Shown: piece by piece, positions 1 through 64,000 of the stretch
Position numbering within the stretch: position 1 is the first letter of the stretch
Layout: every line of letters begins with the position of its first letter
From: Friedmanniella luteola
GTDB lineage: Bacteria; Actinomycetota; Actinomycetes; Propionibacteriales; Propionibacteriaceae
Assembly (NCBI RefSeq): GCF_900105065.1
Contig: NZ_LT629749.1
Coordinates: 1,116,001-1,180,000 of the forward strand
Length of the DNA stretch: 64,000 nucleotides
Direction of reading: 5' to 3'
Made by a program: the position numbers and the translations under genes
Notes under the pieces: generated by a model
The model's input: only the letters and a program-made list of their open reading frames with translations
Told to the model about the DNA's origin: nothing
Databases searched by the model: none

Positions 1-1
1 C

Positions 2-880
2 GTCGACGCAGCCGTCGCCCGGATGCTGGGCCTCTCGCGCAGCCGGACGGCCGACCTGATCGGTCGCGGTCAGGTCCGGGTCGACGGCACGACCGTCGCC
101 AAGTCCGACCGCGTGCTGGGCGGTGCCATGCTCGAGGTCGAGCTGGACGACCAGGAGGAGCGCACCGCTCGCGTCGTCCCCCGGACCGTCGAGGGCGTCG
201 GCATCGTGCACGACGACGAGGACATCGTGGTGGTGGACAAGCCGGTCGGCGTCGCCGCCCACCCCAGCGTGGGCTGGGACGGCCCGGACGTGCTGGCGCA
301 CCTGGCCGGGGCCGGCTTCCGCATCTCCACCTCCGGTGTGCCCGAGCGGAAGGGGATCGTGCAGCGCCTGGACGTCGGCACGTCGGGGCTCATGGTGGTG
401 GCCAAGAGCGAGCGCGCCTACACCGTGCTCAAGCGTGCCTTCAAGTCACGGACGGTCGACAAGACCTACCACACGCTGGTGCAGGGCCACCCGGACCCGT
501 TCACGGGCACCGTCGACGCCCCCATCGGCCGGCACCCCGGCGCCGACTACAAGATGGCGGTCGTCGAGGGCGGCCGGCACAGCGTCACCCACTACGAGAC
601 CCTGGACGCCTTCGTCGGCACCACGCTGCTCGAGGTCACGCTGGAGACGGGTCGCACCCACCAGATCCGGGTGCACATGGCGGCGATCAAGCACCCCTGC
701 GCCGGCGACCCCACCTACGGTGGCGACCCGGTGCTCGCCGCCAGGCTCGGCCTGCAGCGGCAGTGGCTGCACGCCGTCCGGCTCGGGTTCGTGCACCCGA
801 CCACCGGCGAGCCCGTCGCGTTCACCTCGCCCTACCCGGCGGACCTGCAGCACGCGCTCGACGTCGTCCGCGCCGCCTGA
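2..880 (+). CDS. rluD: RluD-family 23S rRNA pseudouridine synthase (5' end outside window)
   Basis: Isomerises specific uridines in 23S rRNA to pseudouridine in the cytoplasm. The reading frame is open from base 2, and the residues before the first ATG (base 23), VDAAVAR, continue into MLGLSRSR, the start of an S4 RNA-binding domain. The true start therefore lies upstream of the window and the ATG at 23 is internal. The catalytic-site motif [10 protein letters not shown] is present (the Asp is residue 117 counting from the ATG at 23), followed by the family motif [10 protein letters not shown] and a normal C-terminus. Family assignment is firm; the exact target (RluD sites versus another RluA-family specificity) is inferred. 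Confidence 0.9.
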
Positions 881-950
881 CGCGACCGCGCAACGGACCA
901 GTGCCCCGGTTGGTCTCGCCGGGCCCAGGGGGTCCGGCTAGGGTCAGGCC

Positions 951-2366
951 GTGCGTAGAGCCAAAATTGTCTGCACGCTGGGGCCTGCGTCCTCAGCGCC
1001 CGAGCGCCTCATCGAGCTGGTCCAGGCCGGCATGGATGTCGCCCGTCTGAACATGAGCCACGGTGAGTACGCCGACCACGAGGCCAACCTGGCGAACGTC
1101 CGGGTGGCCGCGGCCGCCGTCGGTCGTCCGGTCGGCGTCCTGGCCGACCTCCAGGGGCCGAAGATCCGCCTCGGCCGCTTCGCCAGCGGCAAGGAGGTGC
1201 TCGAGGTCGGCGCCACCTTCACCATCACCGTCGACGACATCGCCGGTGACGTGACCCGCTGCTCCACCACCTTCAAGGGCCTGCCCGGCGACGTGAACCC
1301 GGGCGACCGGATCCTCATCGACGACGGCCGGCTGATGCTGCAGGCCACCTCGGTCACCGCGACCGACGTCGTCACGGAGGTCATCGTCGGCGGTCCGGTC
1401 AGCAACAACAAGGGCATCAACCTGCCCGGGGTGGCCGTCAGCGTCCCCGCCATGAGCGAGAAGGACAGCGACGACCTGCGCTGGGCCCTGCGGCACGGCG
1501 TCGACATGGTCGCGCTGTCCTTCGTCCGCAGCGCGCAGGACGTCGAGATCGTCCACCAGATCATGGACGAGGAGGGACGTCGCGTCCCCGTCATCGCCAA
1601 GATCGAGAAGCCGCAGGCCGTCGAGAACCTCGACGAGATCATCGACGCGTTCGACGCGCTGATGGTGGCCCGCGGCGACCTGGGCGTCGAGCTGCCGCTC
1701 GAGGACGTGCCGCTGGTCCAGAAGCGGATCGTCACCGCAGCCCGGCGCTGGGCCAAGCCGGTCATCGTGGCCACCCAGATGCTCGAGTCGATGATCTCCG
1801 CACCCCGCCCCACCCGCGCGGAGGCCTCCGACGTCGCCAACGCCGTCCTCGACGGCGCCGACGCGGTCATGCTCTCCGGCGAGACCAGCGTGGGCGAGTA
1901 CCCGGTGGTCACCGTCGAGACCATGGCCCGGATCGTCTCGACCACCGAGGCGCACGGCCAGGAGCAGATGCAGGACATCGACTGGGACCCGCACACCACC
2001 AGCGGCGTCATCACCAAGGCCGCGGCCGAGGTGGGGGAGCGGATCGACGCCAAGTTCCTCGTGGCCTTCACCCACTCGGGCGACTCGGCCCGCCGGCTGG
2101 CCCGGCTGCGCTCCGAGATCCCCGTCCTGGCCTTCACCCCGGTGGAGCAGACCCAGGCGGCCCTGACCCTCAGCTGGGGCGTCGTGTCCTTCCTGGTCCC
2201 GATGGTCAACCACACCGACGACATGATCCGGCAGGTCGACAAGGCCCTCATCGAGACCGGCATGATCGCCGAGGGCGAGCGGGTCGTCATCGTCGCCGGC
2301 TCACCTCCCGGCGTCGCCGGGCACACCAACATGGTGCGGGTGCGGCGGATCGGCGCTCCGCTGTAA
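951..2366 (+). CDS. pyk: Pyruvate kinase
   Basis: Converts phosphoenolpyruvate and ADP to pyruvate and ATP, the last step of glycolysis. The 471-residue length is normal. Residues 5-37 carry the N-terminal strand and ARLNMSHG substrate loop, the central barrel holds IAKIEKP and MVARGDLGVELP, and a C-terminal regulatory domain follows. The GTG at 951 is preceded by TAGGGT at 939-944 with only six bases between, so the mRNA is probably leaderless; no Shine-Dalgarno sequence is visible. It stands alone between rluD and a hairpin-rich non-coding stretch. Its neighbourhood with pdtaR, polA and rpsA is the usual actinobacterial one. Confidence 0.96.
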   Translation: MRRAKIVCTLGPASSAPERLIELVQAGMDVARLNMSHGEYADHEANLANVRVAAAAVGRPVGVLADLQGPKIRLGRFASGKEVLEVGATFTITVDDIAGDVTRCSTTFKGLPGDVNPGDRILIDDGRLMLQATSVTATDVVTEVIVGGPVSNNKGINLPGVAVSVPAMSEKDSDDLRWALRHGVDMVALSFVRSAQDVEIVHQIMDEEGRRVPVIAKIEKPQAVENLDEIIDAFDALMVARGDLGVELPLEDVPLVQKRIVTAARRWAKPVIVATQMLESMISAPRPTRAEASDVANAVLDGADAVMLSGETSVGEYPVVTVETMARIVSTTEAHGQEQMQDIDWDPHTTSGVITKAAAEVGERIDAKFLVAFTHSGDSARRLARLRSEIPVLAFTPVEQTQAALTLSWGVVSFLVPMVNHTDDMIRQVDKALIETGMIAEGERVVIVAGSPPGVAGHTNMVRVRRIGAPL

Positions 2367-2387
2367 TTCTGTCCTCGCTCCGCTCGG

Positions 2388-2484
2388 ACGCGGATCGGGC
2401 CGTGACCCCTGTCGACGTCGTCGGGCGTGAACGGAAAAGCGTGTTCACGCCCTCCTCCTCTCGACAGGGGCGCCCGATCCGTGT
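2388..2484. repeat. 97-nt nested inverted-repeat structure between pyk and tRNA-Leu
   Basis: Three consecutive perfect 10-bp stems nest inside one another: 2391-2400 with 2472-2481 (CGGATCGGGC arm), 2406-2415 with 2461-2470 (CCCCTGTCGA arm), and 2423-2432 with 2443-2452 (GGGCGTGAAC arm). The inner loop is 10 nt and the internal loops are asymmetric. Bases 2388-2390 can extend the outer stem by A-T, C-G and G-U pairs. There is no convincing ORF. It could be part of the pyk terminator, a structured small RNA, or a mobile palindromic element; sequence alone does not decide. Confidence 0.6.
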
Positions 2485-2508
2485 GCCCCGGCAGTGATCA
2501 GATCGCTG

Positions 2509-2542
2509 AACGCCCTCGGTCCCGTCAGGGACCGGGGGCGTT
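2509..2542. terminator. Strong hairpin terminator between pyk and tRNA-Leu
   Basis: A 15-bp stem (one G-U pair) joins 2509-2523 and 2528-2542 around the tetraloop GTCA. There is no downstream T-run, as is common for terminators in high-GC actinobacteria. It lies between converging transcripts (pyk forward, tRNA-Leu reverse) and could stop both. The rest of 2543-2692 shows no gene that I can support. Confidence 0.7.
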
Positions 2543-2692
2543 CTGCTCGTCGCGGCCGAGGAGCCTCGCAGACCAGGAGGTTCGACCCCCGGCACCCAGG
2601 CACGAAGCCGCGCTGGGGCCCGAGCAGGCGGGGCGCCCTCGTGGTCCGCACCGCCGGCGGAGATGACCCACGCAGCGCGGTGCACGATCTGG

Positions 2693-2775
2693 TGCCGGGG
2701 AGGGGATTCGAACCCCCATGTCCTTGCAGACAGACGGTTTTGAGCCGTCCGCGTATACCCTTCCGCCACCCCGGC
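2693..2775 (-). tRNA. tRNA-Leu (anticodon CAA)
   Basis: On the minus strand the acceptor arm GCCGGGG pairs with CCCCGGC followed by A73. The T arm carries GGTTCGAATCC. The anticodon stem GACGG/CCGTC encloses the seven-base loop CTCAAAA, giving anticodon CAA (UUG leucine codons). The 83-nt length and the extra arm fit a class II leucine tRNA. CCA is not encoded: the base after A73 on the minus strand is C, followed by CA from unrelated sequence. UUG is a rare codon in such a GC-rich genome. Confidence 0.95.
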
Positions 2776-2905
2776 GAGGGGAGCGCGCGGGCCGTGGCCG
2801 ACGCGGGAGCGCCTCATTCTGCCACAGCGGGACGGACCGTTCCGGCGTCCTCCGGCGGGCTCGACCGCGACAAACCCGTAACACGGCCTGGCTAAGGTGT
2901 CCTGC

Positions 2906-3523
2906 GTGACGAACGCAGAAGTTGGTACGACGGACAGTGCGAAGACGCGCGTGGTCGTCGCGGAGGACGAGGTCCTGATCCGTCTGGACCTGGTCGAGAT
3001 GCTCACCGAAGAGGGCTACGAGGTGGTCGGCCAGGCCGGCGACGGGGAGGCGGCGGTGGCTCTCACCACCGATCTCAAGCCCGACCTCGTGGTGATGGAC
3101 GTGAAGATGCCCAAGATGGACGGCATCAGCGCGGCCGAGCAGATCGCCACCGCGCGGATCGCCCCCGTGGTCATGCTGACCGCGTTCAGCCAGCGGGAGC
3201 TGGTGGACCGGGCCAGCGCGGCCGGGGCGATGGCCTACGTGGTGAAGCCCTTCAGCAAGTCCGACCTGGTGCCGGCCATCGAGGTGGCGCGCGCCCGGTT
3301 CGCCGAGATCCAGGCGGTGGAGGCCGAGGTCAGCGACCTGACCGAGCGGCTGGAGTCGCGGAAGGCGGTCGACCGCGCCAAGGGTCTGCTGCAGACCGGA
3401 CTGGGTCTCACCGAGCCCGAGGCCTTCCGCTGGATCCAGAAGACGGCTATGGATCTCCGCAAGTCGATGCGCGAGGTGGCCGAAGGAGTCATCGAGCACG
3501 GGTCCGGCGGCAAGAAGAAGTAG
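2906..3523 (+). CDS. pdtaR: ANTAR-domain response regulator (PdtaR-type)
   Basis: Receiver protein that, when phosphorylated, binds RNA hairpins through its ANTAR output domain and relieves transcription termination (known for PdtaR/Rv1626). The receiver domain covers about residues 15-125, with acidic residues E20/D21, the phospho-acceptor D65 in VVMDVKMP and the conserved Lys in VVKPF. The ANTAR helices follow, from LTERLESRKAVDRAKGLL to the end; the tail is lysine-rich. I place the start at GTG 2906 rather than GTG 2897 because TAAGGT (2893-2898) sits seven bases before it, indicating a leaderless mRNA. The partner kinase is not in the window. The position between pyk and polA matches mycobacteria. 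Confidence 0.92.
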   Translation: MTNAEVGTTDSAKTRVVVAEDEVLIRLDLVEMLTEEGYEVVGQAGDGEAAVALTTDLKPDLVVMDVKMPKMDGISAAEQIATARIAPVVMLTAFSQRELVDRASAAGAMAYVVKPFSKSDLVPAIEVARARFAEIQAVEAEVSDLTERLESRKAVDRAKGLLQTGLGLTEPEAFRWIQKTAMDLRKSMREVAEGVIEHGSGGKKK

Positions 3524-3677
3524 CGCCCCGCCCGCCACCGCGCAGGCAGGTAACGAACATGCAACACGAGGGGATCAGGGCCCTCAACAGGGGGAGGCGG
3601 ACGTAGGGTTCCGTCCAGTTCGCCGGGCCCTGCCCGGACGGACCCTGCGCCACGTAGCAGCTCAACTTGGAGGAAAT

Positions 3678-4886
3678 GTGCGTAAGCAACTCGTGCTCAC
3701 GGGGGCCACACTGCTGGCGACCGTCCTGGCCGTCTCGTCCTGCGGGACCCGGGCCGAAGAGGCGACCGGCGGCAGCGGCGAGACCGCGACCAAGGTCGCG
3801 AAGATCGGCGTCATCGCCCCGCTCTCCGGTGACCTGTCCGCACTGGGTCTCGGCATCCAGAACGCGGTCGACCTGGCGGTCAAGCAGGCCAACGAGAAGG
3901 GCACCATCCCGGGCTGGACGCTCGAGATCGACCCCCAGGACGACCAGGCCCTGCCGGACACCGGCAAGAACGCGGCCACCAAGCTGGCCGGGGACGACGA
4001 GGTGGTCGGCGTCGTCGGCACCCTGAACTCCTCCGTCGCCCAGTCGGTGCAGCCCGTCCTCAGTGGCGCGAACATCGCGCAGGTCTCGCCCGCCAACACC
4101 AACCCGACGCTGACCAAGGGCGCCGACCCGGCCAGCCCCAAGCGCTCGTACCCCGGCTACTTCCGGACCTGCACCACCGACGACGTGCAGGGACCGTTCG
4201 CGGCCCGGTACCTCCTCGACCAGGGCATCAAGAAGGTCGCCACGATCCACGACAAGAAGGCCTACGGCCAGGGCCTCGTCGCCGCCTTCACCGACGCGTT
4301 CAAGTCGGGCGGCGGCACCATCGTCCAGGCCGAGACGATCAACCCGGACGACAAGGACTTCTCCGCGGTCATCAGCAAGGTCAAGGGCGCCGGCCCCGAG
4401 GCCGTCTACTACGGCGGTGAGTTCCCGCAGTCGGGCCCGCTGGCGCAGCAGGCCCGGGCCGCCGGCCTCGACGTCCCCGTCATGGGCGGCGACGGCATGT
4501 ACACCCCCAGCTACATCGAGCTGGCCGGCAAGACCTCCGAGGGTGACCTCGCCACCTCCGTCGGCGCCCCGGTCGAGACCCTCGACTCGGCCAAGCAGTT
4601 CGTGACCGACTACGCGGCCGGTGGCTACGACCAGCCCTACGAGGCGTACGGCGCCTACGCCTACGACGCGGCCAACGCCATCATCAACGGCCTCAAGGTG
4701 TCGCTGGCCAGTGCCGCCGACGCCAAGTCCGCCCGGCAGGCCACGATCGACGCGATCGGCAAGGTGTCCTTCGACGGCGCCTCCGGCCCCGTCGCGTTCG
4801 ACGAGTTCGGGGACAACACGACCAAGATCCTCACCGTCTACAAGGTGACGGACGGCAAGTGGAAGGCCGACAAGACCGGTAGCTAG
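3678..4886 (+). CDS. Branched-chain amino acid (or related) ABC transporter, substrate-binding lipoprotein
   Basis: Extracellular solute receptor for the permeases and ATPases that follow. The signal peptide ends in a lipobox (VSSC, Cys about residue 22), so the protein is lipid-anchored to the outer face of the membrane. The mature part is a type I periplasmic-binding fold starting IGVIAPLSGDLSALG. At 402 residues it is of normal size. The GTG at 3678 is chosen because GGAGG lies four bases upstream (3669-3673); an ATG at 3676 is in another frame. The ligand may be leucine/isoleucine/valine or a short amide or urea; sequence does not settle it. Confidence 0.9.
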   Translation: MRKQLVLTGATLLATVLAVSSCGTRAEEATGGSGETATKVAKIGVIAPLSGDLSALGLGIQNAVDLAVKQANEKGTIPGWTLEIDPQDDQALPDTGKNAATKLAGDDEVVGVVGTLNSSVAQSVQPVLSGANIAQVSPANTNPTLTKGADPASPKRSYPGYFRTCTTDDVQGPFAARYLLDQGIKKVATIHDKKAYGQGLVAAFTDAFKSGGGTIVQAETINPDDKDFSAVISKVKGAGPEAVYYGGEFPQSGPLAQQARAAGLDVPVMGGDGMYTPSYIELAGKTSEGDLATSVGAPVETLDSAKQFVTDYAAGGYDQPYEAYGAYAYDAANAIINGLKVSLASAADAKSARQATIDAIGKVSFDGASGPVAFDEFGDNTTKILTVYKVTDGKWKADKTGS

Positions 4887-4940
4887 TCCGGAGCGGCGGA
4901 CGGTGCCCAGCACCATCCGCCTTCCTCACTCCTGCACCAG

Positions 4941-4976
4941 ACGAGGAGGCAGTCGACGTGCTCGCTGCCTCCTCGT
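4941..4976 (+). terminator. Intra-operon hairpin after the binding-protein gene
   Basis: ACGAGGAGGCAG (4941-4952) pairs perfectly over 12 bp with 4965-4976 around a 12-nt loop, with no U-run. A weaker hairpin precedes it at about 4896-4916. Such structures between a binding-protein gene and its permeases often stabilise the upstream mRNA or cause partial termination, giving an excess of binding protein; that role here is inferred. Confidence 0.55.
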
Positions 4977-5040
4977 GCTCTGTCCGGGGCGGACACCGCC
5001 GCGGCTGCACACGACAACCACGCAACGGAAGGGGGCACGG

Positions 5041-5985
5041 GTGGACGTCTTGCAACAGCTGATCAACGGCCTCTCGCTGGGAGCCTTGTACGCCTTGATC
5101 GCGGTGGGCTACACCGTCGTCTACGGCATCGTCCAGCTGATCAACTTCGCGCACGGCGAGATCTTCATGATGGGCGCCTTCGGCTCGCTCACCGTGTGGC
5201 TCGTCCTCGGCCGGCAGAGCGGGTCGACCGGCCTCTGGCTGCTGCCCCTGATGCTCATCGGCGGCATCGCCGTCGCCGTCGGGGTGGCCCTGCTCACCGA
5301 GCGCTTCGCCTACCGGCCGCTGCGGAACGCCCCGCGGCTGGCCCCGCTGATCACCGCCATCGGCGTCTCCATCTTCCTCCAGGAGTTCGTCCGGCTCTTC
5401 TTCGGCCGGATCCCGACCTTCCCGGACTCCCTGCGGGCCATCTCGTTCCCGCAGATCGACGTCGTGACCGGCCCGGCGTTCACCCCCGGGGGCGTCGTCA
5501 TCCAGCGGGCGGCCCTGTTCACCCTGATCTCGCTGGTCGTGTGCGCGGCGATCCTGTTCTTCTTCGTCAACAAGACGCGGCTGGGACGGGCCATGCAGGC
5601 CACGTCGCAGGACCCGGACACGTCGCGCCTGATGGGCATCAACGTCGACAAGATCATCATGGTCGCCTTCGCGCTCGGCGCTGCTCTGGCCGCGGTGGCC
5701 GGGCTGGCGTACGGGTTGCGCTACACCAACATCGACTTCAAGATCGGCTTCCTCGCCGGCCTGAAGGCGTTCACCGCCGCCGTCCTCGGGGGCATCGGCA
5801 ACATCAACGGCGCCGTCGTGGGCGGCCTGGTGCTCGGCGTGGTCGAGGTGCTCGCGACCTCGTACATCCCCGGCACCTTCGGCGGCTCGGCCTGGAAGGA
5901 CGTGTGGGCTTTCGTGCTGCTCATCCTCGTGCTGGTCTTCCGTCCGCAAGGTCTGCTCGGTGCGAGGGTGGTGGACCGGGCATGA
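5041..5985 (+). CDS. livH: Branched-chain amino acid ABC transporter permease (LivH type)
   Basis: Integral membrane subunit forming half of the translocation pore. The GTG start at 5041 is preceded by GGAAGGGGG (5027-5035), and the product begins VDVLQQLINGLSLGALYALI, the typical LivH N-terminus; the open frame upstream of 5041 lacks family similarity. The 314-residue protein has about eight hydrophobic segments and the conserved FAHGEIFMMGAF segment. Its stop overlaps the livM start (ATGA), indicating translational coupling. Confidence 0.92.
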   Translation: MDVLQQLINGLSLGALYALIAVGYTVVYGIVQLINFAHGEIFMMGAFGSLTVWLVLGRQSGSTGLWLLPLMLIGGIAVAVGVALLTERFAYRPLRNAPRLAPLITAIGVSIFLQEFVRLFFGRIPTFPDSLRAISFPQIDVVTGPAFTPGGVVIQRAALFTLISLVVCAAILFFFVNKTRLGRAMQATSQDPDTSRLMGINVDKIIMVAFALGAALAAVAGLAYGLRYTNIDFKIGFLAGLKAFTAAVLGGIGNINGAVVGGLVLGVVEVLATSYIPGTFGGSAWKDVWAFVLLILVLVFRPQGLLGARVVDRA

Positions 5986-7694
5986 GGCGTCCCGTGCTGG
6001 TCACCCCCGCGCTGCAGGAACGGCACGGGTCCCGTGGCCGTCTCCTCGCCCTCGTCGGCGGCGCTGTCCTGGTCGTGTCGGGCCTGCTGCCCTGGGCCTA
6101 CAGCTTCGACGCCCTCGACGGCATGACGCTGCTCGGCAACCCCTCGCCCCTGCAGGTCATGGGCATGGTCCTGGGGCTGCTCGTCCTCGCCGGCCTGCTC
6201 GGCCCGCGGTTCCTGCCGGCCCGCCGCGGACGACCCCGCGTCGGCTGGCTGCGTGCCGCCCGGGCGGCCGCGGCCGGCGCCCTGGTGTTCACCCTCCTCA
6301 TCGTCGCCTCGATCGCCGCCGAGCTCGGCGGGCTCGTGAACGTCAACTACGGCGGCTGGATCGCCCTCGTGGGCGCGCTGCTGGCCTTCGCCGGCACCCG
6401 GCTCGTCGCCCCCGACCCGCTCCCGACGCTCTACACCGCGCAGACCCGGGACTGGCTCGAGCTGCTCGCCATCGTCGTGGTGATGGCGGCCGCGCTGTTC
6501 GGCATCGCCTACGCGCTGGACACCGACGACGCCGGGGCCTTCGTCAGCTTCATCGCCTTCGCCGGCACCGTGATCGCCGCGCTCTTCGCGCTCGGCGTGA
6601 TGGGCTGGCTGTCCGCGGTGTCGCAGCGGCACCGGAAGGTCCTGATCCTGGCCTCCTTCCTGGTGGCCTTCCTGTTCCCGTTCACCCAGGACGGCTCGGA
6701 CGCCAACATGTCGATCGCCACGCAGGTGATCATCTTCGCGGCGGCCGCCATGGGCCTGAACATCGTCGTCGGTCTCGCCGGACTGCTGGACCTCGGCTAC
6801 ATCGCCTTCCTGGGGGCGGGCGCCTTCGTGGCCGCCATCCTCTCCCGGTCGGCGTTCTCGACGCTGGACTGGCACCCGCCCTTCATCGTCGTGGTGCTGA
6901 TCAGCGGCCTGGTCTCGGCGACCCTCGGCCTCATCATCGGCACCCCGACCCTGCGGGTGTCCGGTGACTACCTGGCCATCGTCACGCTGGCGTTCGGGGA
7001 GATCTTCCGGATCACCATGATCAACCTGGACGGGGAGGCGGGCCCGAACCTGACCCGCGGCTCCAACGGCATCCCGGCCATCCCGGACCTCGAGCTCTTC
7101 GGGTTCGACTTCGGCGACCCGCACGTGCTGCTGGGGATCCCGCTGGGCCGGTTCTCCAACTACTACTTCCTGCTCCTCGTGGTGATCGCGCTGATCATCC
7201 TGGTGTTCACCCGGCTCAACAACTCCCGCATCGGGCGCGGCTGGGTCGCGATCCGCGAGGACGAGAAGGCCGCCGAGGCGATGGGCGTCAACGTCTTCGG
7301 GCTCAAGCTCTTCGCCTTCGCGGGCGGCGCGTTCCTGGCCGGCGTCGCGGGGTCGGTCAAGGCTCACCAGGACGTCTCGGTGACGCCGGACCAGTACAAC
7401 TTCCTGCAGTCGGCCTTCCTGCTGGCGGCCATCGTGCTGGGCGGCATGGGCACGGTCCTCGGGGTGCTGGTCGGCGCGACGCTGCTGATCCTGCTGCCCG
7501 AGAAGCTCCGGTTCGTCAGCGAGTTCCGGCTGCTGCTGTTCGGTCTGACGCTGATCGTCATGATGCGCTTCCGGCCCGAGGGGCTGATCGCCAGCCGCCG
7601 ACGGCAGCTGGAGTTCCACGAGGACGACGACGAGCTCGCCGAGCGCATCGACGACCAGATCCAACCCAGCACCCTGAAGGGGGCGACGACATGA
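5982..7694 (+). CDS. livM: Branched-chain amino acid ABC transporter permease (LivM type) with long N-terminal membrane extension
   Basis: Second pore-forming subunit. It is 570 residues, whereas LivM proteins are usually about 300-420. The C-terminal ~350 residues are a standard LivM domain ([20 protein letters not shown] through MRFRPEGLI). The first ~220 residues are an additional set of hydrophobic segments separated by short charged loops. An acidic tail follows ([13 protein letters not shown]). The ATG at 5982 overlaps the livH stop and the TGA overlaps the livG start, so it is in the middle of a tightly coupled operon. Frame and reading continuity are good, so the extension is real rather than a start-site artefact. 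Confidence 0.9.
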
Positions 7695-8527
7695 CGGCGG
7701 TGGACACGGCCCCGGCCGACGGCCGGACCGGCGAGGCCATGCTGGTGGCCGAGGACGTGACGATGCGGTTCGGCGGCCTCACGGCGGTCGACTCGGTCAA
7801 CTTCCGGGTCAACCGCGGCGAGATCATGGGCCTGATCGGGCCGAACGGCGCCGGCAAGACGACGTTCTTCAACTGCCTCACGGGGCTCTACCTGCCGACC
7901 AGCGGCCGGGTCGTGTTCGACGGGGCCGTGCTGCCGCCGAAGCCGCGCAAGGTGGTGCTGGCCGGCATGGCCCGCACCTTCCAGAACATCCGGCTCTTCG
8001 GCAACATGACGGCGCTCGAGAACGTCATGGTCGGCCGCTACTGCCGCACGTCCGCGGGACCGTTCACCTCCATCATCCGGGGCCCCAAGTTCCGGCGCGA
8101 GGAGGCGGCGACCCGGCAGCGGGCGCAGGAGCTGCTCGACTTCGTCGGGCTCGGCCACACCACGGACAGCCTGGCCCGCAACCTGCCCTACGGCGACCAG
8201 CGCCGCCTCGAGATCGCCCGCGCCCTGGCGACGGACCCGAAGCTGCTGCTGCTCGACGAGCCGACCGCCGGGATGAACCCGCAGGAGACCCGGCAGGCCG
8301 AGGAGCTGATCTTCAAGATCCGCGACCTGGGGCTGGCCATCGTGGTGATCGAGCACGACATGCGGTTCATCTTCACCCTCTGCGACCGGGTGCTCTGCCT
8401 GGTGCAGGGCAAGGCGCTGATCGAGGGCACGCCGGCCGAGGTGCAGTCCGACCCGCGGGTCATCGAGGCCTACATCGGGACGGGCCCGGACGACGCGTCC
8501 GAGCTGGAGAAGGAGCTGGAGTCGTGA
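7691..8527 (+). CDS. livG: Branched-chain amino acid ABC transporter ATPase (LivG type)
   Basis: Cytoplasmic nucleotide-binding subunit energising the LivH/LivM pore. In 278 residues it shows Walker [13 protein letters not shown]-loop region [10 protein letters not shown], an [15 protein letters not shown] signature (the typical LivG variant of LSGGQ), Walker [13 protein letters not shown] and the H-loop VVIEHDM. Starts and stops overlap livM and livF by four bases (ATGA and GTGA), so translation is coupled. Confidence 0.94.
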
Positions 8528-9240
8528 CCGCGATGCTCGAGGTCAAGAACCTGAAGGTCGCCTACGGCCGGGTGCGCGCGGTCAAGGGCATCAGCTTCAG
8601 CGTCGAGCAGGGCCAGGTGGTGACCCTCGTCGGCACCAACGGCGCCGGCAAGACCACCACCCTGCGCACCATCTCCGGGCTGCTGCGCCCGGAGGAGGGC
8701 GAGATCTGGTTCGAGGGCGAGCGCATCGACGCGGTGCCGGCCCACGAGGTCACCACGCGCGGCCTCGCCCACTCACCCGAGGGCCGGCGGATCTTCCCGC
8801 GGCTGACGGTGGAGGACAACCTGCGGCTCGGCGCGTTCGCCCGCAAGGACAAGGCGGGCATCGCCCAGGACCTGGAGCGGGTCTTCGACCTGTTCGAGAT
8901 CCTGCGGGCCCGGCGCGCCCAGCCGGCCGGCACGTTCTCCGGCGGGGAGCAGCAGATGCTCGCCATCGGCCGGGCCATGATGAGCCGCCCGAAGCTGCTG
9001 ATGCTGGACGAGCCGTCGATGGGGCTGTCCCCGTTGATGATGCAGCGGATCATGTCGACGATCACCGAGCTGAAGTCGGAGGGCGTCACCATCCTGCTCG
9101 TCGAGCAGAACGCGCAGGCGGCGCTGTCCCTGGCCGACTACGGGTACGTGCTCGAGGTCGGCTCGATCGTCCTCGAGGACACCGGGGCGAAGCTGCTGAC
9201 CGACGACAACGTCCGCAAGGCCTACCTCGGCGAGGACTGA
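8524..9240 (+). CDS. livF: Branched-chain amino acid ABC transporter ATPase (LivF type)
   Basis: Second ATPase of the transporter, forming a heterodimer with LivG. Walker A is GTNGAGKTTTL, the signature is FSGGEQQMLAIGRAM, Walker B is LLMLDEPSMGLSP and the H-loop region follows as LLVEQNAQ, the usual LivF pattern (Gln-Asn in place of His). The 238-residue length is normal. It is the last gene of the operon; the next gene starts 70 bp later with its own ribosome-binding site. Confidence 0.94.
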   Translation: MTAMLEVKNLKVAYGRVRAVKGISFSVEQGQVVTLVGTNGAGKTTTLRTISGLLRPEEGEIWFEGERIDAVPAHEVTTRGLAHSPEGRRIFPRLTVEDNLRLGAFARKDKAGIAQDLERVFDLFEILRARRAQPAGTFSGGEQQMLAIGRAMMSRPKLLMLDEPSMGLSPLMMQRIMSTITELKSEGVTILLVEQNAQAALSLADYGYVLEVGSIVLEDTGAKLLTDDNVRKAYLGED

Positions 9241-9310
9241 GCGGGCCGAACCCTCACCTTGTCCCCGTCGTCGGTCGGTGCGAGCCTGGCGGCGGGGGAG
9301 GGAGGACGCC

Positions 9311-10084
9311 GTGCGCACGGAACCGAGCCAGCGGTGGGTCCGGGGCTACGTCGGGGACGTCGCCGTGGTGGACACCCGGACGCCGCTGCTGTTCTGGGAG
9401 GACGCGTTCCCGGTCCCGGGCTACGCCTACGACCGGGCCGACGTCCGGGAGGACCTGCTGCGTCCGACGACCGTCCCGCCGCCGGAGCAGCCCTGGTTCT
9501 TCCTGCCCCAGGGCCCGGTGTCGGTCTGGTACGACCTGGTGGTCGACGGCCGCACCCTGCCGCACGCCGCCTGGACGCGGGACGACCCGGCGGTGGCGGA
9601 CCGGCTGGTGGTGAGCTGGCAGCCGGGCCTGCTCGACCGCTGGCTGGAGGAGGACGAGGAGGTGGCCGGCCACCCGCGCGACCCGCACAAGCGGGTCGAC
9701 GCGCTGCCGAGCAGCCGGCACGTGGTCGTGAGCCTCGACGGTGTCGTGCTGGCGGACTCGCGGTCGCCGGTGCTGCTGTTCGAGACGGGACTGCCGACCC
9801 GGTACTACCTGCCGCCGGCGGACGTCCACCTCGACGCCCTCACCCCCAGCCGCACCCGCAGCCACTGCCCGTACAAGGGTGACGCGGACCGCTACTGGGA
9901 CGTGACCGACCACCCCGACGGCGCCGGCCTGGCCTGGTCGTACACCGACCCGTACCCGGCCGTCGCGCGGATCCGGGACCGGGTGGCCTTCTACGACGAG
10001 CTGGTCGACGTCACCGTCGACGGGGTCCGCCAGCCCCGGCCCACGTCCCCGTTCAGCACGGCCGCCCACCGCCCCGCCAGCTGA
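9311..10084 (+). CDS. DUF427 domain protein
   Basis: Cytoplasmic protein of about 257 residues belonging to the DUF427 family, whose biochemical role is not established. Two copies of the domain are visible: a divergent one near the N-terminus (VDTRTPLLFWEDAFPVPGYA) and a canonical one in the second half (DSRSPVLLFETGLPTRYY, then SHCPYKGDADRYWDV). I choose GTG 9311 because a purine-rich GGGGGAGGGAGG tract ends about six bases upstream; a GTG at 9278 in the same frame lies before that tract. It could be co-transcribed with livF but has no clear functional link. It converges with the thioesterase gene, with one base between the stops. Confidence 0.75.
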   Translation: MRTEPSQRWVRGYVGDVAVVDTRTPLLFWEDAFPVPGYAYDRADVREDLLRPTTVPPPEQPWFFLPQGPVSVWYDLVVDGRTLPHAAWTRDDPAVADRLVVSWQPGLLDRWLEEDEEVAGHPRDPHKRVDALPSSRHVVVSLDGVVLADSRSPVLLFETGLPTRYYLPPADVHLDALTPSRTRSHCPYKGDADRYWDVTDHPDGAGLAWSYTDPYPAVARIRDRVAFYDELVDVTVDGVRQPRPTSPFSTAAHRPAS

Positions 10085-10085
10085 C

Positions 10086-10502
10086 TCAGCGGGGGTCGAC
10101 CAGCTGGCAGGTCAGCCGTGCCGTGCAGACCCGGCGGCCCTCGTCGTCGACCAGCACCACCTCGTAGCTGGCGACGGAGCGGCCGAGCCGCAGCGCCGTC
10201 GCGGTGCCGGTCACCCAGCCGCTGCGGACCGAGCGGTGGTGGGTGGCGTTGAGGTCGACGCCGACCGCGACCCGGTCGGGCTGGGCGTGCGCCGCGGCCC
10301 CGATCGAGCCGAGCGTCTCCACCAGCACGCACGAGGCACCGCCGTGCCAGAGCCCCATCGGCTGCGTGTTGCCCTCCACCGGCATCCGCCCGACGATCCG
10401 CTCGGGCGTCAGCTCGAGCACCTGCAGTCCCATCTTGGTGTCCAGGGCGCTGGTCATCCCGGCGTACCAGGCGGGGACGGGCGGGTGGTCGGGGGTGCTC
10501 AC
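10086..10502 (-). CDS. PaaI-type hotdog-fold thioesterase
   Basis: Predicted acyl-CoA thioesterase of 138 residues. The hotdog helix motif GLWHGGASCVLVETLGSI matches the PaaI/1,4-dihydroxy-2-naphthoyl-CoA hydrolase group, in which His-Gly-Gly precedes the catalytic acidic residue (here Glu in LVETLGS). The substrate is unknown; menaquinone biosynthesis or aromatic-CoA salvage are possibilities. The GTG start is preceded by TAGGCT on the minus strand (10509-10514 plus coordinates) six bases away, suggesting a leaderless mRNA. It is divergent from polA, whose promoter lies in the same 55-bp gap. Confidence 0.85.
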   Translation of the reverse strand: MSTPDHPPVPAWYAGMTSALDTKMGLQVLELTPERIVGRMPVEGNTQPMGLWHGGASCVLVETLGSIGAAAHAQPDRVAVGVDLNATHHRSVRSGWVTGTATALRLGRSVASYEVVLVDDEGRRVCTARLTCQLVDPR

Positions 10503-10528
10503 CGGCTCAGCCTAAGCATGCCCGGGCG

Positions 10529-10551
10529 TTGTCAGCGGCCGCGGATAGAGT
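10529..10551 (+). promoter_or_regulatory. DNA-damage (PafBC-type) promoter of polA
   Basis: TTGTCA at 10529-10534, an 11-base spacer starting GCG, and TAGAGT at 10546-10551; GTG of polA follows six bases later. This matches the mycobacterial RecA-independent damage promoter (tTGTCRgtg-N8-TAnnnT), known to be used by PafBC. The same layout precedes uvrB, uvrA and uvrC in this window. Activity here is inferred. Confidence 0.7.
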
Positions 10552-10557
10552 CGGGCC

Positions 10558-13320
10558 GTGCCCGCGCGAACCGCTCCCTCCTCCCGAGCCGCCAAGAACG
10601 CCGCCGCCGCGGCCGCGGCCCCGCCGTCGCGCCCCAAGCTGCTGCTCATCGACGGCCACTCGGTGGCCTACCGCGCCTTCTTCGCCCTGCCGGTGGAGAA
10701 CTTCTCGACGGCGACCGGCCAGCACACCAACGGCGTGTTCGGCTTCACCTCGATGCTCATCAACGTCCTGCGCGACGAGGCCCCGACGCACGTGGGCGTC
10801 GCCTTCGACGTCTCCCGGCAGACCTTCCGGTCCGAGATCTACACCGAGTACAAGGCGAACCGCAGCGCGACGCCCGACGAGTTCAAGGGTCAGGTCGACC
10901 TGGTCCGGGAGGTGCTGAAGGCCCTCAACATCCCCTACGTGCAGAAGCCCGGGTTCGAGGCCGACGACGTGATCGGCACGCTCGCCACCCAGGCGGAGGC
11001 GCAGGGCTTCGACGTGCTGATCTGCACCGGCGACCGCGACGCCTTCCAGCTGGTCACCGACAACGTCACCGTGCTCTACCCGCGCAAGGGCGTCTCGGAC
11101 CTCGCCCGGATGACCCCGGCGACGGTGGAGGAGAAGTACTTCGCGACCCCGGCGATGTACCCCGACCTGGCCGCGCTGGTCGGGGAGACCAGCGACAACC
11201 TGCCGGGCGTCCCCGGCGTCGGGCCGAAGACGGCGGTGAAGTGGCTGCAGCAGTACGGCAGCCTGGAGGAGCTCGTGGCGCACGCGGGCGAGCTGAAGGG
11301 CAAGGCCGCCGCCGAGTTCCAGGCCCGGACCGAGGACGTGCTCCGGAACCGGCAGATCAACGCGCTGGTCCGCGACCTCGAGCTGGACCTGACCGTGGAC
11401 GACCTGGAGCGGCAGCCCTGGGACCGCGAGGCCACCCACACGCTGTTCGACGGGCTCGAGTTCCGGGTCCTGCGGGACCGGCTGCTGGAGGCGCTGCCCA
11501 ACGAGGAGGAGCTCGTGGCCGAGGGCGGCTTCGAGCTGACCGGGGAGGTGCTGGCGCAGGACGCGCTGGCGGCCTGGCTGGTCGAGCACGCCGCCGGGGA
11601 GCGGACCGGGGTCGACGTCGTCGGCCACTGGGGCTCCGGGACGGGCGACATCAGCGCGCTGGCCCTCGCCGCCGCGGACGGGGCCGCCGCGCAGGTCGAC
11701 GTCCAGCAGCTGACGCCGGCCGACGACCAGGCCCTGAGCCGCTGGCTGGCCGATCCCACGCACCGCAAGGCCATGCACGACGCGAAGGGGCCGCTGCTGG
11801 CCATCTGGGCCCGCGGCTGGGACCTGGACGGGCTCACCTCCGACACCCAGCTGGCCGCCTACCTCACCCGCCCCGACCAGCGCACCTTCGACCTCGCCGA
11901 CCTCACGGTGCGCTACCTCAAGCGCGAGCTGAAGGTCGAGGGCCTGCCCGACGCGCTGGAGACCGACCAGCTGGTGCTCGACTTCGGCGACGACGACTCG
12001 GGCACCCGGCTGGCCGCCGAGGCGGCCATGGTCCGGGCGCGCGCCGTCATCGACCTCGCCGACGCGCTCGACGCCGAGATCGCCCAGCGCAACGGCACCA
12101 GCCTGCTCAACGGGGTCGAGCTGCCGCTGCTGCGGACGCTCGCCCGGATGGAGCAGACGGGGGTGGCTGTCGACCTCGACCACCTGCAGGCGCTGGAGTC
12201 CGACTTCGGGGCCAAGGTCACCCAGGCGGCGGCCGACGCCTACGAGGTGCTCGGCAAGCAGATCAACCTCGGCTCCCCGAAGCAGCTGCAGGTGGTGCTG
12301 TTCGAGGAGCTGGGGATGCCGAAGACCCGCCGCACCCGGACGGGCTACACCACCGACGCCGACGCCCTGCAGGCCCTCTACGCCAAGACCGAGCACCCGT
12401 TCCTGGCGCACCTGCTGGTGCACCGCGACGCCATCCGGCTCAAGCAGACCGTGGAGGGCCTGCTCAAGTCGGTGGCCGAGGACGGCCGCATCCACACCAC
12501 CTACGTGCAGACCATCGCGGCGACGGGCCGGCTGTCCAGCACCGACCCCAACCTGCAGAACATCCCCATCCGCACCGAGGAGGGCCGGCGGATCCGCGAG
12601 GCCTTCGTCGTGGGCCCCGGGTACGAGTCGCTGATGTCGGCGGACTACTCCCAGATCGAGATGCGGATCATGGCGCACGCCAGCGAGGACGCCAGCCTCA
12701 TCGAGGCGTTCCGCTCGGGGATGGACTTCCACACCGTGACGGCCTCCCGGGTCTTCGGCGTCGAGCCGGACGCGGTCACGCCGGCCGAGCGGGCCAAGAT
12801 CAAGGCGATGAACTACGGCCTGGCCTACGGGCTGAGCGCCTTCGGCCTCAGCCAGCAGCTCACCATCGACACCTCCGAGGCGAAGGCCTTGATGGAGGAG
12901 TACTTCGAGCGGTTCGGCGGCGTGCGGGACTACCTGCACTCCCTCGTCGCGGACGCCCGCAAGACCGAGTACACCGAGACGATCCTCGGCCGCCGCCGCT
13001 ACCTGCCCGACCTGATGAGCGACAACCGGCAGCGCCGGGAGATGGCCGAGCGGATGGCGCTCAACGCGCCCATCCAGGGCTCGGCCGCCGACATCATCAA
13101 GGTCGCCATGCTCGACGTGGAGCGGGCGCTGGGCGACGCCGGGATGCGCAGCCGGATGCTGCTCCAGGTGCACGACGAGCTGGTCTTCGAGGTCGCGACG
13201 GGGGAGCGGCAGGCGCTGGAGCAGCTGGTCCGGGACAAGATGGGCCAGGCGGTCGAGATGACGGTGCCGCTCGACGTCTCCGTCGGCGTGGGCCGCTCGT
13301 GGCACGAGGCGGCCCACTGA
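10558..13320 (+). CDS. polA: DNA polymerase I
   Basis: Fills gaps after excision repair and removes RNA primers. The 920-residue protein has an N-terminal 5'-3' exonuclease domain (about residues 20-320: LLIDGHSVAYRAFFA, FEADDVIGTLA, CTGDRDAFQL), a degenerate 3'-5' exonuclease domain without a recognisable DxE motif, and a complete polymerase domain: motif A ADYSQIEMRI, motif B KIKAMNYGLAYG, motif C QVHDELVFE. The tyrosine in motif B is the form that tolerates dideoxynucleotides in related enzymes. The GTG start sits six bases after a TAGAGT hexamer, so translation is probably leaderless and damage-inducible. It is divergent from the thioesterase gene. Confidence 0.96.
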   Translation: MPARTAPSSRAAKNAAAAAAAPPSRPKLLLIDGHSVAYRAFFALPVENFSTATGQHTNGVFGFTSMLINVLRDEAPTHVGVAFDVSRQTFRSEIYTEYKANRSATPDEFKGQVDLVREVLKALNIPYVQKPGFEADDVIGTLATQAEAQGFDVLICTGDRDAFQLVTDNVTVLYPRKGVSDLARMTPATVEEKYFATPAMYPDLAALVGETSDNLPGVPGVGPKTAVKWLQQYGSLEELVAHAGELKGKAAAEFQARTEDVLRNRQINALVRDLELDLTVDDLERQPWDREATHTLFDGLEFRVLRDRLLEALPNEEELVAEGGFELTGEVLAQDALAAWLVEHAAGERTGVDVVGHWGSGTGDISALALAAADGAAAQVDVQQLTPADDQALSRWLADPTHRKAMHDAKGPLLAIWARGWDLDGLTSDTQLAAYLTRPDQRTFDLADLTVRYLKRELKVEGLPDALETDQLVLDFGDDDSGTRLAAEAAMVRARAVIDLADALDAEIAQRNGTSLLNGVELPLLRTLARMEQTGVAVDLDHLQALESDFGAKVTQAAADAYEVLGKQINLGSPKQLQVVLFEELGMPKTRRTRTGYTTDADALQALYAKTEHPFLAHLLVHRDAIRLKQTVEGLLKSVAEDGRIHTTYVQTIAATGRLSSTDPNLQNIPIRTEEGRRIREAFVVGPGYESLMSADYSQIEMRIMAHASEDASLIEAFRSGMDFHTVTASRVFGVEPDAVTPAERAKIKAMNYGLAYGLSAFGLSQQLTIDTSEAKALMEEYFERFGGVRDYLHSLVADARKTEYTETILGRRRYLPDLMSDNRQRREMAERMALNAPIQGSAADIIKVAMLDVERALGDAGMRSRMLLQVHDELVFEVATGERQALEQLVRDKMGQAVEMTVPLDVSVGVGRSWHEAAH

Positions 13321-13332
13321 GCCCGGTGGCCG

Positions 13333-13653
13333 CTAGGTCGCCGTCGGGCCCACCGGCGACCAGCTGAAGGCCTCCCGGTACCAGCCGTCGTCGGCGGCCC
13401 AGGAGCGGAGCGCGTCGAAGGCCGCGTCGGTGTTCGGGACGGTCGCGACGAGCCGCTCGCCGTCGCCGGAGCGCACCTCCACGGCCCACCGGCCGCCCGG
13501 CACCCGGGTGGCCTCCGCCCGCGGCACCGCGGGGTCGGCGACCCGTTCCAGCAGCACCGACGTCGGCGCCTCCCACAGCAGCGGTCGCAGGCTCTCGGGG
13601 GTCAGCGGGTCGGCCACCCGTCCGGCGTCGTCGGTCCCTCGGAAGCCGGTCAC
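13333..13653 (-). CDS. Small hypothetical protein
   Basis: A 106-residue soluble protein that I do not recognise. It starts at GTG 13653, chosen because AGGAGGAGA lies just upstream on the minus strand; a longer frame exists but lacks a ribosome-binding site. It has a Trp-rich C-terminal part (LRSWAADDGWYREAFSW) and no membrane segment or cysteine. It converges with polA (12-bp gap) and points away from the rpsA promoter region. Codon pattern (G/C third positions) supports that it is coding. Confidence 0.6.
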   Translation of the reverse strand: MTGFRGTDDAGRVADPLTPESLRPLLWEAPTSVLLERVADPAVPRAEATRVPGGRWAVEVRSGDGERLVATVPNTDAAFDALRSWAADDGWYREAFSWSPVGPTAT

Positions 13654-13763
13654 GGTGTCTCCTCCTGCGGTTCGGTCTCGGCGGACGCCGACGACGTCCA
13701 CCGCGAGGGTAGGTGCGGCCGCGCGGTCCGCACCGGGCACGCGGGGGGACGGGCTCCCGGCGT

Positions 13764-13792
13764 TTGACCCTGCCTCAGCCCGAACGTATCCT
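13764..13792 (+). promoter_or_regulatory. Sigma-A type promoter of rpsA with ~190-nt leader
   Basis: TTGACC (13764-13769) and TATCCT (13787-13792) are separated by exactly 17 bases, an excellent housekeeping promoter. Transcription should start near 13799, leaving about 190 nt before the rpsA ATG. The leader contains a 9-bp hairpin (13811-13819 with 13830-13838, loop 10 nt). The segment 13654-13990 (337 bases) otherwise holds no gene that I can support. Autoregulation by S1 binding to its own leader, known in E. coli, is a possible role. Confidence 0.75.
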
Positions 13793-13990
13793 GAGATGTC
13801 GCTGTGGCCTGCGCGACCTCGGACGGAGCAGGTCGCGCGTGCCGGGGTTGAAGTCGGTTGTCGGTCGGGTCTGGGTCCAAGTCACCACGTGTGGGTTTGT
13901 GCAGCAGAAGGTCGGGCAGCAGGTCTCTCCGCGGTGAGCGGCTGCAGCACACCGGAACACCCACACCTTCCACTATCGGAGCCCTACTAC

Positions 13991-15478
13991 ATGACGTCCT
14001 CCCTCGAGGCACCCCCGCAGGTCGCAGTCGACGACTTCGACTCGGCCGAGGCTTTCCTGGCCGCGATCGACGCGACCATCAAGTACTTCAACGACGGTGA
14101 CATCGTCACCGGCACCGTCGTCAAGGTCGACCGTGACGAGGTCCTGCTGGACATCGGCTACAAGACCGAGGGGGTCATCCCCTCCAAAGAGCTCTCCATC
14201 AAGCACGACGTCGACCCGTTCGAGGTCGTCAGCGTCGGTGACGTGATCGAGGCCCTCGTCCAGCAGAAGGAGGACAAGGAGGGCCGGCTGATCCTGTCCA
14301 AGAAGCGGGCTCAGTACGAGCGCGCCTGGGGCACGATCGAGAAGATCAAGGAAGAGGACGGGGTCGTCACCGGCCACGTCATCGAGGTCGTCAAGGGTGG
14401 CCTCATCATCGACATCGGCCTGCGCGGCTTCCTGCCCGCGTCGCTGGTGGAGATGCGGCGCGTCCGCGACCTGCAGCCCTACGTGGGCATGGAGCTCGAG
14501 GCCAAGATCATCGAGCTGGACAAGAACCGCAACAACGTGGTCCTGTCCCGTCGTGCCTGGCTGGAGCAGACGCAGTCCGAGGTCCGCCAGAACTTCCTCA
14601 CCCAGCTGCAGAAGGGCCAGATCCGCAAGGGTGTCGTGTCCTCGATCGTCAACTTCGGTGCCTTCGTGGACCTCGGTGGCGTCGACGGCCTCGTGCACGT
14701 CTCGGAGCTGTCCTGGAAGCACATCGACCACCCCTCCGAGGTCGTCGAGGTCGGCCAGGAGGTCACCGTCGAGGTGCTGGACGTCGACATGGACCGCGAG
14801 CGCGTGTCCCTGTCGCTGAAGGCGACGCAGGAGGACCCGTGGCAGGCCTTCGCCCGGACCCACCAGATCGGCCAGATCGTGCCCGGCAAGGTCACGAAGC
14901 TGGTCCCGTTCGGTGCGTTCGTGCGGGTCGAGGAGGGCATCGAGGGTCTGGTGCACGTCTCCGAGCTGGCCGAGCGCCACGTCGAGATCCCCGAGCAGGT
15001 CGTCACGGTCAACGACGACGTCCTGGTCAAGATCATCGACATCGACCTGGAGCGTCGCCGCATCTCGCTGTCGCTGAAGCAGGCCAACGAGGGTGTGGAC
15101 ATCAACTCCGAGGAGTTCGACCCCACGCTCTACGGCATGGCGGCGTCCTACGACGACCAGGGCAACTACCTGTACCCGGAGGGCTTCGACTCCGAGACGG
15201 GCGAGTGGCTCGAGGGCTTCGACGACCAGCGCGCAGCCTGGGAGCAGCAGTACGCCGAGGCGCACGCCCGCTGGGAGGCGCACAAGAAGCAGGTCGAGGA
15301 CGCGGAGAACTCCGAGGTGGCCGCGGCCGTCCCGGCCAGCTACTCCTCCACGACCGGTGCCGCCGGTGCTCCGGCGCCCGCCGAGGCGCCCAGCGGAGCC
15401 GTCGTGCCGGAGGGCTCGCTGGCCTCCGACGAGGCCCTGCAGGCCCTGCGCGAGAAGCTGACGGGCGGCGCCTCCTGA
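13991..15478 (+). CDS. rpsA: 30S ribosomal protein S1
   Basis: RNA-binding ribosomal protein that helps place structured mRNAs on the ribosome. The 495-residue protein has four S1 motifs at roughly residues 35-105, 120-185, 210-280 and 295-365 (for example VVSSIVNFGAFVDLGGVDGL and GKVTKLVPFGAFVRVEEGIE). This is the four-domain actinobacterial form rather than the six-domain E. coli form. The C-terminal ~100 residues are acidic, then Ala/Pro-rich and of low complexity. Start is ATG 13991 with a weak GGAG about ten bases upstream. A strong terminator follows at 15533-15568. Confidence 0.97.
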   Translation: MTSSLEAPPQVAVDDFDSAEAFLAAIDATIKYFNDGDIVTGTVVKVDRDEVLLDIGYKTEGVIPSKELSIKHDVDPFEVVSVGDVIEALVQQKEDKEGRLILSKKRAQYERAWGTIEKIKEEDGVVTGHVIEVVKGGLIIDIGLRGFLPASLVEMRRVRDLQPYVGMELEAKIIELDKNRNNVVLSRRAWLEQTQSEVRQNFLTQLQKGQIRKGVVSSIVNFGAFVDLGGVDGLVHVSELSWKHIDHPSEVVEVGQEVTVEVLDVDMDRERVSLSLKATQEDPWQAFARTHQIGQIVPGKVTKLVPFGAFVRVEEGIEGLVHVSELAERHVEIPEQVVTVNDDVLVKIIDIDLERRRISLSLKQANEGVDINSEEFDPTLYGMAASYDDQGNYLYPEGFDSETGEWLEGFDDQRAAWEQQYAEAHARWEAHKKQVEDAENSEVAAAVPASYSSTTGAAGAPAPAEAPSGAVVPEGSLASDEALQALREKLTGGAS

Positions 15479-15532
15479 GGCACCACCCGCGGCTGACCCG
15501 GCGCTGAGCCGGTCGCCCCGCTGAGCTCGACC

Positions 15533-15568
15533 ACGAGGCCCTCCCACCGTCCGGTGGGAGGGCCTCGT
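15533..15568 (+). terminator. Terminator of rpsA
   Basis: Perfect 16-bp stem, ACGAGGCCCTCCCACC (15533-15548) with 15553-15568, around the tetraloop GTCC. There is no T-tract. It lies 55 bases after the rpsA stop and 45 bases before coaE. Confidence 0.85.
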
Positions 15569-15612
15569 GCCGTTCCCGGTCGGGGCCGGTGGCGCTGCCT
15601 AGGCTGGGCACC

Positions 15613-16212
15613 ATGCTGCGGGTGGGTCTGACGGGCGGGATCGCCTCGGGGAAGAGCACGGTCGCCGCGGAGCTGGCGCGGCGGGGGGCGGTGCTGGTCG
15701 ACGCCGACGCGCTGGCCCGCGAGGTGGTCGAGCCGGGGACCCCCGGGCTCGACGCCGTGGTGCACCGCTTCGGACCGGAGGTGCTGGACGGTGAGCGGCT
15801 GGACCGGGCGGCTCTCGGCCGGCGCGTCTTCGCCGACGCGGAGGCCCGGCGCGACCTGGAGCGGATCATCCACCCGCGGGTCCGGGCCCGCGCGGCCCAG
15901 CTGGAGGCGGCGGCCGACGCCGACGCGGTCGTCGTGCACGTCATCCCGCTGCTCGTGGAGACGGGGCAGGCCGACGACTTCGACCTCTGCGTGGTGGTCG
16001 ACCTCGAGCCCGACACCCAGCTCCGCCGGCTCCGGGAGCGGAACGGGCTGACCGCGGAGGAGGCCCGGGCCCGGGTCGAGGCGCAGGCGAGCCGGGCCGA
16101 GCGGCTCGCCGCCGCCGACTGGGTGATCGACAACGAGGGCAGCCCCGCGGACCTCCGCCGCCAGGTCGACACGCTCTGGTCCGAGCTCGCGGCGGGTGGC
16201 GCGGCCGGCTGA
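15613..16212 (+). CDS. coaE: Dephospho-CoA kinase
   Basis: Catalyses the last step of coenzyme A synthesis, phosphorylating the 3'-hydroxyl of dephospho-CoA. The P-loop is LTGGIASGKST near the N-terminus, followed by DADALAREVVEPG and the lid region RLRERNGLT. At 199 residues it is the single-domain enzyme, without the extra C-terminal UPF0157-like domain found in mycobacterial CoaE. ATG 15613 lies seven bases after TAGGCT (15600-15605), indicating a leaderless transcript. Its place after rpsA is conserved in actinobacteria. Confidence 0.94.
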   Translation: MLRVGLTGGIASGKSTVAAELARRGAVLVDADALAREVVEPGTPGLDAVVHRFGPEVLDGERLDRAALGRRVFADAEARRDLERIIHPRVRARAAQLEAAADADAVVVHVIPLLVETGQADDFDLCVVVDLEPDTQLRRLRERNGLTAEEARARVEAQASRAERLAAADWVIDNEGSPADLRRQVDTLWSELAAGGAAG

Positions 16213-16311
16213 CATACTCCTGTCGGCGCTGGCCGGGCGGGGACACCACGGCCCCGCTCCGTGCACCCAGGCGCCGGCTCTGGCCGGCCCGTCGAGAGGG
16301 GACGAAACACA

Positions 16312-17616
16312 GTGGGATGCCCACGCTGCGGGGCCGCGCTCCCCGACGTCGCGCACTTCTGCCACGTCTGCGGGCTGGACGAGCGGTCCGGTGACAGCGG
16401 CCGCCGGCACTCCTTCGCCGTCAAGCCCGACGAGCCCGTCGCCTCGTTCGCCCTGATCTCCTCGATCATGCCGCGCGGGGCCGGGCAGCGCCCGCAGACC
16501 TACCGGCTGGCGCTCACCGTGGCCCTGGCGGTCGCGCTGGTGGCCGCCCTCTTCGGGGCGATGCCCATCGCGGTGCTGGTCGCCGCGTTCGCCATCCCCG
16601 TCGTCTACGTCGTCTACCTCTACGACGTGAACCTGTGGGAGGACGAGCCCCTCCCGGTGACGGCCCTGGCCTTCCTGCTCACCGGCGGGCTGGCCCTGGT
16701 GTTCACCGTGCTCTGGACCTTCCTGCGCGGGCCGGTGCCGTTGGCCCCGACCGGCCTGGACGGCACGGTCGGCGCCGCCCCGCGGCTGGGCACCTTCGTG
16801 CTGGTCGCCCTGCTGGTGCCGGTGGTGGGCGAGCTCATCCGGCAGGTCGGGCCGGTGATGCTGGCCAGCCGCCCACGGTTCGACGACCTGATGGACGGTC
16901 TCACCTTCGGGGTGGTGAGCGGCGTCGCGTACGCCTGCTTCGACACCCTGGTCCGGCACTGGGACCTGCTGACCGGCGGCCTGCAGGACCAGAACGCGGG
17001 CCTGTGGGCGTCGCTGGTCTTCCTCGAGGGCTTCGTCAAGCCGCTCGTGATGGGCTCGGCGACCGGGCTGGCCTGCGCGGAGTTCTCCGGTCTCGGCCGT
17101 GGCTACGACGGCTTCACCCCCCGCTACGTCCGCGCCGTGGTCCTGGCCGTGCTGGCCAACATCGCCTACCAGGCCGGCACCTACCTGTTCTCGTTCGCCG
17201 GCAGCCCCACGCTCGGCGTGCTGCTGGGCGTGCTCTGGGGCCTGCTGATCCTCGGTGTCTTGATCCTGCGGCTGCGGACCGTGCTGCACGTCGGGTTGAT
17301 GGAGGCCGCTCTCGAGCGGTCGGCCCGCGAGCGGGGCGTCGGCGAAACCGGCGAGCTCGCGTTCTGCGCGCGGTGCGAGATGCCGTTGCAGGAGCACGCC
17401 GCCTTCTGCACCGCCTGCGGCACCGCGGTCCGCGTCCAGGCCAAGCCCGAGCGCACCGGCGCCAGCGAGCCGGCCCTGACGGGAGCCGGTGGCGCCGCCG
17501 GCGGCGTCGGTCCGGACGGGTCCGTCTCCCGCACCCCATTGGCAGGACCGCCACCGCCGACCGGGGACACGACCGAGGTCCGTGCCCGCGTCGAGGACGA
17601 GGAGGGGCGGGCATGA
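16312..17616 (+). CDS. Polytopic membrane protein with zinc ribbons at both ends (PrsW-like core)
   Basis: A 434-residue protein whose core (about residues 65-345) has seven to eight hydrophobic segments and resembles the PrsW/CPBP-like intramembrane protease superfamily (segments VVGELIRQ and DDLMDGLTFGVVSG). The usual second acidic motif is not clear (YACFDTLV), so protease activity is uncertain. An N-terminal zinc ribbon (CPRCG, then CHVCG) and a second ribbon after the last membrane span (CARCEMP, then CTACGT) are unusual for the family. The C-terminus is Gly/Pro-rich. Start GTG 16312 has GAGAGGGGA upstream. It overlaps the next gene by four bases (ATGA), so the two are probably made together. 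Confidence 0.65.
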   Translation: MGCPRCGAALPDVAHFCHVCGLDERSGDSGRRHSFAVKPDEPVASFALISSIMPRGAGQRPQTYRLALTVALAVALVAALFGAMPIAVLVAAFAIPVVYVVYLYDVNLWEDEPLPVTALAFLLTGGLALVFTVLWTFLRGPVPLAPTGLDGTVGAAPRLGTFVLVALLVPVVGELIRQVGPVMLASRPRFDDLMDGLTFGVVSGVAYACFDTLVRHWDLLTGGLQDQNAGLWASLVFLEGFVKPLVMGSATGLACAEFSGLGRGYDGFTPRYVRAVVLAVLANIAYQAGTYLFSFAGSPTLGVLLGVLWGLLILGVLILRLRTVLHVGLMEAALERSARERGVGETGELAFCARCEMPLQEHAAFCTACGTAVRVQAKPERTGASEPALTGAGGAAGGVGPDGSVSRTPLAGPPPPTGDTTEVRARVEDEEGRA

Positions 17617-18623
17617 CGCAGCAGCCAGGCCCCTGGGGCCAGGGACAGGGCGGGCCGCCGCCCCAGGGGCCGTCGGGTCCACCGCCGGGCTACCCGCCGG
17701 GGCCGCCGGGCTACGGCGGTCAGCCCGGGTTCGGGCCGGGCCAGCCGGGTTACGGGGGCCAGCCGGGTTACGGGGGCCAGCCGGGCTACGGGCAGCAGCC
17801 CGGGTACGGCCAGCGGCCGCCGCCCGGGTACGGCGGCCCGGGCTACCCCCAGCAGCCCCCGCCGGGCTACGGGGCGGGGGCGGGTGGACCCAGGCCGCCG
17901 AGGAGGAAGAGCACCGGGCTGATCCTGGGCCTGGTCGGCGGGGCGCTGGCCCTGCTGGTGCTGATCGGTGGCATCGCCCTCGTGTTCGGGGGTGACGACG
18001 GCGACCAGCCGACGACCACCATCAGCCCCGGTGCCCCCACCGCGCCCCCGGACGAGCCGACGGCAGAACCCAGCCCGGAGCCGAGGGCGTCCCGCAGCCC
18101 CGGGCCCAGCGCCTCCAGCAGCCCCGAGCCCGACCCGACCCCGTCCTCCGGCGGGCAGCCCGGCGGCGACGCCGTCGACCTCGGCAACGACATCGTGCTC
18201 GTGCCCGCCGACGGCTGGGACGTCACGAAGAAGGCCAAGGGGCTGGCCCAGCTCTCGAACGGCTCGGAGATGTTCCTGGGCCAGGCGGTCGAGCTGGAGA
18301 CCGGGACCAACCCGGGCCAGCTCTGCACCGCCTGGCACAAGCAGGTGGCCGAGGGCGCAGGCGACGCCGAGCTCGCGGAGCCGAAGAAGGTTGACCTCGG
18401 CTCCACGAAGGTGAGCGGCGCCACCTGCCTGGCGCAGGTCACCGTGTCCGGTGGCCAGGGCTCCAGCGAGGTGCTCGTCTACTCCGTGGTGTCGGTGCGC
18501 AAGAGCGACGGCGTGACGGTGCTCGCCACCGTCTACTTCACCGAGGACTCGGACGCCGACGAGGTCAACACGGACTTCTCGGCCATGGCGACCTCCATGC
18601 TCGAGACGCAGGTCGCCGGCTGA
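17613..18623 (+). CDS. Single-span membrane protein with PGYGQ-rich cytoplasmic repeats and an extracellular domain
   Basis: 336 residues. The first ~100 are a low-complexity Pro-Gly-Tyr-Gln tract (repeated PGYGGQ/PGYGQ units), followed by a basic PRRKS and one transmembrane helix (about residues 105-127, LILGLVGGALALLVLIGGIA). A Pro/Ser/Thr/Glu-rich stalk leads to a C-terminal domain of ~150 residues with two cysteines (QLCTAW, ATCLAQV) that may form a disulfide. This is the common actinobacterial layout of a surface-anchored protein with a disordered cytoplasmic tail; the function is unknown. Translationally coupled to the zinc-ribbon membrane protein upstream. Confidence 0.7.
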   Translation: MTQQPGPWGQGQGGPPPQGPSGPPPGYPPGPPGYGGQPGFGPGQPGYGGQPGYGGQPGYGQQPGYGQRPPPGYGGPGYPQQPPPGYGAGAGGPRPPRRKSTGLILGLVGGALALLVLIGGIALVFGGDDGDQPTTTISPGAPTAPPDEPTAEPSPEPRASRSPGPSASSSPEPDPTPSSGGQPGGDAVDLGNDIVLVPADGWDVTKKAKGLAQLSNGSEMFLGQAVELETGTNPGQLCTAWHKQVAEGAGDAELAEPKKVDLGSTKVSGATCLAQVTVSGGQGSSEVLVYSVVSVRKSDGVTVLATVYFTEDSDADEVNTDFSAMATSMLETQVAG

Positions 18624-18707
18624 CCGACGGCCTCCGCGAGGGCGTCCCCGTCCCGTCCGGGGCGCCCTCGCCCGCATCCGCCCGGGGCGGGTCCGGGGCC
18701 GCGGGAA

Positions 18708-18730
18708 CTGTCGGTGGCCAGACGTAGGCT
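18708..18730 (+). promoter_or_regulatory. DNA-damage (PafBC-type) promoter of uvrB
   Basis: CTGTCG (18708-18713), immediately followed by GTG, then eight bases and TAGGCT (18725-18730); ATG of uvrB is six bases further. This is the closest of the four copies to the mycobacterial consensus (TGTCGGTG-N8-TANNNT). Confidence 0.75.
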
Positions 18731-18736
18731 TCCCGC

Positions 18737-20833
18737 ATGCGTCCCTTGGAAGACCTGCAACGTGTCGTGGCGCCCCTGCACGTCGAGAGCGACTTCGAGC
18801 CGGCGGGGGACCAGCCGGCGGCGATCGCCGAGCTCGAGCGCCGGATCAACGCCGGCGAGCAGGACGTCGTCCTGCTCGGCGCCACCGGGACTGGCAAGAC
18901 GGCCACCATCGCCTGGCTGGCCGAGCGGGTGCAACGGCCGATCCTGGTCATGCAGCCGAACAAGACGCTGGCGGCCCAGTTCGCGAACGAGCTGCGGCAC
19001 TTCTTCCCGAAGAACGCCGTCGAGTACTTCGTCTCCTACTACGACTACTACCAGCCCGAGGCCTACGTCCCGCAGACGGACACCTACATCGAGAAGGACT
19101 CCTCCCTCAACGAGGAGGTCGAGCGGCTCCGGCACTCGGCCACCAACTCGCTGCTGACCCGCCGCGACGTCGTCGTCGTCGCGACCGTCTCGGCCATCTA
19201 CGGCCTCGGCACCCCGCAGGAGTACGTGGACCGGATGGTCGCGCTGGAGGTGGGCCAGGAGATCGAGCGGGACACCCTGCTCCGCCAGCTGGTCGGCATC
19301 CAGTACGCGCGCAACGACCTCGCCGGCACCCGAGGCACCTTCCGGGTCCGCGGCGACACCCTCGAGGTGTTCCCGATGTACGAGGAGCTGGCCGTCCGGG
19401 TGGAGTTCTTCGGCGACGAGATCGAGAAGCTCAGCACGCTGCACCCGCTCACCGGTGAGGTCGTGACCGAGGACCAGCACATCTACCTGTTCCCGGCCAG
19501 CCACTACGTGGCCGGCCCGGAGCGCATGGAGAAGGCGATCGGCCGCATCGAGCACGAGCTGGGGGAGCGGCTGGCCGAGCTCGAGTCGCAGCACAAGCTG
19601 CTCGAGGCCCAGCGGCTGCGGATGCGCACGAGCTACGACATCGAGATGATGCGGCAGATCGGCACCTGCTCCGGCATCGAGAACTACTCCAGCCACATCG
19701 ACGGCCGGGGCCGGGGCACGGCTCCGTACTGCCTGCTCGACTACTTCCCCGAGGACTTCCTGCTCGTCGTGGACGAGTCGCACGTCACCATCCCGCAGAT
19801 CGGCGGCATGTACGAGGGCGACATGTCCCGCAAGCGGACGCTGGTCGACCACGGTTTCCGGCTGCCCAGCGCGATGGACAACCGGCCGCTGCGCTTCGAG
19901 GAGTTCGTCGAGCGGATCGGCCAGACGGTGTACCTGTCGGCCACGCCCGGCAACTACGAGCTGGCCAAGGGCGACGGCTTCGTCCAGCAGATCATCCGCC
20001 CGACCGGGCTGGTCGACCCCGAGGTCATCGTCAAGCCCACGCAGGGCCAGATCGACGACCTGATGGGTGAGATCCGGCTCCGGGTCGAGCGCGGCGAGCG
20101 GGTGCTGGTCACCACGCTGACCAAGAAGATGTCGGAGGACCTCACCGACTACCTGCTCGAGAACGGCATCCGCACCCGGTACCTGCACTCCGAGGTCGAC
20201 ACCCTGCAACGGGTGGCGCTGCTGCGCGAGCTGCGGATGGGCGAGTACGACGTCCTGGTCGGCATCAACCTGCTCCGTGAGGGACTCGACCTGCCCGAGG
20301 TGTCGCTCGTCGCCATCCTCGACGCCGACAAGGAGGGCTTCCTCCGCAGCGCCAAGAGCCTGATCCAGACGATCGGCCGCGCGGCCCGCAACGTGTCGGG
20401 CCAGGTGCACATGTACGCCGACTCCATCACCGACTCGATGGCCCAGGCCATCGACGAGACCAACCGGCGACGCGACATCCAGATCGCCTACAACCTCGAG
20501 CACGGCATCGACCCCAAGCCGCTGCAGAAGAAGATCGCCGACATCACCGACATGCTGGCCCGGGAGGACGCCGACACCGAGCAGCTGCTCAGCGGCCGGC
20601 CGCAGGGCAAGGGCAAGTCGCCGGTGCCGGCCCTCGGGCCCAAGGCCGGCGCCGACCACGGCCGGAAGCTCGGCGGCATGCCGGCGGGCGAGCTGGCCGA
20701 CCTGGTGCAGGAGCTGACCACCCAGATGCACGGGGCCGCGGCCGACCTGCAGTTCGAGGTCGCCGCCCGGCTGCGCGACGAGGTCTCCGAGCTGAAGAAG
20801 GAGCTGCGGCAGATGGTGGAGGCCAGCCGCTAG
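18737..20833 (+). CDS. uvrB: Excinuclease ABC subunit B
   Basis: Damage-verifying helicase-like subunit of nucleotide excision repair. It receives damaged DNA from UvrA and recruits UvrC. The 698-residue protein has Walker [17 protein letters not shown], the beta-hairpin region [15 protein letters not shown] that inserts between strands, helicase motifs [11 protein letters not shown] and [12 protein letters not shown], and a C-terminal UVR motif ([19 protein letters not shown]) that contacts UvrC. Leaderless start after TAGGCT. It is separated from uvrA (34 kb) and uvrC (38 kb) but shares their promoter type. Confidence 0.97.
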
Positions 20834-20881
20834 GGCAGGACGTGGTCGAGAGCCCCCCAACCGGGCTGCCATACTGGCCTG

Positions 20882-20999
20882 CGGAGGGGAGTATTCCCTC
20901 GCGTCGGCATCGTCATCACGGACGTGCGTTGGGCGGGCCGATGCCCGACCTGTGCGCCCCGGTGCCCCGGTCAACCTCGGTTGGCGGAAGAGACCTCCG
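20882..20999 (+). ncRNA. yybP-ykoY (Mn2+-sensing) riboswitch
   Basis: The leader of the terC-like gene has the conserved parts of the yybP-ykoY aptamer. A 5' segment AGGGGAGTATTCCCTCGCG at 20885-20903 is followed by GTCATCACGG (20912-20921). The 3' segment GGCGGAAGAGACCTCCG (20983-20999) closes the structure: CGGAGG (20882-20887) pairs with CCTCCG (20994-20999) to form P1. TerC/Alx genes are classic targets of this Mn2+ riboswitch. About 40 nt separate it from the ATG, which has GGAAGGT just upstream, so control could act on translation. Recognition is from memory of the consensus. Confidence 0.8.
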
Positions 21000-21039
21000 A
21001 GACCTCGACGTCTGCTGACCCGTCTCGGAAGGTACCCCG

Positions 21040-22089
21040 ATGGAAGTCCACCCCTATGCCTGGGCCATCACCGTGGTGGTGATGGTCGCGATCCTCGCGG
21101 TCGACGTGTTCGTCATCGGCCGGCGGCCGCACGAGCCCTCCACCAAGGAGGCCTCGCTCGCCATCGGCGTGTTCGTCGGCCTCGCGGTGCTCTTCGGCCT
21201 GGGGGTCTGGTTCGTCTCGGGCGGTCAGTACGCCGGCGAGTTCTTCGCCGGCTGGATCACCGAGTACAGCCTCTCGGTCGACAACCTCTTCATCTTCCTC
21301 ATCATCATGAGCAAGCTGAAGGTCCCGCGCGAGCTGCAGCAGTTCGCTCTCCTGGTCGGCATCATCCTCGCCCTGATCTTCCGCGGCATCTTCATCGCCG
21401 TCGGCGCCGCGGCGATCGAGCGGTTCGCCTGGGTGTTCTTCATCTTCGGCGCGTTCCTCGTCTACACCGCGGTCAAGCTCTTCCTCGACTACCGCAAGCA
21501 CGACGACGACGAGGAGGCCCCCGACAACGCGCTGCTGCGCCTCGTGCGGCGCCGGTTCAACGCGACGGAGGACTTCCGCGGCACCAAGCTCACGGTCAAG
21601 GAGCAGGGCAAGCGGTTCATCACGCCGATGTTCTTCGTGATCGTCGCCCTCGGCAGCACCGACCTGCTGTTCGCGCTGGACTCCATCCCGGCGATCTACG
21701 GCCTCACCCAGGAGCCGTACCTGGTGTTCACCGCCAACGTCTTCGCCCTCATGGGCCTGCGCCAGCTCTACTTCCTCATCGGCGGCCTGCTGAAGAAGCT
21801 CGTGTACCTGTCGCTGGGGCTCTCGGTCATCCTCGCCTTCATCGGCGTCAAGCTCGTGCTGCACGCCCTGCACGAGTACCACTGGGCCGACTGGGCCCCC
21901 TGGGGCGGGGAGATCCCGATCTGGTTCTCGCTGCTGGTCATCGTCGGCACCCTCGCCGTCACGACCGTGGCCAGCCTGGTGAAGTCGCGGAACGAGGCGG
22001 GCGACGACACCGATCCGCTGACCGAGGGGGACGCCGGCCAGCGTCCCGCGGGCATCGCCGACCGGGGGACCCCGCCGGCCGCCTCCTGA
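21040..22089 (+). CDS. TerC/Alx-family membrane protein, probable Mn2+ exporter
   Basis: A 349-residue integral membrane protein with about nine hydrophobic segments. Acidic motifs within membrane spans are typical of TerC (AILAVDVFVI, EYSLSVDNLFIFLIIM, FALDSIPAIYGLT); the paired Asp residues in these motifs are thought to bind metal. Members of this family (Alx, MeeF/TerC types) export manganese or act on metal load of exported enzymes. The riboswitch in front supports a manganese role. It converges with lon; a bidirectional terminator lies between. Confidence 0.87.
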   Translation: MEVHPYAWAITVVVMVAILAVDVFVIGRRPHEPSTKEASLAIGVFVGLAVLFGLGVWFVSGGQYAGEFFAGWITEYSLSVDNLFIFLIIMSKLKVPRELQQFALLVGIILALIFRGIFIAVGAAAIERFAWVFFIFGAFLVYTAVKLFLDYRKHDDDEEAPDNALLRLVRRRFNATEDFRGTKLTVKEQGKRFITPMFFVIVALGSTDLLFALDSIPAIYGLTQEPYLVFTANVFALMGLRQLYFLIGGLLKKLVYLSLGLSVILAFIGVKLVLHALHEYHWADWAPWGGEIPIWFSLLVIVGTLAVTTVASLVKSRNEAGDDTDPLTEGDAGQRPAGIADRGTPPAAS

Positions 22090-22112
22090 CCCGGAGGCAC
22101 CACCACGGACGC

Positions 22113-22151
22113 GCAGCGGCCGGGCCCACCCAGGGTGGACCCGGCCGCTGC
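22113..22151. terminator. Bidirectional terminator between terC-like gene and lon
   Basis: GCAGCGGCCGGG (22113-22124) pairs over 12 bp with 22140-22151. After one C-A mismatch, CCACC/GGTGG extends the stem (22126-22130 with 22134-22138) around the loop CAG. It sits between the two converging stop codons. Confidence 0.8.
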
Positions 22152-22165
22152 TGCGTGCGCCGGCC

Positions 22166-24520
22166 TCAGGCCGCGAGCGATCCCGCCTGAGCGGCAGCCG
22201 GCTCGATGGCTTGGCGGACCAGGGCGGCGACGTCCGACATCGGCCGCACGTCGATCGCCTCCAGCACGTCCGCCGGGACGTCGTCCAGGTCGGGCTCGTT
22301 GCGCTTCGGCACGAAGACCGTCGTGAGCCCGGCGCGCTGGGCGGCGAGCAGCTTCTGCTTGAGCCCGCCGATCGGCAGCACCCGGCCGTTCAGCGTGACC
22401 TCGCCGGTCATCCCGACCTCCCCGCGGACCGGACGGCCGACGGCCATCGAGGTCAGGGCGGTCACCATGGTGACCCCCGCCGAGGGCCCGTCCTTCGGCA
22501 CCGCACCCGCCGGCACGTGCACGTGGATCGGCCCGTACAGCACGGCCGTGTCGGTGATCCCCAGCTCGGGGGCGTGGGCCCGGACGTAGGAGAGCGCGAT
22601 CTGCGCCGACTCCTTCATCACGTCACCCAGCTGCCCGGTGAGGGTCAGCCCGCCCGACCCGCTCCCCGATCCCTCGACGGCCGGGACCGCGCTCGCCTCG
22701 ATGAACAGCACGTCGCCACCGAGGCCGGTCACGGCCAGGCCGGTGGCCACGCCCGGCACGGAGGTCCGCTCATGGGCGTCGGGGGTGAACCGGGGCCGGC
22801 CGAGGTACTCGCGCAGCGTCGAGGTGTCGATGACCAGCTGCTCCGGGGCGTCGGCCCGGGCCAGCCGCGTCGCCGCCTTGCGGAGCGCCTTGGCCAGCAG
22901 CCGCTCGAGCTGCCGGACCCCCGGTTCGCGGGTGTAGTCGGCGGCGATCTCGCGCAGGGCGTCGTCGTCCACGCGCACCTCGTCCGTGGTCAGCGCGGCG
23001 AGGCCGAGCTGGCGGGGCAGCAGGTACTGGCGGGCGATGGCGATCTTGTCGTCCTCGGTGTAGCCGTCCAGCTGGACGAGCTCCATCCGGTCCAGCAGGG
23101 CCTGCGGGATCGTCTCGACGACGTTGGCGGTCGCCAGGAAGACCACGTCCGACAGGTCGAGGTCGACCTCCAGGTAGTGGTCGCGGAACGTGTGGTTCTG
23201 CGCCGGGTCGAGGACCTCGAGCAGCGCGGCCGCGGGGTCGCCGCGGTAGTCGGCGCCCACCTTGTCGATCTCGTCGAGCAGGATGACCGGGTTCATGGAG
23301 CCGGCCTCGCTGATGGCCCGGACGATCCGGCCCGGCAGCGCACCCACGTAGGTGCGCCGGTGACCCCGGATCTCCGCCTCGTCACGGACGCCACCGAGGG
23401 CGACGCGGACGAACTTCCGGCCGAGGGCCTTGGCGACCGACTCGCCGAGGGAGGTCTTGCCCACCCCGGGCGGGCCGACGAGGGCCATCACGGCGCCCGA
23501 CCCGCGACCGCCCACGACCTCCAGGTGCCGCTCGGCGCGGCGGGAGCGGACGGCCAGGTACTCGACGATGCGGTCCTTGACGTCCTCCAGCCCGTGGTGG
23601 TCGGCGTCCAGGACCTCGCGGGCGGCGCCGACGTCGGTCGTGTCGGTGGTGCGGGTGCCCCAGGGCAGCTCGAGGACGCTGTCGAGCCAGGTGCGCAGGT
23701 AGCCCGTCTCGGGGCTCTGGTCGCTGGCCCGCTCCAGCTTCGCGACCTCGCGCAGGGCCGCCTTGCGGACGTCGTCCGGCAGCGCGGCCTCCTCGACGCG
23801 GGTCCGGTAGTCCTGGGCGCCGTCGGGCTCGTCCTCGCCGAGCTCCTTGCGGATGGCCGCGAGCTGCTGGCGGAGCAGGAACTCCCGCTGGCTCTTCTCC
23901 ATGCCCTCGCGCACGTCGTCGGCGATCTTGTCGTTGACCTCGGTCTCGGCCAGGTGGTCCTTCGCCCAGGCGACGAGCACGCGCAGGCGCTCGGCGACGT
24001 CGGGGGTCTCCAGGAGCTGGCGCTTCTGGGCGTCGGTCAGCCACGACGCGTAGCCGGCGAGGTCGGCCAGGGCGGAGGGGTCGGTGACCTTGTTGACGGT
24101 GTCGATGACCTGCCAGGCGTCGCGCCGCTGCAGGGTGGCGACGACCAGCGCCTTGTACTCGGCGGCGAGCTTCGTCACCTCCTCGCTGTCGTGGCCGGTG
24201 GTGCCGAGCTCCTCGGCCTCCACCCAGAGCGCGGTGCCGGGGCCGGAGACACCGGACCCGATGCGGACGCGCTGCTCGGCGCGGATGACGGCCGCGGCCT
24301 CGCCGTTGGCGAGCCGGCCGATCTGGACGATCGAGGCCTCGACGCCGTAGGAGGCGTAGCGGTCCTCGAGCCGGGGGGCGACGAGCAGGTGGCCGTCGCT
24401 GTGGGAGCTGGCGGCGTCGACGGCCGCCTTGGCGGCGTCGTCGAGCTCGATCGGCACCACCATGCCGGGCAGGACGACGAGGTCGGTCAGGAACAGAACG
24501 GGGAGCCGGGTGGTGGACAT
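22166..24520 (-). CDS. lon: ATP-dependent protease Lon
   Basis: Degrades misfolded and regulatory proteins in the cytoplasm. The 784-residue protein starts MSTTRLPVLFLTD; I use ATG 24520 because AGGAGG-like GGAGGT lies seven bases upstream (complement 24528-24533). Longer upstream frames have no Lon similarity. Order: N-terminal substrate-binding domain (to about residue 200), coiled linker, AAA+ module with Walker A GPPGVGKTSLG and Walker B VILLDEIDKV, then the Ser-Lys protease domain with GPSAGVTMVTAL (catalytic Ser) and the Lys in PIGGLKQKLLAA. A HAIR-like operator upstream suggests heat-shock control by HspR. Confidence 0.96.
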   Translation of the reverse strand: MSTTRLPVLFLTDLVVLPGMVVPIELDDAAKAAVDAASSHSDGHLLVAPRLEDRYASYGVEASIVQIGRLANGEAAAVIRAEQRVRIGSGVSGPGTALWVEAEELGTTGHDSEEVTKLAAEYKALVVATLQRRDAWQVIDTVNKVTDPSALADLAGYASWLTDAQKRQLLETPDVAERLRVLVAWAKDHLAETEVNDKIADDVREGMEKSQREFLLRQQLAAIRKELGEDEPDGAQDYRTRVEEAALPDDVRKAALREVAKLERASDQSPETGYLRTWLDSVLELPWGTRTTDTTDVGAAREVLDADHHGLEDVKDRIVEYLAVRSRRAERHLEVVGGRGSGAVMALVGPPGVGKTSLGESVAKALGRKFVRVALGGVRDEAEIRGHRRTYVGALPGRIVRAISEAGSMNPVILLDEIDKVGADYRGDPAAALLEVLDPAQNHTFRDHYLEVDLDLSDVVFLATANVVETIPQALLDRMELVQLDGYTEDDKIAIARQYLLPRQLGLAALTTDEVRVDDDALREIAADYTREPGVRQLERLLAKALRKAATRLARADAPEQLVIDTSTLREYLGRPRFTPDAHERTSVPGVATGLAVTGLGGDVLFIEASAVPAVEGSGSGSGGLTLTGQLGDVMKESAQIALSYVRAHAPELGITDTAVLYGPIHVHVPAGAVPKDGPSAGVTMVTALTSMAVGRPVRGEVGMTGEVTLNGRVLPIGGLKQKLLAAQRAGLTTVFVPKRNEPDLDDVPADVLEAIDVRPMSDVAALVRQAIEPAAAQAGSLAA

Positions 24521-24553
24521 GAGGCTTACCTCCAGGAATGGGGCCGCTCCTGC

Positions 24554-24574
24554 ATTGAGCGACATCGACTCAAG
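24554..24574 (-). promoter_or_regulatory. HAIR-like HspR operator upstream of lon
   Basis: Read on the minus strand the site is CTTGAGT-N7-GCTCAAT, against the HAIR consensus CTTGAGT-N7-ACTCAAG: the first half-site is perfect and the second matches at five of seven positions. It lies 34 bases upstream of the lon ATG. Streptomyces lon is a known HspR target, so heat-induced derepression is a reasonable inference. Confidence 0.7.
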
Positions 24575-24761
24575 GCTGGGGGCGGAGGTCTTTCTTCCGC
24601 CGTCCGCCGTGGGCGAACAGGGGCACCAGCCGCGACCTCCTGCCGCCCCCGCTCCACCGGGGCTGTGGACGGCAGCCCCGCGGCGAGGTAGACCTGGGGG
24701 CGGCGGACCGGTGACCGGCCGGGAACCTGACGTCGACCGCGGATGCCGGCCTGGAGGTGAT

Positions 24762-25553
24762 GTGCACCTGTGGCGCCCGCCGCGAGCCGCGGCCCTCCGT
24801 CCGTTCGTCGACTCCGTCGAGTACGTCGAGGACACCCCCGCCACGCTGCAGGAGCGGATGGTCCCCGGCGGCGGGATCTCGCTCGTGGTCATGCTGCGGG
24901 AGGCGGGCTTCACCCGTGCCGACGTCGGGGGCCCGCAGTGGGTCGACGGTGCCTGCCTCACCGGCGCGCAGCAGCACGCCCAGGTGGTGTCGACCGCGCC
25001 CCAGCGCGGCATGGTCGCGGTCAACTTCGCTCCCGGTGGCGCCGCACCCTTCGTCCCGTTCCCCCTGCACGCGGCCACCGGCGGCTACCCGTCCCTCGGT
25101 GAGGTCTGGGGCCGGGAGGGAGAGCTCGTCCGGGAACGGATGGCGGGCCTGACGCCGGACCGCATGCTCGACCTCGCCGAGGAGATCCTCCTGTCGCACG
25201 CGGTGGGCGAGCTCACCCGCGACCGGGCCCTCGACCTGGCCCTGCGGTCGCTCGACGCGGGGGCCCCGGTCGGTGTCGTCGTCGAGCGCTTCGGGACGAC
25301 GGCCAAGCCGTTCATCCGCCGCTTCCGGGCCGCGACCGGCCTCACTCCCAAGACCTACGCCCGACTCCGGCGGCTGCAGCGGGTGCTGCACTCGCTGCCA
25401 CCCGACGGCAGGGTCGACTGGTCGCGGATCGCTGCCGATCAGGGCTACCACGACCAGTCCCACCTGATCCACGACTTCAAGGCGATCACCGGCCTCACAC
25501 CGTCGCAGTACCGCCCGCGGTCCGTCGACGCACCGAACCACCTGCCGTGCTGA
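24762..25553 (+). CDS. AraC-family transcriptional regulator
   Basis: DNA-binding regulator of 263 residues. The N-terminal ~150 residues look like the sensing domain often seen in AraC proteins lacking a cupin signature (LQERMVPGGGISLVVMLRE). The C-terminal ~100 residues are the AraC double helix-turn-helix (FRAATGLTPKTYARLRRLQR, then HDQSHLIHDFKAITGLTPSQ). GTG 24762 is chosen because GGAGGT ends three bases upstream and the protein similarity starts there; the frame is open much further upstream. It is divergent from lon and 48 bp upstream of a VOC-fold gene it may regulate. Confidence 0.83.
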   Translation: MHLWRPPRAAALRPFVDSVEYVEDTPATLQERMVPGGGISLVVMLREAGFTRADVGGPQWVDGACLTGAQQHAQVVSTAPQRGMVAVNFAPGGAAPFVPFPLHAATGGYPSLGEVWGREGELVRERMAGLTPDRMLDLAEEILLSHAVGELTRDRALDLALRSLDAGAPVGVVVERFGTTAKPFIRRFRAATGLTPKTYARLRRLQRVLHSLPPDGRVDWSRIAADQGYHDQSHLIHDFKAITGLTPSQYRPRSVDAPNHLPC

Positions 25554-25601
25554 TCCACCTTTCTCCAAGACTCGCCACGCCGGCGCCGGCAGGCTCACCT
25601 C

Positions 25602-25967
25602 ATGACTTCTCCCACGCACGGCTGGATCTGCTACCTCGAGATCCCGGCCGACGACGTCCCACGGTCGTCGGCGTTCTACCGCGACAGCTTCGGCTGGCGC
25701 CTGCGACAGCACGACGACGGGACCGTCGCGTTCGACGACGGCCGCGAGGGCCGCGTCGTGAGCGGCATGTGGGTGACGGGACGACCGCCGATGGCCGAGC
25801 CCGGCATCGTCATCTCGATCATGGTCGACGACGTCGTCGCCGCCTCCGCGCGGATCGAGGACTCCGGCGGGGTGATCGTGCGCCCCTTCGACCCGGACGG
25901 AGCCGAGAAGATCGCGTGGTTCCGGGACCCCGGCGGCAACGTCCTGGGGATCTACCAGGAGCCCTGA
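25602..25967 (+). CDS. VOC (glyoxalase/bleomycin-resistance) superfamily protein
   Basis: 121-residue protein with the paired beta-alpha-beta modules of the vicinal-oxygen-chelate fold (YLEIPADDVPRSSAFYRDSFGW, then IMVDDVVAASARIEDSGG and WFRDPGGNVLGIYQE). Such proteins are metalloenzymes or ligand sequestrants; the substrate cannot be read from the sequence. It follows the AraC gene at 48 bp in the same direction, a frequent arrangement for a regulator and its target. Confidence 0.82.
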   Translation: MTSPTHGWICYLEIPADDVPRSSAFYRDSFGWRLRQHDDGTVAFDDGREGRVVSGMWVTGRPPMAEPGIVISIMVDDVVAASARIEDSGGVIVRPFDPDGAEKIAWFRDPGGNVLGIYQEP

Positions 25968-26008
25968 AGGCGCGCGGGACTCGACCCTCGGTGGTCGGCA
26001 CGCGCCGC

Positions 26009-26075
26009 CGGTGACGGCGCATGACACACGTCACCGCCGGGCCGGGAGGCCGTCACGCGCGGCGGTGACGGCGCG
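26009..26075 (+). promoter_or_regulatory. Repeated operator-like motif upstream of the ABC/two-component cluster
   Basis: The 13-mer CGGTGACGGCGCA occurs twice, at 26009-26021 and 26063-26075. Each copy faces an inverted partner: CGTCACCG at 26029-26036 and GCCGTCAC at 26049-26056. The arrangement of two inverted repeats within 67 bp ending about 40 bases before the ATG of the ABC gene looks like tandem binding sites for a dimeric regulator, possibly the NarL-type response regulator encoded downstream. The bases between the VOC stop and this site show nothing else. Confidence 0.45.
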
Positions 26076-26113
26076 CACTAGCGGGTCGGGTCGGCCCGGG
26101 GGACGGTGGGGAC

Positions 26114-27136
26114 ATGACCGCTGCTGCCCCGTCCGCCACCTCCCGGACCGGCCCACCTCCCGAGGACGACCTCGCCGTCGAGGTCCGCGGGCTGCGCCGG
26201 CGCTACCGCGGCCCGGGGCGTCGCCGCGGTGCCGACGAGGGCTTCGAGGCCGTCCGCGGCGTCGACCTCGACGTCCGCCGCGGCGAGCTGCTGGCCCTGC
26301 TGGGCACCAACGGGGCCGGCAAGACGTCGACGCTGGAGGTGGTCGAGGGGCTCGCGCCGCCCTCCTCGGGGACCGTCCGCGTCCTCGGGCTGGACCCGTA
26401 CGCCGACCGGGCCCGGGTCCGGCCCCGGATCGGCATCATGCTGCAGGAGGGCGGCTTTCCCGGCGCGCTCACCGTGACGGAGATGGCCACCCTCTGGCAC
26501 CGGACGCTGGACCGGCCGCGCAGCGTGGCCGAGGTGCTGCGGCTGGTGGTGCTCGAGCACCGGGCGGGCGCCGCCATCGAGAGCCTCTCCGGGGGAGAGC
26601 GCCGTCGGCTGGACCTCGCGCTCGCCCTGATGGGTCGGCCCGAGGTGCTGTTCCTCGACGAGCCGACCACCGGCCTGGACCCGCAGAGCCGGCGCACCAC
26701 GTGGGACCTGGTCCGCGGGCTGCTGGACGCCGGCACCACCGTGCTGCTCACCACCCACCACCTGGAGGAGGCCGAGGAGCTGGCGGACCGGATCGCCATC
26801 CTGCACGAGGGTGCCGTGGCCACCGCGGGGACGCTGCACGACGTCGTGGCGCGCCAACCGACCCGCATCTCGTTCGCCGTCGACGACCCGGCGCAGCTCG
26901 ACACCCTGCGGCCCGTGCTCGGTGCGGCCGTGGGCCTGGACCAGCAGGGCGGCCGCCGTCGGGCCCGGCTGGAGACCTTCGACGCGCCGGCCGCGCTCGC
27001 GGCACTCCTCCGCTGGTCCGAGGGCCGCAGCGAGCTCGCCGACCTCACCGTGCTGCCCGGCACCCTCGAGCAGGCCTTCCTCGACGTCGCCCGGGGTCCC
27101 GCGGCGACCCCGCCCCCGCCGGGAGCTCCCCGATGA
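26114..27136 (+). CDS. ABC-2 type exporter ATP-binding protein
   Basis: Cytoplasmic ATPase of a drug/lipid-type exporter, 340 residues. Walker A is LGTNGAGKTSTLE, the signature LSGGERRRLDLALAL, Walker [15 protein letters not shown] and the H-loop TTHHLEEAEELADR, all complete. A short Arg/Gly insertion (RYRGPGRRRGADEG) lies in the first strands, and the C-terminal ~90 residues form the usual extension of DrrA/CcmA-like proteins. The stop overlaps the permease start (ATGA). It heads a four-gene set with its permease, a histidine kinase and a response regulator. Confidence 0.92.
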   Translation: MTAAAPSATSRTGPPPEDDLAVEVRGLRRRYRGPGRRRGADEGFEAVRGVDLDVRRGELLALLGTNGAGKTSTLEVVEGLAPPSSGTVRVLGLDPYADRARVRPRIGIMLQEGGFPGALTVTEMATLWHRTLDRPRSVAEVLRLVVLEHRAGAAIESLSGGERRRLDLALALMGRPEVLFLDEPTTGLDPQSRRTTWDLVRGLLDAGTTVLLTTHHLEEAEELADRIAILHEGAVATAGTLHDVVARQPTRISFAVDDPAQLDTLRPVLGAAVGLDQQGGRRRARLETFDAPAALAALLRWSEGRSELADLTVLPGTLEQAFLDVARGPAATPPPPGAPR

Positions 27137-27993
27137 CCCCCACACCGTCCGGCCCTGCACCCGCCGGGCAGGCACCCGCCGGCCCCGCGCGGCCGGCCGG
27201 GCCGGCGCCGACGTCGCCGCTGCGGACCGAGACCCGCCGGGCGCTCGCCCTGGCCCGGGCCGAGGCGACCCTGCTGCTCCGCAACCGCACGGCCCTGTTC
27301 ACGGCACTGACGATGCCGCTGTTCTTCGTCGTCCTCTTCGCCGCCCTGCCCAGCGGGGTCACCGGGCCGGCGGCGGTGACGAGCCTCGTCACCGGCTCGG
27401 CCCTGCTGTTCGTCGTCTACTACACCCTGGTCACCTCCGTGGTCGCCCGCCGCGAGCAGCACACCCTCAAGCGGCTGCACACGTCCCCGGCCCGCCCGGC
27501 CACGGTGCTGGTCGGGATGGCGCTGCCACTGCTCGTGCTGCTGGTCGGGCAGGTGGTGCTCGGCCTGGTGGCGGCCGGCGTGCTGACGGGGCTGGGCGCA
27601 CCGCCCCGCCTCGGGTTGCTGGTCCCGGCGGTGCTGCTCGGCGGGGCCGTCTGGAGCGTCCTGGCGCTCGTGTCGACGGTCTTCACCCGCTCGGTGGAGT
27701 CGGCGCAGCTGTCGACGATGCCGCTGATCCTGGTGGCCCTGCTGTTCTCGGGGCTGTCCCTGCCGCTCGGGCTGCTGCCCGGCGCCCTGCAGGTGCTGGC
27801 CCAGCTGACGCCGATGTTCCCCGTCGTCGACCTCGTGGCGCTGGCGTTCACGGACGTGCGGGTGACGGCGGAGACGGTCGCCGGTGGTGCCCTCGTCCGG
27901 GCGGTGCTGGTCGACGGGGCCGTGCTCCTCGGCTGGGTGGCGGTCGGGGTGGCCCTGCTGCGACGGCAGTTCCGCTGGGAGCCCCGCCGGTGA
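27133..27993 (+). CDS. ABC-2 type exporter permease
   Basis: 286-residue membrane subunit. A Pro/Ala-rich N-terminus (about residues 1-35) precedes six hydrophobic segments beginning at ALFTALTMPLFFVVLFAAL; the ABC-2 family segment STMPLILVALLFSGLSLPLG is near the end. ATG 27133 overlaps the ATPase stop. The substrate is unknown. The linked two-component system suggests that the exporter is induced by cell-envelope or antibiotic stress. Confidence 0.9.
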   Translation: MTPTPSGPAPAGQAPAGPARPAGPAPTSPLRTETRRALALARAEATLLLRNRTALFTALTMPLFFVVLFAALPSGVTGPAAVTSLVTGSALLFVVYYTLVTSVVARREQHTLKRLHTSPARPATVLVGMALPLLVLLVGQVVLGLVAAGVLTGLGAPPRLGLLVPAVLLGGAVWSVLALVSTVFTRSVESAQLSTMPLILVALLFSGLSLPLGLLPGALQVLAQLTPMFPVVDLVALAFTDVRVTAETVAGGALVRAVLVDGAVLLGWVAVGVALLRRQFRWEPRR

Positions 27994-28045
27994 ACCGACC
28001 GGTCGGCGGGCCGGCGTCTGCGCCCGCGGCTGGCAGGATCGTGGT

Positions 28046-29245
28046 GTGAGCAGCACCAGCAGCCTCGGCACGGACACGCGCCGGCTCGAGCTCTACATCC
28101 GGAGCTCGCTCTACGTGCTGCTGCTCTGCGAGCCGCTCCTGCTGGTGACGGCCTTCGTCGACCGACCGGCCCTGGCTGTCGTGGCCGTCCTGCACACCGC
28201 CGCGAACTCCCTCGTCTGCCGCTGGTCCATGACCGGCCGCCAGCGGCCCAGCTTCCGGCTCGGCGCCCTGCCCACGGCCGGGCTGGTCGGGTGGGCGGTG
28301 CTGTCCCTCGGGCTGGCCGCCGCCACCGCCGACGCCACGCTGGGTGACCTGCCGCTGCCGCTGGCGGTCGTCGTCGTCGGGACGAGCCTCGGCAGCATCG
28401 CCTGCGCCCTGCGGCACCGGGTGCTGGTGGCCGCCGCACTGGTCGGCGCGGTGGCGTCCGGGCTCGCCCTCGTCGGGCTGGGCGGGGTCCCCGCGGGGAG
28501 CGCCGTGCCCCTGGTCGTCGCCTGCGCGCTGCTCCTGCTGGGCCTGGTCTACACGTTCTGGTCGTCCGGCTGGATGGTCCGGGTGGTCCGCGAGCTGGTC
28601 GAGGCCCGGCACCGGGCCGCCCAGCTGGCGGTCGCCGAGGAGCGGCTGCGCATCTCCCGCGACCTGCACGACCTGTTCGGCCGCACGCTGGCCGCGGTCG
28701 CGGTCAAGAGCGCCCTGGCCGGCGAGCTGCTCCGCCGGGACCGGCCCGAGCAGGCCGCGGACGAGATCGCCGCGGTCCGCGCGCTCGCCGAGCAGGCCGG
28801 GGGTGAGGTCCGCCAGGTCGTCCGCGGCGTCCGGCGGGTCGACCTCGCCGAGGAGCTGGCCGGGGCCCGGGCCCTGCTCGACTCGGCGGGCATCCGCTGC
28901 GTGGTGCACGCCGCCGGGGCGGAGCGGCTGGCTCCCGACGCCGCCGCCGCCCTGGCGTGGACGCTGCGGGAAGCCGTCACCAACGTCATCCGGCACAGCC
29001 GGGCGGGGGAGTGCGTCATCACCCTCGCCGCCGAGGACCCCGTCCGGCTCGTGGTGACCAACGACGGCGCGCCGGTCTCCGCTGCGCCGTCGGGGCCGGG
29101 AGGCCGGGGGACCGGTCTCGCGGGGATGGCGGAACGGCTGGCCGCCGTCGACGGCGAGCTGGTGCGGCACCACGCGGGCGGGCGCTTCACCGTCGAGGCC
29201 CGGCTGCCCGCGGCCCGCGCGCACCGCGCGGAGGTGCCCGCGTGA
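28046..29245 (+). CDS. NarL-type sensor histidine kinase
   Basis: Membrane sensor of 399 residues: five to six hydrophobic segments in the first ~180 residues, then the HisKA_3 dimerisation domain with the phospho-acceptor His in SRDLHDLFGRTLAAV. A compact ATPase domain follows, with N box LREAVTNVIRHS and G box GGRGTGLAGMAERL. GTG 28046 is chosen from the family start (VSSTSSLGTD), 52 bp after the permease stop. The stop overlaps the response-regulator start (GTGA). There is no large extracellular loop, so sensing probably occurs within the membrane, as in envelope-stress kinases next to ABC exporters. Confidence 0.9.
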   Translation: MSSTSSLGTDTRRLELYIRSSLYVLLLCEPLLLVTAFVDRPALAVVAVLHTAANSLVCRWSMTGRQRPSFRLGALPTAGLVGWAVLSLGLAAATADATLGDLPLPLAVVVVGTSLGSIACALRHRVLVAAALVGAVASGLALVGLGGVPAGSAVPLVVACALLLLGLVYTFWSSGWMVRVVRELVEARHRAAQLAVAEERLRISRDLHDLFGRTLAAVAVKSALAGELLRRDRPEQAADEIAAVRALAEQAGGEVRQVVRGVRRVDLAEELAGARALLDSAGIRCVVHAAGAERLAPDAAAALAWTLREAVTNVIRHSRAGECVITLAAEDPVRLVVTNDGAPVSAAPSGPGGRGTGLAGMAERLAAVDGELVRHHAGGRFTVEARLPAARAHRAEVPA

Positions 29246-29850
29246 CCACCCGGGTGCTGCTCGCCGACGACGAGACGCTGCTCCGCGACGCACTGGCGGC
29301 GCTGCTGGCGCTCGAGCCCACCCTCGACGTCGTGGCCGTCGCCGCCTCCGGCCCCGAGGCGCTCGCGCTGGCCCGGCGGCAGCGGCCCGACGTCGCGCTG
29401 CTCGACCTGCAGATGCCGGGGCTGGACGGCATCGCCGTCGCCGAGGAGCTGCGCACCCTGGTGCCCGGGTGCGCCAGCGTCATCCTCACCTCCCACGGCC
29501 GGCCGGGGTACCTGAAGAGCGCGCTGTCGGCCGGGGTCCGCGGCTTCCTGCCGAAGACGGTGGCCGGGTCCGTGCTGGTGTCGGTGATCGCGACGGTGGC
29601 GTCCGGCGGGCGCTACGTCGACCCGCAGCTCGCCGCCGAGGCGATCGGCGCGGGCGACTCGCCGCTGACCCCGCGGGAGGCCGACGTCCTCGGCCTGGCC
29701 GCCGAGGGCAGCCCCGTCGACGAGATCGCCGCGCGGGCCGCGCTCTCACCCGGCACGGTGCGCAACTACCTCTCCTCGGCGGTCAGCAAGCTGGGAGCCG
29801 CCAACCGCCACGAGGCCGTGCACCGGGCGCGCGAGCGGGGCTGGATCTAG
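29242..29850 (+). CDS. NarL/FixJ-family response regulator
   Basis: Partner of the kinase just upstream. 202 residues: receiver domain with acidic pair in LLADDETLL and phospho-acceptor Asp in VALLDLQMPG, Lys in LPKTVAG, then a LuxR-type helix-turn-helix (LTPREADVLGLAAEG to GTVRNYLSSAVSKLG). GTG 29242 overlaps the kinase stop. It most likely controls the ABC exporter operon; the repeated motif at 26009-26075 is a candidate site. Confidence 0.92.
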   Translation: MTTRVLLADDETLLRDALAALLALEPTLDVVAVAASGPEALALARRQRPDVALLDLQMPGLDGIAVAEELRTLVPGCASVILTSHGRPGYLKSALSAGVRGFLPKTVAGSVLVSVIATVASGGRYVDPQLAAEAIGAGDSPLTPREADVLGLAAEGSPVDEIAARAALSPGTVRNYLSSAVSKLGAANRHEAVHRARERGWI

Positions 29851-30037
29851 CCACGGCGCGGCCCGGACGTTGGTGCGACGCCTCCCCGTCCCGACCTGGT
29901 GAGCGTCCCGTTGGTCGGGCGACGTCGCGCCCCCAGCATGTGGCCGGCGCCGGAGCGGCGCAGGTGTCTCAAGTGCCCATTGACGCGGATCCTCCGCAAC
30001 GGGTACAAGGCGGGGTGGTCAGCCCTAGACTGCCCCT

Positions 30038-30811
30038 GTGACCGGGCTCACAGCGGACGTCGCTGCCGGCGTGGGGCAGGTGGGTCTCCGGCTCGCCGTG
30101 GCCCTCGCCGACGTGCCGACCCTGCGCACCGCGACCGGGACGACCCTGCCGGTGCTGGCCGCCGTCACGGGGGCACCGGTGGTGGTCTTCGCCGTCGCGG
30201 GCACCCGCGCGGCGGGCGCCCGCTGCTGGCCCGAGGCCCCGGACTGGAGCGCGGCCTTCGAGGCCGAGCTGGCCGCCGTCTGGGAGAGCGGCCCCCTCAC
30301 CACCTACTGCCGCCGGGTCGGCGTCGTCCCGCCCTTCCGGGTGGACGACCTGGTGCGCGAGCTCGGCTGGGAGAGCCTGCCGCTCCGCGCGCCCGGAGGT
30401 GAGCTGCTGCGGTTCGCGGCCTACCTGGCCGTGGCGGTCCTGGGCGAGACGGTGTGCGGCTACGTCGTCGGGCGGGTGGACCGTCCGGTGGACGACGACG
30501 AGCTGGACGGGCTGGCCCGCCTGCAGCCGGCGGTCGTCGCCTCGCACGGGCGCTTCCTGCACGCGCCGGACCCGACCGTGCGGCTGACCAGCCGGCAGCA
30601 CCAGATCCTCCAGCTCATGCAGGGCGGCCTGACCGCCGGGGCCATCGCGTCCCGGCTCGGGATCAGCGAGAGCACCGTGGGCAAGCACCTGCGGGACCTG
30701 TACGCCCGCCTGGACGCCCACGACCGGGTGTCGGCGATCCGCGAGGCCCGCGCCCGCGGGCTGCTGGACGGCGTCGGCGGGGAGGACTGGCAGGACGTGC
30801 TGATGCCCTGA
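30038..30811 (+). CDS. LuxR-type transcriptional regulator
   Basis: 257 residues. The N-terminal ~170 residues resemble a GAF/PAS-like sensory fold (TTLPVLAAVTGAPVVVFAV, LAVAVLGETVCGYVVG) but no ligand can be named. The C-terminal 70 residues are a LuxR helix-turn-helix (LTSRQHQILQLMQGGLTAGA, then ISESTVGKHLRDLYARLD). GTG 30038 lies six bases after TAGACT (30026-30031), a leaderless arrangement. It follows the two-component system by 187 bp, a gap with no gene that I can see, and converges with the MFS gene (nine-base gap). Confidence 0.82.
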   Translation: MTGLTADVAAGVGQVGLRLAVALADVPTLRTATGTTLPVLAAVTGAPVVVFAVAGTRAAGARCWPEAPDWSAAFEAELAAVWESGPLTTYCRRVGVVPPFRVDDLVRELGWESLPLRAPGGELLRFAAYLAVAVLGETVCGYVVGRVDRPVDDDELDGLARLQPAVVASHGRFLHAPDPTVRLTSRQHQILQLMQGGLTAGAIASRLGISESTVGKHLRDLYARLDAHDRVSAIREARARGLLDGVGGEDWQDVLMP

Positions 30812-30820
30812 CCGGTCGGG

Positions 30821-32005
30821 TCAGGCGCGGCGCAGGCCCGGACGGCGGCCGACGGCGAGGACCGCGGCGCCCACCGCCAGCGCGCCGACGGCCGGGGTGC
30901 CGATCTCCAGCGCCCGGAGCAGCCCCTCACCGGTGGCGAGCAGCCCGAGCCCCAGGGCCGCGACGGCCTGCACGAGGTAGCCCACGGTGTAGGCCGCGGA
31001 CAGCACGCCGGCCCGGTGGTGGCCGGGGGCGCTCGCGGTGACCAGGCCGAGCCCGCCCGAGAACAGCAGGCTGTAGCCGGCCCCGACGACCACGGACGAG
31101 GCGAGGAACAGGGCCACCGTGTGCAGGTTCGCGGCCACCAGCAGCAGTCCGAGACCCAGCAGCGCCGCGGGTGGTCCCAGCACCAGCGCCCGCCGCGGGG
31201 CGAGGTTGCGGGCGAGCAGTGCCACGACGCCGATCACCACGGCGGAGACCGAGATGATCGCCCCGCTGACCAGCGCGTCGGTGGAGCCGACGAGGTCGCG
31301 GGCGATCTGGGCGCCCAGCGCGAGGTAGACCGCACCCAGGGCGTAGGCCCCGGAGACGGCCAGCGTCCCCGCGCTGAACAGCCGGCGCGCCCCGGCCGGC
31401 ACGTGCGGCCGACGGGGCCGCCAGCGCTCGGTGGCCGGGGTCACCGGCCCCGGCAGGAACCAGGCCGCCCCGGCGGTGACCAGGGTGACCAGCAGCAGCA
31501 CCCCGAAGGTGAGGTGCCGGGGGGAGGGCGCGTGCTCGACGAGCGCCCCGCCGACCAGGGTGGCCAGGGCCAGGCCGGTCGCCGTGGCCGCGGTCGTGAC
31601 GGCGCTCGCCCGGCCGGGCCGGCCCGACGGTTCGAGCTCGGCGACCGCTGCCGTGGCCGGGCTCAGCGACAGGCCCACGCCGACGCCCATCAGCGCGCGG
31701 GCGACCAGCACCCAGCCCAGGTCACCGGCCAGCGCGAAGGTGAGCGAGCCCAGGGCCAGCACGCCGAGGCCCAGCAGGATCACCAGCCGCCGGCCGAGGA
31801 CGTCGGAGAGGTTGCCGAACAGCAGCAGGACGGGGATGAGCACCAGCGGGTAGACCGCGAAGATCAGCGTCGTGGTGGCGGGGGCCAGGTGCCAGGCCTG
31901 GGCGTAGAGCGGGTAGACGACGGTCGGCGCACCGCTGGCCCACAGGGCGAGACCCGCGACGCCGGCCGCGGTCCAGAAGCTGGCGGTGGGGCTGAGCGTG
32001 GACAT
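30821..32005 (-). CDS. MFS transporter
   Basis: Major facilitator of 394 residues with twelve predicted membrane spans. The loop motif GNLSDVLGRRLVILLG between spans 2 and 3 is the conserved MFS motif A (GxLsDrlGRr). ATG 32005 is used because AGGAGG lies seven bases upstream; the longer frame runs into the regulator's promoter. It is divergent from an HxlR-type regulator with an operator-like palindrome in the shared 111-bp gap, so it is probably a regulated efflux pump. The substrate is unknown. Confidence 0.9.
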   Translation of the reverse strand: MSTLSPTASFWTAAGVAGLALWASGAPTVVYPLYAQAWHLAPATTTLIFAVYPLVLIPVLLLFGNLSDVLGRRLVILLGLGVLALGSLTFALAGDLGWVLVARALMGVGVGLSLSPATAAVAELEPSGRPGRASAVTTAATATGLALATLVGGALVEHAPSPRHLTFGVLLLVTLVTAGAAWFLPGPVTPATERWRPRRPHVPAGARRLFSAGTLAVSGAYALGAVYLALGAQIARDLVGSTDALVSGAIISVSAVVIGVVALLARNLAPRRALVLGPPAALLGLGLLLVAANLHTVALFLASSVVVGAGYSLLFSGGLGLVTASAPGHHRAGVLSAAYTVGYLVQAVAALGLGLLATGEGLLRALEIGTPAVGALAVGAAVLAVGRRPGLRRA

Positions 32006-32075
32006 CGGTCCTCCTCGGTGCGTGCGGTCCCGCCGCGACGCGACGCTGCACCTCGGTGGCGCACACCGTAGCACC

Positions 32076-32096
32076 TGGGTAGGAAAACCCTATCCA
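32076..32096. promoter_or_regulatory. Candidate HxlR operator between MFS and hxlR-type genes
   Basis: TGGGTAGG (32076-32083), AAAAC, CCTATCCA (32089-32096): seven of eight positions are symmetric around 32086. It lies just upstream of TACGAT (32104-32109), the probable -10 of the regulator, so binding would block the regulator and probably also the MFS promoter. It is also one of the few AT-containing stretches in the area. Confidence 0.6.
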
Positions 32097-32116
32097 GACG
32101 GGGTACGATCGGGTTC

Positions 32117-32599
32117 ATGGAGACCCCGCCGAGCGACCCCGGGGCCGCGCTGGTCCGGTGCTCGATCGCCCGCAGCCTCGAGGTGGTCGGGCAGAAGTGG
32201 TGCCTGCTGGTCGTGCGGGAGGCGTTGCTGGGGGTGACCCGCTTCGCGGAGTTCCGGAGCCGGCTCGGCGTCGCCCCGGACGTGCTGTCCGCCCGGCTCA
32301 GCAGCCTCGTCGAGCACGGTGTGCTGGAACGGCGCCGCTACCGCGCGCCGGGCGAGCGGGAGCGTGACGAGTACGTGCTGACGCCCGCCGGCCGGGACCT
32401 GGTGCCGGTGCTCACGGCGATGCTCGAGTGGGGGGACGCGCACCGCCCGACCGGCCTGCCACCGGTCGGGGCCACCGTCGACCGGACCACCGGCCAGCCG
32501 GTGCGCCTCGCCTTCGTCGGCGCCGACGGCGCGGTGCTGGGACGCGACGCCGTCCAGCTGGTGCGCCGTGCGACCGCGTCGGACCCCACCGGGTGCTGA
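32117..32599 (+). CDS. HxlR-family transcriptional regulator
   Basis: 160-residue winged-helix regulator: CSIARSLEVVGQKWCLLVVRE begins the HxlR domain, followed by FRSRLGVAPDVLSARLSSLV (recognition helix) and the wing YRAPGERERDEYVLTPAG. Cysteines at about residues 15 and 29 could give redox or electrophile sensing as in some HxlR proteins, which is inference. ATG 32117 is seven bases from TACGAT, so the mRNA is probably leaderless. It likely represses the divergent MFS gene. Confidence 0.88.
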   Translation: METPPSDPGAALVRCSIARSLEVVGQKWCLLVVREALLGVTRFAEFRSRLGVAPDVLSARLSSLVEHGVLERRRYRAPGERERDEYVLTPAGRDLVPVLTAMLEWGDAHRPTGLPPVGATVDRTTGQPVRLAFVGADGAVLGRDAVQLVRRATASDPTGC

Positions 32600-32677
32600 G
32601 AAGTCGCACCCGACGAGCGCGTCCCCCTGAGGTTGTCCAGCACTGGTCGACCGGTGCACGCCGCGGGAGCCGGCGCG

Positions 32678-33337
32678 CTACCAGCCCCGCGCGCGCCAGG
32701 CGCCGAGGTGGGGTCGCTCCGCTCCCAGGGTGGTGTCGTCGCCGTGGCCGGGGTGCACGACGGTGGCGTCGCCGTAGCGGTCGAACACCTTGCCCTCCAG
32801 GTCGGCGAGGAGGCTCGCGAAGTCCTCGGGGCCGGCGGTCTTCCCGGGTCCGCCCGGGAAGAGGCTGTCCCCGGTGAAGAGGTGCGTGGTGCCGTCGGGG
32901 CCGGTCCAGGCCAGGGCGATGGAGCCGGGCGTGTGCCCGACCAGCCCGATCACCTCCAGCTGCTCCCCGCCGACGACGACGGTGTCGCCGTCCCAGACGC
33001 CGACCAGGCCCTCGACCCAGGCGCCGGTGGCGATGGCGTCGACGTCAGGGCGGCCGCAGACGAGCTCCGCCCCGGTCGCCTCGGCCACGGCGGCGAGCGC
33101 CTGCCAGTGGTCGCCGTGCCGGTGGGTGGTGACGACGGTGGCCAGCTCGGGACCGGTCACGGCCAGCAGCCGCTCGGGCTCCGCGGCGGCGTCGACGAGC
33201 AGCGCGCCCGCGGGGGTCTGCAGCAGGTAGGCGTTGTTGTCCATCGGGCCGACGCTCAGCTTGGTCAGGGTCAGGCCGGGGGCCAGCGGCAGCACGAGCG
33301 GCGCTCCGCCGGGCTCGACGTGGTTCGGTCCGGGCAT
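32678..33337 (-). CDS. Metallo-beta-lactamase fold hydrolase
   Basis: 219 residues with the MBL metal-binding motif THRHGDHW, a later VGHTPGS His, LFTGDSLFPG Asp and VHPGHGDD His, the complete zinc/iron ligand set of glyoxalase II-like hydrolases. It has its own GGAGGA ribosome-binding site and lies 51 bp after the mycothiol-enzyme gene in the same direction. A gene of this family next to uvrA is conserved in actinobacteria (Rv1637c position). A thioester hydrolase acting on mycothiol conjugates is plausible, but this is inference. Confidence 0.88.
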   Translation of the reverse strand: MPGPNHVEPGGAPLVLPLAPGLTLTKLSVGPMDNNAYLLQTPAGALLVDAAAEPERLLAVTGPELATVVTTHRHGDHWQALAAVAEATGAELVCGRPDVDAIATGAWVEGLVGVWDGDTVVVGGEQLEVIGLVGHTPGSIALAWTGPDGTTHLFTGDSLFPGGPGKTAGPEDFASLLADLEGKVFDRYGDATVVHPGHGDDTTLGAERPHLGAWRARGW

Positions 33338-33388
33338 CGTGGTCCTCCGTCGGGGGGTGGGGTGGGCTGAGGTGGGGTCGGACGCTCC

Positions 33389-34129
33389 TCAGAAGGCCGG
33401 CAGCCGGAGGCCGTCGGCGCCGTCGAGGTCCGCGCCGTCCGTGCGGCCGGTCAGCCAGCCCAGCAGGGCGGCGCTGCGGCCGGAGACCGCCCGCGGGGCG
33501 CCGGAGCTGCCGACGGCGATCCGGGTGGTGGGGGAGAGGAGCTCCAGCCGGGGGAACTCGTCGCGCTCCCGGAGCCGGAAGCCGCACCACTCCAGCAGCC
33601 AGTCGGCGGTGGCGTCGTCGACGTCGCCCACCTCCTGGCCGACGTCGAGGTCGACGTGGTGCACCACCACCTCGAGCAGCCGGGCCAGCGGCAGCAACCG
33701 GGCCGGCACCCGCAGCCCGCCCCGCAGCTCGACCACGTGGTCCCACGCGCCCCCGTCCTGCACCGACTCGAAGGCCTGCTCGAGCAGCCCGGCCGAGGTG
33801 TCGAGGTCGATCTGCAGCTCCAGCCCGGTGCGCGCGGCGCCGGTCTCGATCTCCGTCTCGCGCTGGCCGGGCGAGGGGTACATCGCCTGCGGGTGGCCGC
33901 CCAGCGCGCCCCCCGTGAGCCGGCGGAGGCCGTCGGCCTGCCGGGCGAGGTGGGTGGCGAGGTGACCGCGGCTCCAGCCCGGCAGCCGGCTGGGCGCCCG
34001 CCACTCCGCGTCGGTGACGGCGATGGTCGCGCCGAGCAGCGCCGCCGTGCCACGGCGCAGCAGCTCGCGCAGCCGCTCCTGCTGCCCCCGCTGCGCGTCG
34101 GGGTCGGGAGCCTGGGCCTCGGGGGACAT
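33389..34129 (-). CDS. Maleylpyruvate isomerase-family mycothiol-dependent enzyme
   Basis: 246-residue protein with the DinB-like four-helix bundle of the MDMPI family: [20 protein letters not shown] provides the first metal-binding His, HHVDLD the others, and a small C-terminal domain follows. These enzymes use mycothiol as cofactor or substrate in isomerisation or conjugation. ATG 34129 is six bases after TAGCGT on the minus strand (complement 34136-34141), so it is probably leaderless. It is divergent from uvrA and likely co-transcribed with the MBL hydrolase. Confidence 0.85.
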
Positions 34130-34191
34130 GCGCTCACGCTAGCCGTCCTCCGGAGGGGCGGTCCCGGGTGGGCGACGGCGCCGGGCCAGAA

Positions 34192-34214
34192 CTGTCGGAG
34201 ACCCCACCTACGAT
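34192..34214 (+). promoter_or_regulatory. DNA-damage (PafBC-type) promoter of uvrA
   Basis: CTGTCG (34192-34197), 11-base spacer beginning GAG, TACGAT (34209-34214). The start codon (GTG 34223 or ATG 34226) follows after 8 or 11 bases. Same spacing as in polA, uvrB and uvrC. Confidence 0.7.
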
Positions 34215-34225
34215 GGTTGATCGTG

Positions 34226-37276
<3,051 letters not shown>

Positions 37277-37415
37277 GCCCCCGGCTCGGTTGATCTTTCC
37301 AGCGATCGTCGAACCTTCCGGGGCTCCGTCTCGTTAGGACCCACGACGGCCGTCGTCGCGCTCCGCCGGAGCGTGCCGGGGCCGCCCGTCCGTCCCGACG
37401 CCCCAGGAGGCCCTG

Positions 37416-37946
37416 ATGCCCGAGCGCGACCCCAACCCCTTCGAGCACGGCACGACCCGACGCACCGTCCTCCGGGCCGCGGGCCTGGCGGCCCTGGCGG
37501 GCGGTGGCATCGGCGTCCTCGGCGCCTGCTCGGCCGACGGCGAGGTGGCCGCCCCCGCCGCCACCAGCGCGGCCCCCTCCGCCTCGGCCGCGTCGTCCTC
37601 GGCCCCCAGCTCGGCCGCCCCGTCGGCGTCGGCGTCGTCCTCGGCGGCGGCCCCCGCCGGGGCCAGCATCGCCACCGCGGACGTGCCGGTGGGCAGCGGC
37701 GTGATCCTCAAGGACGCCAAGTACGTGGTCACCCAGCCCACCGAGGGCGAGTTCAAGGCGTTCAGCAGCATCTGCACCCACATGGGCTGCCCGGTGGCGG
37801 AGGTCCAGGGCGAGACCATCATGTGCAAGTGCCACGGGAGCCAGTTCTCCATCAAGGACGGCTCGGTCGTGAAGGCGCCGGCGACCAAGCCGCTCGCGGA
37901 GGCCACGGCCACGGTCTCCGGCGACAACGTGGTCGTCGAGGCCTGA
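37416..37946 (+). CDS. Rieske [2Fe-2S] domain lipoprotein (Tat-exported)
   Basis: 176 residues. The N-terminus has a twin-arginine motif (TTRRTVLRAAG) and a lipobox ending GAC, so it is folded inside, exported by Tat and lipid-anchored. A Ser/Ala/Pro-rich linker of ~50 residues precedes the Rieske domain with both ligand boxes, CTHMGC and CKCHGSQF. It resembles small Rieske proteins of actinobacteria rather than cytochrome bc1 subunits. The electron partner is unknown. ATG 37416 has AGGAGG five bases upstream. Monocistronic: a strong terminator follows. Confidence 0.9.
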   Translation: MPERDPNPFEHGTTRRTVLRAAGLAALAGGGIGVLGACSADGEVAAPAATSAAPSASAASSSAPSSAAPSASASSSAAAPAGASIATADVPVGSGVILKDAKYVVTQPTEGEFKAFSSICTHMGCPVAEVQGETIMCKCHGSQFSIKDGSVVKAPATKPLAEATATVSGDNVVVEA

Positions 37947-37952
37947 CGGACC

Positions 37953-37990
37953 CCGCGGACGCCCGGGCTCCGGGGGACGGGCGTCCGCGG
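37953..37990 (+). terminator. Terminator after the Rieske gene
   Basis: Perfect 13-bp stem CCGCGGACGCCCG (37953-37965) with 37978-37990, loop 12 nt, seven bases after the Rieske stop. It ends 23 bases before the uvrC damage box. Confidence 0.8.
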
Positions 37991-38012
37991 TCCACCCGCC
38001 GGCCGGCCGGCG

Positions 38013-38035
38013 TTGTCGGCGCCCCCACCTAGAGT
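38013..38035 (+). promoter_or_regulatory. DNA-damage (PafBC-type) promoter of uvrC
   Basis: TTGTCG (38013-38018), 11-base spacer beginning GCG, TAGAGT (38030-38035); GTG of uvrC is seven bases further, with GGAGG in between. Confidence 0.72.
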
Positions 38036-38042
38036 GGAGGAC

Positions 38043-40157
38043 GTGGCTCCACCCGTCTCGTCCCGCACCGCCCGCCACCCCCAGGCCTACCGGCCCGCCC
38101 CCGGTTCGATCCCCGAGCAGCCCGGTGTCTACCGCTTCTCCGACGCCGAGGGCCGGGTCATCTACGTCGGCAAGGCGAAGAGCCTGCGCCAGCGGCTGAA
38201 CTCCTACTTCGCCGACCTGAGCTCGCTGCACAGCCGCACCCAGTCGATGGTGCTGACGGCCAACCGGGTGGACTGGACGGTCGTCCAGACCGAGGTCGAG
38301 GCGCTGCAGCTCGAGTACTCCTGGATCAAGGAGTACGACCCGCGGTTCAACGTGAAGTACCGCGACGACAAGTCCTACCCCTGGATGGCCGTCACGTTGA
38401 GCGAGGAGTACCCGCGCGTGACGGTGGGTCGCGGGCCGAAGAAGAAGGGCACCCGCTACTTCGGGCCGTACTCCCACGCCTGGGCGATCCGCGAGACGGT
38501 CGACCTGGTGCTGCGGGTGTTCCCGATGCGTTCCTGCCGGCCCGGGGTCTTCAAGAACCACCGGCAGCTGGGCCGGCCCTGCCTGCTCGGCTACATCGGC
38601 AAGTGCTCCGCCCCCTGCGTCGACCGGGTCAGCCCGGAGGAGCACCGCGAGATCGTCGAGGACTTCTGCCAGTTCATGGCCGGCCAGGCCGCGCCCATGC
38701 TCAAGCGGCTGGAGCGGGAGATGCAGCAGGCCAGCGCCGAGCTGGAGTTCGAGCGCGCCGCCCGGATCCGGGACGACATCGGGGCCCTGCAGCGGGCGAT
38801 GGAGCAGAACGCCGTCGTCTTCGCCGACGGCACCGACGCCGACGTCGTCGCGCTGGCCGAGGACCCGCTCGAGGTCGCGGTGCAGATCTTCCACGTCCGC
38901 GGCGGCCGCGTCCGCGGCGAACGGGGCTGGGTCGCCGACCGCTTCGACGAGGGCGACACCGGCGAGCTGGTGGAGCAGTTCCTGCTCCAGCTGTACGCCG
39001 AGTCCGACTCCTCCTCGACCGACCGGGACGCCGTCCCGCGGGAGATCCTGGTGCCGGCCCTGCCGCCGTCCCTCGAACCGCTGACCCAGCTGCTCGCCGA
39101 GCGCCGCGGCTCGAACGTGTCCATCCGCGTCCCCCAGCGCGGGGACAAGAAGCAGCTCATGGAGACGGTCGCCCGGAACGCCCAGCAGGCGCTGATCCGG
39201 CACAAGACCACCCGGGCCGGCGACCTCTCGACCCGCAACCGGGCCCTCGAGGAGATCCAGGAGGCGCTGGAGCTGCCGGGCGTGCCGCTGCGCATGGAGT
39301 GCTTCGACATCTCCAACCTGCAGGGCACCGAGGTGGTGGCCTCCATGGTGGTCTTCGAGGACGGGCTGCCGCGCAAGAGCGAGTACCGGCGCTTCGTCAT
39401 CCGGGGGGTGGACGGCCAGAACGACGTGGCGTCCATGCACGAGGTCATCACCCGACGCTTCCGGCGGCTCCTCGACGACCGTGCCGCCATGGCCACCGCC
39501 CAGGCGGCGGGCGGTGACGAGGGCCCGCTGCTCGTCGACCCGACCACGGGGGCGCCGCGCCGGTTCGCCTACGCGCCGTCGCTGGTCGTCGTCGACGGCG
39601 GGCCGCCGCAGGTGGCGGCCGCCGCCCAGGCGCTGGACGAGCTGGGCATCTCCGACGTCGCCCTCTGCGGGCTGGCCAAGCGGCTGGAGGAGGTCTGGCT
39701 GCCCGACCTCGAGGAGCCGGTGATCCTGCCGCGCACCAGCGAGGGCCTGTACCTGCTGCAGCGGCTCCGCGACGAGGCGCACCGCTTCGCCATCACCCAC
39801 CACCGCACGCGGCGGAGCAAGTCGATGGTGGAGTCGCTGCTCGACCAGGTGCCGGGGCTCGGGGAGGTCCGGCGCAAGGCGCTCATGGCCCACTTCGGCT
39901 CGCTCAAGAAGCTGCGCCTGGCGTCGGTCGAGGAGATCGCGCTGGTGCCCGGGTTCGGGCCGAAGATGGCGCAGAACATCAAGGACGCGCTGGCCGCCTC
40001 GCCGCAGCGGGAGGCGATCAACACCGCGACCGGTGAGGTCATCACCGACGAGCCGCTGGTCCGGCCGGCGCCCGCCGCCGGCCCCGAGCCGGCCGCCGTC
40101 GGCCCGTCCGACGGGCGTGCCGGGGCCGGTCGGCCCGACGCGGAACCGGGATACTAG
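38043..40157 (+). CDS. uvrC: Excinuclease ABC subunit C
   Basis: Dual-incision nuclease of nucleotide excision repair. 704 residues: GIY-YIG domain ([20 protein letters not shown]), a cysteine-rich segment ([13 protein letters not shown]), UVR motif ([18 protein letters not shown]), RNase H-like C-terminal nuclease domain ([29 protein letters not shown]) and a double helix-hairpin-helix ([30 protein letters not shown]). The Pro/Ala-rich tail of ~40 residues is extra. GTG 38043 is the start consistent with the -10. RapZ starts four bases after its stop, so uvrC-rapZ-yvcK-whiA probably form one transcript. Confidence 0.96.
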
Positions 40158-40161
40158 GCCG

Positions 40162-41130
40162 GTGACCAGCGACACCACCGACCCGCCCGCGGTGACCGAG
40201 GTGGGCGACGAGCCTGCGGTGGCCGTGGAGCGCACGGCGTCCGGGGCCGCGGGGGCGACCCCGGTGGCCGGCCCCGCGCCGCTCCGGCTGGTCGTCGTCA
40301 CCGGCATGTCCGGCGCCGGACGGTCCACCGCCGCCGACAACCTCGAGGACCTCGGCTGGTACGTCGTCGACAACCTGCCGCCGAACGTGCTGCCGGAGGT
40401 CTGCAACCAGGCCCGGCAGAACGGCATCGCCCGGCTCGCCGTCGTCCTCGACGTCCGCACCCGCTCCTTCTTCGACCAGCTGCCGACGATGTTCGCCGAC
40501 CTCAGCGGCGGCGGAACGCTGCCGGAGATCCTCTTCCTCGAGGCGGCCGACGACATCATCGTCCGCCGCCAGGAGTCGGTGCGCCGCCCGCACCCGCTGC
40601 AGGGCGACGGCCGGCTGCTCGACGGCATCACCCGCGAGCGCGACCTGCTGGCCACCCTGCGCGCCGCGGCCGACCTGGTGATCGACACCTCGTCGCTCAA
40701 CGTGCACCAGCTGGGCTCGCGCGTGCGCAGCGCCTACGGCGGCGACGAGCAGGACCAGCTCCGGGTCACCCTCCTCTCGTTCGGCTTCAAGAACGGCGTG
40801 CCGGTCGACGCCGACATGGTCGTCGACGTCCGCTTCCTGCCCAACCCGCACTGGGTGCCGGAGCTGCGGCCGCAGACCGGGCTCAGCCGCCCGGTCAGCG
40901 ACTACGTGCTGGGCCAGGAGGGGGCGACGCCGTTCCTGGAGCACCTGCAGGAGCTCCTCGACGTCGTCGCGGTCGGCTACGTGCGCGAGGGCAAGCGGTT
41001 CGCGACCATCGCCATCGGCTGCACCGGCGGCAAGCACCGCAGCACCTCGATGGCCGAGGAGTTCGCCCGCCGGCTGCGGGCCGCCGGCCGCCCCACCACC
41101 GTCCTGCACCGGGACCTGGGCCGCGAATGA
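40162..41130 (+). CDS. rapZ: RapZ-family nucleotide-binding protein
   Basis: 322 residues. The P-loop GMSGAGRST (Arg replacing the usual Lys) and the C-terminal RapZ domain (FGFKNGVPVDADMVVDVRFL, GCTGGKHRS) are typical of the YvcJ/RapZ family, which hydrolyses or senses nucleotides and, in enterobacteria, targets small RNAs for RNase E. In Gram-positives it sits next to yvcK and whiA, as here. The N-terminal ~40 residues are low-complexity. GTG 40162 is four bases after uvrC. Confidence 0.93.
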   Translation: MTSDTTDPPAVTEVGDEPAVAVERTASGAAGATPVAGPAPLRLVVVTGMSGAGRSTAADNLEDLGWYVVDNLPPNVLPEVCNQARQNGIARLAVVLDVRTRSFFDQLPTMFADLSGGGTLPEILFLEAADDIIVRRQESVRRPHPLQGDGRLLDGITRERDLLATLRAAADLVIDTSSLNVHQLGSRVRSAYGGDEQDQLRVTLLSFGFKNGVPVDADMVVDVRFLPNPHWVPELRPQTGLSRPVSDYVLGQEGATPFLEHLQELLDVVAVGYVREGKRFATIAIGCTGGKHRSTSMAEEFARRLRAAGRPTTVLHRDLGRE

Positions 41131-42113
41131 GCCTCGTCCCCGCGCCGACGGCCGGGCGGCCGGGTCCTCCCGGGTCGACGCTGCCCGCCGTCGTGGCGTT
41201 CGGCGGCGGGCACGGGCTCTCGGCCTCGCTGAGCGCGCTGCGGCGGGTCACGGACCGGCTGACGGCGGTGGTCACGGTGGCCGACGACGGCGGCTCCTCG
41301 GGCCGGCTGCGGGCCGAGCTGAACTGCCTCCCGCCGGGTGACCTGCGGATGGCGCTGGCGGCGCTCTGCGGGGACGACCCCTCCGGGCGGACCTGGGCCG
41401 ACGTGCTGCAGTACCGCTTCGCGAGCTCCGGTCCGCTGCGGGACCACGCCATCGGGAACCTGCTGATCGCCGGCCTCTGGGAACGGCTGGGCGACCCCGT
41501 GGCCGGTCTCGACATGGTGGCCGGGCTGCTCGGCGCCAAGGGCCGGGTGCTGCCGATGGCCGCCGTGCCGCTGCAGATCGTCGCCGACGTGATCGGGCTC
41601 GACCCGGCGCGGCCGGACGAGGTCTCGAGCATCCGGGGTCAGGCGGCGGTGGCCAGGACGACCGCCGAGGTGTGCGCCGTCCACCTGGAGCCGGCGGACC
41701 CGCCCGCCTGCCCCGAGTCGGTCGCCTCGGTCCGCGCTGCCGACTGGGCGGTGCTGGGCCCCGGCTCGTGGTTCACGTCGGTGATCCCGCACCTGCTGGT
41801 GCCGGAGCTGGCGCGGGCCGTCGAGCAGACGGCCGCCCGGCGCATCCTGACGCTCAACCTGGAACCGGCGGGGGAGACCGCCGGGTTCTCCCCGGCCAAG
41901 CACATCGAGCTGCTCGCCGAGCACGCGCCGAACCTCCGGCTGGACGTGGTGCTGGCCGACGCCAGCTTCGCCGCGGACGACCCGCACCTGGGCCGGTGGG
42001 CCCGCTCGCTGGGCGCCGACCTGGTGGTCGCCGACCTCGCCGCCCGCGACGGCTCACCGCGGCACGACACCCTCCGGCTGGCCTCGGCCTACGCGGAGAT
42101 CATGGGGGTCTGA
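41127..42113 (+). CDS. yvcK: YvcK/CofD-like gluconeogenesis and cell-wall factor
   Basis: 328 residues of the CofD-like fold: FGGGHGLSASL binds the nucleotide-sugar and DDGGSSGRLR is the family signature. YvcK (CuvA in mycobacteria) binds UDP-GlcNAc and helps direct cell-wall synthesis and growth on gluconeogenic carbon; a catalytic role is not established. Its start overlaps the rapZ stop by four bases (ATGA). Family assignment is secure, the role in this organism is inferred. Confidence 0.93.
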   Translation: MSLVPAPTAGRPGPPGSTLPAVVAFGGGHGLSASLSALRRVTDRLTAVVTVADDGGSSGRLRAELNCLPPGDLRMALAALCGDDPSGRTWADVLQYRFASSGPLRDHAIGNLLIAGLWERLGDPVAGLDMVAGLLGAKGRVLPMAAVPLQIVADVIGLDPARPDEVSSIRGQAAVARTTAEVCAVHLEPADPPACPESVASVRAADWAVLGPGSWFTSVIPHLLVPELARAVEQTAARRILTLNLEPAGETAGFSPAKHIELLAEHAPNLRLDVVLADASFAADDPHLGRWARSLGADLVVADLAARDGSPRHDTLRLASAYAEIMGV

Positions 42114-42185
42114 CGGCGTCCGCGGCCCGTCCCGGTGGGCCCGCGGCTGACCGGGGGACCGGCGGGGCCGTGGCAAGATGACCCA

Positions 42186-43172
42186 ATGGCTATGACCGCG
42201 CAGGTGAAGGCGGAGCTGGCGACCATCAAGGTCACCAAGCCCTGCTGCCGCAAGTCCGAGGTCGCAGCGACGTTGAGATTCGCCGGGGGGCTCCACATCG
42301 TCAGCGGCCGCATCGTGATCGAGGCGGAGCTGGACACCGGCGCCGCAGCCCGCCGGCTGCGGACCGACATCAGCGAGGTCTTCGGCCACCCGAGCGAGAT
42401 GGTCGTCGTCAACGGCTCCGGCATCCGGCGCGGCACCCGCTACGTGGTCCGGGTGGTCAAGGACGGCGACGCCCTCGCCCGGCAGACCGGCCTGGTCGAC
42501 TCCCGGGGCCGCCCCGCCCGCGGGCTGCCCGCGCAGGTGGTCAGCGGTGGGCTGTGCGACTGCGTCGCCGCCTGGCGCGGGGCCTTCCTGGCGCACGGCT
42601 CGCTCACCGAGCCCGGCCGCTCGATGGCCCTCGAGGTGACCTGCCCCGGCCCGGAGGCCGCCCTGGCCCTGGTCGGCGCCGCTCGCCGGCTGGGCATCTC
42701 CGCCAAGGCGCGGGAGGTGCGGGCCGTCGACCGGGTGGTCATCCGCGACGGCGACGCCATCGGCGCGCTGCTCACCCGGCTGGGTGCCCACGAGTCGCTG
42801 ATGGCGTGGGAGGAGCGGCGGATGCGCCGCGAGGTGCGGGCCTCGGCCAACCGGCTCGCGAACTTCGACGACGCGAACCTGCGCCGCTCGGCCCGAGCGG
42901 CCGTCGCCGCCGGAGCCCGCGTCGAGCGCGCCCTGGAGATCCTCGGCGACGACGTGCCCGACCACCTCAAGGCCGCCGGGCTGCTGCGCGTGCAGAACAA
43001 GCAGGCGAGCCTGGAGGAGCTGGGTCAGCTGCACCAACCGCAGCTCACCAAGGACGCCGTGGCCGGCCGGATCCGCCGGCTGCTCGCCACCGCGGACAAG
43101 CGCGCCGTCGAGCTGGGCATCCCCTCCACCGAGGCGAACCTCAGCGCGGACATGCTCGAGGACGTCGAGTGA
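42186..43172 (+). CDS. whiA: Sporulation/division regulator WhiA
   Basis: DNA-binding protein of 328 residues with a degenerate LAGLIDADG homing-endonuclease domain ([16 protein letters not shown]) and a C-terminal helix-turn-helix ([20 protein letters not shown]). In Streptomyces WhiA works with WhiB to switch on division and sporulation genes. I use ATG 42186 ([12 protein letters not shown]), the conserved N-terminus. The 72-bp gap after yvcK has no terminator, so read-through from uvrC-rapZ-yvcK is likely. Confidence 0.96.
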
Positions 43173-43225
43173 GCTCCCGCCCGACCGCCGTTACGACCAG
43201 GTAACACCACTCCGGCGCTGGTATC

Positions 43226-43239
43226 AGACCAGTTGGTCT
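43226..43239. promoter_or_regulatory. Palindrome in the gap promoter region
   Basis: AGACCA-GT-TGGTCT is a perfect 6+2+6 palindrome overlapping CTGGT-N5-ACCAG (43218-43232). It lies ~30 bases upstream of TAGGGT (43270-43275), the probable -10 of gap, whose ATG is at 43327. The TGGT...ACCA symmetry is typical of GntR-type operators; the regulator is unknown. Confidence 0.45.
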
Positions 43240-43272
43240 CCGGTCGTGTCCGCGCTCCGGCCGGCCCGTTAG

Positions 43273-44331
<1,059 letters not shown>

Positions 44332-44358
44332 GCCGCTGACCCGCGCACGACCTCCGTC

Positions 44359-44397
44359 CCCTGAGCCTGTCGAGGGCACCCCTCGACGGGCTCAGGG
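44359..44397. repeat. Palindromic element downstream of gap
   Basis: CCCTGAGCCTGTCGAGGG (44359-44376) pairs with 44380-44397 over 18 bp (one G-U) around CAC. It can act as the gap terminator. Its core, CCTGAGC-NN-GTCGA-R-GG, recurs at 47266-47282 downstream of rbpA, so it looks like a member of a dispersed palindromic family. Confidence 0.75.
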
Positions 44398-44434
44398 CAC
44401 GCCCGCCCGTCCCAGGACCATCCAGGAGATCCTC

Positions 44435-45643
44435 ATGAAGTCCATCGCCGACCTCGGTGACCTGCGCGGCCAGCGCGTGCTCGTCCGCTGCGACCTCAAC
44501 GTCCCGCTGGACGGGACCACGATCACCGACGACGGCCGGATCCGTGCTTCGGTGCCGACCCTGACGACGCTGCGGGACGCCGGGGCCAAGGTCGTGGTGC
44601 TGGCCCACCTCGGCCGGCCCAAGGGCGAGGTGAACCCGAAGTACTCCCTGGCGCCCGCCGCGGCCCGGCTGGGCGAGCTGCTCGGCTCCGAGGTCCGGCT
44701 GGCCACCGACGTCGTCGGCGAGTCCGCCCGGACCACCGTGGCCGCGCTGGCCGACGGCGAGGTCGCGATGCTGGAGAACGTCCGCTACGAGCCGGGCGAG
44801 GAGTCCAAGGACGAGGCCGTCCGCGGCGCGCTCGCCGACCGCTACGCCGAGCTCGGCGACGTCTTCGTCTCCGACGGCTTCGGGGTGGTGCACCGGAAGC
44901 AGGCGTCGGTCTACGACCTCGCGTCCCGGCTGCCCAGCGCCGCCGGCGGGCTCGTCGAGGCCGAGGTCACCGTGCTGCAGCGGCTGACCGAGGAGCCCCA
45001 GCGGCCCTACGTCGTGGTGCTCGGCGGGGCCAAGGTGTCCGACAAGCTCGCCGTGATCGCCAACCTGCTCAAGACCGCGGACACCCTCGTGGTCGGCGGC
45101 GGCATGGTGTTCACCTTCCTGGCCGCCCAGGGCCACGAGGTGGGCAAGTCCCTGCTGGAGACCGACCAGCTCGACGTCGTCAAGGGCTACCTCGACGAGG
45201 CCGCGGCCACCGGCAAGCAGATCCTGCTGCCGACCGACATCGTCGTGGCGCCGGACTTCAAGGCCGACGCCCCGCCCACCGTCGTCGCCGCCGACGCCAT
45301 CCCCGCCGACCAGCTGGGCCTGGACATCGGGCCGGAGTCGTCGCGGGCCTTCGCCGCCGTCATCGCGCAGGCCAGGACCGTGTTCTGGAACGGGCCCATG
45401 GGCGTTGCCGAGTGGGAGGCCTTCGCCGGTGGCACCCGGGCCGTCGCCCAGGCGCTGACCGAGGTGCACGGGCTGTCCGTGGTCGGCGGTGGGGACTCCG
45501 CGGCCGCCGTGCGCGACCTCGGCTTCGCCGACGACGCGTTCGGCCACATCTCCACCGGCGGCGGCGCCAGCCTGGAGTACCTGGAGGGCAAGACCCTGCC
45601 GGGGCTCGCCGTGCTCGACACCACCGACGCCAGGAAGGCGTGA
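44435..45643 (+). CDS. pgk: Phosphoglycerate kinase
   Basis: Transfers the acyl phosphate of 1,3-bisphosphoglycerate to ADP. 402 residues with [10 protein letters not shown] near the start, HLGRPKG substrate loop, GGAKVSDKL and the C-terminal nucleotide loop [12 protein letters not shown] 44435 with AGGAGA seven bases upstream. tpiA begins six bases after the stop. Confidence 0.97.
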
Positions 45644-45648
45644 ACCCC

Positions 45649-46437
45649 ATGACCCGCAAGCCCCTGATGGCCGGCAACTGGAAGATGAACCTCACCCACG
45701 TCGAGGCGACGGGACTGGTCCAGAAGCTGGCCTGGACGCTCAGCGACAAGCGCTGGGACCCGGAGCGCTCCGAGGTGGTCGTGCTGCCGCCGTTCACCGA
45801 CCTGCGCACCGTGCAGACCCTCGTCGAGGGCGACCGGCTGAAGATCGGCTACGGCGCCCAGGACGTCTCGGCCCACGTCAAGGGCGCCTACACCGGCGAG
45901 GTGTCGGTGGAGATGCTCGCGAAGCTCAACTGCGGCTACGTGACCGTCGGGCACTCCGAGCGTCGTGAGTATCACCACGAGAGCGACGCCCTGGTCAACG
46001 CCAAGACCCTGCGCGCCCTCAGCGGCGGTGTGACCCCGATCGTCTGCGTGGGCGAGGGGCTCGACGTCCGGCAGGAGGGGGAGCAGGTGCCCCACTGCCT
46101 GGCCCAGGTGCGCGCCGCGCTGACCGACGTGTCGCCCGAGCAGGTGGCCGGGCTGGTCATCGCCTACGAGCCCGTCTGGGCGATCGGCACCGGCGAGGTG
46201 GCCACCCCGGCGGACGCCCAGGAGGTCTGCGGCGCGATCCGGACGCTGATCGGCGAGCTGCACACCCCCGAGGCCGCCGAGTCGGTCCGCGTGCTCTACG
46301 GCGGTTCGGTGAAGTCGGGCAGTGTGGCCGCCATCATGGCCCAGCCCGACGTCGACGGCTGCCTGGTCGGCGGGGCCAGCCTGCAGGTCGACGAGTTCGC
46401 GGCCATCGCGCGCTTCTACGACCTGCCCGCCGTCTGA
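45649..46437 (+). CDS. tpiA: Triosephosphate isomerase
   Basis: Interconverts dihydroxyacetone phosphate and glyceraldehyde-3-phosphate. 262 residues: AGNWKMNLT with the catalytic Lys, [10 protein letters not shown] with the catalytic His, [11 protein letters not shown] with the catalytic Glu, and the phosphate-binding [11 protein letters not shown] 45649 has AGGAAGG about nine bases upstream, inside the end of pgk; the genes are translationally close. Confidence 0.97.
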
Positions 46438-46510
46438 GCGCTCCCCGTCCGCGAGGTCCGGCGTCGCCGCGCCCGGGTCCACTTCCCGCTCTGTGAGTTA
46501 GGCTACAACC

Positions 46511-46774
46511 GTGTTTTCCGTCCCCATGATGACCGTGCCGATCATGATCTTCTCGATCGTGCTGGTGGTCACCAGCGTCGTCCTCGCCCTGTTCGTGCTC
46601 ATGCACAAGGGTCGTGGCGGTGGCCTCTCCGACCTGTTCGGCGGCGGCATCTCGTCGTCGATGGGCGGCTCGTCGGTGGCGGAGCGGAACCTCGACCGGT
46701 TGACCATCATCATCGCGGTCGTCTGGCTCGCGGCCATCGTGGCCCTGGGCCTGCTCTACAAGATCAGCGGCTGA
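46511..46774 (+). CDS. secG: Preprotein translocase subunit SecG
   Basis: Small membrane subunit of the SecYEG channel. 87 residues with two transmembrane helices (about 9-31 and 64-84) joined by a Gly/Ser-rich cytoplasmic loop containing HKGRGGGLSDLFGGG, the family signature. GTG 46511 is six bases after TAGGCT (46499-46504), so it has its own leaderless promoter downstream of tpiA, the usual actinobacterial position. Confidence 0.94.
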   Translation: MFSVPMMTVPIMIFSIVLVVTSVVLALFVLMHKGRGGGLSDLFGGGISSSMGGSSVAERNLDRLTIIIAVVWLAAIVALGLLYKISG

Positions 46775-46883
46775 CGCCGGCGCGGCGGGGGGCTGCCGCG
46801 TCCGACGGCACGACAGCACGACCCGGCGACGTGGCAGCCGGGGCAGGGCTCACAGGGAGCAGCAGGACAGCGAGGGGGTTGAC

Positions 46884-47243
46884 GTGGCTGGTGGTGGCAG
46901 CGCCATCCGGGGGAGCCGGGTCGGGGCGGGACCGATGGGGGAGGCCGAGCGGGGCGACACCGCTCCTCGGCTCTACATCTCCTACTTCTGCGCGCGGGGG
47001 CACGAGACGCGTCCGGCGTTCGCCGTGGAGGCCACGGTGCCGGAGACGTGGGACTGCCCGCGCTGCGGGCTGACCGCGAACCGGGACTCCCTGAACCCGC
47101 CGCCGCCCACCAAGATCGAGCCCTACAAGACGCACCTCGCGTACGTCAAGGAGCGGCGCAGCGACGCCGAGGCGGCCGACATCCTGAGCGAGGCGCTGCA
47201 GGCGCTCCGGGACCGCCGCGCGCGCGGCGACGTCATCTACTGA
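46884..47243 (+). CDS. rbpA: RNA polymerase-binding protein RbpA
   Basis: Actinobacterial transcription factor that binds the housekeeping sigma factor and stabilises open complexes. 119 residues: N-terminal flexible tail and core with zinc-site residues (CARGHE, CPRCG), basic linker and the C-terminal sigma-interacting helices (DAEAADILSEALQALRDRRA). GTG 46884 with GAGGGGG about five bases upstream. Monocistronic, followed by a palindromic element. Its presence is strong evidence for the phylum. Confidence 0.94.
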   Translation: MAGGGSAIRGSRVGAGPMGEAERGDTAPRLYISYFCARGHETRPAFAVEATVPETWDCPRCGLTANRDSLNPPPPTKIEPYKTHLAYVKERRSDAEAADILSEALQALRDRRARGDVIY

Positions 47244-47265
47244 CGCCTGAGCTCGACCTCTGCGG

Positions 47266-47301
47266 CCTGAGCTCGTCGAAGGCCCGGTCGGCGAGCTCAG
47301 G
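47266..47301. repeat. Palindromic element downstream of rbpA
   Basis: CCTGAGCTCGTCGA (47266-47279) pairs with 47288-47301 over 14 bp (one G-U), loop of eight. A partial copy, CCTGAGCTCGACC, lies at 47246-47258. The core is shared with the element after gap (44359-44397). It lies between converging rbpA and pgl and can act as a terminator for both. Confidence 0.7.
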
Positions 47302-47333
47302 GGCCGTGCGCCCAGAGCGGAGGGAGCGCGGGC

Positions 47334-48089
47334 TCAGAAGCGCCCGCGCTGCGCGAGGTCCGGGGGCAGCCGCCCGGCGGCGGCGTGGTCCAGCAGCCAG
47401 AGGGTGCGGGAGCGCCCGTGCGCGCCCGCGCCGGGCACCTGCACCGGCCCGGCCCCCTGCAGGGCCAAGGCGGTCGCGTCGGCCTTGTCCTCGCCGCTCA
47501 CGAGGAACCAGACCTCCGCCGAGGCGTTGATGACCTCCAGCGTCAGGCTGATCCGGTCGGGCGGGGGCTTCGGTGCGTTGCGGACGGCGACGACCCGCCC
47601 CTCGGCGTGCGACGACGGGTGCTCGGGGAACAGCGACGCCACGTGGCCGTCGGGTCCCAGGCCCAGCAGGCAGACGTCGAAGCGGGTGCCGCCCAGCTCC
47701 GACGCGTAACCCGCCGCGGCGTCGTCGAGGCCGGCGCCGCCGTCGGGGGCCGGCATCGGGTGGACGCGCTCGGCGGCGAGCCCGAGGGGCCGCAGCAGCT
47801 CCAGCACGGGGGCGTCGTTGCGGTCGTCGTCCCCGGCGGGCACGAACCGCTCGTCCCCCCACCACAGCTCGACACGGCCCCAGTCGACCGCCGACGAGCG
47901 GCCCTCCGCGGCCAGCCGACCGTAGGCCCTGGTGGCGATCCGGCCCCCGGTCAGGCAGACCTGGGGGACGCGACCGCCGCCCTGGAGCTCGGTGATCCGC
48001 GCCAGCAGCCGGGCGGCCAGCGCCTCGGCCACGGCGTCCGCGTCGGCGTGCAGCAGGATCTCCGGGGCGGGGACGTCGGGCTGGGTCAT
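47334..48089 (-). CDS. pgl: 6-phosphogluconolactonase
   Basis: Hydrolyses 6-phosphogluconolactone in the oxidative pentose phosphate pathway. 251 residues of the DevB/NagB fold: CLTGGRIATRAYG near the N-terminus, WWGDERFVP, and GLGPDGHVASLFPEH, the family signature. ATG 48089 has a GGGAGG-rich region upstream. It lies directly after tal with an intervening hairpin; zwf and opcA, which normally come between in actinobacteria, are absent here. Confidence 0.93.
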   Translation of the reverse strand: MTQPDVPAPEILLHADADAVAEALAARLLARITELQGGGRVPQVCLTGGRIATRAYGRLAAEGRSSAVDWGRVELWWGDERFVPAGDDDRNDAPVLELLRPLGLAAERVHPMPAPDGGAGLDDAAAGYASELGGTRFDVCLLGLGPDGHVASLFPEHPSSHAEGRVVAVRNAPKPPPDRISLTLEVINASAEVWFLVSGEDKADATALALQGAGPVQVPGAGAHGRSRTLWLLDHAAAGRLPPDLAQRGRF

Positions 48090-48120
48090 GCGGACCTCCG
48101 GGAGGGGTGGGGACAGGGGT

Positions 48121-48158
48121 GCGGGCCGCCACCGGGGAGTGCCCCGGTGACGGCCCGC
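48121..48158. terminator. Hairpin between tal and pgl
   Basis: Two stacked stems, GCGGGCCG (48121-48128) with 48151-48158 and ACCGGGG (48131-48137) with 48142-48148, around the loop AGTG with a 2x2 internal loop. It lies seven bases past the tal stop (minus strand), where zwf would begin in the standard operon, and probably terminates or attenuates the tkt-tal transcript. Confidence 0.75.
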
Positions 48159-48164
48159 CTGGTC

Positions 48165-49328
48165 CTACTGCGAGTCGTGCGTGACGTCCGGGTCGGCCGA
48201 CTGGCCGGGGCTGGACTTGCCCTGGTCGGCGTCGCGGAGCGCCGTCTGCACCGTCTCGACCAGCTCGCTCCAGGACTTGTCGAACTTCTCGAGGCCCTCG
48301 CGCTCGAGGACGGCGACGACGTCGTCGAAGTCGACGCCCACGGCGGTCAGCCGGTCGATGACCTGCTGCGCGTCGGGCCCGGTCCCGCTCACCTTGTCGC
48401 CCTGCAGCTCGCCGTGGTCGGCGAAGGCCTGCATCGTCTTCTCGGGCATGGTGTTGACGGTGCCCGCGACGACGAGCTCGCTGACGTAGAGGGTGTCGGG
48501 CAGGTCCGGGTCCTTGACGCCGGTCGAGGCCCAGAGCGGCCGCTGCCGGTTGGCCCCCTGGGCCTCCAGCGCCGTCCAGCGCTCGGAGGAGAACTGCTCC
48601 TCGTACAGGGCATAGGCGAGCCGCGCGTTGGCCAGCGCCGCCTGGCTCTTCAGCGCCTTCGCCTCGTCGGTGCCGACGGCGTCGAGACGCTTGTCGACCT
48701 CGCTGTCCACCCGGGAGACGAAGAACGAGGCCACGGAGTGGATCTGGCCGAGGTCGTGGCCGTTGGCCGCAGCCTGCTCCAGGCCCGAGAAGTAGGCGTC
48801 GATGACGCCCCGGTAGCGCTCGAGCGCGAAGATCAGCGTGACGTTGACGCTGATGCCCTCGGCGATCGAGCGGGTGATCGCCGGGAGTCCTTCGACGGTG
48901 GCCGGGATCTTGATCAGGACGTTCGGCCGGTCCACGATCTTGAACAGGTCCGCGGCCTCGGCGACCGTGCCGTCGGTGTCCTTGGCCAGCCCCGGCTCCA
49001 CCTCGATGGAGACGCGGCCGTCGTAGCCCTTCGACGACGCGTAGACGTCGCTGAACACGTCGCAGGCGTGCCGGACGTCGTCGGTGGTCAGCGCCTTGAT
49101 GGCGTCCTCGACGCTGGAGTCGACGGCGGCGAGCTCGCGCATCTGCTCGTCGTACTGCTCGCCCTTGGCCAGGGCCGAGGCGAAGATCGTCGGGTTGGTG
49201 GTGACGCCCACCACCGACGACGTCGCGGCCAGGTCGGCCAGGTTTCCGGTCTTGAGCCGCTCGCGCGACAGGTCGTCGAGCCAGATGGACACGCCCGCGT
49301 CGGCGAGCTGCTTCAGTCGGTCACTCAT
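48165..49328 (-). CDS. tal: Transaldolase
   Basis: Transfers dihydroxyacetone units between sugar phosphates in the non-oxidative pentose phosphate pathway. 387 residues with [11 protein letters not shown] near the N-terminus and the Schiff-base Lys in [15 protein letters not shown]; the actinobacterial long form. ATG 49328 is preceded by GGAGGA. Downstream of tkt by 47 bp in the same direction. Confidence 0.96.
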
Positions 49329-49375
49329 GGGGTCCTCCTCGGAGGAGAGTTGGTGCGGGGCTGGGCCGGGTGGGC

Positions 49376-51574
49376 TCAGCTGACATCGGCGCCGGCGTCG
49401 GGCTCCTGGTCGCCGGTCGTCTTCGGACCGCTCGCGGCGGCGTGGGTGGGGGCGGCGTCGGACTTCGCAGCCTCGAGGCTCTCCCGGGCGGCGGCGGCGA
49501 CGGTGTCCCCGCTGAAGCCGAACTCCTCGAACAGCTTGGCGCCCGAGGCGCTGGCGCCGTAGTGGTCGATGCTGACGACCCGGCCGGCGTCGCCGACGAT
49601 GTCGCGCCAGCCCAGGGCCACCCCGGCCTCGACGCTCACCCGGGCCTTGACGGTCGGCGGGATCACGCTGTCGCGGTAGTCCCGGTCCTGCTCGTCGAAC
49701 CACTCGCGGCACGGCATGGACACCACGCGGGCCGCGATGCCCTCGGCCGCCAGCGTCGCGCGGGCGGCCACGGCGTACTGGACCTCGGACCCGGTGCCGA
49801 TCAGCACCACGTCCGGGGTGCCGCCCTCGGCGTCGAGGAGCACGTACGCGCCCTTCGCCACCCCGGAGGTGTCGGCGTACCCGTCGGTGCCGCGCGGCAC
49901 GATCGGCAGGTTCTGCCGGCTGAGGATGAGACCCGCGGGCCGGTCCCCGTTCCTGAGGATCTGCGCCCAGGCCGCGGAGGTCTCGTTGGCGTCGGCGGGC
50001 CGGACCACGTCCAGGCCCGGGATCGCCCGGAGCGCGGCGACGTGCTCGACCGGCTGGTGCGTCGGGCCGTCCTCGCCGAGGCCGATGGAGTCGTGGGTCC
50101 AGACGTAGGTGACCGGCACCCGCATCAGGGCCGACAGCCGGACGGCGCCCCGCATGTAGTCGGAGAAGGTGAGGAAGGTGCCGCCGTAGGGACGCGTCCC
50201 GCCGTGCACCTTGATGCCGTTCATGATGGCGCCCATGGCGTGCTCCCGGATGCCGAAGTGCAGCACCCGGCCGTACGGGCCGCCCGAGAACGCCTTGGTC
50301 TGGCGGTCGGTGGGCAGGAAGCTCGGCTCGCCCTCGGGCGTCGTGTTGTTCGACTCGGCGAGGTCGGCCGACCCGCCCCACAGCTCGGGCATGACCGGGG
50401 CCAGCGCGGTGAGCACCTTCCCGGAGGCGGCGCGGGTGGCGATGCCCTTGGGGTCGGCGTCCCAGCTGGGCAGCGCGTCCTCCCAGCCCGGGCTCAGCTC
50501 GTCGGCGACGAAGCGGTCGTAGAGGGCCTTGGCGTCGGGGTTGGCCTCGGCCCACCCCTGGAAGGACTCCTCCCACACGGCCTGCGCCTGCGCGCCGCGG
50601 TCCCGCAGCCCGCGGGTGTGCGCGATCACCTCGTCGGAGACCTCGAAGGTCTGCTCCGGGTCGAACCCGAGCAGCTCCTTGGTGGCCTTGATCTCGTCGT
50701 CGCCGAGCGCCGAGCCGTGGGCCTTGCCGGTGCCCTGCTTCTTCGGGGCCGGCCAGCCGATGATCGTCCGCAGGCTGATGAAGCTGGGCCGGTCGGTCAC
50801 GCCCCGGGCGGTCTCCAGCGCGTCCGACAGCGTCTTGAGGTTCTCCTCGTACTGCGTCTCGCCGTTGGTCCAGTCGATCGTCTGGACGTGCCAGCCGTAG
50901 GCCTCGTAGCGGGCGGCGACGTCCTCGGTGAGGGCGATGTTCGTGTCGTCCTCGATGGAGATCCGGTTGTTGTCGTAGATCAGCGTCAGGTTGTCGAGCC
51001 GCTGCGTGCCGGCCAGCGACGACGCCTCGGAGCTGATGCCCTCCTCGATGTCGCCGTCGGAGGCCAGGACGTAGATGTGGTGGTCGAACGGCGAGGTGCC
51101 GGGCGCGGCGTCCGGGTCCAGCAGGCCCCGCTCGCGGCGGGCGGCCATGGCCATCCCGACGGCGTTGGCGATGCCCTGGCCCAGCGGGCCGGTGGTGATC
51201 TCGACCCCGGTGGTGTGGCCGTACTCCGGGTGCCCCGGAGTGCGGGAGCCCCAGGTGCGCAGCGCCTTGAGGTCGTCGAGCTCGAGGCCGAAGCCGCCCA
51301 GGTAGAGCTGGATGTAGAGCGTCAGGCTGGAGTGGCCGCAGGAGAGGACGAAGCGGTCGCGCCCGGGCCAGTGGGCCTCGGCGGGGTTGTGCCGCATCTC
51401 CTTCTGGAACAGCAGGTAGGCGACCGGGGCCAGGCTCATCGCCGTCCCGGGGTGACCGTTCCCGACCTTCTGCACGGCGTCGGCGGCGAGCAGGCGGACC
51501 GTGTCGACGGCCTTGGAGTCCAGATCGGTCCAGCCTTCGGGGACGACGGCGGTGGAGGCGGAGGTGTCGGTCAC
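49376..51574 (-). CDS. tkt: Transketolase
   Basis: Thiamine-diphosphate enzyme moving two-carbon units between sugar phosphates. 732 residues: [11 protein letters not shown] near the N-terminus, the ThDP/Mg motif [10 protein letters not shown] with YDNN, and the pyrimidine-domain segment [19 protein letters not shown] 51574 has GGAAGG upstream, and TAAGGT on the minus strand (complement 51633-51638) is a likely -10. Divergent from ctaB, as in mycobacteria; the 259-bp gap between them holds the two promoters and nothing else that I can identify. Confidence 0.96.
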
Positions 51575-51833
51575 AGGGGTGTGGTCCTTCCGAGCTGCGC
51601 TGACGGCTTCTCCGTCGGCCTGATCGTTCTCGACCTTATCGGGGACGCCCCGGCGGCGGTACGGGTCCCCCGGCGCCCGGACGGCGCGTGACCTTCACCA
51701 CCCGGACCGCGCCGGCGCCGTGGCCGGGCCCGCGGGGAGCGCCGGCGGGCTGGAGTTCCCGGGGGCGCGCCGTAGACTCAGCCGGGTGCGTCCCGGACGG
51801 GGAGCCGGAGCCGACTGCGAGTGAAGAGGGCGA

Positions 51834-52817
51834 GTGACGAGCATCGACGTGGGCCGGGCCGCGGCCGAGGACCGCAGCGCGACCGACCTCGCCGCCCGAC
51901 CCGCGGACGGGGGCCACGACGGCCGGACGGCCAGCCTGCGCGACGTGCTCGGCGCCTACGTCGGCCTCACCAAGCCCCGCATCATCGAGCTGCTGCTCGT
52001 CACCACCGTGCCGGCCATGTTCCTGGCCGCCGGCGGGGTCCCGCCGCTGCTGCTGGTCCTCAACACCATGCTCGGCGGCTGCCTGGCCGCAGCCAGCGCC
52101 AACGTCGTCAACTGCGTGCTGGACCGCGACATCGACGAGCAGATGCGCCGGACCCGCCGCCGCCCGCTGCCCCGGCACGCCGTCGGGCCGGGCGCCGCCG
52201 CCGTGTTCGGCGCGGTGCTGGGGGTCGCCGCCACCCTGTACCTCGGCTTCTTCGTCAACTGGCTGTCCGCCGGGCTGGCGCTGGCGGCCAACGCCTTCTA
52301 CGTCGTCGTCTACACGCTGCTGCTCAAGCGGCGGACCTCCCAGAACATCGTCTGGGGCGGGATCGCCGGCTGCTTCCCCCCGTTGATCGGCTGGACCGCG
52401 GTCACCGGCTCGGTCGCCTTGGCGCCGTTCGTGCTGTTCGCCATCGTCTTCTTCTGGACGCCGCCGCACACCTGGGCGCTGGCCTTCCGCTACCGCGAGG
52501 ACTACGCGGCCGCCAAGGTGCCGATGCTGCCGGTGGTCGCCCCGGCACCCGCCGTCGCGGCCCGCATCCTCGCCTACTCCGTGGTCACGGTGGCCGTGTC
52601 GCTCGCGCTGTGGCCGGTGGCCGGCACCGGGTGGCTGTACCCGACCGTCGCCGCGGTCACCGGCGTGGCCCTGCTCTGGGAGTCCCTCCAGCTGCTGCTC
52701 CGGGCGCGCCGCGGGCTGACCGACGCCGCGCTGCGACCCATGCGGCTGTTCCACTGGAGCAACTCCTACCTCGCCCTCGTGTTCGTCGCCGCCGCGGTCG
52801 ACCCGCTGCTGCGCTGA
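51834..52817 (+). CDS. ctaB: Protoheme IX farnesyltransferase (heme O synthase)
   Basis: Adds a farnesyl group to protoheme for cytochrome oxidase assembly. 327 residues, UbiA fold with about nine membrane spans. The first Asp-rich site is [19 protein letters not shown], and the second conserved loop is [26 protein letters not shown] (51773-51778) is the probable -10, giving a ~50-nt leader; GTG 51834 has AGAGGG upstream. The place opposite tkt is conserved. Confidence 0.94.
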
Positions 52818-52839
52818 CCTCTCCACGTCGAGCGCCCGG

Positions 52840-53364
52840 GTGACCCAGTCCGTCGAGCTCACCCTCGACGACGGCACCGACCGCGCCGTCCGCGCGCTCT
52901 GGGCGCAGCTGGCCGAGGCCGGGCTGCCCACCGAGCAGCGACCGACCCCGATCCCCAGCCACCGCCCGCACGTCACGCTCGTCGCGGCCCACCACCTCGA
53001 CCCCGGGGCCGACGCCGCGCTGCCCGGGCTGCTCGCCGGGCTGGACCTGTCGCTGCGGGTCGGCGGCCTGCTCGTCTTCGGGCCGCGGCGGGGGAGCGTG
53101 GTGCTCGCCCGCCAGGTCGTGGTCGACCGGGCCCTGCTGGACCTGCAGGGTGCCGTGGCCACCCTCTGCGGGGCCGACCCGGCGGGCCACTTCGGTCCCG
53201 GCCGCTGGACGCCCCACCTCACGCTGGCCCGCCGGGTCCCCGTCGCGCAGCTCTCCGCGGTGGTGCAGGCGCTGGGCGACCTGCCCGAGCTGGCCGGGGC
53301 CAGCCGACGCTGCCGTCGCTGGGACAGCGAGCAGCGGACCACCTGGGAGCTGACCGGCCGCTGA
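52840..53364 (+). CDS. 2'-5' RNA ligase-like (2H phosphoesterase) protein
   Basis: 174 residues with the two His-x-Thr motifs of the 2H phosphoesterase superfamily, RPHVTLV and TPHLTLARR, about 130 residues apart. Members are RNA 2',3'-cyclic phosphodiesterases or ligases (ThpR type); the physiological substrate is uncertain. It starts 22 bp after ctaB and is probably co-transcribed with it. Confidence 0.83.
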   Translation: MTQSVELTLDDGTDRAVRALWAQLAEAGLPTEQRPTPIPSHRPHVTLVAAHHLDPGADAALPGLLAGLDLSLRVGGLLVFGPRRGSVVLARQVVVDRALLDLQGAVATLCGADPAGHFGPGRWTPHLTLARRVPVAQLSAVVQALGDLPELAGASRRCRRWDSEQRTTWELTGR

Positions 53365-53405
53365 GCGCGCCGGCCCGGACCGGGCCGGGGGCTAGGCTGC
53401 GCGGC

Positions 53406-54461
53406 ATGTCCCCCGACGACCCCGCTGCGGGTGCCGCCGGCCGGGCGCCCGGCATGCTGGACGTGGCCCGGCTGGCCGGGGTCTCCCACCAGACCGTCTC
53501 GCGGGTCCTCAACGACCACCCGAGCGTGCGCCCCGAGACCCGCGCCCGGGTCGAGACCGCGATCCGCGAGCTGGGCTACCGCCGCAACTCCGCCGCCCGC
53601 GCGCTCGCCACCCGGCGCAGCAGCACCGTCGGGCTGCTCACCGCCACCTCCAGCCGCAGCGGTCCGGTGTCCACGCTCGTCGCCGTCGAGCAGGCCTCCC
53701 GCGCCGCCGGCCTGTGGGTGAGCGTGGCCAGCCTCAGCGTCTACGACCCGGCGTCGGTGCGGTCGGCCCTCGACCACTTCCTCGACCAGGGCGTCGACGG
53801 CATCGTCGTCATCGCCCCCGTCGAGGAGGCCGTGCAGGTGGCGTCCGCCGTCGCGGTCGACGTGCCGATGGTCATCGTCGCCCCGCGGGTGGAGGCCGGC
53901 AGCCGGGCGCTGGCCGTGGCCGTCGACCAGCGGCAGGGGGCCCGCCTGGTGGTCCGGCACCTGGCCGGGCTGGGTCACGAGCGGATCGCCCACGTCGCCG
54001 GCCCCGTCGGCTGGCTGGACGCCATCGAGCGGGAGGGCGGCTGGCGCGAGGAGCTCGACGCCCTGGGGCTGGCGGCGCCGGACCTCGTGCGCGGGGACTG
54101 GACGGCGGCCAGCGGCTACGCGGCCGTCCGCGCCCTCGACCCGTCGGCGACGGCGGTCTTCGCCTCCAACGACCAGATGGCCCTGGGACTGGTCCGCGCG
54201 CTGGTCGAGCAGGGCCGCCGGGTGCCGGACGACGTCTCCGTGGCCGGCTTCGACGACATCGAGACGGCCGCGTTCGCGCTGCCCCCGCTGACCACGGTCC
54301 GCCAGGACTTCGCGGAGCTGGGACTGGCGGCCGTGCGCACGCTCGTGGGCCGGATGGCGGGGCAGCCGGCCCCGCCCGCGACGCTGGTCCAGCCCGCCCT
54401 GCAGGTCCGCTCCAGCACCGCCCCACCACCCCGCCGACCGCCCGGTGCCGGGGCGCGGTAG
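53406..54461 (+). CDS. LacI-family regulator, probable arabinose repressor
   Basis: 351 residues. N-terminal LacI helix-turn-helix and hinge (VARLAGVSHQTVSRVLNDHP, RNSAARALATRRSSTVGLL), then the periplasmic-binding-like sugar domain (SVAGFDDIETAAFALPPLTT). ATG 53406 follows TAGGCT (53393-53398) by seven bases. It stands directly upstream of araD-araA, and a LacI-type operator (54478-54491) overlaps the araD promoter, so it most likely represses the arabinose genes; arabinose as effector is inferred. Confidence 0.9.
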   Translation: MSPDDPAAGAAGRAPGMLDVARLAGVSHQTVSRVLNDHPSVRPETRARVETAIRELGYRRNSAARALATRRSSTVGLLTATSSRSGPVSTLVAVEQASRAAGLWVSVASLSVYDPASVRSALDHFLDQGVDGIVVIAPVEEAVQVASAVAVDVPMVIVAPRVEAGSRALAVAVDQRQGARLVVRHLAGLGHERIAHVAGPVGWLDAIEREGGWREELDALGLAAPDLVRGDWTAASGYAAVRALDPSATAVFASNDQMALGLVRALVEQGRRVPDDVSVAGFDDIETAAFALPPLTTVRQDFAELGLAAVRTLVGRMAGQPAPPATLVQPALQVRSSTAPPPRRPPGAGAR

Positions 54462-54462
54462 G

Positions 54463-54491
54463 TTGACCCTCGCGTGGTGTGAACGTTAACA
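54463..54491 (+). promoter_or_regulatory. araDA promoter with LacI-type operator
   Basis: TTGACC (54463-54468), 17-base spacer, TTAACA (54486-54491). The -10 is overlapped by TGTGAACGTTAACA (54478-54491), symmetric about the central CG at six of seven positions, a typical LacI-family operator. Binding would block RNA polymerase directly. Confidence 0.75.
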
Positions 54492-54546
54492 TCAGCGCCG
54501 ACCGCCGCCGATCCCTCGCGGCGCCGCGACGAGAGGATGACCGACG

Positions 54547-54576
54547 ATGCTCGATCAGGACCGGACCCGCGCATGA
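54547..54576 (+). CDS. Possible nine-residue leader peptide upstream of araD
   Basis: ATG 54547 opens a nine-codon frame (MLDQDRTRA) ending in TGA at 54574-54576, which overlaps the proposed araD start (ATGA). GAGAGG lies ten bases upstream. If translated, it would couple araD translation to the leader. No homology argument is possible at this length, so it is only a suggestion. Confidence 0.3.
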   Translation: MLDQDRTRA

Positions 54577-55250
54577 GCCTCACCCGTGAGATCGGCGCCG
54601 TGCTCGACGAGGTGCGGCGCGAGGTGGCGGCGCTGCACGCGGAGCTGCCCCGCAACGAGCTCGTCGTCTGGACCGCCGGCAACGTGTCGGCCCGGGTCCC
54701 CGGTCGCGACCTGCTGGTCATCAAGCCCTCCGGGGTGAGCTACGACGACCTGACGCCGGAGACGATGGTCGTCTGCGACCTCGAGGGCCGGCTGGTCGAG
54801 GGGGAGCGGGCCCCGTCGTCCGACACCGCGGCGCACGCCTACGTCTACGCGCACCTGCCCGAGGTGGGCGGCGTGGTGCACACCCACTCCACCTACGCGA
54901 CGGCCTGGGCCTCGCGCGGGGAACCGATCCCGTGCGTGCTGACGATGATGGCCGACGAGTTCGGCGGCGAGATCCCGATCGGCCCCTTCGCCCTGATCGG
55001 CGACGACTCCATCGGCCAGGGCATCGTCGAGACCCTGCAGCACCACCGCTCGCGGGCCGTCCTCATGCAGAACCACGGCCCGTTCACCGTGGGCCGGACC
55101 GCCAAGGCCGCGGTCAAGGCCGCGGTGCTGTGCGAGGAGGTGGCCCGGACGGTCCACATCGCCCGTCAGCTCGGCGAGCCGTTGCCGATCGCGCAGGCCG
55201 ACGTCGACCGGCTCTACGACCGCTACCAGAACGCCTACGGCCAGCGCTGA
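54573..55250 (+). CDS. araD: L-ribulose-5-phosphate 4-epimerase
   Basis: Converts L-ribulose-5-phosphate to D-xylulose-5-phosphate, feeding the pentose phosphate pathway. 225 residues of the class II aldolase fold: [12 protein letters not shown], Zn-binding [11 protein letters not shown] and a third His in [13 protein letters not shown] 54573 gives the family N-terminus; ATG 54537 in the same frame would add 12 residues but has GAGAGG directly abutting it, too close to serve. First enzyme gene of the ara cluster. Confidence 0.92.
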
Positions 55251-55299
55251 GCGCCGGCCGTCCTCTCCCACCACCCCGACCGAAGGATCACCGACGACC

Positions 55300-56799
55300 A
55301 TGACCTCCGCACCCCGTGTCTGGTTCCTGACCGGCAGCCAGGGCCTCTACGGCCCCGAGACCGTCGCCCAGGTCGAGCAGCAGTCGCAGCAGATCGTCGA
55401 GCAGCTCAACGAGGGCGGTGACCTCGGCCTGCCGGTCGAGTGGCGGCCCGTGCTCACCGACTCCGGCTCGATCCACGCCACGGTGCTGGCCGCGAACGCC
55501 GACCCGGACGTCGTCGGGGTCATCGCCTGGATGCACACCTTCTCGCCCGCGAAGATGTGGATCACGGGGATGGACGCGCTGCGCACGCCCTTCCTGCACC
55601 TGCACACGCAGGCGAACGTGTCGCTGCCGTGGTCCGAGATCGACATGGACTTCATGAACCTCAACCAGGCCGCCCACGGCGACCGGGAGTTCGGCTACAT
55701 CCAGACCCGGCTCGGGGTCGCCCGCAAGACCGTCGTCGGCCACGTCTCCGACCCGGCCGTCCGGGCCCGCGTCGCGGCCTGGCAGCGCGCCGCCGTCGGC
55801 CACGCCGCCATCCGCTCGCTCAAGCTGGCCCGTTTCGGCGACAACATGCGTGACGTCGCCGTCACCGAGGGCGACAAGGTGGAGGCCCAGCTGAGGTTCG
55901 GCGTCTCGGTCAACACCTACGGCGTCAACGACCTGGTCGAGGCCGTCGACGGGGCTCCCGAGTCCGCCGTCGACGACCTCGTCGCGCAGTACGCGGACCT
56001 CTACGACCTGGCCCCGGAGCTGGTCGTGGGCGGCGAGCGGCACGACTCCCTGCGCTACGGCGCCCGGATCGAGGCCGGCCTGCGCTCGTTCCTGACCGCC
56101 GGCGGTTTCGGCGCCTTCACGACGAACTTCGAGGACCTGGGCGGGCTGCGCCAGCTGCCCGGGCTGGCCGTCCAGCGGCTGATGGCCGACGGCTACGGCT
56201 TCGGCGGTGAGGGCGACTGGAAGACCTCGGTCATGCTGCACACGATCAAGGCGATGGGGGCGGGGCTGCCGCAGGGCACCTCCTTCATGGAGGACTACAC
56301 CTACCACCTCGGCCCGGGCACCCCGAAGATCCTCGGCGCCCACATGCTCGAGGTCTGCCCCACCATCGCGGCGGGCCGGCCGCGCATCGAGATACACCCG
56401 CTGGGCATCGGTGGCCGTGAGGACCCGGTCCGCCTGGTGTTCGACGCGACGACCGGCCCGGCCGCGGTGGTCGGCATCTGCGACCTCGGCGACCGCTTCC
56501 GGCTGGTGCTCAACGAGGTCGACGTCGTCGACCCCGACGAGCCGCTGCCCAAGCTGCCCGTGGCCCGCGCCGTCTGGGAGCCCAAGCCGTCCCTGTCCAC
56601 CTCGGCCGAGGCCTGGCTGATGGCGGGCGGGCCGCACCACACGGTGCTGTCGCAGTCCGTCGGCACCGAGGAGCTGACCGACTTCGCGCGGATGGTCGGG
56701 GTGGAGCTGCTGGTCATCGACGGAGCCACCACCAGCCGCGACTTCGGCAACGAGATCCGCTGGAACCAGGCCGCCTACCGGCTCGGGATGGGCTTCTGA
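55300..56799 (+). CDS. araA: L-arabinose isomerase
   Basis: Isomerises L-arabinose to L-ribulose. 499 residues, the normal length. Starts [16 protein letters not shown]; metal-site segments [18 protein letters not shown] and IHPLGIGG are present. ATG 55300 has GAAGGAT about 12 bases upstream. Lies 49 bp after araD. The kinase araB, needed between the two steps, is not in the window. Its last 25 bases overlap the end of the convergent epimerase gene. Confidence 0.95.
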
Positions 56800-57779
56800 G
56801 CAACTGAGCCGGGACCGACCAGGGCGCCCACCGCGGCGTCCAGGTCGGTCCAGGCGAAGCGGAACCCCGCCCCGAGGAGCGCGGCCGGGACCACCCAGCG
56901 GCTCTTCAGCAGCAGCTCGGACTCCTGGCGCAGCAGCCACATCCCCGGCTCCAGCAGCCAGCGGGGCACCGGCACGCCGACGGGCATCCGCACCGCCCGC
57001 CGCAGCGCCGCCATCAGGGACCGGTTCGTCCCCGCGACGGGGGCGGCCAGGTTGACCGGACCCGCCAGCTCGTCGTGGTCCTCGAGGAAGCGCAGGGCCG
57101 CGAGCAGGTCCTCGACGTGGATCCAGCTGAACCGCTGCTCCCCGTGGGTGCGACCGTGCGGGGGCGCCGGACCGGTGGGGTCCGGGCCGATCCCGCGGTA
57201 GCGGCGGTGCGGGAACCACGGGCCGTCCAGCTGGGGTCCGCCGAAGCCGGTGCGGGCCGCGCGGGCCAGCATCGTCAGCGCCGGGCCGTCGCCCAGCACG
57301 ATGGCCATCCGCAGCGCCACCCGCCGGGTGCCCGGCAGGTCGCCCGCGAGGAGCACCCGCTCCCAGTTCCGGGCGACGTCGACGGAGAACCCCTCGCCGA
57401 GCTCCCCGTCGACCTCGGTCTGCGGCCGGTCCGTCGCGTGCCGGTAGATCGTCGCCGTGCTGGCGTTGAGCCAGAGCCGGGGTGGGGCCGCGGCGTCGCG
57501 GACGGCGCGGTGCAGGGCGGCGGTGGTGTCGACCCGGGAGTCGTAGATCGCGGCGCGGTTCCGGGCCGTGTAGCGGCAGCCGACGCTCCGGCCGGCGAGG
57601 TTGACCAGCAGCTCGGCGCCGTCGACCAGCGCGGCGAGGCGATCGGGCTGGTCCCACCGCGCGTCGGGCCCGTGCCGGCCGACCACGGCCACGGTGTACC
57701 CGCGCTCGGCCAGGTCGGCGCCCACCAGGGGGCCGAGGAACCCCGACGCCCCCGCGAGGACGGCCCGGCGCCCGCTCAT
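56775..57779 (-). CDS. TIGR01777-family NAD-dependent epimerase/dehydratase
   Basis: 334 residues of the extended short-chain dehydrogenase fold: [17 protein letters not shown] nucleotide loop, LVNLAGRSV, and a C-terminal DUF1731-like part ([15 protein letters not shown]). Members (YfcH-like) have unknown substrates. ATG 57779 overlaps the serpin stop by four bases (ATGA), so it is the second gene of a serpin-epimerase operon. The 3' end overlaps araA by 25 bp on the other strand. Confidence 0.85.
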
Positions 57780-59068
57780 GCGGCCCGCGCGGCCGGGTCG
57801 CCGACCTGGACGAGCAGCAGCGGCAGCGCGGTGGCGACGTCGTGCAGGCAGGCGAGGAAGGGCCGGTCGAGGGTCAGCTCCAGCTCGATGGACGGAGCGC
57901 TCACGGCGTCCATCGCGACCCCGGTGGCCGCGGCCGCCTCGAGGCCGTCCTCGTCCAGGGCCAGCCAGCCCTGGTGCCGGACCGCCCCGACGTGCAGCCG
58001 CTCGGAGCGGGTCATGCCGTCGAATTCGGCCAGGCCCGTCGCGAACGCGCGGCGCATCCCGAGACCTTCCAGCACCCCGACCAGGTCCAGCTCCGTGCGG
58101 AGCCGGACGGGCGGCATCCGCAGGGCGACGCCCCGGTCCGGCGCGGTGCGCAGCAGCCGGGTCAGCCCGCCGTCGCGCAGCCGCGCGCGGAGGTCGGCCA
58201 GCCCCCCGTCGGGCCGCACCACCGTCAGCGCCAGCTCCTGCCCGGCGAGGGGCACCCGGGCCGCCGCCCAGCCGTCGCCCGCCAGACCCTGCCCGGGCAG
58301 CGTCACCTGCATCGACGGCACCGTCCCGGTGCCGCCCGGGCCGGTGAAGTCCAGGGGCTCGGCGGGGCCGAAGCGCTCGTGCCAGGGGGCGCGGACGTAC
58401 AGGGCGTTGGCCAGCACCATCCGGGTCTCGGGCTGGAGGGAGCCTCGCGGCATGAGCTCGGTGATCCGGTCGTGGGTCTGCTCGGCCACCCAGGCGTTGA
58501 CGCTGCGCCGGGCCCCCTCGGGGTCGCCGCCGAGGTCGGTCGCACCGACGCCGGTGCCGTACCAGGCGGCCAGCGCCGCGAGGAACGCCGGCTCCCAGGT
58601 GGAGCCCTGCCGGCCCCACACCCGGTTGGCCGCGTCCAGCACCACGCTGGCCTCCTCCCCGTCCCCGTCCCGCCGACGGCCCGCGCGCGTGGCGAGCTCC
58701 TGGTCGAGGGTGCCGAGGCCGGCGTTCAGCCCGGCCAGGTCGGGCAGGTGCAGAGCCTCGTCCATCTCCCGGGCCGTCACCCCGGTGGCGCCGTTGCGGA
58801 CCATCGCCAGGGCGACCAGCACCGACCACGGCGAGCAGACGACGTTGCCGTCGTCGGCGCCCACCACCCCGAGCAGGTCCGTCCCGAAGGCGCTGACCGC
58901 GTCGACGACGGCCGGCACCCGGGCCGGGTCGCCGGGGCGGCGTGCGACGTCGGCGGTGACCAGGCCGGCGTCGCCCCCGCAGCCGGTGACGGTGGCCAGC
59001 GCACCGAGACCCAGGAGCCCCAGCAGCGTGCGCCGCGGCACCAGCGCATCCGTGGTCTCGGGGGTCAC
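57776..59068 (-). CDS. Serpin-family protease inhibitor, predicted lipoprotein
   Basis: 430 residues. The N-terminus has twin arginines followed by a hydrophobic stretch and lipobox VTGC (Cys30), so it is exported and lipid-anchored. The serpin fold is clear: NVVCSPWSVLVALAMVRNGA, ETRMVLANALYVRAPW, and the C-terminal RPFLACLHD...VQVGDP. The hinge DEDGLEAAAATG (residues 372-383) has the small residues needed for an inhibitory stressed-to-relaxed transition. Counting from it, the scissile bond would be Val389-Ser390, suggesting an elastase-like target. GTG 59068 follows TAGCCT (complement 59076-59081) by seven bases. Divergent from the retron-type RT. Confidence 0.88.
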   Translation of the reverse strand: MTPETTDALVPRRTLLGLLGLGALATVTGCGGDAGLVTADVARRPGDPARVPAVVDAVSAFGTDLLGVVGADDGNVVCSPWSVLVALAMVRNGATGVTAREMDEALHLPDLAGLNAGLGTLDQELATRAGRRRDGDGEEASVVLDAANRVWGRQGSTWEPAFLAALAAWYGTGVGATDLGGDPEGARRSVNAWVAEQTHDRITELMPRGSLQPETRMVLANALYVRAPWHERFGPAEPLDFTGPGGTGTVPSMQVTLPGQGLAGDGWAAARVPLAGQELALTVVRPDGGLADLRARLRDGGLTRLLRTAPDRGVALRMPPVRLRTELDLVGVLEGLGMRRAFATGLAEFDGMTRSERLHVGAVRHQGWLALDEDGLEAAAATGVAMDAVSAPSIELELTLDRPFLACLHDVATALPLLLVQVGDPAARAA

Positions 59069-59182
59069 GGCCTGAAGGCTAGGTGCGGGCGGAGCCGCCG
59101 GGCCAGGGCGCGACGCCGACCGACGCCCGACCGTGACCTGCGAGGAGGTGGCGGCCGGGCGGGGGTTGGGCCACCATGTGCC

Positions 59183-59348
59183 CGTGAGGTGGTGCCACCG
59201 GCGAGACACGGTCCGTCCGCGGACCGGCGCCCGAGGAACCCTCCGGTGACAGCACGTCGACCCTGCCGCAGGACCGCAGGTGCGCGTCTGCGCTCCGCGC
59301 AGCTCGGCACCCGCACCCGCCCGACCGGTCGCCCGGCACCACCTCACG
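59183..59348 (+). ncRNA. Candidate retron msr-msd RNA
   Basis: Arms a1 CGTGAGGTGGTGCC (59183-59196) and a2 (59335-59348) form a perfect 14-bp inverted repeat; after a short internal loop GGCGA (59200-59204) can pair with TCGCC (59329-59333). Inside are hairpin 1 CGGTCCG/CGGACCG (59209-59215 with 59220-59226, loop TCCG), hairpin 2 at 59231-59246 (one A-C mismatch, loop AACC), and a distal hairpin: GCAGGTGCG (59276-59284) with 59312-59320 (one A-C mismatch) plus inner CTGCG/CGCAG (59288-59292 with 59298-59302). The order a1, two small hairpins, larger hairpin, a2, then RT start 26 bases later is the retron layout. No experiment or search supports it yet. In the wider gap 59069-59373 I see no other gene and no clear forward promoter. 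Confidence 0.55.
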
Positions 59349-59373
59349 CCCCGACGACGCCGCGGCCGCCGCG

Positions 59374-60720
59374 GTGCCGGTGAAGCGTCGGGACCCGACG
59401 GCGCACGTGGCCCGCGCGCTGGCCTGGAGCTTCCTGGCGGCGCCGGACTGGACCGAGGCCGCGCTCCGGCGGTCCGCCTGGGTGACCCTCGGCCGGCGGC
59501 ACCGCTGGGTGTCGGCGCTCGCGGGCAGCGCCGTGGCGACCTACCGGACGGCGCCGCTCGGCCGGCCGCACGAGCTGGCGGGCCTGCTCGCCGGCTCGGC
59601 GGTGCTCACGACGGCCCTGCACCGGGCCGCCCGCCGGGGGACGCCCGTCCGGGTCCGGGTGCTCCCCACGACGCCCGCGGCCATGGGCCGGCGCCGGTGG
59701 CCGGTGCCCGAGGTCGACGACGGCCCGGCGCTGGCCCGGCTCCTGCAGGTCCCGGACGAGCAGCTGAGCTGGCTGGCCGACGTCCAGGGCCGGCAGCGCC
59801 GGACGCCCGCCGGCCCCCACCACCTCTACCGCTACCGGTGGGTGGCGCGGCCGGGCACGGTCCCGCGGCTGCTGGAGGCGCCGACGCCGCTGCTGCGGCA
59901 CGTCCTGCGCCGGCTGCTCGACGAGGTGCTGGTCTGGGTGCCGGCGCACCCGGCGGCACACGGCTTCGTGCGCGGCCGCAGCGTGCTCAGCCACGCACGG
60001 CGGCACGTCGGCGCCGACCTCGTGCTGGGGCTGGACCTGCGGCACTTCTTCGCGGCCGTGACCGCCGCCCGGGTGGCGGGGCTCTGGACGCTGCTCGGCT
60101 ACCCCGAGGGCGTGGTCACCCTGCTCACCGGGCTGACCACGCACCGCACGCCCGTCCACGTGCTCACCGCGATGCCCCCGGGCGGCGACGTGAGCGGCCG
60201 CCACCTGCTCCGGGCGCGGCTGCGCGCCGCGCACCTCCCGCAGGGCGCGGCCAGCTCGCCCGCGCTCGCCAACCTCGCCTGCTTCACCCTCGACCACCGG
60301 CTGTCCGGGTACGCCGCGGCCCTCGGGGCCACCTACAGCCGCTACGCCGACGACCTGACCTTCTCGGGCCCGCGTGACCTGCCCGCCGCCCGGCTGGTCC
60401 GGTCGGTGACGACCGTCGTCGCCGAGGAGGGTTTTGCGGTCAACCCGACGAAGACCCGGGTGCAGCGCTCCTCGGCCCGGCAGCAGGTCACCGGGCTGGT
60501 GGTGAACGCCGGTCTCGGCATCCCGCGCGAGGACGAGGACCGGCTCCGGGCCGTGCTCCACGACGCCGTCCGCCGCGGCCCGCAGGCGGCGAACCGGGAC
60601 GGGGTCCCCGACTTCCGCGCCCACCTGGAGGGCCGGGTCGGCTGGGTGACCTCGGTCAACCCCGTCCGCGGGGCGCGGCTGCGCCGCCAGCTGGAGGCCG
60701 TCGTCTGGCCGCCGCGCTGA
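59374..60720 (+). CDS. Retron-type reverse transcriptase
   Basis: RNA-dependent DNA polymerase of 448 residues. The retron/RT domain runs from about 118 to 445: fingers segment YRYRWVARPGTVPRLLEAP, GFVRGRSVLSHARRHVG (HARRH at 207-211 sits where retron RTs carry NAxxH), LDLRHFF with catalytic D221, LPQGAASSPALANLAC, YSRYADDLTFSG with catalytic D326/D327, NPTKTRVQ and VTGLVVN (VTG 372-374, the msr-recognition motif in known retrons). The first ~115 residues are a helical extension of unknown role. GTG 59374 has no clear ribosome-binding site; GTG 59380 and 59407 are alternatives. No effector gene is attached: the next gene is an SMR exporter on the other strand, 10 bp away. It could instead be a non-retron cellular RT, but the motifs and upstream RNA argue for a stand-alone retron. 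Confidence 0.88.
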   Translation: MPVKRRDPTAHVARALAWSFLAAPDWTEAALRRSAWVTLGRRHRWVSALAGSAVATYRTAPLGRPHELAGLLAGSAVLTTALHRAARRGTPVRVRVLPTTPAAMGRRRWPVPEVDDGPALARLLQVPDEQLSWLADVQGRQRRTPAGPHHLYRYRWVARPGTVPRLLEAPTPLLRHVLRRLLDEVLVWVPAHPAAHGFVRGRSVLSHARRHVGADLVLGLDLRHFFAAVTAARVAGLWTLLGYPEGVVTLLTGLTTHRTPVHVLTAMPPGGDVSGRHLLRARLRAAHLPQGAASSPALANLACFTLDHRLSGYAAALGATYSRYADDLTFSGPRDLPAARLVRSVTTVVAEEGFAVNPTKTRVQRSSARQQVTGLVVNAGLGIPREDEDRLRAVLHDAVRRGPQAANRDGVPDFRAHLEGRVGWVTSVNPVRGARLRRQLEAVVWPPR

Positions 60721-60730
60721 GCGCCGTCGG

Positions 60731-61054
60731 TCAGTGGCCGTCGCCGACCAGCTTCAGCCCGATGACGCAGCCGACCAGACCGAGGATCAGCAGCACCTTG
60801 ACCAGGGTCACCGACTCGGCGCCGGTGAGCATGGCCCAGGCGACGGTGCACGCGGCACCGATGCCCACCCAGACGGCGTAGGCCGTCCCGGTCGGCAGGT
60901 CCCGCAGCGCGAACGCCAGGCCGGCCATGCTGGCCAGCAGGCTGACGGCGAAGACGAGGCTGGGCCCCAGCCGGCTGAAGCCCTCCGACCGGCCGAGCGC
61001 CGTGGCCCACACCGCCTCCAGCACCCCGGCCACCACGAGCACGACCCACGCCAT
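60731..61054 (-). CDS. Small multidrug resistance (SMR/SugE-Gdx-like) exporter
   Basis: 107 residues with four transmembrane helices. The conserved Glu in VVAGVLEAVWATALG is the proton/substrate site, and GTAYAVWVGIGA is the family signature. The GFSRLGPS segment resembles Gdx/SugE-type guanidinium exporters more than EmrE. ATG 61054 has GGGAGG upstream. A TAGGCT hexamer on the minus strand (complement 61134-61139) implies a leader of ~75 nt. It converges with the RT gene. Confidence 0.88.
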   Translation of the reverse strand: MAWVVLVVAGVLEAVWATALGRSEGFSRLGPSLVFAVSLLASMAGLAFALRDLPTGTAYAVWVGIGAACTVAWAMLTGAESVTLVKVLLILGLVGCVIGLKLVGDGH

Positions 61055-61210
61055 GACGCCCACCTCCCGGACCGGTCCGTCGCGGTCCCGGCCTGCCTCG
61101 TCGCGTCCGGCGGCGTGCCGACGCCGTCCCCGGAGCCTAGCCGGGGGCGACGTCGCGCCGTCGCCGGCGGCTGCTGGTCGTGTCGGGGCCGGGGCCCCTA
61201 GGGTCCGGGC

Positions 61211-62041
61211 ATGAGCACTGAGCACGAGGTGGACGGGCCGGACGGGTACCGGCTGCGGGTCCGGGACGCCGGCGGGCCGGACGGGGCGCCGGTGGTGCTG
61301 TGGCAGCACGGTTCGCCGCACAGCGGTGCCCTCGTGCCCCCGCTGGTGGAGGCCTGCGCGGCGGCGGGGCTGCGGCTGGTCTCCTACGCCCGTCCGGGCT
61401 ACGGCGGGTCGACCGGGCGGCCGGGGCGGGACGTCGCCGCCGCGGCCGCCGACGTCACGGCCGTCCTCGACGCCCTGCGGGTCGAGCACGCCGGTGTCGT
61501 CGGCAGCTCCGGCGGCGGACCGCACAGCCTGGCCTGCGCCGCCCTGCTGCCGGACCGGGTGACGGCGGCGGTCTGCCTCGCCTCGCCGGCCCCGTACGAC
61601 GGCACGGACGCCTGGTTCGCCGGGATGGCCTCCGACGACGCGCTGCGGGCCGCGGTCGAGGGCCGCGCCGCCCGGGTGGCGCTGGTGGGGCGGGAGGACT
61701 TCGATCCCGCCGTCTTCACGGCGACCGACTGGGCGGCCCTCGAGGGCCGCTGGGCGACCCTGGGCGCCGACGCCGGCGCCGCGGGGGAGGCGTGGCCGGA
61801 CGGCCTGGTCGACGACGACGTCGCGCTGGTGACGCCGTGGGGCTTCCGCCCCGGCCAGGTCGAGGTGCCGGTGCTGCTCGTGCACGGCGGTGCGGACCGG
61901 ATGATCCCGGTCGACCACGCCCACCGGCTGCTCGCGGCCTGTCCCCGGGCCGAGCTCTGGCTGCGGCCCCGGGACGGGCACGTCTCGGTGCTCGACGCCC
62001 TGCCGGTGGCCCTCGCCTGGCTCACGCCGCAGCTGCGCTGA
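61211..62041 (+). CDS. Alpha/beta hydrolase
   Basis: 276 residues of the alpha/beta-hydrolase fold: LWQHGSPHSG oxyanion region, nucleophile elbow VGSSGGGPHSL (catalytic Ser), Asp in VHGGADRMIP and His in DGHVSVL, so the triad is complete. It could be an esterase, a proline-iminopeptidase-like enzyme or a dehalogenase relative; the substrate is unknown. ATG 61211 lies six bases after TAGGGT (61199-61204): leaderless. Divergent from the SMR gene. Confidence 0.87.
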   Translation: MSTEHEVDGPDGYRLRVRDAGGPDGAPVVLWQHGSPHSGALVPPLVEACAAAGLRLVSYARPGYGGSTGRPGRDVAAAAADVTAVLDALRVEHAGVVGSSGGGPHSLACAALLPDRVTAAVCLASPAPYDGTDAWFAGMASDDALRAAVEGRAARVALVGREDFDPAVFTATDWAALEGRWATLGADAGAAGEAWPDGLVDDDVALVTPWGFRPGQVEVPVLLVHGGADRMIPVDHAHRLLAACPRAELWLRPRDGHVSVLDALPVALAWLTPQLR

Positions 62042-62059
62042 GCCGGTCGCCGTGGCCGG

Positions 62060-63430
62060 TCAGCCGATCGGGCCCACCGGCTCCGCGTGCTGCCCGTCGA
62101 CGGCCACCGCGACCGGGGCGAACGCCGCGGGGGACGACGGCGCGGTCGCCGCCGTCGGGGTCCGTCCGCCGGCGGAGACCCGGTCGACCAGCTGGCGCAG
62201 GTCGACGCCGGTCATCTTCTCGAGCATCGTCACGGTGTCGTTCACGTTGCCGGCGATGTTGCGGGACAGCTGGCCGGCGCCGTCGTTGGAGATCACCGTC
62301 AGGTCCTTGATGTTGGCGTAGGGCGCGGCCAGCTCACGGGCGATCTTGGGCAGCACGTCGACGAGCCGGTCGATGACGGCGGCGTCGTTGAACTGCTGGT
62401 AGGCCTCGGCCTTGGCCTGCACGGCGGCCGCCTCGGCCCGGCCGGCGGCCTCCAGCGACTCGGCCTCGGCCAGACCGTCGGCCCGCCGGGCCTCGGCCTC
62501 GGCGCGACGGCGGGCGAGCAGCGACGCGGCCTCCTGCTCGGCCTGGTACTTGGCGGCGTCGGCGGGGCGGCGGACCTCGGTGTCCAGCTGGCGCTCCTTG
62601 AGCTCCGCCTGCCGGACCGCGACCTGCTCCTCGCGCTGGATGATGGCCTGCCGCTGCTCGGCCTGGGCCAGCGGGCCCGCCGCGTCGGCGGCCGCCTGCC
62701 GGGCGTCGGTCGCCTCCTTGAGCTCGGCGCGCCGGATGGCCAGCCGTTGCTGGGCGATGGCGATGCCCTCGTCCGAGACGGCCTGCTTCTCCGCGGCCTC
62801 CTGCCGGGCGTTGGCCTCGGCGATCGCGGCGGCCTTCTCCACCTGGGCGCTCTCCGGCCGGCCCAGGTTGCGCAGGTAGTTGGTGTCGTCCTCGACGCTG
62901 GAGATCTGCAGGGTGTCGACGATCAGGCCCTGGTTGTTCAGCGACTCCAGCGCGACGTCCTGCACGGACTTCGCCAGGGCGGCGCGCTCGTGGATGATCT
63001 GCTCGACGGTCAGCGTGCCGACCACCGAGCGCAGCGAGCCGGCCAGGATGTCCTGGGTGTAGCGCTCGATCTGGTCCTGCTGCTGCAGGAACCGCTGGGC
63101 CGCGAGCCGGACGTTCTCCTCGTCGCCGCCCACCTTCACCTGCGCGACGCCCTGCAGGAGGAGCTTGATGCCGTTCTTCGAGATGCCCTCGACCGTCACC
63201 TGCACCGAGCGGGACGCCAGGCTCAGGGTGTAGGCCTTGTTGACGAACGGGTACACCACCGAGCGCGCGCCCACGACGACCTTCGACGGCTTGCTCGCGC
63301 TGCGGCCGGTGATGATCAGCGCCTCGTCCGGCCGTGCGGTCCGGTAGCTGCGCATCAGCACGACCAGCAGGATCAGGACGACGACGGCGATGGCGATGAT
63401 GACGACGAGCGTGGCCGTGAGCTCGAGCAT
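62060..63430 (-). CDS. Flotillin-like SPFH/band 7 membrane scaffold protein
   Basis: 456 residues: an N-terminal transmembrane helix (about 5-27), an SPFH/band 7 domain (AYTLSLASRSVQVTVEG to ISSVEDDTNYLRNLGRPE), a long Ala/Glu/Arg-rich coiled coil and a C-terminal segment ending in an Ala/Pro-rich tail. Flotillins organise membrane microdomains and oligomerise through the coiled coil. ATG 63430 (MLELTATL) has GGAG upstream; a GTG 33 bases earlier is less likely because it places polar residues before the membrane helix. Monocistronic as far as seen. Confidence 0.9.
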   Translation of the reverse strand: MLELTATLVVIIAIAVVVLILLVVLMRSYRTARPDEALIITGRSASKPSKVVVGARSVVYPFVNKAYTLSLASRSVQVTVEGISKNGIKLLLQGVAQVKVGGDEENVRLAAQRFLQQQDQIERYTQDILAGSLRSVVGTLTVEQIIHERAALAKSVQDVALESLNNQGLIVDTLQISSVEDDTNYLRNLGRPESAQVEKAAAIAEANARQEAAEKQAVSDEGIAIAQQRLAIRRAELKEATDARQAAADAAGPLAQAEQRQAIIQREEQVAVRQAELKERQLDTEVRRPADAAKYQAEQEAASLLARRRAEAEARRADGLAEAESLEAAGRAEAAAVQAKAEAYQQFNDAAVIDRLVDVLPKIARELAAPYANIKDLTVISNDGAGQLSRNIAGNVNDTVTMLEKMTGVDLRQLVDRVSAGGRTPTAATAPSSPAAFAPVAVAVDGQHAEPVGPIG

Positions 63431-63547
63431 GGCGCTCCGTTCGGAGGGGGAGGGGCGGCCCACGGTAGTAGACCGCCGGTTCTCCGGCCGGTCGATCCGG
63501 CCGGTCGACCCGGCCGGTCGACGACGGGGCGGGGCGAGGACCGTGCG

Positions 63548-64000
63548 TCAGCGGGCCACCCAGCCGAAGAACTTCTTCGTCCCCGGCCCCCAGTCGATGA
63601 CGTCCGGTCCCGTGACCTCGTAGGCGGCCCGCACGGCCACCCGCACCGCGGCCGGCTTCCCGATGCAGCTCCGCGGGACGGTGATGGTGACCTCCTGCGG
63701 GCCCCACACGTCGGAGGTCGCCCGGAAACCGTCGCAGTCGACGGGCTTCCCGGTGCTGGAGAAGCTCCCGACCCGCAGCAGCTGGAGGCCGTCGCTGTTG
63801 GGGTGGACCTCGGCCTTGTACTCGGGGCCGCTGTTGCCGGCGTCGGTGTCCAGCCAGAAGGTGACGTGGTCACCGACGCCGAAGGGCCCCACGTCGGCCA
63901 CCACCCTCACCTTCGACTTCGTGTGGGCCACCTCGACGGTGGTGAGGTGGGCGCCCTTGTCGGTGAAGGTCCGGGTGTCGGCCCGGGCGGCGGGGGCCAG
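63548..64000 (-). CDS. Predicted secreted protein (5' end outside window)
   Basis: The frame is open to the window edge. Translating the edge gives LAPAARADTRTFTD, which looks like the end of a signal peptide with an AxA cleavage site (ARA, then Asp), so the start lies beyond base 64000. The visible ~150 residues look like a beta-rich domain (VTFWLDTDAGNSGPEYKAEV, EVTITVPRSCIGKPAAVRV) with two cysteines that could pair. I do not recognise a family with certainty; such proteins are common, uncharacterised surface or secreted proteins in actinobacteria. Confidence 0.65.
   Translation of the reverse strand: MAPAARADTRTFTDKGAHLTTVEVAHTKSKVRVVADVGPFGVGDHVTFWLDTDAGNSGPEYKAEVHPNSDGLQLLRVGSFSSTGKPVDCDGFRATSDVWGPQEVTITVPRSCIGKPAAVRVAVRAAYEVTGPDVIDWGPGTKKFFGWVAR

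What the first reader, a model, noticed from the sequence alone, without database searches (positions are those of the whole stretch)
59183..59348. Candidate stand-alone retron: RT gene preceded by a msr-msd-like RNA with a perfect 14-bp a1/a2 repeat
Seen: CGTGAGGTGGTGCC at 59183-59196 and its exact reverse complement at 59335-59348, ending 26 bases before a retron-type RT. Two compact hairpins lie in the 5' half and a ~45-nt hairpin in the 3' half. A rough estimate (independent bases, ~73% GC) gives about 0.003 perfect 14-bp repeats expected by chance in a 300-nt gap. Known: retrons are built as a1-msr-msd-a2-RT, the a1/a2 duplex being needed for priming. Inference: this RNA is the RT's template and yields msDNA; there is no adjacent effector, as in myxobacterial-type retrons.
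Basis: partly seen in the sequence, partly recalled or inferred. Interest (0 to 1): 0.88.

Follow-up and report, generated by a model that had tools for sequence, protein, structure and literature searches.

The report
Effector-less retron in Microlunatus-like actinobacterium
A bacterial reverse-transcriptase gene is preceded by a conserved folded RNA that it most likely copies into a small DNA; relatives in other bacteria keep the same pair with no shared toxin gene beside it, so what this retron does is open.

Summary
CGTGAGGTGGTGCC (59183-59196) and its exact reverse complement (59335-59348) flank a folded RNA ending 25 nt before a retron-type RT (59374-60720). The repeat alone would arise by chance in about 0.3% of such regions; comparison settles it. 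Twelve family-level loci and 25 loci of a second family (probably Nocardioides) keep the layout a1-msr-msd-a2-RT. Letters differ but pairing holds: 14 and 11 pairs change on both sides, 0 of 500 shuffles reach this. A covariance model from the 12 finds the RNA just 5' of the RT in all 27 second-family loci tested, and in Tsukamurella, Dietzia and Burkholderia. Of 17 hits in 196 genomes, 14 lie beside an open RT and 3 beside a broken one. Two signs suggest selection on the copied DNA: few G-U pairs in the msd stem, and a tip that would give the stable DNA mini-hairpin d(GCGNAGC) in 37 of 37 rows. No effector-like gene is shared by the loci (ORFs of 80 aa or more). I read it as a retron of an effector-less, N-terminally extended clade (PADLOC RT_other/RT_outgroup). 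msDNA production and function are untested.

The parts
59183..59196 (+). a1 arm, CGTGAGGTGGTGCC
   Evidence: exact complement of 59335-59348; arms covary in 12 family-level loci, 6 of 9 pairs changed on both sides
59200..59204 (+). inner part of the priming helix, GGCGA, pairs with 59329-59333
   Evidence: fold; CGA/UCG core paired in 25 of 25 rows of A3 and in 12 of 12 rows of A1, one row by U-G
59205..59205 (+). candidate branching (priming) guanosine, first G after the CGA/UCG helix (context GAGA); inferred
   Evidence: G in 11 of 12 rows of A1 (L009 has A, then G) and 25 of 25 rows of A3; contexts named in PMC6868368: TAGC, CAGA, CAGC, GAGC, ACGC (passages)
59209..59226 (+). msr stem-loop 1
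   Evidence: fold; the equivalent helix in second-family loci has 6 of 11 pairs changed on both sides
59229..59247 (+). msr stem-loop 2, CGCCCGAGG-AAC-CCTCCGG
   Evidence: fold; kept in A1 and A3 and in Burkholderia, Tsukamurella and Dietzia loci
59255..59328 (+). predicted msd template; cDNA expected to start opposite about 59328; the 5' limit is uncertain by about 15 nt
   Evidence: inference from retron anatomy and from where the priming helix ends; the DNA fold of the 71-nt copy of 59258-59328 as a whole is no better than shuffles (z -0.51, 60 of 200)
59276..59314 (+). msd hairpin
   Evidence: 6 of 13 pairs change on both sides in A1, 96-100% of cells paired; DNA fold of the copy of 59274-59316: -17.0 kcal/mol, z -2.70, 3 of 200 shuffles as good
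59292..59298 (+). msd tip GCTCCGC; its DNA copy is d(GCGGAGC), a GNA mini-hairpin
   Evidence: GCTCCGC (29) or GCTTCGC (8) in 37 of 37 aligned rows
59329..59333 (+). inner priming helix, 3' side, TCGCC
59335..59348 (+). a2 arm, GGCACCACCTCACG
59374..60720 (+). retron-type reverse transcriptase, 448 aa, GTG start (first in-frame start); YADD at residues 324-327, VTG at 372-374, HARRH (region X) at 207-211; about 100-residue N-terminal extension
   Evidence: Pfam RVT_1 9.5e-18; PADLOC RT_other 4.7e-160, RT_outgroup 1.6e-151; PDB Ec86 RT 8.4e-32; alignment A4

Best explanation
It is a genuine two-part retron. One transcript from about 59180 carries a1-msr-msd-a2 and the RT gene. The a1/a2 arms and an inner GGCGA/TCGCC helix close the RNA and place a conserved guanosine (probably 59205) as primer. 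The RT then starts a 2'-5' linked cDNA opposite about 59328, copies the msd hairpin and stops near 59255-59270, giving an msDNA with roughly 55-75 nt of DNA that holds a d(GCGGAGC) mini-hairpin at the tip of its stem. Shown: the layout, its conservation and covariation, the link with the RT, and that no effector-like neighbour is shared. Inferred: transcription, priming site, cDNA ends. Function, inferred and weak: the RT-msDNA complex is a module kept on the chromosome, working on a partner encoded elsewhere or through its own N-terminal extension, most likely in phage defence or stress.
For: Covariation in two alignments. A1, 12 rows: 14 of 34 pairs changed on both sides, 93.6% of cells paired against 83.9% shuffled. 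A3, 25 gap-free rows: 11 of 51 pairs, 97.5% against 95.1%. 0 of 500 shuffles reach the observed values in both, for four of five measures; slid controls fall to 33-55% paired. The model from A1 finds 27 of 27 second-family loci it was not trained on (E 1.3e-10 to 1.2e-4) and L085 (4.9e-8), L172 (2e-21) and Tsukamurella, Burkholderia and Dietzia loci (1.1e-6, 4.8e-6, 5.7e-6). In 196 genomes of the order, 17 hits, 4 of them training members: 14 beside an open, near full-length RT, 3 beside a broken RT, none elsewhere. RT motifs and families. DNA-level signs: G-U pairs 2 of 449 standard cells in msd against 54 of 651 in msr (Fisher 7e-11 takes cells as independent, which they are not); among pairs that vary at all, 2 of 11 in msd against 12 of 14 in msr hold any G-U. 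msd tip C(TNC)G in 37 of 37 rows.
Against: No transcript or msDNA from this clade was seen in anything I could read. The usual TAGC primer context is absent and the primer is a guess between two guanosines. The fifth covariation measure (further pair types) does not exceed shuffles (309 and 114 of 500). The Bryobacterales relative L021 (37% identity) and L022 gave no model hit (L021; L022); L084 is weak (E 0.016). The DNA fold of the whole predicted cDNA is not better than shuffles, nor is that of the Burkholderia msd (z -0.65). The tip motif fails in L085 and Burkholderia.
Confidence: 0.93

Rival explanations
1. The RNA is a cis-acting leader (attenuator or autoregulatory site) of the RT gene and is bound but never copied into DNA.
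For: It lies just 5' of the RT in the loci examined, and a structured leader would also covary.
Against: The RT belongs to the retron family. The layout with closing arms, msr hairpins and a longer msd hairpin is that of retrons. G-U pairs are nearly absent from the msd stem only, and the tip would form a DNA-stable GNA loop, which is hard to explain if only RNA is selected.
Confidence: 0.05
2. A retron whose toxic effector is encoded elsewhere in the genome, as a split three-part defence system.
For: Retrons typically comprise RT, RNA and a toxic effector (PMC12548924, start of abstract in listing and passages). No shared effector-like neighbour was found at 41 loci.
Against: No unlinked gene was sought by co-occurrence. 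An unlinked effector would have to follow a patchy retron across genera.
Confidence: 0.3
3. The RT acts alone with its msDNA: the about 100-residue N-terminal extension is the effector or partner-binding part, giving a two-component defence or stress module.
For: The extension is shared from Actinomycetota to Burkholderia (match over residues 14-447, 40% identity) and by the PADLOC RT_other profile (residues 5-446). Beside the Burkholderia RT lie genes for a plasmid fertility inhibition factor, an H-NS-like protein and an MFS transporter, none in PADLOC.
Against: Pfam finds only RVT_1 in the 27 members of A4 at E up to 0.001. No fold could be predicted. In the Tsukamurella plasmid a HAD hydrolase gene starts 28 nt after the RT and an HTH gene follows, the latter weakly like PADLOC's HTH_VI (3.7e-9) and other HTH proteins, so local partners may exist in single lineages.
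Confidence: 0.35
4. The inverted repeat is chance, or belongs to the divergent serpin gene's upstream region.
For: Perfect 14-bp repeats occur in about 0.3% of such regions, and one other is in the window.
Against: Orthologous loci keep the pairing with changed letters and mostly have other upstream genes.
Confidence: 0.01

Closest known systems
Myxobacterial retrons Mx162, Sa163, Mx65 (Retron-Mxa1, -Sau1, -Mxa2)
   Same: RT with an extended N terminus (PMC6868368, passages read); no adjacent effector (recalled); vertical inheritance (Rice and Lampson 1995, seen only as a reference title).
   Different: Mx162 has a 162-nt msd and a 241-nt transcript (PMC6868368); here the closed RNA is 166 nt with a 39-nt msd hairpin. 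No myxobacterial sequence was compared.
PADLOC RT_other (PDLC02949) and RT_outgroup (PDLC03740)
   Same: The two best profiles of the window's RT, covering the extension; both match 27 of 27 RTs of A4 and have the lowest best E-values there.
   Different: PADLOC holds only the protein; no Rfam 15 family matches the RNA.
Retron Ec86 (Eco1)
   Same: Closest solved RT by sequence; same order a1-msr-msd-a2-RT (recalled); YADD and VTG aligned.
   Different: Ec86 has adjacent partner genes (recalled); its RT chain is 320 residues and only RT motifs align.
Type XIII retrons (PADLOC RT_XIII)
   Same: Third-best profile, 7e-87.
   Different: 290 bits against 532 for RT_other; only residues 109-443 match, so the extension is not covered; no shared partner genes at these loci.

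Membership tests
Retron | RT of the retron lineage with YADD, VTG (region Y) and NAxxH-like region X | tested here: met
   VTG present, region X reads HARRH in the window (A and H kept, N replaced); motif use read in PMC4244168 passages, which also report variants
Retron | msr-msd RNA closed by a1/a2 just 5' of the RT | tested here: met
Retron | branching guanosine at the inner end of the a1/a2 helix | tested here: inconclusive
   conserved CGAG box but two candidate guanosines and no TAGC
Retron | msDNA with 2'-5' RNA-DNA branch is produced | not testable with these tools
   needs nucleic acid extraction; indirect DNA-level signs
Retron | associated effector (typical, not universal) | tested here: not met
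   largest non-RT cluster spans 14 of 41 loci and is a grpE-like housekeeping gene (ORFs under 80 aa not seen)
Myxobacterial-type (effector-less, N-extended) retrons | RT with extended N terminus | tested here: met
   alignment A4, Burkholderia match; trait of myxococcal RTs
Myxobacterial-type (effector-less, N-extended) retrons | sequence kinship with Mx162/Sa163 RT or RNA | not tested
Type XIII retron | RT closest to RT_XIII with its partner genes | tested here: not met
   RT_other 532 bits against RT_XIII 290; no shared partners

The most novel reading that the evidence does not exclude
This is a retron lineage, spread from Actinomycetota to Burkholderia, that works without a dedicated effector and makes an msDNA selected for its DNA fold: a stem kept almost free of RNA-only G-U pairs and, in nearly all actinobacterial members seen, capped by the nuclease-resistant mini-hairpin d(GCGNAGC). 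In one clade it has stayed beside the dnaK-grpE-dnaJ operon, so it may be a domesticated stress or housekeeping element, not a mobile toxin-antitoxin defence.
Probability: 0.35. Interest if true: 0.75.

Novelty: new member of a known kind. Interest (0 to 1): 0.55.

Why it matters
Retrons are now read as effector-guarding phage defences, yet some lack clear effector genes nearby and their job is open (PMC8867640, passages). This locus gives an RNA model and a set of orthologues (two actinobacterial families, two actinobacterial plasmids, a Burkholderia replicon) for an effector-less clade, making 'what does a retron do without an effector' testable. If the GNA tip is confirmed, it offers a small, naturally stabilised msDNA, of possible use for retron tools in high-GC actinobacteria.

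Tried and rejected
Rfam: no retron family matches, either at gathering scores over the window (one tRNA only) or at E up to 10 over 59050-59420 (two chance-level hits). Adjacent effector: rejected by clustering the neighbours of 41 loci; it used a simple ORF caller with an 80-aa limit, three loci are cut short by contig ends (L055, L020, L025), and one second-family genome (G227) was not fetched. A small protein just downstream of the RT (82-90 aa) looked like a partner: tblastn finds it in 13 of 13 dnaK-operon loci, but it occurs in 102 of 391 genomes of the order, while only 39 of 391 carry this RT, and in the window's own genome far away at C1:1738692, so it is a neighbour, not a partner. 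PADLOC on five window neighbours: 0 families; on three Burkholderia and three Tsukamurella neighbours: 0 for five, general HTH models for one. Of 103 plasmid records with an RT match only three loci were examined. Viral contigs gave RTs of at most 36% identity (best segment; 80 of 194 kept); phage records 9, at most 30%. My first entry of the SMR gene was out of frame (60731-61055, 0 families); in frame it is Multi_Drug_Res. In one search the second sequence (L058) was folded on the template strand, not as the copy, and is not used. Literature: Mestre 2020 (two ids), Khan 2024 and a FEMS 2021 review are not held, so whether their tables already list this RNA is unknown.

Full report
What is there. 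The window lies at C1:1116001-1180000 of a 4.72-Mb genome. At 59374-60720 (+) lies a 448-aa reverse transcriptase. Pfam gives RVT_1 (9.5e-18); PADLOC's two best profiles are RT_other (4.7e-160) and RT_outgroup (1.6e-151), over nearly the whole length; the nearest solved structures are Ec86 retron RTs (8.4e-32). The enclosed RNA folds with paired arms, two short hairpins and a third, longer one (z -2.87).

Chance. A simulation gives 0.30% for such a repeat somewhere in a region of this size and composition, and 0.13% with the 3' arm near the gene. The repeat alone would therefore not be enough.

Conservation. Own genome included, the RT search gave 12 of 20 genomes of the genus at E up to 0.001: nine with this RT, one remnant (G012) and two with other retron-type RTs only (G007, G008). 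At E up to 1e-40 it gave 12 of 198 genomes of the family and 39 of 391 of the order. A phylum sample with the RT_outgroup profile gave 3 of 296, own included, with 0 of 14 control genomes, so the element is patchy. Upstream of the RTs the same anatomy appears with other letters, for instance TGCGGTGGCGCCGGGG/CTCCGGCGCCACCGCA in L023 and GGGGCGGCGTCGGG/TCCGACGCCGCCTC in L007. Two alignments were counted. A1 has 12 family-level loci (in L008 the contig ends inside the RT, in L025 the RT match begins at residue 154): 34 pairs, 14 with changes on both sides, 93.6% of cells paired. A3 has 25 gap-free rows from the second family, probably Nocardioides (inferred from its place in the order). Of 28 second-family genomes 27 were fetched; L076 was left out as a duplicate and L083 because the search pattern missed it. 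A3 has 51 pairs, 11 changed on both sides, 97.5% of cells paired. Both beat all 500 shuffles on four of five measures; the number of further pair types did not (309 of 500 in A1, 114 of 500 in A3). The A1 structure came from the same alignment, and A3's from one member's fold adjusted by me after seeing the rows, which favours both.

The RNA goes with the RT. A covariance model from A1 found all 27 fetched second-family loci, none used in training, at E 1.3e-10 to 1.2e-4, each best hit just 5' of the RT. It also found L085 (another family of the phylum, 4.9e-8) and L084 weakly (0.016), then a Tsukamurella plasmid, a Dietzia plasmid and a Burkholderia cenocepacia replicon (1.1e-6 to 5.7e-6), where 16- and 17-bp arms are seen in the Tsukamurella and Burkholderia loci. 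It found nothing at L021 or L022. Besides these, searches list weak hits (E 0.018 and above) at other places, as expected at such cut-offs. In 196 genomes of the order the model gave 17 hits at E up to 0.001, four of them training members. By coordinates 14 sit beside an open RT; G012, G116 and G208 sit beside broken RTs: C-terminal fragment only; large deletion plus frame change; split frame. None was free of RT sequence. How many RT-bearing genomes of that sample the model missed cannot be told from the output.

Signs of selection on DNA. In the retron model the msd is copied and works as DNA, where an RNA G-U pair becomes a C-A mismatch. Over A1 and A3, G-U makes 54 of 651 standard cells in msr helices and 18 of 525 in a1/a2, but 2 of 449 in msd helices (A1 stem-loop 1 was not aligned well enough to count). 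Related rows are not independent, so the Fisher value 7e-11 overstates the case; by pairs it is 12 of 31 msr pairs with any G-U against 2 of 25 in msd, and among pairs that vary, 12 of 14 against 2 of 11. Further, the tip of the msd hairpin reads GCTCCGC (29) or GCTTCGC (8) in 37 of 37 rows; L172 has GCTGCGC, and L083, L084, L174 and L175 have GCTCCGC, while L085 and the Burkholderia copy do not fit (GTT loop). The DNA copies are d(GCGGAGC), d(GCGAAGC) and d(GCGCAGC), of the GNA mini-hairpin type described as extraordinarily stable and remarkably resistant to nucleases (PMC4686876, passages read). Within these rows only the N position varies. Against this: the whole 71-nt predicted cDNA folds no better than shuffles; the 43-nt hairpin part does (z -2.70). 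No paper among the 40 of 74 shown in one search holds both retron or msDNA and the hairpin terms; that is a narrow search.

No shared effector. ORFs of at least 80 aa within about 6 kb of 41 loci were clustered. The RT cluster spans 38 loci (in L060, L079 and L020 the simple gene caller did not pick the RT). The next clusters (14, 13 and 12 loci) are grpE-, dnaK- and dnaJ-like, named by eye from their sequences (one search prints them), then two of 11. In 13 of 27 second-family loci the retron follows this operon; those 13 fall in one 16-row clade of the RT tree (97/97; L083 dropped as too short). This suggests long residence at one place. The Microlunatus contig L020 also has dnaK- and grpE-like genes nearby, facing away. 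The window's own neighbours are a serpin (PF00079, 1.1e-66), a small multidrug resistance protein, an alpha/beta hydrolase and a flotillin-like protein; five window neighbours have no PADLOC hit. The sister genome G002 shares flanking genes with the window (clusters 22-27). Single lineages may have local partners: the Tsukamurella RT is followed by HAD hydrolase and HTH genes.

Mechanism. The CGA/UCG inner helix is paired in 12 of 12 and 25 of 25 rows, and the first guanosine after it (59205) is my choice for the branch; 59203 is the alternative. Contexts named in PMC6868368 (passages read) are TAGC, CAGA, CAGC, GAGC and ACGC; GAGA is not among them. cDNA would begin opposite about 59328. These steps are inferred.

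Place among known systems. It works like a retron; of the sequence-level features tested, the RT and the RNA layout are met, the branch guanosine is inconclusive and the typical effector is absent; production of msDNA could not be tested. Within retrons it belongs to the RT_other/RT_outgroup set and resembles myxobacterial retrons in its extended RT and lack of effector; no myxobacterial sequence was compared. Putative retrons in Actinobacteria have been noted before (PMC6868368, passages), and the main survey papers were not readable here, so I call it a new member of a known kind. What may be new is the RNA family itself, absent from Rfam 15, the DNA-level tip, and the effector-less clade reaching from Actinomycetota to Burkholderia.

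Noticed in passing
L011 (G012), L172 (G116), L083 (G208): Broken copies of the retron: RT reduced to its C-terminal end with the msd lost; RT with a large internal deletion and frame change but well-kept RNA; RT split between frames with RNA kept.
   Followed up: partly
L059, L063, L065-L069, L071-L074, L076, L078: In one clade the retron sits just downstream of a dnaK-grpE-dnaJ-like heat-shock operon, co-directional (in five loci with a MerR/HspR-like gene between); co-transcription is possible (names by eye).
   Followed up: partly
L067 region just 3' of the RT: Small conserved protein (82-90 aa) ending in a CGHRN...HRYS-like stretch, found in 102 of 391 genomes of the order, unknown function.
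   Followed up: partly
window 57776-59068 (-): Serpin-family gene (Pfam hit on the longer ORF to 59347), divergent from the retron, with a lipoprotein-like start by eye.
   Followed up: no
window 49074-49087 and 49211-49224: The only other perfect 14-bp inverted repeat with 60-300 nt spacer in the window, GACGTCGTCGGTGG.
   Followed up: no
L004, between a2 and the RT: Tandem GTCAGGCTGA-type repeats fill the longer gap between a2 and the RT start.
   Followed up: no
L014, L015, L010, L012: Other, distant retron-type RTs (34-38% identity) in genomes of the same genus; G001 and G009 carry one besides this retron.
   Followed up: no
L174 5989-7030: In the Tsukamurella plasmid the RT is followed by a HAD hydrolase gene and an HTH gene weakly like PADLOC HTH_VI; possible local partners.
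   Followed up: partly
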